From positions 1 to 23,792 of IMG/VR virus record IMGVR_UViG_3300024999_000398: DNA of 23,792 nucleotides; one strand, 5' to 3'. Made by a program: the position numbers and the translations under genes. The notes under the pieces are model-generated. The model was not told where the DNA came from and did no database searches. It saw only the letters and a list, made by a program, of their open reading frames with translations. This document shows positions 1-23,792 of the stretch, in pieces (the first letter of the stretch is position 1; the number at the start of each line of letters is the position of its first letter). Source of the stretch: a virus.

Positions 1-2
1 AT

Positions 3-137
3 TGGGCATTCAAGGGTATAATTGAACAAATCAAATGTGAACACGAATTTAGAGAAACAACATTTTATGATGAAAAAGGATTATCATGTAAAAAATGTCT
101 CTATACAATTATCAAACCAAAAAATAAAAAACAATAA
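3..137 (+). CDS. C-terminal end of a small putative zinc-binding protein (partial)
   Basis: An open frame enters from the left edge and ends at TAA (135-137), giving 44 visible codons. The visible part holds C..H (CEH) and then CKKC, a spacing that could bind one zinc ion, followed by a Lys/Asn-rich tail. The start lies outside the window. I do not recognise the family. The frame is short, so the evidence is the open frame to the edge plus the paired cysteines. Confidence 0.5.
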   Translation, partial: WAFKGIIEQIKCEHEFRETTFYDEKGLSCKKCLYTIIKPKNKKQ

Positions 138-244
138 AATGAAATTTTTATTGCTATTTTATAACTTTTAAGATTAAATAAATTATGAAAAATATATTAA
201 ATAAAATTGGAATGTTTTTGACCAAAAAACTTCATTTATTGTTA

Positions 245-276
245 GTTATCACACATTTTAAAAAAGACAGTAGATA
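245..276 (+). repeat. Direct repeat copy 1, GTTATCACACATTTTAAAA + ACAGTAGA
   Basis: It begins GTTATCACACATTTTAAAA and continues into GACAGTAGATAT. A second copy at 410-440 has the same first 19 bases and then GAACAGTAGAATAT. The two copies bracket the structured element at 282-353. An inverted copy lies at 1879-1897 and a bare 10-mer core at 981-990. Confidence 0.8.
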
Positions 277-281
277 TAATA

Positions 282-353
282 AAAAGGGGGATCACCGTAT
301 GGTCAGTGGATTGGATAAATCCTCACCATTTCCCCGGAATATTTCCCCCTTTT
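282..353 (+). ncRNA. Candidate structured RNA / riboswitch-like element
   Basis: This 72-nt stretch folds into nested helices. The outer stem is a perfect 10 bp (282-291 AAAAGGGGGA with 344-353 TCCCCCTTTT). Inside are CCG/CGG (295-297 with 335-337), ATGGT/ACCAT (299-303 with 325-329) and GGATT/AATCC (308-312 with 318-322, loop GGATA). It is much richer in G and C than its surroundings and lies between the direct repeats at 245 and 410. An open frame crosses it, but the translation looks non-coding. It matches no RNA family I can name. It could be a leader element for the gene at 473, a packaging or origin hairpin, or a small RNA ending in a U-rich tail. Confidence 0.45.
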
Positions 354-409
354 ACTTTACAAAGGTATGTAAAATTATATTAAAAACCAAATTATTTTTA
401 TATAAACAA

Positions 410-440
410 GTTATCACACATTTTAAAAGAACAGTAGAAT
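410..440 (+). repeat. Direct repeat copy 2, GTTATCACACATTTTAAAA + ACAGTAGA
   Basis: This is the second copy of the repeat at 245-276, with the first 19 bases identical. It lies just upstream of the likely start of the next gene at 473. Confidence 0.8.
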
Positions 441-472
441 ATTTTAAAAAAACATCAAATAAATTACGACTT

Positions 473-979
473 ATGTTTATTAAGACATTAAAGAAAGTTT
501 TAGAAAATCAATTACAAACATACTATCTTGAATTCAATTTTATGACTCTTGATCATCTTAATTATTATAAATTACCAATAATATGTTATCTTGTAGATGA
601 AGACGAATCTATTAATCTTTACAATAATATTTATGAACAATTAAAAATAAGTTTTCATCTTGACGGTGGTTGTAAAAGACAGAAAATAATGTCAAAAAAA
701 CATTTGAAACGGACAGAAGAGATAATAAGAAACACACAAGGGATTCAAGGGTACAAGACCTTAAAATTAGAACTTGAAAGAATGAAAATCATAAACAGTA
801 AAGTATATTATGAAATAGAGGACAAAAATGAGGACATAAAAGAATTTAGAATAAATATAGTTAAAACTGGTGGGATACCATTTCAAAATATTAAAGACCA
901 ATTTGTTATTAAAATTGACAAATCAATACTTGAGGACAATTATCTAGATCCTGATAAGGATTTAATCGGACAAAAATAA
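473..979 (+). CDS. Hypothetical protein, 168 aa
   Basis: I chose the ATG at 473 (MFIKTLKK). The frame is open back to an ATG at 185, but that extension would translate both direct repeats and the hairpin element at 282-353, and its composition is not protein-like. The body is charged and soluble: a stretch with YLVDEDESINLYNNIYEQL, a central Lys-rich helix, a predicted coiled segment (TLKLELERMKIINSKVYYEIEDKNEDIKE is about that region) and a C-terminal beta-like part with GGIPFQNIKDQFVIKID. I do not recognise the family. The next small frame follows in the same reading frame, 3 nt after the TAA. Confidence 0.5.
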   Translation: MFIKTLKKVLENQLQTYYLEFNFMTLDHLNYYKLPIICYLVDEDESINLYNNIYEQLKISFHLDGGCKRQKIMSKKHLKRTEEIIRNTQGIQGYKTLKLELERMKIINSKVYYEIEDKNEDIKEFRINIVKTGGIPFQNIKDQFVIKIDKSILEDNYLDPDKDLIGQK

Positions 980-982
980 AGT

Positions 983-1108
983 GTGATAACAATTCTTTAT
1001 TTTGGGACAGTTATATTATTGACACTTTCACTTACAATAGTATTTTTGGTTTGGTATTTAAATAAAAAATTAATAGATAAAGATTTTAGTATTATACAAA
1101 TTAAATAA
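983..1108 (+). CDS. Possible small membrane peptide, 41 aa, GTG start
   Basis: It starts at a GTG 3 nt after the preceding stop and in the same frame. About 20 hydrophobic residues (ILYFGTVILLTLSLTIVFLVW) form one likely transmembrane helix, followed by a short charged cytoplasmic tail (YLNKKLIDKDF). The GTG lies inside a copy of the 10-mer GTGTGATAAC, so the start is uncertain. It may be a real small membrane protein translationally coupled to the gene before it, or chance. Confidence 0.3.
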   Translation: MITILYFGTVILLTLSLTIVFLVWYLNKKLIDKDFSIIQIK

Positions 1109-1110
1109 AT

Positions 1111-1140
1111 TTGATTTTAGAATATAAAGTTATATCTTTG
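1111..1140 (+). promoter_or_regulatory. Bacteroidota-type promoter, plus strand
   Basis: TTG (1111-1113), 19 nt, then TATCTTTG (1133-1140). The ATG of the next gene begins 4 nt later at 1145, so the transcript would be leaderless or nearly so. Confidence 0.7.
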
Positions 1141-1144
1141 TGGT

Positions 1145-1342
1145 ATGACTTACAAACCACCAAATTATTTTGAACTTTGGAAGAAATCATTTGAAAAAGA
1201 TACTGGAGGACTAATACCAGAAGAAAAAATGAATGAGTATATTCATTATTTTAATTCCAGAGTAAATGAACACATTTTGACTACACTTGAGACAATTGGT
1301 AAAGAACTCAAAGAAATAAATAAAACCTTAAAATCTAGGTGA
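1145..1342 (+). CDS. Hypothetical small protein, 65 aa
   Basis: The protein is charged and mostly helical (MTYKPPNYFELWKKSF...). Its C-terminal third (RVNEHILTTLETIGKELKEINKTLKS) has a heptad-like pattern and could form a short coiled coil. The start is supported by a host-type promoter ending 4 nt upstream, which suggests a leaderless message. Its 3' end overlaps the end of a convergent 56-aa frame on the minus strand. I do not recognise the family. Confidence 0.6.
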   Translation: MTYKPPNYFELWKKSFEKDTGGLIPEEKMNEYIHYFNSRVNEHILTTLETIGKELKEINKTLKSR

Positions 1343-1498
1343 ATCTAATAGTATTCTAAAATCATAATTATCTGGTTTTTGATGTTCTACTGTTAATCTT
1401 AAAACTGGTACAAAAAACAGATAATAAGTTATGATTTTCTTTCCAGGTACAGAGTTAGGATAAGTTACATATTTTATTTTCTTTTTTAAAATAATCAT
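1328..1498 (-). CDS. Hypothetical small protein, 56 aa
   Basis: The frame begins at an ATG (1498-1496) and reads MIILKKKIKYVTYPNSV..., ending DFRILLDSPRF. The pattern of alternating hydrophobic and charged residues (KKIITYYLFFVPVLRLTVEHQ) looks like beta strands. An ATATTTAT box lies about 63 nt upstream (1561-1570), as for other minus-strand genes here. It overlaps the end of the plus-strand gene at 1145 by 15 nt. The family is unknown and the shortness limits confidence. Confidence 0.45.
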   Translation of the reverse strand: MIILKKKIKYVTYPNSVPGKKIITYYLFFVPVLRLTVEHQKPDNYDFRILLDSPRF

Positions 1499-1560
1499 AA
1501 AAAATCTTAATAAGTTTTATTAATTTTGGTGAATATGATATTGAATGTATTTTCATATAC

Positions 1561-1570
1561 TTATAAATAT
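1561..1570 (-). promoter_or_regulatory. ATATTTAT late-type box
   Basis: The minus strand reads ATATTTATAA, the box found before other minus-strand genes. Read on the plus strand it is TTATAAATAT, close to the T4 late promoter core TATAAATA, so it could instead serve the plus-strand gene at 1585. Confidence 0.4.
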
Positions 1571-1585
1571 CCCGACTGACAAAAA
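1571..1585 (+). repeat. Direct repeat CCCGAYTGACAAAAA, copy 1
   Basis: CCCGACTGACAAAAA lies immediately before the ATG at 1585. A second copy with one change (CCCGATTGACAAAAA) lies at 1861-1875, just after the end of the same gene, so the gene sits between the repeats. Confidence 0.6.
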
Positions 1586-1854
1586 TGAATCAACTTGACA
1601 TTTATTACAAATTTCTGGAAAGTATAAGGAATAAATTCAGAAATAATATTAAACCAGTTAACCCCGACTATTCGTCTGAATCTGAACTACTAAAAAAATC
1701 AACTATATTTAATCCAATAACAAAACTACATAAACAAAAACCAACACAGTTATTTGCGATTATTGCGATTATTATTGCGATTATTGTTAACAGATATGAA
1801 ATATACAAATTTTTCATTGAACTAAAAGAATTGATATTGAATTTCTGTAAATAA
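1585..1854 (+). CDS. Small membrane protein, 89 aa
   Basis: The N-terminal 55 residues are polar. They are followed by one clear transmembrane helix (QLFAIIAIIIAIIVNRY) at about residues 53-70 and a short amphipathic C-terminus (FFIELKELILNFC). This suggests a single-pass inner-membrane protein. The coding DNA for the helix contains a tandem run of ATTGCGATT units. The gene is flanked by CCCGAYTGACAAAAA repeats on both sides and stands alone. The function is unknown; phage superinfection-exclusion or lysis-related proteins are possible but nothing here shows that. Confidence 0.55.
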   Translation: MNQLDIYYKFLESIRNKFRNNIKPVNPDYSSESELLKKSTIFNPITKLHKQKPTQLFAIIAIIIAIIVNRYEIYKFFIELKELILNFCK

Positions 1855-1860
1855 TATCAT

Positions 1861-1875
1861 CCCGATTGACAAAAA
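1861..1875 (+). repeat. Direct repeat CCCGAYTGACAAAAA, copy 2
   Basis: CCCGATTGACAAAAA lies just after the membrane-protein gene and matches copy 1 at 1571-1585 with one transition. Confidence 0.6.
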
Positions 1876-1878
1876 AGA

Positions 1879-1897
1879 TTTTAAAACGTGTGATAAC
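1879..1897 (-). repeat. Inverted copy of the GTTATCACAC repeat
   Basis: On the minus strand this reads GTTATCACACGTTTTAAAA, one base different from the first 19 bases of the repeats at 245 and 410. It directly precedes the inverted-repeat arm at 1899. Confidence 0.7.
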
Positions 1898-1898
1898 A

Positions 1899-1920
1899 AA
1901 GGGTTTATGAAATTGGGGTT
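1899..1920 (+). repeat. Left arm of a 22-nt inverted repeat around the tRNA
   Basis: The arm (core GGGTTTATGAAATTGGGG) is the reverse complement of 2123-2144 except for one base. The two arms enclose the promoter and the tRNA-like gene at 1966-2077. The last two bases are the start of the TTGAC promoter box. Confidence 0.8.
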
Positions 1921-1949
1921 GACAATTTCATTTTAAACAGTTATCTTTG
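1919..1949 (+). promoter_or_regulatory. Bacteroidota-type promoter for the tRNA
   Basis: TTGAC begins at 1919. Twenty nt after TTG comes TATCTTTG (1942-1949). Transcription should begin about 10 nt before the tRNA acceptor stem at 1966. Confidence 0.75.
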
Positions 1950-1965
1950 TGAAATAAAAAAATAT

Positions 1966-2077
1966 TTTCCTGTAGTTTAACCGGATAAAACACCTCTTTG
2001 TTTAATTTTAATAATATCCTTTTTAAAAGATACTACGAGACTGAGAGGAAGATGTCGGTTCAAATCCGTCCAGGAAA
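1966..2077 (+). tRNA. tRNA with a 39-nt insertion in the anticodon loop; isotype undetermined
   Basis: All standard arms are present. The acceptor is TTTCCTG/CAGGAAA (1966-1972 with 2071-2077, 7 bp). The D stem is GTTT/AAAC (1975-1978 with 1988-1991) with loop AACCGGATA. The anticodon stem is CCTCT/AGAGG (1993-1997 with 2044-2048). The T arm is GTCGG-TTCAAAT-CCGTC with one T-T mismatch. The anticodon loop spans 1998-2043, 46 nt instead of 7, so about 39 nt are extra. The extra segment holds a weak hairpin (TATC..GATA, 2016-2033). It is far too short for a group I intron. CCA is not encoded. I cannot place the splice or junction points, so the anticodon cannot be read. It may be a decayed gene, or its insert may be removed by an unknown route. 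Confidence 0.7.
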
Positions 2078-2122
2078 ATATTTTTTTACATTATGTTTTC
2101 ATTAATATCATTTGAATTTTTA

Positions 2123-2144
2123 AACCCCAACTTCATAAACCCTT
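2123..2144 (-). repeat. Right arm of the 22-nt inverted repeat around the tRNA
   Basis: This is the reverse complement of 1899-1920 with one difference (minus strand reads GAAGTTGGGG where the left arm reads GAAATTGGGG). It lies downstream of a minus-strand promoter at 2172-2202. Confidence 0.8.
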
Positions 2145-2171
2145 AAAACGTTATTTTTTTAATATATAATA

Positions 2172-2202
2172 CAAAGATAAACATAATATTTTAAAAAGTC
2201 AA
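2172..2202 (-). promoter_or_regulatory. Bacteroidota-type promoter, minus strand, no obvious gene
   Basis: On the minus strand TTGAC (TTG 2202-2200), 20 nt, then TATCTTTG (2179-2172). It points at the tRNA from the opposite side, so its transcript would run antisense through the right arm and the tRNA. Only a 16-codon frame lies close downstream. It could make an antisense RNA. Confidence 0.6.
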
Positions 2203-2208
2203 TAGCAT

Positions 2209-2592
2209 TCACTTTGAAAAATAATATCCATCAACGATATTAAAAGTATTTTCTATTCTTTCTTTTGATATTCCAGATAATATCCTTGGGCCCATAAATG
2301 AATTAATCAAAACATAAGTATTATCTTCATCTTTTATCATTAAAAAAGAATGATTAATATTTAATAAAGGATGATTTATTATAACAATTCCCCCATATTG
2401 AAATAACTTATTTAGGTTATTCCCATTTTTAAGATTTAATTTTTTTAAATATTCTTCTTTATTTTTATCAACATTGATTAATAATGGAACTTCTATTTGT
2501 TTATAAACACAACAATTAATTAATGCAACATTAAAACTATTATCATTTTCATATTGTCCTGTAAAAGGATAAAATAAATATTTACTAGTCAT
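2209..2592 (-). CDS. Hypothetical protein, 127 aa
   Basis: The protein reads MTSKYLFYPFTGQYENDNSF..., mixed alpha/beta, with alternating strands (YGGIVIINHPLLNINHSFLMIKDEDNTYVLINSF) in its middle. No signal peptide or membrane helix is visible. An ATATTTAT box ends 8 nt before the ATG, matching the late-gene pattern of its minus-strand neighbours. It is the last gene of the block that starts at 4063 or earlier, with its own box. The family is not recognised. Its place after a virion protein suggests a late function, by inference only. Confidence 0.6.
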   Translation of the reverse strand: MTSKYLFYPFTGQYENDNSFNVALINCCVYKQIEVPLLINVDKNKEEYLKKLNLKNGNNLNKLFQYGGIVIINHPLLNINHSFLMIKDEDNTYVLINSFMGPRILSGISKERIENTFNIVDGYYFSK

Positions 2593-2599
2593 ATTATTT

Positions 2600-2608
2600 A
2601 TAAATATC
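2600..2608 (-). promoter_or_regulatory. ATATTTAT late-type box before 2592
   Basis: The minus strand reads GATATTTATAAATA, 8 nt before the ATG at 2592. It also contains TATAAATA, the T4 late promoter core, on the coding strand. Confidence 0.5.
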
Positions 2609-2626
2609 TATTTTTTGATAAAAAAC

Positions 2627-4063
2627 TTAATTTAAATTTTCAACAACAAAAAAATTTAAATTCTCATTAATCGTTACTTCAGTATTATTACTTTTTAATT
2701 TTAATTGAATAAAATATTCATGTTCCAATAAAAACGATGTGTCAATGGTTAAATAATTATTATTGAATGTTCTATGAACATCGGTCCATGAAATTATATC
2801 AATTTGTTCCCGGCCCTGTTTTATATACAAACGGTATTGTAAACCGCCAATTACAACCTCATCTTCTGGATTAAATTCTTTTTTGGCAATAACAAATAAT
2901 TTTTTAATATCACCCCTAAGAATTCGTTCTCCACGAAGAATTCCATAGAAAGAAAAACCAAATTTATCTGGTTCTTCACTATTATTTCCAAAATTATAAT
3001 ATTCTTTATTATCTTTTAAAATAAAATTCATTTCTATGGCTGGAAGGGAAATTTTGTCAATTGTAATTCCACTCCATACATCTAGCCATTGAGTTAATGT
3101 ATAATTATTCATTGTATTGGCAGAATTGGGTACTAATACATCAACATAATAAACTCCTTTAGTTAATTGATTAACATTTGTGCCAGTTATTGCACTGAAA
3201 ATATTATCATCGTAATCTCTTATAGTTACTTGTGAAGGAATTGAATCTAAATTAGTGGGGTCTTTTCCTTTATTTGTATATAAAAATAATCTATTAGTTT
3301 TATCAATAAAAAACCTGTTTCTATTATCATTTATTGTATCTCCACTCCATATTGTTTCCAAATAAGGTTCATAAATTGTATTTGTATGACGGCTAAAAAA
3401 ACCAATTGTATTAATTGTAGTTGAGGTGAGAGTTTCAAAATTTCCTGACAAGGATAGTCCCAGGCCATTATTTGCTGTCCCCCCGCTTATCCATTTTTCA
3501 ACAATTTCTGTACAATCAATTTCCAAATTTTCATTTCCTAATGAAAAGTGTTGTGAACCAATTAAATCTGTAGGTGTATTTCCAGAATAAATTCCAGATT
3601 GTAACCATTTAGTTGTTTTATTTCTATCAAACCAATTAGGTGAATCTTCTGTTATTTTTTGCGTAAGTCCAAAATCTGCATTTTTATTTGCAAAATCATA
3701 TTCCCAGCCAATCCCAGAATTCCACGTTTCTCCTGTTGGAACTTGCCATAAAATTAATGGTATGTCATTTGCTCTTGTTCTACCTTTTACTAATTCGTTT
3801 CCTAATAATCTTTCATCAAATGAAGAACTATTCGTCATCTTTATTTTATGAGAAATAACATTTCCACTCATTATTTCTTTATCAGAATACTTTTTTCTTA
3901 TTTTTGACGTATCAAATCTAAATATAAATCTGGTATATTTAGTTGATGCTGTAACTGACCCCCCACCATAATATAGTTCATAAACTGGATTCAAACTAAT
4001 ATTAGTTAGTTTATTTCTTTGAATTGCTGTTGAAGCACTAAAAAATGTTTTATAAATTCCCAT
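2627..4063 (-). CDS. Structural protein with DNRLRE-like region, 478 aa, probably tail or baseplate-associated
   Basis: The sequence is beta-rich with few Cys, typical of virion proteins. Residues about 42-56 (YTRFIFRFDTSKI) and 180-241 (DCTEIVEKWISGGTANNGLGLSLSG ... FFSRHTNTIYEPYLE is that region) resemble the DNRLRE beta-sandwich domain, known from surface and adhesin-like proteins: W..G..NNGL.L.., then a Ser/Arg strand and PYLE near its end. The C-terminal half (about 250-478) is made of beta strands ending in a domain with FLLEHEYFIQLKLKSNNTEVTI. It starts MGIYKTFFSASTAIQ, 17 nt after an ATATTTAT box, and lies in the minus-strand late block. A role in the tail or baseplate, perhaps host binding, is inferred. 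Confidence 0.65.
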   Translation of the reverse strand: MGIYKTFFSASTAIQRNKLTNISLNPVYELYYGGGSVTASTKYTRFIFRFDTSKIRKKYSDKEIMSGNVISHKIKMTNSSSFDERLLGNELVKGRTRANDIPLILWQVPTGETWNSGIGWEYDFANKNADFGLTQKITEDSPNWFDRNKTTKWLQSGIYSGNTPTDLIGSQHFSLGNENLEIDCTEIVEKWISGGTANNGLGLSLSGNFETLTSTTINTIGFFSRHTNTIYEPYLETIWSGDTINDNRNRFFIDKTNRLFLYTNKGKDPTNLDSIPSQVTIRDYDDNIFSAITGTNVNQLTKGVYYVDVLVPNSANTMNNYTLTQWLDVWSGITIDKISLPAIEMNFILKDNKEYYNFGNNSEEPDKFGFSFYGILRGERILRGDIKKLFVIAKKEFNPEDEVVIGGLQYRLYIKQGREQIDIISWTDVHRTFNNNYLTIDTSFLLEHEYFIQLKLKSNNTEVTINENLNFFVVENLN

Positions 4064-4080
4064 TGATTATATTTTTATTA

Positions 4081-4089
4081 ATAAATATC
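4081..4089 (-). promoter_or_regulatory. ATATTTAT late-type box before 4063
   Basis: The minus strand reads GATATTTATTAATAA, 17 nt before the ATG of the DNRLRE-like protein and directly after the stop of the upstream gene. Confidence 0.5.
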
Positions 4090-4649
4090 TAAAAATTAAA
4101 TAAAGGTATGCCTAATTTATTGCTAAACTCTTCTATTTTGAATAATCTACTATTAATATCATTAACTATTTCATTTAATTTTTGTTCTGGTATTTTTTCT
4201 CCCCCCTTTAAAATAATTTCATGTGTTTTTGAAAATTCTTTTTCTTTCATTTTACCTCCCTCTAAAAATACTCGATATAATAAATCATCCATATTTTTTG
4301 GTTTAATAATATAAAATCTATTTTTTATCAAAAATATATAAAAAATGTTATCACGAATTTTATAAGAATAATACATAAATTCTGATATTATATTAAACTG
4401 GGGAAAAGTATAAATGGTATCACCAACATATGAATCAATATTTTTATTATATGATTCCAGTCTCATTTCAATTCTATCTTTTATGGTTTGATGAGGATTA
4501 ATATCTGGACTATGTATAATTTTGTATTCTTTTAAAAAAGGAATTCTCTCTTTAAAATAATCAACTGTTAAATATTTTGGATTAATATTTTCATCAATAA
4601 TATTTTCAATTAATCTTTTAAACTGGGATTCTGTTATTAATATATTCAT
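4089..4649 (-). CDS. ITESQ-tagged hypothetical protein, 186 aa
   Basis: Residues 1-20 read MNILITESQFKRLIENIIDE, the same tag found on three other proteins here (starts at 5464, 12218 and off the right edge). The tag should form an amphipathic helix and ends in a hydrophobic-x-Glu site (IDE), like the sites cut by T4-type prohead proteases. The body is unlike the other tagged proteins: mixed alpha/beta with FYIFLIKNRFYIIKPKNMDDLLYRVFLEGGKMKE in the centre and a Lys/Glu-rich helical C-terminus. It starts 1 nt after the stop of the 4651 gene, so it is in an operon with 4651 and 4907. Its body belongs to no family I know. Packaging into the head is a hypothesis. Confidence 0.65.
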   Translation of the reverse strand: MNILITESQFKRLIENIIDENINPKYLTVDYFKERIPFLKEYKIIHSPDINPHQTIKDRIEMRLESYNKNIDSYVGDTIYTFPQFNIISEFMYYSYKIRDNIFYIFLIKNRFYIIKPKNMDDLLYRVFLEGGKMKEKEFSKTHEIILKGGEKIPEQKLNEIVNDINSRLFKIEEFSNKLGIPLFNF

Positions 4650-4650
4650 A

Positions 4651-4929
4651 TTATTTTATTATCTTCTTATTTAATAATTCATTAAAAACGATTAAACTTA
4701 AATCATTAACTGTTTTTATTTCTTCTGCCACATCGTCCCATATATGAATATTTAATATTTTTTCAATTTGATAATATAATTCATAAATATTAAGAAAATC
4801 ACCTTTTATTATATTCTTTATATTTAATTCTTTAAATAAAATATCTTTTAAAACTATATAACATTCATTATAAGTTAATTTATGATTATTTTTAAGTTTT
4901 AATAATTTATTTTTGTATTGCTTTTTCAT
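4651..4929 (-). CDS. Hypothetical protein, 92 aa
   Basis: I chose the ATG at 4929 (MKKQYKNKLLKLKNNHK), which overlaps the end of the upstream gene by 23 nt. A start 12 codons earlier would overlap it more. The protein is helical: a basic N-terminus, then YNECYIVLKDILFKELN and a helix with IWDDVAEEIKTVNDLSLIVFNELL. The pattern DDVAEEIKTVNDLSLIV resembles the phosphopantetheine-helix region of acyl-carrier-like folds, but I see no conserved Ser in the expected DSL motif, so I treat that as chance. It is the middle gene of a three-gene operon with tagged proteins on both sides. Confidence 0.5.
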   Translation of the reverse strand: MKKQYKNKLLKLKNNHKLTYNECYIVLKDILFKELNIKNIIKGDFLNIYELYYQIEKILNIHIWDDVAEEIKTVNDLSLIVFNELLNKKIIK

Positions 4930-5464
4930 AATCTTCCTTTTTAATAACAAAACCAATATTGCCAACTAATCTATCTTTTTCACTAAATAATAGAAAATCT
5001 TTACCAAATTTATCTATAAATCTTTTATATGCAACTATTCTACTATCCGAATCTGCCGTAAAATATATAACTCTTACATCATATTTATTAATGTATTCAT
5101 TTAAATAATGAAAAACTGTTCTTAAAATAGTTAATGATTCTTTATTCTGTGTTAATGGTTTTACATCTATTTTATTATTTTCATAAGTTCCAAATCTTAT
5201 AAAATATACTGGTTTATTTTCATTATATTGTTGTATTGTTTTTATTGTTGTTTCCCCCACTTTACTATCAAAATTATCAACATATGCTTCAATAGCATAA
5301 TTATTTCCAGATATTGTTGAAAATTTAATAATTAATTGTTTTTCATCACTTTTTTCTATATTAACATTTTTCAATTTTGCTGGTTCATTAATATCATCAT
5401 AAACTTCATTTATAATATTTTCAATAACTCGTTTTAATTGACTTTCTGTGATTACTATTTTCAT
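4907..5464 (-). CDS. ITESQ-tagged protein, 185 aa, possible acetyltransferase-like body
   Basis: The start is the ATG at 5464 because it gives the tag MKIVITESQLKRVIENIINE and sits 8 nt after an ATATTTAT box. The longer open frame runs through intergenic promoters. After the tag, the body is alpha/beta: a strand-rich part (QLIIKFSTISGNNYAIEAYV), then FIRFGTYENN, and a helix-strand unit YDVRVIYFTADSDSRIVAYKRFIDKFGKDF. That last unit looks like the late part of a GNAT-type fold, where a residue string before an aromatic R/Y..F helix is common, but the signature is weak. It leads an operon with 4651 and 4089. Confidence 0.65.
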   Translation of the reverse strand: MKIVITESQLKRVIENIINEVYDDINEPAKLKNVNIEKSDEKQLIIKFSTISGNNYAIEAYVDNFDSKVGETTIKTIQQYNENKPVYFIRFGTYENNKIDVKPLTQNKESLTILRTVFHYLNEYINKYDVRVIYFTADSDSRIVAYKRFIDKFGKDFLLFSEKDRLVGNIGFVIKKEDYEKAIQK

Positions 5465-5472
5465 ATTTTTAT

Positions 5473-5480
5473 ATAAATAT
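5473..5480 (-). promoter_or_regulatory. ATATTTAT late-type box before 5464
   Basis: The minus strand reads AAATATTTATATAA, 8 nt before the ATG of the tagged protein. It forms a divergent control region with the plus-strand promoter at 5510. Confidence 0.5.
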
Positions 5481-5509
5481 TTACTTATATTAAAAAAATT
5501 GATAAAATA

Positions 5510-5541
5510 TTTGTTTATTTCAATTATTTTACTTACCTTTG
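5510..5541 (+). promoter_or_regulatory. Bacteroidota-type promoter for 5566
   Basis: TTTG (5510-5513), exactly 20 nt, then TACCTTTG (5534-5541) inside the wider shared string TTTTACTTACCTTTGTATT. It drives the 5566-6733 gene group. Confidence 0.8.
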
Positions 5542-5565
5542 TATTATTAATAAATAAAAAATAGC

Positions 5566-5847
5566 ATGATAGGAAAAAAATTAAGTCCGATTTTATCTGA
5601 AATAGAGGACACTCTTTGGGAATTTGAACTAAATTCAAGAATAAAACCAGAATATACAATAGATGGATTTAGAGCAGGAATTAAAATATTTATGTCCGTT
5701 TTAATGGATAAAATCTGGGAATTGCAATCCGATGAAAAAATGGATATTCAAGATAGAATAAACATGGTTGAAAAGGTTGGTCAAGATGTCAGAAAATTAG
5801 TTAAAACTTATACGGATATAGATACTCACGATTTATACAAAAAATGA
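5566..5847 (+). CDS. Hypothetical helical protein, 93 aa
   Basis: The protein is all-helical with regularly spaced charged and hydrophobic residues (IDGFRAGIKIFMSVLMDKIWELQ, then MVEKVGQDVRKLVKTYTDIDTHDLY). It begins 25 nt after the -7 box, at an ATG in an A-rich context. Its stop overlaps the start of the HAD gene (ATGA), so the two are translationally coupled. The sequence looks conserved rather than random, but I know no function. Confidence 0.65.
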   Translation: MIGKKLSPILSEIEDTLWEFELNSRIKPEYTIDGFRAGIKIFMSVLMDKIWELQSDEKMDIQDRINMVEKVGQDVRKLVKTYTDIDTHDLYKK

Positions 5848-6410
5848 AAAAAGAAATTATAATATTTTTGGATATTGATGGGGTTATTGCAACAAATAAT
5901 TCCATTTATGATTTATGGAAAGAATACATGGGTGAAAAACCAACCACCAAGTTCAATGAAATATTAAAGAGAAAAAATTTACCGTTCATTAATACGTCTA
6001 TGAAATATTGGCCCTTTGATAGAAATTGTATTTCAAACATCCATAAATTACAATTATATTTCCACGAACAGGGATATATTGTTAATTATGTTATTTCAAG
6101 TACGTGGAGAATAGGAAGAACAATTGAAGAATTAAAAGATTTATTCAATATCAAAGGTCTATATTTAACAAATATTATTGGAAAAACAGACAGAGTTAGA
6201 TTACATGACAGCCCCAGGGGGAAGGAAATTTTACAATGGTTAAAAGATAATGATAAAGAAAATTCAATTTACATGGTTATTGATGATGATATTAATTATG
6301 ATATTATTCAATACATTGATAAAAAACATTGTATAAAAACCGAATTTAAAAATGGATTTAATAATAAATTATTAAAAGAAACTATTGAAAAAATTGAAAA
6401 ATTATTATGA
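5844..6410 (+). CDS. HAD-superfamily phosphatase of the RNA-repair (Swiss Army Knife) type, 188 aa
   Basis: Motif I is FLDIDGV with the nucleophile Asp10 and acid Asp12. Motif II is VISSTWR at about residues 83-89 with Ser85/Ser86. The late acidic motif is VIDDDI at about 145-150. The string RGKEILQWL (125-133) is typical of the small cap-less HAD proteins fused to or partnered with RNA repair ligases (HAD_SAK class). The expected activity is removal of a phosphate, plausibly a 3' or 2',3'-cyclic end of broken RNA before ligation. It lies in an operon with 5566 and 6407 (4-nt overlaps on both sides), and the genome also encodes an Rnl1-type RNA ligase at 21067. The substrate is inferred. Confidence 0.8.
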   Translation: MKKEIIIFLDIDGVIATNNSIYDLWKEYMGEKPTTKFNEILKRKNLPFINTSMKYWPFDRNCISNIHKLQLYFHEQGYIVNYVISSTWRIGRTIEELKDLFNIKGLYLTNIIGKTDRVRLHDSPRGKEILQWLKDNDKENSIYMVIDDDINYDIIQYIDKKHCIKTEFKNGFNNKLLKETIEKIEKLL

Positions 6411-6733
6411 GATTACCAAAAAAATGTAAAGAGGAAATCAAAAGTTATGTAGATTCAAAAGGATTTGATATTATTGGAGGAAAATTCTCGTTATTTGAAG
6501 ATGATAAAATTTGCAGGGGGTATTATATTGATTCACAGAAAGGTATAAAAAGAAAATTTGCAGATAGGTTTGGACTTGATTATGAATGGGTTACTTTAGA
6601 TAAATGGTTTTTAGAATTTATTGGTCATATATTAAGAAAATATAAAATTAATAATATTGAATTTGCGCATAATGATAGATATACTTCTACAGAATGGAAA
6701 TTTAATAATATAAAAAAAATTATACCAGAGTGA
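6407..6733 (+). CDS. Hypothetical protein, 108 aa, paralogue of the gene at 8439
   Basis: The C-terminal half (WFLEFIGHILRKYKINNIEF...STEWKFNNIKKII) aligns with the gene at 8439 (YFLEYIGHFLRKYKIETVNF...SKSWKFKEIKESI). The N-termini also correspond (CKEEIKSYV / CRKEIIDYL). It overlaps the HAD stop by 4 nt. Its last codons and TGA lie inside the 5' end of the split tRNA-Leu, so its 3' end and the tRNA share sequence. The two paralogues flank the TnpB-split tRNA region. No function is known. Confidence 0.65.
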   Translation: MRLPKKCKEEIKSYVDSKGFDIIGGKFSLFEDDKICRGYYIDSQKGIKRKFADRFGLDYEWVTLDKWFLEFIGHILRKYKINNIEFAHNDRYTSTEWKFNNIKKIIPE

Positions 6734-6756
6734 TGGAAACGGTAGACATAATGGAC
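6724..6756 (+). tRNA. tRNA-Leu(UAA), 5' half (interrupted)
   Basis: This holds acceptor strand ACCAGAG (6724-6730), D stem ATG/CAT (6733-6735 with 6747-6749), anticodon stem ATGGA (6751-6755) and loop base C32 (6756). It pairs with the 3' half at 7983-8036: six of seven acceptor pairs are Watson-Crick, but the first pair is A-C. Anticodon-stem pair 31-39 is also A-C. Joining the halves gives loop C-TTA-AAA, that is anticodon TAA, and an 87-nt type II tRNA. The TnpB element lies between positions 32 and 33. Confidence 0.85.
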
Positions 6757-6900
6757 GTGAACTACTTCTTGCCAAGGGGCAAAGAAGATTCGGAAAATAA
6801 GCATAAATGATTATGATTACCAACCAAGTTGATACCCAACTTATGAATATTAATAGCAGCATTATGGTCTCTCGTAGTTTCAAACCCACAAGTAGTACAC
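6757..6900 (-). ncRNA. Predicted omega RNA (reRNA) region at the right end of tnpB
   Basis: TnpB guide RNAs are known to come from the 3' end of tnpB and the right end, with the guide taken from flanking DNA. Here the right end has a hairpin (CTTCTTTGCC with GGCAAGAAG, about 6765-6786). The guide would begin at 6756 and read leftward as GTCCATTATGTCTACCG, the complement of the tRNA-Leu anticodon stem and D arm. The start coordinate is only an estimate. Confidence 0.45.
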
Positions 6901-7907
6901 TTATGAGAGCGTTCATAGAGGGTTTTAGGTTCGAGAGTACCACAATTACTGCATTTTATTGTTGTGCCTTTTGGATTTACTGCTATACAATAAGTACCAG
7001 CATCTTCCGCTTTGTACTTCAGCATAAAAATAAATGTACTCCAAGAGGCATCAGAAATATGTTTTTGAAGATTATATTTATTATCTTCAATCATTTGTTT
7101 AATTTTCAAATCTTCATAAGCAATAAGGTCAAAAGTATTTACCAACCTATAAGAAAGTTTATGCTGAAAATGATTTCTCTGTCTTGCAATTTTTCTATGA
7201 AGATTGGTAAGTTGTTTTTTAATTTTTTTACTTTTCCCTTTAGAGTATTTGCTCTGAATTTCTTTAAGTTTATCTTCAGATTGTTTCAAATATTTTGGAT
7301 TGGCAATTTCTTCTCCATTGGAAAGTACTGCAAAATTAGTAAGTCCCAAATCAATCCCAATTACATTAGTAATAACTTTCTTTTCTGGAATAGGATTAGA
7401 AAGTTTACAAGAGAAAATAACATACCATTGATTGCCTTCTCTCTTAATTGTGCAAGTTTTTATTTCACTATTCAAAGGAATTTGCCTGTGAAGTTTAATT
7501 TTTATAGATCCTATTTTAGAAAGTCTAACTTTTTTATTAATAATATCAAATCCACTTTGAGGATAAGTAAAACTATCATATCTATCAAAACTTTTATAAC
7601 GAGGAAAACCAGATTTTTCTCCTTTTTGTTTTATTCTGCGAAAGAAATTTTGATAAGCCAAATCAACCCGTTTAATTACATTCTGCAATACTTGGCTATG
7701 AATTTTATTATATTCAGGGAATTCATCTTTAATCGATGGCAATTCATTTTGTTGTTCATTATAAGAAATAGATTTTTGAGCAATACGATATGCTTCTCTG
7801 CGATGCTCCAATGCTGTATTATAGAGTTTGAAGCAAGAAAACAAAGTATCTTGCAAAACTTTTTTCTGTTTGGGGGTAGGATAAATTCTATATTTATAAG
7901 CTCTCAT
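6762..7907 (-). CDS. tnpB: TnpB RNA-guided endonuclease, 381 aa
   Basis: The start is the ATG at 7907 (MRAYKYRIYPTPKQKK, the usual TnpB N-terminus). A 9-codon upstream extension is not family-like. The N-terminal helix-turn-helix region is followed by the RuvC-like nuclease, whose three acidic residues are present: Asp in GIDLGLTNFAV, Glu in AYEDLKI, and Asp in TTRDHNAAINI. A zinc finger (CSNC...CTTC) sits between the last two, as expected. Length is normal, with no frameshift, so the protein is likely active. It cleaves DNA matching its guide next to a target-adjacent motif and helps the element persist or home. An ATATTTAT box lies 7 nt upstream of the start, so it may be expressed late. 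Confidence 0.93.
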   Translation of the reverse strand: MRAYKYRIYPTPKQKKVLQDTLFSCFKLYNTALEHRREAYRIAQKSISYNEQQNELPSIKDEFPEYNKIHSQVLQNVIKRVDLAYQNFFRRIKQKGEKSGFPRYKSFDRYDSFTYPQSGFDIINKKVRLSKIGSIKIKLHRQIPLNSEIKTCTIKREGNQWYVIFSCKLSNPIPEKKVITNVIGIDLGLTNFAVLSNGEEIANPKYLKQSEDKLKEIQSKYSKGKSKKIKKQLTNLHRKIARQRNHFQHKLSYRLVNTFDLIAYEDLKIKQMIEDNKYNLQKHISDASWSTFIFMLKYKAEDAGTYCIAVNPKGTTIKCSNCGTLEPKTLYERSHKCTTCGFETTRDHNAAINIHKLGINLVGNHNHLCLFSESSLPLGKK

Positions 7908-7914
7908 AATATAA

Positions 7915-7922
7915 ATAAATAT
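7915..7922 (-). promoter_or_regulatory. ATATTTAT box before tnpB
   Basis: The minus strand reads TATATTTATTTATATTATG, putting the box 7 nt before the ATG. It resembles the phage late box and may be element-borne or a chance match. Confidence 0.35.
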
Positions 7923-7982
7923 ACCAATAAACAAAATTTATTTCAATATCCTAAAAGGTGGGGGATTTATTTTGTAAATATT

Positions 7983-8036
7983 TTAAAACCCATTGAGCAT
8001 TATTTGCTCATGCAGGTTCGAACCCTGCCTCTGGCA
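7983..8036 (+). tRNA. tRNA-Leu(UAA), 3' half (interrupted)
   Basis: It runs from anticodon-loop base 33 (TTAAAA) through anticodon stem CCCAT, the long variable arm GAGC/GCTC (7995-7998 with 8006-8009), a perfect T arm GCAGG-TTCGAAC-CCTGC (8012-8028), acceptor CTCTGGC (8029-8035) and A73 (8036). CCA is not encoded in full (CA follows). The long variable arm and A73 agree with Leu. Confidence 0.88.
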
Positions 8037-8050
8037 CAAAAAATAAAATT

Positions 8051-8383
8051 ATGATTGTATATAGGGCAATGTCTAAAAAAGAAAGGGACTTAACTCTTGA
8101 ACATAATGATTTTGCCTTTGACAAAAAACGTAAATATTTTTCATTTAATCTGGATTGGATAAAATCAAGAGTAATGGATGGAAATTTTAATAATTCCAAA
8201 TTTAAAACAGAAAGATATAAGCATTTATTAAAATTTGAAATTGATGATGAATATATAATTCAGTTTAGTAAAGTGGGGGAAAAAGAATTAATGTTACACA
8301 AATGGAAATCAAACTTTCCCATTAAAAATATCAGTGAAATTGAAAATGGCCCCGTAACTCAACAGGATAGAGTACTGCCATAA
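8051..8383 (+). CDS. Hypothetical protein, 110 aa, possible ADP-ribosyltransferase-like fold
   Basis: It starts MIVYRAMSKKERDLT shortly after the tRNA-Leu 3' end. An early YRAM strand, then KYFSFNLDWIKSRVMDGNFNNSKF and HLLKFEIDDEYI, has the general pattern of small ADP-ribosyltransferase or RES-type folds (an Arg in the first strand, then a Ser strand). I cannot find a convincing catalytic Glu motif, so this is only a suggestion. The last 12 codons (NGPVTQQDRVLP) run through the 5' half of a second tRNA, so the original C-terminus may have been replaced by that sequence. Confidence 0.5.
   Translation: MIVYRAMSKKERDLTLEHNDFAFDKKRKYFSFNLDWIKSRVMDGNFNNSKFKTERYKHLLKFEIDDEYIIQFSKVGEKELMLHKWKSNFPIKNISEIENGPVTQQDRVLP
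8348..8380 (+). tRNA. 5' half of a second tRNA, cut at the anticodon loop
   Basis: Acceptor strand GGCCCCG (8348-8354), then TA, D stem ACTC/GAGT (8357-8360 with 8370-8373) with loop AACAGGATA, and the anticodon strand CTGCC (8375-8379). After that the sequence turns AT-rich, and no matching CGGGGCC or GGCAG is found in this window. The break lies at the 5' side of the anticodon loop, as in tRNA-Leu. The isotype cannot be read; the 5' half resembles tRNA-Arg genes. It overlaps the end of the 8051 gene. It may be a remnant or a split gene whose other half lies elsewhere. Confidence 0.65.
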
Positions 8384-8438
8384 ATAATTTCGATTCTGTT
8401 AAAATTTATAATTTAAAAATGGAATTATTTAAATAACT

Positions 8439-8762
8439 ATGACAGAAGAATGTAGAAAAGAAATTATAGATTATCTCACATTAAAAGATTGGATATTTCC
8501 TCATAGTGTTAAATTGTTTGGTGGTTCTAATACCTCTTTTTTAAGCACAATAATCATATACTCAAAAAATGGTGTAAAAAAAAATATGGAAAACAAATTT
8601 GAAAAAAATAAAATTAATATGTCAAAATATTTCTTAGAATATATTGGTCATTTTTTAAGAAAATATAAAATAGAAACTGTTAATTTTTTTCATAGCGAGC
8701 AGATTACTTATACATCAAAATCCTGGAAATTTAAAGAAATAAAAGAGTCTATTGTTTTATAA
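8439..8762 (+). CDS. Hypothetical protein, 107 aa, paralogue of the gene at 6407
   Basis: See the gene at 6407 for the shared segments (CRKEI, FLEYIGHFLRKYKI, SWKFKEIKE). This copy differs more in its first half (FPHSVKLFGGSNTSF). It converges on the DNA polymerase gene and overlaps the end of that gene by 14 nt. The start follows an AT-rich leader with no clear promoter. The function is unknown. Confidence 0.65.
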   Translation: MTEECRKEIIDYLTLKDWIFPHSVKLFGGSNTSFLSTIIIYSKNGVKKNMENKFEKNKINMSKYFLEYIGHFLRKYKIETVNFFHSEQITYTSKSWKFKEIKESIVL

Positions 8763-11538
8763 CTTCCATTTCATCAATTTCTTTAAATTCCCCCCCGACT
8801 ACCTCACTTAAAATCCATTTTTCTTCTCCATTTTCAATTTTAGGTAGTATAACAAATTCTCCGTTATTATAATTTTCTTTATATGATTTTATATTTACCC
8901 CTTCTTTTTTAAATTTTCCTTTTAAATCTGATATTATATTATCATATCTTGTTATATCAAGTTGCCTGATACAATTGTTTGTGGTAAATCCATCAAATAT
9001 TTCTCTTGGATTTTTCCCTATTTTATTCCAAAAATCTAACTCACGTTGGTCTATATTCATTGTCTCTTCAATTGTGTCCAAATCTTCCATTTGGAGTTTT
9101 AATTGTTTCTCAGTATAATATTGTTTATCTTTTGGATTTTTTACTAATAATGTATCTCTGACTTCTTTTTGAAAACAAGTCAGCAATTGTTTTATCCTGT
9201 TATTTAAAATATTAACATATCTTAAAAAATTATAATGTCCATATTCTTCCTTTTCTGGATCAATTAATATTGAATTTCCAACATCCTGGTCTGAAACTTT
9301 ATTTCCATTATTAACATAATAGACAATTTCCCCCAAGTTCTTATCAATGTTTTTTTCCACCAATAATTCCATATAGGCGAACCTTGGAAGTGGTTTTCCA
9401 TTTTTATTTGTTTTTTGTAATCTTTTTTTATAATCTTGTTTTGATATTTTAACTTTAGCCTTATTTGCCATATAATTTAATGGTAATTGTTTATTATATA
9501 TTTTTTCTATATACTCATAATAATATTCAACAAACTCTTTTGGTTTGTTGTTTAATAATAAATTAACACTTTTATCAATAAATTCTTCCAAATATCTTTG
9601 TATCTTATTTGATTTTAACGTATTCCCTGTAATTTCAGATTTTCCTTCATAAGTCAAATTAACATAATTTTTTCTTTTCATATTAATTGAAGATTTCCAT
9701 TTTTTGTCAATATCCAAATTCATGAATCCTTTCATATAAGTTTTATTAAAATATTCAACCAATTCTTCAATTTTATTTTTATGACTGTCCGGTACTGAAT
9801 AATTACCCCCATCTGTATCTGTTTGTAATAAAATAAAATCATTATCTACAAAATATTTTATCATTTTTCTAAGATATTGTCTTCCAGTACAAGTTATTCT
9901 TTCCCCACAATCCATATCACCCCAATTGAAAACTTCTGGAGCGCTTAAAGAACCAAAAAATCCATTATTTAATATTTTAAGTGGTAATTGTCTGACATTA
10001 TAATAATTTGATAATTCTTCATTATTTTCTTTTTTATATTTTTCTTTTAAATGTTTATATTTATTTCTTGTTTTACTAAAATAAGTTATCAATTTTTTCA
10101 TAACATGATCAATATCACAATCTGGAAATACATCATGTTCAATCATAATTGAAGGATAAAGACTAGCAAAATCAAGTTTTACTATATTTTCTCCATATCC
10201 TATTTTAAATAATCTTGATAGTCCACCAACCATATCTCTTTTTTTATCATTGTTTGGTATTGATATTTTATTTTCATAAGAATATGCCATCATAAGAATT
10301 TTCCAAGTAACTGCGGTTCCCATTGTCGATGTTCTTCCCAAAGAAGATGGTATCAATGAAGATAATAAAAAAGATGCCTGATTAAATATTTCATCTACTT
10401 GTTCTGTTTCCCATAAGTCATCCAAAAGATATTGACGTACTATTTCTTTTCCTGTTATTGTGTCTTCTGTTGAAGAAACATATTCATTATCTTTAATTAA
10501 CTGATAATTATTAGTTTTTCTATCAATTTTATATCTTTTATTCTCTTTATATATTTGATAAATTTTATCACCATCAACATACATTCTATTTGGCTTATTT
10601 TTCTTTGCATATTTTGTAATATATTTTAATCCCCATGTTTTTATATCAGAATTTATTGCCATTGTTCGTCTAACAGAATGAGCAACATCCGTTACATTGT
10701 ATCCATACATTATTGTTTGAAAATATTCTTCTGTTTCTGATGCCATTTTTAAAAATCCTTTTTTCTTTCTTATTGGTTTTTTCTTATCCAAAGAAGTTAG
10801 AAAATCACAATTATTTAAATCAATACCCAATCTGTTACATCTTTCAATTATAAAAGGAAAGTCAAAATTCTCACTATTATATCCACTTATAATTGAGGGT
10901 TTTATTTCATTTATTATTCTAAAAAACATTTCTATTCCTTCTATTTCGGAATCATCATTATCATCAATTTCAATAACATGTTGAAAACCTCTATTATCTT
11001 TTATTCCAATTAAAAATATTTTTTGTGTTTTTGGATCAATTCCAGTTGTTTCAAGGTCAAAATATAATTTATGAACATCTTTATAATATTCAAAACCTTT
11101 AAATAATCTTTTTCCTGTTTGAATTAAAAATTGTTCCTCTGGTCTGTTTATTATAAATAAATCTTTTCTTTCAAATGGGTCATATCCTCCTTTTTTAAAA
11201 AAATTAATTAATGCTCCAACAGATTTAGTACTGGTAACTAAATATTTAAATCCATTTTCCAATCTTAAATTATTATCAGTTCTTAATTTTTCTATTTTAA
11301 TTCCGTAATATTCTATTGCTTTATCTCTTATATCTTTGGATTGATATAGTTGAATTTTATTTTGTTTTAAATCTTTCATAAAAAGATAGGGAGTATAATG
11401 ATGTTTTTCAGTATATTTACCCTTTACCGGATCATCAATAAATAATGTAACTGAATTGGTATAATAGTCTCCCTCAACAGAAGTTATGTACTTTTGTGGA
11501 TCCTTTCCTTCTAAAAAAATTTCTATGAAATCTTTCAC
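8749..11538 (-). CDS. Family B DNA polymerase (T4 gp43-like), 929 aa
   Basis: This is the replicative polymerase with 3'-5' proofreading. The exonuclease domain has ExoI DLETTG (Asp161, Glu163), ExoII YNSENFDFP (about 220-228, Asp226) and ExoIII YLLDD (about 370-374). The polymerase domain has motif A KLDFASLYPS (about 454-463), motif B KILNNGFFGS (about 521-530) and motif C TDTDG (573-577). The N-terminal domain begins MKDFIEIFLEGKDPQKYI. All catalytic residues are present and the length fits T4-type enzymes (about 900 aa). Unlike the virion genes on this strand it has a host-type promoter (11565-11595), as expected for early or middle expression. Confidence 0.96.
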   Translation of the reverse strand: MKDFIEIFLEGKDPQKYITSVEGDYYTNSVTLFIDDPVKGKYTEKHHYTPYLFMKDLKQNKIQLYQSKDIRDKAIEYYGIKIEKLRTDNNLRLENGFKYLVTSTKSVGALINFFKKGGYDPFERKDLFIINRPEEQFLIQTGKRLFKGFEYYKDVHKLYFDLETTGIDPKTQKIFLIGIKDNRGFQHVIEIDDNDDSEIEGIEMFFRIINEIKPSIISGYNSENFDFPFIIERCNRLGIDLNNCDFLTSLDKKKPIRKKKGFLKMASETEEYFQTIMYGYNVTDVAHSVRRTMAINSDIKTWGLKYITKYAKKNKPNRMYVDGDKIYQIYKENKRYKIDRKTNNYQLIKDNEYVSSTEDTITGKEIVRQYLLDDLWETEQVDEIFNQASFLLSSLIPSSLGRTSTMGTAVTWKILMMAYSYENKISIPNNDKKRDMVGGLSRLFKIGYGENIVKLDFASLYPSIMIEHDVFPDCDIDHVMKKLITYFSKTRNKYKHLKEKYKKENNEELSNYYNVRQLPLKILNNGFFGSLSAPEVFNWGDMDCGERITCTGRQYLRKMIKYFVDNDFILLQTDTDGGNYSVPDSHKNKIEELVEYFNKTYMKGFMNLDIDKKWKSSINMKRKNYVNLTYEGKSEITGNTLKSNKIQRYLEEFIDKSVNLLLNNKPKEFVEYYYEYIEKIYNKQLPLNYMANKAKVKISKQDYKKRLQKTNKNGKPLPRFAYMELLVEKNIDKNLGEIVYYVNNGNKVSDQDVGNSILIDPEKEEYGHYNFLRYVNILNNRIKQLLTCFQKEVRDTLLVKNPKDKQYYTEKQLKLQMEDLDTIEETMNIDQRELDFWNKIGKNPREIFDGFTTNNCIRQLDITRYDNIISDLKGKFKKEGVNIKSYKENYNNGEFVILPKIENGEEKWILSEVVGGEFKEIDEMEVIKQ

Positions 11539-11564
11539 AATTTAAAAAACTTATAAATTAAAAA

Positions 11565-11595
11565 CAAAGATAATCAAAATTAATTAAAAAGTCAA
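11565..11595 (-). promoter_or_regulatory. Bacteroidota-type promoter for DNA polymerase
   Basis: On the minus strand TTGAC (TTG 11595-11593), exactly 20 nt, then TATCTTTG (11572-11565). The ATG lies about 26 nt further on. Confidence 0.8.
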
Positions 11596-11618
11596 TGGTT
11601 TTTTTATATAAATAGTTG

Positions 11619-12218
11619 TTATTTTATTATTTCATATTTATCTTCTTTATTTAATATATAAAAATCTCCTTTAATATTATATAATTCATAAGGAAATAAA
11701 CCCATCCAGAATGTTTCTTGTCCAAAATGTACATCATCAACATTATTTGTAAAATTAACAGAAAATGTATCAAACCATATAATTGATTCTAAATTTACAT
11801 TACCATTATTATTAAACTTAATATTATCTCCCATTTTTTTAAGAGAATCTAACCATACAGTACCATCATTATTAAATTCAATGTTATTTCCTATTTTTTC
11901 AAGAGAATATAAACCAACATCACCATCATTATTAAATTCAATGTTATTTCCCATTTTATTAACAGAATATAACTCTACATGACTATTATTATTAAACTCA
12001 ACATTATCTGGAATATATGTTATTAAATCAGAATCTATAATATATCCACCAATAATAATTTTACCCATCCCTGCGGATGGTTGTTTACTATCTTTTATTT
12101 CATAAGGAAATTTTTCCTTATTTAAAATATCAATAAATTCTTGTCTCCTTGAATCTGATTCTGAAATAATGTTTTCAATTAATCTTTTAAATTGACTTTC
12201 TGTGATTATTATTTTCAT
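11619..12218 (-). CDS. ITESQ-tagged repeat (beta-solenoid-like) protein, 199 aa
   Basis: Residues 1-20 are the shared tag (MKIIITESQFKRLIENIISE), and the next residue is Ser, so IISE|S fits a prohead-protease-like cleavage site. A short helix (RRQEFIDILNKEKFPYEI) follows. Residues about 60-150 are at least four repeats of roughly 21 residues with the pattern GNNIEFNNDGxVxLxSLxKM, which suggests a beta-solenoid. The C-terminal part (IIWFDTFSVNFTNNVDDVHFG...) is shared almost unchanged with the gene at the right edge (23252). A GC-rich hairpin (12065-12080) encodes the segment PSAG. An ATATTTAT box lies 10 nt upstream. The function is unknown; a late, possibly packaged protein is inferred. Confidence 0.7.
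   Translation of the reverse strand: MKIIITESQFKRLIENIISESDSRRQEFIDILNKEKFPYEIKDSKQPSAGMGKIIIGGYIIDSDLITYIPDNVEFNNNSHVELYSVNKMGNNIEFNNDGDVGLYSLEKIGNNIEFNNDGTVWLDSLKKMGDNIKFNNNGNVNLESIIWFDTFSVNFTNNVDDVHFGQETFWMGLFPYELYNIKGDFYILNKEDKYEIIK
12065..12080. repeat. In-frame GC-rich hairpin CCATCC-CTGC-GGATGG
   Basis: A perfect 6-bp stem with a CTGC loop sits inside the solenoid gene. The paralogue carries CCACCC-CTGC-GGGTGG at the same place (23665-23680), so the fourth pair changes from T-A to C-G with both bases altered. Confidence 0.75.
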
Positions 12219-12228
12219 ATTCTTATAT

Positions 12229-12236
12229 ATAAATAT
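12229..12236 (-). promoter_or_regulatory. ATATTTAT late-type box before 12218
   Basis: The minus strand reads GATATTTATATATAAG, 10 nt before the ATG, divergent from the plus-strand promoter at 12267. Confidence 0.5.
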
Positions 12237-12266
12237 CTATTTATTTTAAAAATAATTCATTTTTTA

Positions 12267-12298
12267 TTTGGAAATGTCAATTATTTTACTTACCTTTG
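12267..12298 (+). promoter_or_regulatory. Bacteroidota-type promoter for 12344
   Basis: TTTG (12267-12270), 20 nt, TACCTTTG (12291-12298), within the shared string ATTTTACTTACCTTTGTG. Confidence 0.8.
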
Positions 12299-12343
12299 TG
12301 ATTAATTAACTTAAATTATTAACCCTTTAAAAAATTAATTAAA

Positions 12344-12616
12344 ATGAATGATAAAGATAGATTTTCTGAATTACTTGATAATGGTGGTAGTTTTTCAATT
12401 TTTATTACTGCTATAAAAAATAATGTAAACCAATGGCAAGCCCAAACTTTAAAGGAAGCGGAAGAATCAATAAAATTATTTATGAAATTAAATCCAACTT
12501 TAACTAGAAGTGAAGCAAAAATCTATAAAACAATTTCAACAGAAATAAAAAGAATTAAAGGTAAAAAAGTACACCATATAAATAGAGAATTAATTAAGAC
12601 TATCCACCTAAAATAG
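12344..12616 (+). CDS. Hypothetical protein, 90 aa
   Basis: The protein is helical and basic towards its C-terminus (ISTEIKRIKGKKVHHINRELIKTIHLK). It starts 45 nt after its promoter at an ATG preceded by an A-rich leader and ends with TAG. A second promoter for the next gene follows directly, so it is a single-gene unit. The family is not recognised. Confidence 0.6.
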   Translation: MNDKDRFSELLDNGGSFSIFITAIKNNVNQWQAQTLKEAEESIKLFMKLNPTLTRSEAKIYKTISTEIKRIKGKKVHHINRELIKTIHLK

Positions 12617-12628
12617 TTCACTTTTTTC

Positions 12629-12659
12629 TTGTTTATTTCAATTATTTTACTTACCTTTG
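12629..12659 (+). promoter_or_regulatory. Bacteroidota-type promoter for 12689
   Basis: TTG (12629-12631), 20 nt, TACCTTTG (12652-12659), within the same wider string as the promoters at 5510 and 12267. Confidence 0.78.
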
Positions 12660-12688
12660 TATTCTAATTAATTTAAAACTTAAAAAAA

Positions 12689-12892
12689 ATGTATGAAGTA
12701 GATTTTACTGGTTGGACAAGAACACCAGAGGAGCTTGATAGATTAGAAACAGATAAATTATATCGTCTTAAGAGAAACTGGATTATATTTTATGGAATGG
12801 TAAAACATAGAAGATTTCCTTTTGATAAAGATTTTTTTGATTATTTTTGGTACTATTTGTCAAATTTAATATTTAATAAAAATAATTTTTGA
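12689..12892 (+). CDS. Hypothetical small aromatic-rich protein, 67 aa
   Basis: It has a Trp/Tyr/Phe-rich sequence (NWIIFYGMVKHRRFPFDKDFFDYFWYYLSNLIF) that could be membrane-associated or form a compact hydrophobic core. It starts 30 nt after its promoter and its stop overlaps the next start (TGATG), so the two genes are translationally coupled. The family is unknown. Confidence 0.6.
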   Translation: MYEVDFTGWTRTPEELDRLETDKLYRLKRNWIIFYGMVKHRRFPFDKDFFDYFWYYLSNLIFNKNNF

Positions 12893-13434
12893 TGAAAACA
12901 CTTGTTATACATCCCCAAGATTATACCACTGATGTTCTTTCCCTTATCTATAAGGATAAAAAAAATTGGACAATTATAAATGATTGTAATATATCCAATG
13001 ATGAATTAACAGAACAAATTAAGCAACATGATAGAATTATAATAATGGGCCATGGTTCTCCCAATGGATTATTTAACCCAGTTAATCCAGGATTTCTTAT
13101 TGATAAAAGACATGTTTTTTATTTAAGACAAAAGAAAAACAATGTTTATATTTGGTGTAATGCTGACCAATTTATTAAAACCCACAATTTAAAAGATTGT
13201 TTTTATACTGGGATGATAATATCAGAAAAAAGTGAAGCAGTTTTTTGTGGTGTAAATTCAACACTTGAAGAGGTTAATCGTTCAATTTTATTATTTTCTG
13301 AATCAATAAGAGACAATATTGATTTATTAGAACCAAAGTTAATGTGTGAAAACGTTATTTCTCAATATAATATTGATTATTATGAAAATAGTAATGTTAT
13401 GGAATATAACAGAAAAAGAATTTATTTTAGTTAA
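12892..13434 (+). CDS. Caspase/CHAT-fold-like protein, 180 aa, possible clan CD cysteine peptidase
   Basis: The start is the ATG at 12892, overlapping the previous stop; a TTG one codon earlier is possible. Strand DRIIIMGHGSPNGLF (about 47-61) places a His-Gly after a buried strand, and strand NNVYIWCNADQF (about 83-94) ends in Cys89. The order strand-HG then strand-C is that of caspase-like and CHAT peptidases, with His54 and Cys89 as the likely dyad. The C-terminal helical part has NSTLEEVNRSILLFSESIRDN. A peptidase or peptidase-derived role is inferred; it could also be a nuclease-free sensor. I recall similar phage and Bacteroidota proteins without a known role. Confidence 0.6.
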   Translation: MKTLVIHPQDYTTDVLSLIYKDKKNWTIINDCNISNDELTEQIKQHDRIIIMGHGSPNGLFNPVNPGFLIDKRHVFYLRQKKNNVYIWCNADQFIKTHNLKDCFYTGMIISEKSEAVFCGVNSTLEEVNRSILLFSESIRDNIDLLEPKLMCENVISQYNIDYYENSNVMEYNRKRIYFS

Positions 13435-13438
13435 ATAA

Positions 13439-13470
13439 TTTGACTTTTTCAAATATTATGTTTATCTTTG
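13439..13470 (+). promoter_or_regulatory. Bacteroidota-type promoter for 13479
   Basis: TTTGAC (TTTG 13439-13442), 20 nt, TATCTTTG (13463-13470). The ATG is 8 nt after the box, so the message is nearly leaderless. Confidence 0.75.
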
Positions 13471-13478
13471 TTTAAATT

Positions 13479-13880
13479 ATGAAAAAAAAGATAGAAAAAA
13501 TACTTGAGGATACTCTACAATTATATGGTGAGTTCTATGGTCAATCTTGTTATTTTGCGGGTGAAGATAAGAAAAAAGAATTGCCCAAAGATGAATTTTT
13601 AGAAATATACAAAAAGAAAGCTCTTGAAAAAATAATAAAATTACTTAATGAAAAAAATATGAAAATAACAAAAAAAAATAGAAAATTAACATACAAAGAA
13701 AGAATTAGATGGTTTATTCAAAATTATTATGAAACAGGAATGGAATATGGAATATTATTGGATACAATGAAAAATGAAGATCTTGATAATTTTAAATGGT
13801 ATGATGATATAATAAAAATTCCAAAATATGTTTCTGAAATGAGCAAAGAAGAATGGCAATTAATTAAAAATGCATTATAA
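13479..13880 (+). CDS. Hypothetical protein, 133 aa, with a duplicated C-terminal module
   Basis: The N-terminal half (residues 1-63) is helical and contains YGQSCYFAGEDKKKELPKDEF. Residues about 65-120 (KNRKLTYKERI.WFI.NYYETGMEYGILLD.MKN) are almost identical to the whole 60-aa protein at 20523, and the DNA is also close. The module is therefore a mobile or duplicated domain found alone and fused. Its function is unknown. The gene has its own near-leaderless promoter and is followed by a small coiled-coil gene. Confidence 0.65.
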   Translation: MKKKIEKILEDTLQLYGEFYGQSCYFAGEDKKKELPKDEFLEIYKKKALEKIIKLLNEKNMKITKKNRKLTYKERIRWFIQNYYETGMEYGILLDTMKNEDLDNFKWYDDIIKIPKYVSEMSKEEWQLIKNAL

Positions 13881-13890
13881 TAAAAAAACA

Positions 13891-14025
13891 ATGAATATAT
13901 CAGAAGAACTTGTAAGTATAATAGGTGAACATACAAAAACTATAACTTCCATTATTGAGGCTATCCGTATTTTAAGAGAAAGAATAGAAAAATTAGAAAA
14001 ATCAATAAAAGAAATAAAAAATTAA
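13891..14025 (+). CDS. Small coiled-coil protein, 44 aa
   Basis: ATG in an AAACAATG context, 10 nt after the previous stop. The last 25 residues (IRILRERIEKLEKSIKEIKN) form a clear heptad repeat with I/L at a and d positions, so a short coiled-coil dimer is likely. It is too short for a family assignment. It lies in the 13479 transcript. Confidence 0.5.
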   Translation: MNISEELVSIIGEHTKTITSIIEAIRILRERIEKLEKSIKEIKN

Positions 14026-14041
14026 TGAATTATGATAAAAT

Positions 14042-14207
14042 ATGAAAAACAATACAAATAAATTAACAATAAAAAAAACAAAGTAAAATACTTATTTTAT
14101 CATTACTTAAAGAATTAGAACAAGAATCTGTTAAAAAAGAAGATTATAAAAGTGCTGCCCATTATAGAGACAGAATAAAACGAACAGAAAAAAGATATGC
14201 TACTTAA
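14042..14207 (+). pseudogene. Frameshifted small gene with a UVR-like motif
   Basis: Frame one starts MKNNTNKLTIKKTK and stops after 14 codons. A second frame from the same run of eight A (about 14068-14075) continues to TAA at 14205-14207 as ...LLKELEQESVKKEDYKSAAHYRDRIKRTEKRYAT. Removing one A joins the two into a protein of about 54 residues. The second frame matches the UvrB/UvrC (UVR) helix-turn-helix motif (EL..A...EDY..AA..RD.I). It may be a true frameshift, an assembly error in the homopolymer, or programmed slippage. Confidence 0.5.
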
Positions 14208-14256
14208 TCAATATTAAAACTTAAAATTTATTGATTTTTAATAAGTTACAAAAATA

Positions 14257-14288
14257 TTTGAAAATATTATTTATTTTACTTACTTTTA
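14257..14288 (+). promoter_or_regulatory. Bacteroidota-type promoter, weaker, for 14332
   Basis: TTTG (14257-14260), 20 nt, TACTTTTA (14281-14288), one mismatch from the usual box, but with the same TTTTACT lead. Confidence 0.6.
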
Positions 14289-14331
14289 TACCCCGATTAA
14301 ATTATTAATCAATTTCAATATTTTAAAAACA

Positions 14332-14637
14332 ATGATTGAAACAAAAAATTTATTTATCTTAAAAAAGGTTAGAAATTTAAAAGAAAAACCAACTAAAACC
14401 AAAAAAGAACAGAAAATTAGCAAAATAATTGATAATAGTCTGTCTTTAACAGTTGCTAGATATTTAAGAAAAAATCCGAGTCTGGTCTTTAAAAATTTTA
14501 AAAACGAAAAATCAATTTTTGGACATTACAAAGTTTCCAATAAAATCTTTGAAAAAACAGAAGAAAACTTAGATTCAATTATAAATTCTCTTAAAAAATT
14601 ATATAACAACAAACAATTAGAAAAATATGAAAACTAA
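14332..14637 (+). CDS. Hypothetical basic protein, 101 aa
   Basis: Lys-rich N-terminus (KKVRNLKEKPTKTKKEQKI), then SLSLTVARYLRKNPSLVFKNF and a helical C-terminus. It starts in an AAACAATG context 43 nt after its promoter and overlaps the next gene by 11 nt. It may be a nucleic-acid-binding partner of the HTH protein downstream, by operon context only. Confidence 0.55.
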   Translation: MIETKNLFILKKVRNLKEKPTKTKKEQKISKIIDNSLSLTVARYLRKNPSLVFKNFKNEKSIFGHYKVSNKIFEKTEENLDSIINSLKKLYNNKQLEKYEN

Positions 14638-15463
14638 AAAATATCAAGATAAACCATCAATAAAATTAAATATTGATTATATAATTGATTTATATACAAA
14701 TAAAAAAATATCTTGCTCAAAAATAGCTAAAATTCATAATCTTAATAAATCGACAATAAGAAGAATATTAATTAAAAATGGCATAGATACAAGTTTAAAA
14801 CCTAATAAATATTATACAAACAGAAAAAATAAAATTTTAAAAATGATCCATAAAGGATTTAGATTTCAATATATTGCTAATAAATATGGAATAACTAAAC
14901 AAAGAGTTAATCAAATTGCTTATAATAATAAAATTCATCGTCAGAAAAATATAAGAAAAAAATATAAAAAATTAATAAATAAAATTTATCAATATGTTCA
15001 AAATAATCCATATGCCACATATCAAGATATACGAATAAAATTTAATTTAACTTATGGAGATATGGGAATTTTAAGAAATTATCATGGATTAAACTTATCA
15101 TTATCTTCTATATTACAAAATAGAAATAAAAGTATTATTAATGATTATTTCAACAATAAATTAACTGCTACCGATATAATTAATAAAAATTATGGTATAA
15201 CAACTCAACAAGCAATATATAAAATATGTTATTCAAGTGGTCATTATCATAAGTTAAGGACTAAATATAATTTAAAAAAAAGATATTTTGAAAAAAAAGA
15301 AATTTTTGATTTGATTTTTAATTTAAGAAATAACAAAAAAATGAATTTTAAAAATATTTGTAACTATTTAAATGATAATAATTATAAAACAATATATGGA
15401 AGAAAATTTAGAATTAACAATGTTAAATACAAATATAATAAATCAAAAGAATTATTAAAATAA
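14627..15463 (+). CDS. HTH DNA-binding protein, 278 aa
   Basis: At least two helix-turn-helix units are visible. Residues about 24-53 (KKISCSKIAKIHNLNKSTIRRIL) resemble resolvase-type HTH, and about 75-95 (YIANKYGITKQRVNQIA) are sigma-factor/resolvase-like. A third possible unit is TATDIINKNYGITTQQAIYKI near 177. The C-terminus (MNFKNICNYLNDNNYKTIYGRKF) resembles the DNA-binding end of serine recombinases, but no catalytic recombinase domain is present. A regulator or recombinase-derived homing accessory is likely. It is coupled to the 14332 gene. Confidence 0.65.
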   Translation: MKTKKYQDKPSIKLNIDYIIDLYTNKKISCSKIAKIHNLNKSTIRRILIKNGIDTSLKPNKYYTNRKNKILKMIHKGFRFQYIANKYGITKQRVNQIAYNNKIHRQKNIRKKYKKLINKIYQYVQNNPYATYQDIRIKFNLTYGDMGILRNYHGLNLSLSSILQNRNKSIINDYFNNKLTATDIINKNYGITTQQAIYKICYSSGHYHKLRTKYNLKKRYFEKKEIFDLIFNLRNNKKMNFKNICNYLNDNNYKTIYGRKFRINNVKYKYNKSKELLK

Positions 15464-15492
15464 ATGAAGGCACTGATAAAACTTAAAATTTT

Positions 15493-15717
15493 ATGAAAAC
15501 ATTTGAGATGACTGGTTCACCTAAACCACTTTTTGAAACAAAAGAGGATTTTGTTAATTTTATGGAATCCATGGGATTTACTCATACAGGACTAAACAAA
15601 GAAACAAATTTACTTATAACAAACGAATTAAAATCAACATCTGGTAAAATGAAAAAGGCCTTTAAATATAATATAGAAATAAAATCTTATAAACAAATAT
15701 TTAAAGAAATTAAATAA
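15493..15717 (+). CDS. Stand-alone BRCT-like domain protein, 74 aa
   Basis: The pattern fits BRCT: strand MTGSPKPLFETKEDFVNFMESMGF, then LNKETNLLITNE (the usual 'xTxxLV' strand), then SGKMKKAFKYNIEIKSYKQIFK (the KxxKAxxxxIxIxxxxxF helix-strand-helix). It is as long as one bare domain. BRCT domains occur at the C-terminus of NAD-dependent ligases, so it may act in phosphopeptide- or DNA-end-binding alongside another protein. It precedes an ExoX-C-like small gene by 8 nt. Confidence 0.75.
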   Translation: MKTFEMTGSPKPLFETKEDFVNFMESMGFTHTGLNKETNLLITNELKSTSGKMKKAFKYNIEIKSYKQIFKEIK

Positions 15718-15725
15718 AATATATT

Positions 15726-15938
15726 ATGAAAAATAAAACTTTGGGTTTTGGAAAATATAAAAATAAAAAATTAGAACAAATTGCAATTATCGATCCAAAT
15801 TATATTTTTTGGTTATTAGAAAATAAAATAATCAATATCTCTAATGGTATTCAAGAATTAGCATCAGAAAATATTTCATTAGATCCAATGCCACCAGATC
15901 TTGATATGGTTCATGAAGATTGGGGTGATAGAGATTAA
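15726..15938 (+). CDS. ExoX C-terminal / DUF3820-like small protein, 70 aa
   Basis: Residues 6-35 (LGFGKYKNKKLEQIAIIDPNYIFWLLEN is that stretch) match the short 'FGKYKGK.LE.I...DP.Y..WL' motif known at the C-terminus of exonuclease X and in stand-alone small proteins. The acidic tail ends in HEDWGDRD. No nuclease domain is attached here. It is 8 nt after the BRCT gene, so the pair are small DNA-metabolism modules normally found fused to larger enzymes. Confidence 0.7.
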   Translation: MKNKTLGFGKYKNKKLEQIAIIDPNYIFWLLENKIINISNGIQELASENISLDPMPPDLDMVHEDWGDRD

Positions 15939-15993
15939 ATAAATATATTATATTCATCAACTATGTTATACAGTAAGGATTTATATTAAAAAA

Positions 15994-17145
15994 TTAAATA
16001 ACCTCTTTTTCAAATATGCGTTTATTATAATTTTTTTTTAACTGTTTTAAAATTTCCTTCATTTTTTCTTCAATATTTTCATCATACTTAATAATATATA
16101 AGGGAATATTATTATCTTTACAATAATTTTTTTTTATTTGATCTCGTTTTTTTATTTCTTTAAAGTTATTTATCCCGCCCCAATATTCTATTGGTTCATA
16201 ATGTTGAATACCATCAAATTCAATACAACCAATTTCTGGAATATAAAAATCAAATTTTAACGGCCACTTATATCTACAATAAATAAATATTTTTTGTCTT
16301 TCATATTTTATAATAATTTTATCTAATATTTTAAATATTTCTCTTTCTCCTCTAGATTCTCTGCAATATATACACCCACACCCACTTAAATGGGTGGTTG
16401 GTGTCTGTTCAAAAATTCCACATTTAGAACAAATTATCTCTACTTTAGTTTTAGCATTTATATAATTTACTTTAGAGTAATCATATTTATTACCATGTAT
16501 TTTAATTGCTTTTTTTATGAATTCTTCTGTATTACTATTATAATTCCCACTACAATATTTACACCCATTCCCTCTTAAATGTATATCTGGAGTTTGCTCG
16601 AATATGTGGTTTGCTTGACAAATAATCTTAATTTTTGTATTATTATTTACATACTCTGATAATGAATAATCATATTTATTATTATGAATTTTATTAGCCA
16701 TTTCTATAAATTTTTCTTTACCCAATATTTGTTTTATACTATTAGATTTATACCCACAAAATTTACACCCATTCCCGCTTAAATGTTTATCTGGAATTTG
16801 ATTAAAAATACCATGTTGTTTACAAATTATTTCTACTTTAGTTTTAGCATTTATATAATTTACTTTAGAGTAATCATATTTATTACCATGTATTTTAATT
16901 GCTTTTTTTATGAATTCTTCTGTATTACTATTCTTTTTTTCACCGCACGATTTCCTTCCACAAAATATGCAACCAGAGCCATTATTTATATGTGTTGCTG
17001 GAATTTGACTAAAATACCCATGTAATTTACAACCAATGATAACCTTAGTATAATAATTTATATATTTTACCTTAGAATAGTCATATCTATTTCCATGAAT
17101 TTTTTTTGCTTCTTTTATAAATTCTTCAGTTGTTTTTCTTCTCAT
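15994..17145 (-). CDS. Homing endonuclease, four DUF723-like repeats plus Vsr-like nuclease, 383 aa
   Basis: The first about 265 residues are four repeats of 60-75 residues, each with FI..A..IHG..YDYS...Y.N..TK..I.C..HG.F.Q.P..H....GC..C, where two paired cysteines likely bind zinc. The C-terminal domain has GEREIFKIL, KFDFYIPEIGCIEFDG.QHY, then KKRDQIKKNYC and LYIIKYDE, the pattern of the Vsr-like EDxHD homing endonucleases. Repeats 2 and 4 are encoded by a perfect 101-bp direct repeat. It would cut a phage gene lacking it and spread by repair. It overlaps a small RHH gene at its start. Confidence 0.85.
   Translation of the reverse strand: MRRKTTEEFIKEAKKIHGNRYDYSKVKYINYYTKVIIGCKLHGYFSQIPATHINNGSGCIFCGRKSCGEKKNSNTEEFIKKAIKIHGNKYDYSKVNYINAKTKVEIICKQHGIFNQIPDKHLSGNGCKFCGYKSNSIKQILGKEKFIEMANKIHNNKYDYSLSEYVNNNTKIKIICQANHIFEQTPDIHLRGNGCKYCSGNYNSNTEEFIKKAIKIHGNKYDYSKVNYINAKTKVEIICSKCGIFEQTPTTHLSGCGCIYCRESRGEREIFKILDKIIIKYERQKIFIYCRYKWPLKFDFYIPEIGCIEFDGIQHYEPIEYWGGINNFKEIKKRDQIKKNYCKDNNIPLYIIKYDENIEEKMKEILKQLKKNYNKRIFEKEVI
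16439..16539 (-). repeat. 101-bp perfect direct repeat, copy 1 (endonuclease repeat 4)
   Basis: Identical over all 101 bases to 16832-16932. It encodes part of NSNTEEFIKKAIKIHGNKYDYSKV... and shows a recent internal duplication or gene conversion. Confidence 0.9.
16832..16932 (-). repeat. 101-bp perfect direct repeat, copy 2 (endonuclease repeat 2)
   Basis: The identical partner of 16439-16539, while repeats 1 and 3 of the same protein have diverged. Confidence 0.9.
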
Positions 17146-17278
17146 AATTTTTTATTTTTTTTTTAATAAATTCTCTTATGTCTTTTGACATTGATATATT
17201 ATTTAATTTGCAATATTGAAAATATTTATTAAATAATTCTTTTTTTAATCTTATATTAACTCTTCCGTTTTGTTTCAT
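17126..17278 (-). CDS. Small ribbon-helix-helix (CopG-like) protein, 50 aa
   Basis: It reads MKQNGRVNIRLKKELFNKYFQYC..., then a helix with NISMSKDIREFIKKKI. A short strand (RVNIRL), helix, turn (NNISMS) and second helix fit the RHH DNA-binding fold. It ends 20 nt inside the homing-endonuclease gene, so the two are cotranslated. A 10-bp palindrome (17305-17314) and an ATATTTAT box lie upstream. It probably represses its own promoter and that of the endonuclease. Confidence 0.7.
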   Translation of the reverse strand: MKQNGRVNIRLKKELFNKYFQYCKLNNISMSKDIREFIKKKIKNYEKKNN

Positions 17279-17304
17279 AATATTATATTTTTAAATTATT
17301 AACT

Positions 17305-17314
17305 TGTACGTACA
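17305..17314. promoter_or_regulatory. Palindrome TGTACGTACA, candidate RHH operator
   Basis: A perfect 10-bp palindrome, unusual in this AT-rich setting, between the ATATTTAT box (17318-17325) and the RHH start (17278). The position suits an operator bound by the RHH protein. Confidence 0.5.
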
Positions 17315-17317
17315 TAT

Positions 17318-17325
17318 ATAAATAT
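17318..17325 (-). promoter_or_regulatory. ATATTTAT box before the RHH gene
   Basis: The minus strand reads TATATTTATATATG, immediately upstream of the palindrome and 40 nt before the RHH ATG. Confidence 0.45.
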
Positions 17326-17381
17326 ATAATAGAATAGCAAAAAACTAATTATTTTAATTTTTTTTAAAAAAATTTTCTATC

Positions 17382-19217
17382 TTAAATTGTTATTCTTCCT
17401 GATTTTACAAAAACTTTTATATCTTTTTCAGGGAATTTTATTTCAAACATGCTTGATGGTTCTCCGAATAGCGTAAAATCAATAAGTTTAATTTGTCTGG
17501 TATTATTATTTAACAATTCTTGGGAAATCTCGTTTAAACTATATTTACCACCTCCCACTTTATTGAAAATTCTGGTCTCTATAATGTTGATAACTCCTGG
17601 TTGATTATTAATTTTTTCTATTAAATTTCCAATATATATATTTTCATTCATTGTATGTTTTTTTATATCTAATTCGTCAGTTACAACACTTATAACATTT
17701 GATGCAATCTCACTTTGAGAAAATTGTTGATCAATGAAAAGATCAAATTCAAAAGAAAGATTTATAACTCTTCCATCACTTACTTCAACATAATCATTTA
17801 ACATTCTGAATTCTGTAAGATATTCGGCAATATTTTCTTTTAATGTTTGGGTTGAGGTGTTATCTAATTTACCATTTTCATCCAATGCTAATATTTTAAC
17901 TTTAACTTTATTTTGTTCTTCAAAGCAGCTATTTCTAAATGCACTTCCAAATTTCCCCGGAATTTTCATAATTTGACTCATATAATCCCGTACAGTAGTC
18001 GTGCGCAATTGACTCGAAAAATTATAACTTATAAGTTTTCTCATTTCTTCAATACTTAATTCGTCTTTTCCACCCAAGCCAGGAACAGGGTTAGAAACTT
18101 CTAATGATGTCCTTACAGATCTATTTATATCTGCCCGAGGACCATCAACTGTCATATTTACATTTCCAACTTCTGTCAAAACATTACGACCAATATTTGA
18201 ATCTGCGCCACCACCAACTCTATATCGTATAAAAATAGTAGTTCCCACAACTGGACCTTGGCCTAGTGCATTATTATTAAGAAAATCTCCTAATTGAGTT
18301 TCAAATCCAGTTCCTTTTATAACATTTTCATATATTTCTGATTGAAAATCAGATCCAAAAGTAATTTTACAAAAACCGTTTGGAGTATATTCTTTAATAA
18401 ATCGTTTATTAGCTGTTTTCCAAGTTCCAGGAACAACCCCACTTCTATCACTAACTCTGGTAAAATCTTCTTTAAATATAGAATCTTGTGCAAGATGTTC
18501 TACTTCAAAAAATCTCCTATCATCATCTAAAAATTCATCAATTGTTGGGGTTCTGATGAAATTAGTACCTTCTAATGAAATACATTGTTCAATAGAAATA
18601 ACATCTTTATCTGGTAAAATAATTTCAAAAAAAGGTTTAATATCTTCTGCAGTTATAACTCGTTTAAAAATTTTTGATACACCATTAATAACCAATTCTC
18701 TTTTTGTTATTTTATAATTTTGAATTTTATCATTTGCATCAATATTAGGAATAATTAATCTATTTGGTGCTCCTCCCCTTCCAAATGGTGAACTAAAATC
18801 AATTTCTTCAGTAGTTTCATAGACCTTTCCAGCACCAATTGCTTGAGTCCCAGGTTTTAATATTGGCAAATATTCTTTTGAAAATGTATCTCCAAATGTT
18901 GGTACAGTTACAGAAAAATCAACTATTGTTATTGCTGGTTTTTTACCACCTATTTTCAGTCCCATATTAGCAGCATGCCCAAATAAAGACCTTTTTTCTT
19001 GTGCTTGTTGGAGTTGTGTTTCCTGGAAATTTCTGTCAATTGTAAAATTTAATTGGTCGGCAACCGCAGCATTTAGTTCAACAAGAAGAGAATAAATTGA
19101 AGAATCATTAAATGAACTGATTAAATCAGGATAATATTGTTTTGTGAAATTTATAAGTTGTTCCCTGATTTCTTGAAAATTACGTTTATCGTAAGAAATT
19201 GCTTGCTTTAGTGCCAT
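17382..19217 (-). CDS. Baseplate wedge protein, T4 gp6-like (Baseplate_J), 611 aa
   Basis: The start MALKQAISYDKRNFQEIREQL and the following YYPDLISSFNDSSIYSLLVELNAAVADQLNFTID match the T4 gp6 N-terminus. The middle beta domain has GVVPGTWKTANKRFIKEYTPNGFCKITFG. The Baseplate_J core is at about 330-480 (ELSIEEMRKLISYNFSSQLRTTTVRDYMSQIMKIPG). Length is close to T4 gp6 (660 aa). It forms the inner wedge of the contractile-tail baseplate. Two ATATTTAT-like boxes lie upstream. Its usual partner gp25 is here 3 kb away, separated by plus-strand genes. Confidence 0.93.
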   Translation of the reverse strand: MALKQAISYDKRNFQEIREQLINFTKQYYPDLISSFNDSSIYSLLVELNAAVADQLNFTIDRNFQETQLQQAQEKRSLFGHAANMGLKIGGKKPAITIVDFSVTVPTFGDTFSKEYLPILKPGTQAIGAGKVYETTEEIDFSSPFGRGGAPNRLIIPNIDANDKIQNYKITKRELVINGVSKIFKRVITAEDIKPFFEIILPDKDVISIEQCISLEGTNFIRTPTIDEFLDDDRRFFEVEHLAQDSIFKEDFTRVSDRSGVVPGTWKTANKRFIKEYTPNGFCKITFGSDFQSEIYENVIKGTGFETQLGDFLNNNALGQGPVVGTTIFIRYRVGGGADSNIGRNVLTEVGNVNMTVDGPRADINRSVRTSLEVSNPVPGLGGKDELSIEEMRKLISYNFSSQLRTTTVRDYMSQIMKIPGKFGSAFRNSCFEEQNKVKVKILALDENGKLDNTSTQTLKENIAEYLTEFRMLNDYVEVSDGRVINLSFEFDLFIDQQFSQSEIASNVISVVTDELDIKKHTMNENIYIGNLIEKINNQPGVINIIETRIFNKVGGGKYSLNEISQELLNNNTRQIKLIDFTLFGEPSSMFEIKFPEKDIKVFVKSGRITI

Positions 19218-19242
19218 TTTTTATATTGGTTATGTTTCTATT

Positions 19243-19250
19243 ATAAATAT
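19243..19250 (-). promoter_or_regulatory. ATATTTAT late-type box before gp6-like gene
   Basis: The minus strand reads TATAAATATTTATAATAG, 25 nt before the ATG. It contains both TATAAATA and ATATTTAT. Confidence 0.55.
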
Positions 19251-19277
19251 TTATAATTGAAAATAATTCACTTTTTA

Positions 19278-19309
19278 TTTGGATAATTCAAATATTTTAC
19301 TTACCTTTG
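19278..19309 (+). promoter_or_regulatory. Bacteroidota-type promoter for 19344
   Basis: TTTG (19278-19281), 20 nt, TACCTTTG (19302-19309), in the string TTTTACTTACCTTTGTATT. Confidence 0.8.
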
Positions 19310-19343
19310 TATTATAATTAACCTTTTTTAAAACTTAAAAACA

Positions 19344-19964
19344 ATGAAAACAGAAAAGGAGAAAAAATATGAAGAAGGGTTAAACGCATATATAAGAGAC
19401 AAAAGAAAGGGACTTATGGACTATACAGGAATGTTTAAAGAACGTTATGGGGATAAAATAACTCATCCACTAGATGGTGAAGAAATGAAAGAGTATAAAC
19501 ATTTACAAAATGCTAAAAATACTGAAGAACAAAATTTCAAAGAACTAATAAAAGCAATAACTAAGGATTATGCAAATCAAATTATTAATCCCCCAATAAC
19601 AGAACAAGATTTTTTAAGACCACTTATAACAAACGGAGAAAAGAGACTTATTTACTACAAAAAACTATTAGAAGAAGTTCATAGGGATAAAATAACTTGG
19701 CCACCAGATGATGAATTTGTTAAATGGTTTAAAGATTTTTTACGAGATAATAAAAATGAAGAAGAGCAATTATTAAAAAAATATAGAAAAGAAATGACTT
19801 ATGCAAACCAAGGTCTTAATCCTCCTCGCTTTTATCCACCAGAAAATGCTGAGGATAAACGAAAATGGTTTGACGAACTTCGTGCTACACATATCAATAT
19901 CAATAAAAAAGAAGAGGGCAATAATAATATTTCAAAAGAAAATCCATTTGCTAACAATAAATAA
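19344..19964 (+). CDS. Hypothetical protein with four short repeats, 206 aa
   Basis: Four units of about 45 residues share the pattern Y-[AG]-[ND]-[QK]-I-x-x-P-P and then an aromatic helix: YGDKITHPLDGEEMKEY, YANQIINPPITEQDF, HRDKITWPPDDEFVKWF and YANQGLNPPRFYPPENAED. The spacers are charged helices. It starts in an AAACAATG context after its own promoter. It could be a protein-binding scaffold; I do not know the family. Asn-rich tail. Confidence 0.65.
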   Translation: MKTEKEKKYEEGLNAYIRDKRKGLMDYTGMFKERYGDKITHPLDGEEMKEYKHLQNAKNTEEQNFKELIKAITKDYANQIINPPITEQDFLRPLITNGEKRLIYYKKLLEEVHRDKITWPPDDEFVKWFKDFLRDNKNEEEQLLKKYRKEMTYANQGLNPPRFYPPENAEDKRKWFDELRATHININKKEEGNNNISKENPFANNK

Positions 19965-19971
19965 TTTTTTA

Positions 19972-20003
19972 TTTGGATATGTCAAAAATTTTACTTACTT
20001 TTG
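19972..20003 (+). promoter_or_regulatory. Bacteroidota-type promoter for 20050
   Basis: TTTG (19972-19975), 20 nt, TACTTTTG (19996-20003), with the TTTTACT lead. Confidence 0.72.
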
Positions 20004-20049
20004 TGATTAATTAATTTAATTTATTAACTAATATTAAAACTTAAAAACA

Positions 20050-20313
20050 ATGAAAAAATTAACAAAAAAGGAATCAAAGAAAAGAAAATTAAAAAAAGAT
20101 GATAAAACAAATTCCCCACTTAAAACTGTTTCAACAATTGCTTTATTGGGTGAAATTTTTGGCAAAACGGATAAAGAAAAAAATGATTGGAAAAAAAGAA
20201 TGCTTGGTACAATACATGGATTATCTTTTCCTGATGATTTTGATACTCTACCTGAAAAAGAGCGCAGTCGTAGATTGGACGGAGTTATCAATATTGGGCT
20301 TGGAAAAAAATAA
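20050..20313 (+). CDS. Hypothetical basic protein, 87 aa
   Basis: Very basic N-terminus (MKKLTKKESKKRKLKKDDK), then LKTVSTIALLGEIFGKTDKEKNDWKKRMLGTIHGLSF and a C-terminus with EKERSRRLDGVINIGLG. It may bind nucleic acid. The start follows the recurring leader TTAAAACTTAAAAACAATG, also seen before 19344. The family is unknown. Confidence 0.6.
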   Translation: MKKLTKKESKKRKLKKDDKTNSPLKTVSTIALLGEIFGKTDKEKNDWKKRMLGTIHGLSFPDDFDTLPEKERSRRLDGVINIGLGKK

Positions 20314-20350
20314 TTATTTAATTTATTAACTTTTTTAAAATAAAATACTT

Positions 20351-23792: not shown

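Follow-up and report, generated by a model that had tools for sequence, protein, structure and literature searches.

Group I introns of bacterial tRNA-Leu(UAA) genes interrupt the anticodon loop, and their homing endonucleases target the intact gene. Phage and plasmid integrases use tRNA genes as sites and rebuild the tRNA with a copy of their own. In bacteria, Meers et al. in 2023 reportedly found that guide-directed cleavage of uninterrupted alleles retains or spreads IS605 TnpB. The TnpB7 of Sulfolobus islandicus IS605 (SisTnpB) has an experimentally determined cognate target-adjacent motif (TAM), TTTAA, and its guide begins right after UUCAC (PMC11043419). IStrons are found mostly in protein genes, and those of group A end in TCAG (PMC4227781). 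A search of the open-access literature, with most subscription journals outside its scope, found no report of a TnpB inside a tRNA anticodon loop.

The stretch of DNA analysed here (the window, 23,792 nucleotides) is a 23.8-kb linear virus fragment encoding a family-B DNA polymerase, a baseplate-wedge protein, and a T4 Rnl1-type RNA ligase. A 1,226-bp TnpB element (6757-7982) splits its phage tRNA-Leu(UAA) gene between nucleotides 32 and 33 (Table 1). The best explanation, to which we assign a probability of about 0.72 as a joint account, is a TnpA-less IS200/IS605-type TnpB element in a phage tRNA-Leu(UAA) gene, the tRNA being dead and the guide aimed at uninterrupted alleles.

The element shares with the ISDra2-type and S. 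islandicus TnpB7 elements the TnpB domains and triad, the TTTAA TAM, and the succession of TTCAC and guide. As in IS200/IS605 TnpB elements without TnpA, the hairpin of the right end (RE) overlaps the tnpB stop codon; unlike them, it lies inside a tRNA anticodon loop and the hairpin of its left end (LE) is degraded. IStrons are also TnpB-bearing elements within a gene, but the window element has no group I intron, which rules out this identity, and its noncoding ends measure 75 nt and 5 nt. The group I introns of tRNA-Leu(UAA) are self-splicing and have a protein-coded specificity, whereas the insert of the window is at 32/33, has no ribozyme, and would be RNA-guided. A tRNA gene is used both here and in integrase-mediated integration, but here neither half is rebuilt and no integrase is involved. 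As a TnpA-less TnpB element it is canonical; its location is unusual.

Table 1. Features of the interrupted tRNA-Leu(UAA) locus (window coordinates)
Feature	Position	Strand	Basis
tRNA-Leu(UAA) 5' half, nt 1-32	6724..6756	+	ARAGORN intron mode, joined fold
Predicted TnpB guide/target, 5'-GTCCATTATGTCTACCGTTT-3'	6737..6756	-	directly 3' of TTCAC, as in SisTnpB
Right end (RE), guide-RNA hairpin and terminal GTAGTTCAC (6757-6765)	6757..6815	-	RE ends of relatives; fold
tnpB, 381 aa	6762..7907	-	Pfam PF01385, PF07282, PF12323 above cut-off
Left end (LE), 75 nt, subterminal hairpin decayed	7908..7982	-	fold energy versus two relatives
TAM 5'-TTTAA-3'	7983..7987	-	sequence; LE boundary versus L004
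tRNA-Leu(UAA) 3' half, nt 33-73	7983..8036	+	ARAGORN intron mode, joined fold

ARAGORN in normal mode makes zero tRNA calls in the window; in intron mode it calls a tRNA-Leu(taa) at 6724-8037 with an insert of 1226 bp after gene position 33, whereas none of 60 order-1 Markov shuffles of the window yields a tRNA call in that mode. Across the junction, the joined sequence can be aligned gaplessly with 50 viral sequences that share the core GGTAGACNNNATGGACTTAAA; in the alignment to intact viral tRNA-Leu(UAA) genes, the junction reads GGTAGACANNATGGAC and then TTAAAA. Because of this gapless alignment, the break can be placed exactly at nucleotides 32/33, which is where an earlier note on this DNA had put it. 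That note also held that joining the halves restores a full type II tRNA with anticodon TAA. The fold and the anticodon are indeed those of a type II tRNA-Leu, but two stem pairs are broken (A1·C72 and A31·C39). The 5' half comprises the acceptor 5' strand, the D arm, and the 5' strand of the anticodon stem; it overlaps the 3' end of an ORF (6407-6733) and has an identical copy in IMGVR 3300025012_000045. The 3' half, with identical copies in IMGVR 3300025012_000055 and 3300025030_000459, comprises the remaining anticodon loop, the variable arm, the T arm, the acceptor 3' strand, and A73. The uninterrupted allele would be GACATAATGGAC fused straight to TTAAAA. The earlier note had proposed seeking such an empty site in related phages, and none turned up in a close relative in IMG/VR, where queries with either tRNA half or with the joined junction matched only the same phage group. 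The case for insertion into a once-intact gene therefore rests on the tRNA match itself.

TnpB carries the full set of three IS605/Cas12f-type Pfam domains. Its RuvC triad (D186/E265/D347, aligned to ISDra2 TnpB 8bf8) is intact and the zinc-finger cysteines are at 319/322/337/340. Between this protein and its 73% relative, dN is 0.19 and dS is 1.34, the latter near saturation; judged by dN/dS in this comparison, TnpB is under purifying selection. Its stop codon lies within the RE terminus GTAGTTCAC, which is common to the window, to virus contigs L002 and L004, to Siminovitchia, and to a Methanosarcinaceae MAG. The TnpB relatives of Thermus phages (45-47%) were discarded as guides to the boundaries; their ends differ and the gene-adjacent stretch checked has no TTCAC. 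The guide-RNA hairpin of the RE (arms CTTC-TTTGCC...GGCAA-GAAG) still folds, with CTTC/GAAG in the window versus CCCC/GGGG in the sister element (L002), and this compensatory change in both arms suggests selection acting on the RE guide RNA. The fold of the LE is only −3.9 kcal/mol, versus −10.2 and −8.6 in two relatives. The decay of the LE hairpin, while the guide-RNA hairpin was kept with compensatory changes, suggests an element living without TnpA, in which TnpB and the guide RNA both appear intact. As the earlier note had remarked, the Y1 transposase is absent: neither the window nor any of four related virus contigs matches the TnpA profile (PF01797). A TnpA may lie outside the sequenced fragment. 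The weak LE hairpin weakens the claim of mobility by TnpA, not that of an IS200/IS605 origin, and on its sequence the element would be at most a TnpA-less member of this family.

The predicted guide, GTCCATTATGTCTACC, is antisense to tRNA-Leu from nucleotide 32 down to the D arm. This agrees with the earlier proposal of a guide complementary to the anticodon stem and D arm, since what follows TTCAC is antisense to the 5' half. The TTTAA flank, which had been put forward as a plausible target-adjacent motif, is present, and the TnpB of the Sulfolobus IS605 has this very sequence as its cognate TAM (PMC11043419). The insertion lies 3' of this T-rich TAM and, as indicated by the gapless joined site, without target-site duplication. 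Read on the + strand, the TAM is TTAAA, that is, U33 U34 A35 A36 A37 of tRNA-Leu. The reverse complement of U33-UAA-A37 (UUAAA) is TTTAA, and the presence of TTTAA at the anticodon loop, on the antisense strand, is near-universal among tRNA-Leu(UAA) genes. The element lands between nucleotides 32 and 33 because it inserts 3' of TTTAA on that strand. The precision is thus explained by the preference for a target motif, and dedicated recognition of tRNA is not needed. Moreover, TTTAA occurs 406 times in the window, counting both strands, and given so many sites a single insertion into a tRNA gene may be due to chance.

The match between guide and flank is not independent evidence of homing into tRNA genes, because any IS605 insertion yields such a match. 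The first 16 nucleotides of the guide, together with the TAM, are found exactly in the intact tRNA-Leu(UAA) genes of three viral contigs (L066, L069, and L086), and most other viral tRNA-Leu genes have one to three mismatches to them, at guide nucleotides 7-9; the search pattern itself fixed 13 of the 16 positions, so that this agreement is partly imposed. The guide of the sister haplotype is unrelated to that of the window and, outside its own contigs, matches only unrelated contigs. Apart from the phage itself, a search of IMG/VR for the RE followed by tRNA-Leu returned a single match, which lies within a protein gene (L034) and is put down to chance.

Among distinct intact viral tRNA-Leu genes, 30 of 33 have no mismatch in the acceptor and anticodon stems and the other three have one; nucleotide 39 is T in all 33 and C in the window. 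Since the joined tRNA-Leu has two stem mismatches and sister contigs lack the 5' half, it is probably dead rather than spliced. The earlier note had assumed a tRNA that would need restoring, but these observations indicate a dead gene, so that the puzzle probably dissolves. It was correct about the group I intron: the Rfam search of the window gave no match to group I or group II introns. The tRNA splicing endonuclease EndA (PF01974) is absent from the window and from related contigs, which counts against an intron of the archaeal/eukaryotic (BHB) type, and no RtcB was found. With 264 of the 408 Leu codons, TTA is the most frequent; this alone makes the loss of tRNA-Leu(UAA) surprising, and the loss might carry a cost.

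Other contigs bear on the assembly of the locus. The 100-kb contig 3300025012_000045 equals window positions 1-7013 at 100% and thus provides an independent left junction. Its end at 7013 lies 127 bp beyond 6886, the final distinguishing position, and is what one would expect of two left arms meeting in a single k-mer path; therefore, two left arms exist. The right junction is found independently in 3300025012_000055 and 3300025030_000459, where tnpB, the 3' half of the tRNA, and the next ~3 kb are about 100% identical to the window. The RE and left flank of these two contigs differ from those of the window, and neither has the tRNA-Leu 5' half. Hence, among the contigs found, both halves occur together only in the window. 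That a complete tRNA-Leu spans both arms argues that the window preserves the original arrangement, the sisters having recombined within tnpB, or that the sisters were misjoined. In L002 and L003 the tnpB ORF is near-identical, but the RE and guide (window positions 6757-6886) have been exchanged, with a different guide-RNA hairpin and flank, as though an event of recombination inside tnpB had re-aimed the nuclease.

Could the window itself be an assembly artefact, with the left arm of one phage joined to the right arm of another through common tnpB sequence? The stop of the 100-kb contig 127 bp past 6886 is the mark of a k-mer branch, and in two contigs a different left arm is joined to this TnpB and right arm. 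However, an arbitrary join would not yield a complete tRNA-Leu(UAA) from both flanks, and paralogous small ORFs flank the element (6407-6733 and 8439-8762, E 1e-15). The base composition is alike in the two arms and does not discriminate. We regard such a join as quite improbable. Even less credible, to the point of being very unlikely, is that the tRNA is still made, an intron of unknown kind being excised from the transcript and the halves sealed by the T4 Rnl1-type RNA ligase. The phage does encode this ligase (21067-22182), as well as a protein with a HAD RNA-repair domain (5844-6410), and a second tRNA, for Asn (1966-2078), has a 39-nt insert in its anticodon loop with all stems intact. 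Yet the ligase is of the ordinary T4 repair type, group I/II introns, EndA, and RtcB are all unfound, TnpB is antisense to tRNA-Leu, the joined halves have two mismatched stem pairs, and in two sister contigs the 3' half stands alone, with no 5' half.

Two further accounts concern what moves or maintains the element. It might be an ordinary transposable element moved by TnpA in trans, its TnpB having no homing role and the tRNA site being a matter of chance. The 406 TTTAA sites of the window and the abundance of TnpB homologues among phages (matches in 586 phage records) would fit, but the LE hairpin that TnpA needs is degraded and the Y1 transposase is missing from the window and its four related contigs; we take this account to be possible, if on the unlikely side. 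At the other extreme, the element could have been selected for tRNA-Leu(UAA), the universal TAM and the conserved D arm giving it targets in many phages. The TAM being the reverse complement of U33-UAA-A37, the exact guide matches in three viral genes and near matches in most others, and the guide hairpin kept while the LE decayed all point this way. Against it, the pattern search of IMG/VR gave one case only, random insertion is adequate, the observed mismatches are in the TAM-proximal part of the guide, and the guide of the sister haplotype is unrelated. Selection for this gene, in the manner of the intron-encoded homing endonucleases of tRNA anticodon loops, is doubtful. Equally doubtful is a reading in which this TnpB is an RNA-guided homing nuclease for which every tRNA-Leu(UAA) gene would be a licensed target, since its TAM corresponds, as reverse complement, to the invariant U33-UAA-A37; the anticodon loop would then serve as a docking site, and a phage could not mutate it and still keep the tRNA.

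In the preferred reading, that of a TnpA-less element in a dead tRNA gene, the element would have entered 3' of TTTAA on the antisense strand of tRNA-Leu(UAA), between nucleotides 32 and 33, destroying the gene. The original insertion would have needed TnpA, acting in trans or later lost, or recombination from another copy. The tRNA-Leu would be unspliced and decaying, and the phage presumably uses the host tRNA-Leu(UAA). If expressed, the guide RNA, antisense to the tRNA 5' half, could direct cuts in the uninterrupted tRNA-Leu alleles of co-infecting relatives, and repair of the cut allele from the occupied copy would let the element spread or persist. Homing by cutting uninterrupted tRNA-Leu genes is plausible, and we infer that retention or spread by such guide-directed cleavage is the likeliest present role of the element. 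Unrelated phages have no flanking homology for repair, which counts against homing between them.

The TnpB insertion would provide a simple reason for the loss of a phage tRNA. Should TnpB home into tRNA anticodon loops, the homing introns of the same genes would have an RNA-guided counterpart, and the locus would offer a testable case of a TnpA-less TnpB maintained by drive alone. If chance alone is at work, the locus is a further example of IS605 landing in a phage gene that is dispensable.

Neither tRNAs nor useful neighbors occur in the DNA polymerase relatives at 44% (L028-L031). The tRNA-Asn(GTT)-like gene of the window (plus strand, Rfam 50 bits) has an insert that starts directly after TTTAA in the loop. 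Its nucleotide 37 is T under every possible splice, which is unusual for tRNA-Asn, and the region has no blastn match among phage records. At 8349-8402 (plus strand), a tRNA 5' half, GCCCCGTAACTCAACAGGATAGAGTACTGCC, is followed by a T-arm remnant only; this is the third tRNA-like locus with a break in the anticodon region. Viral contigs L048, L072, and L084 contain tRNA-Leu(UAA) 5' fragments that stop shortly past the anticodon stem and resemble integration-site remnants. A second, divergent TnpB-like gene (25% identity) is present in 3300025012_000055 (89265-90520) and in 3300025012_000045 (50383-51638); in the former, this gene and a tRNA-Phe gene meet at their 3' ends, which is also where the homology between the two copies begins. 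The window also encodes an HNH/homing-type endonuclease (15994-17145, minus strand; PHROG 559, 9084, 7140), a separate, protein-coded homing candidate. The RNA ligase and the HAD_SAK_2 RNA-repair domain protein, both on the plus strand, fit a phage that answers anticodon nucleases.
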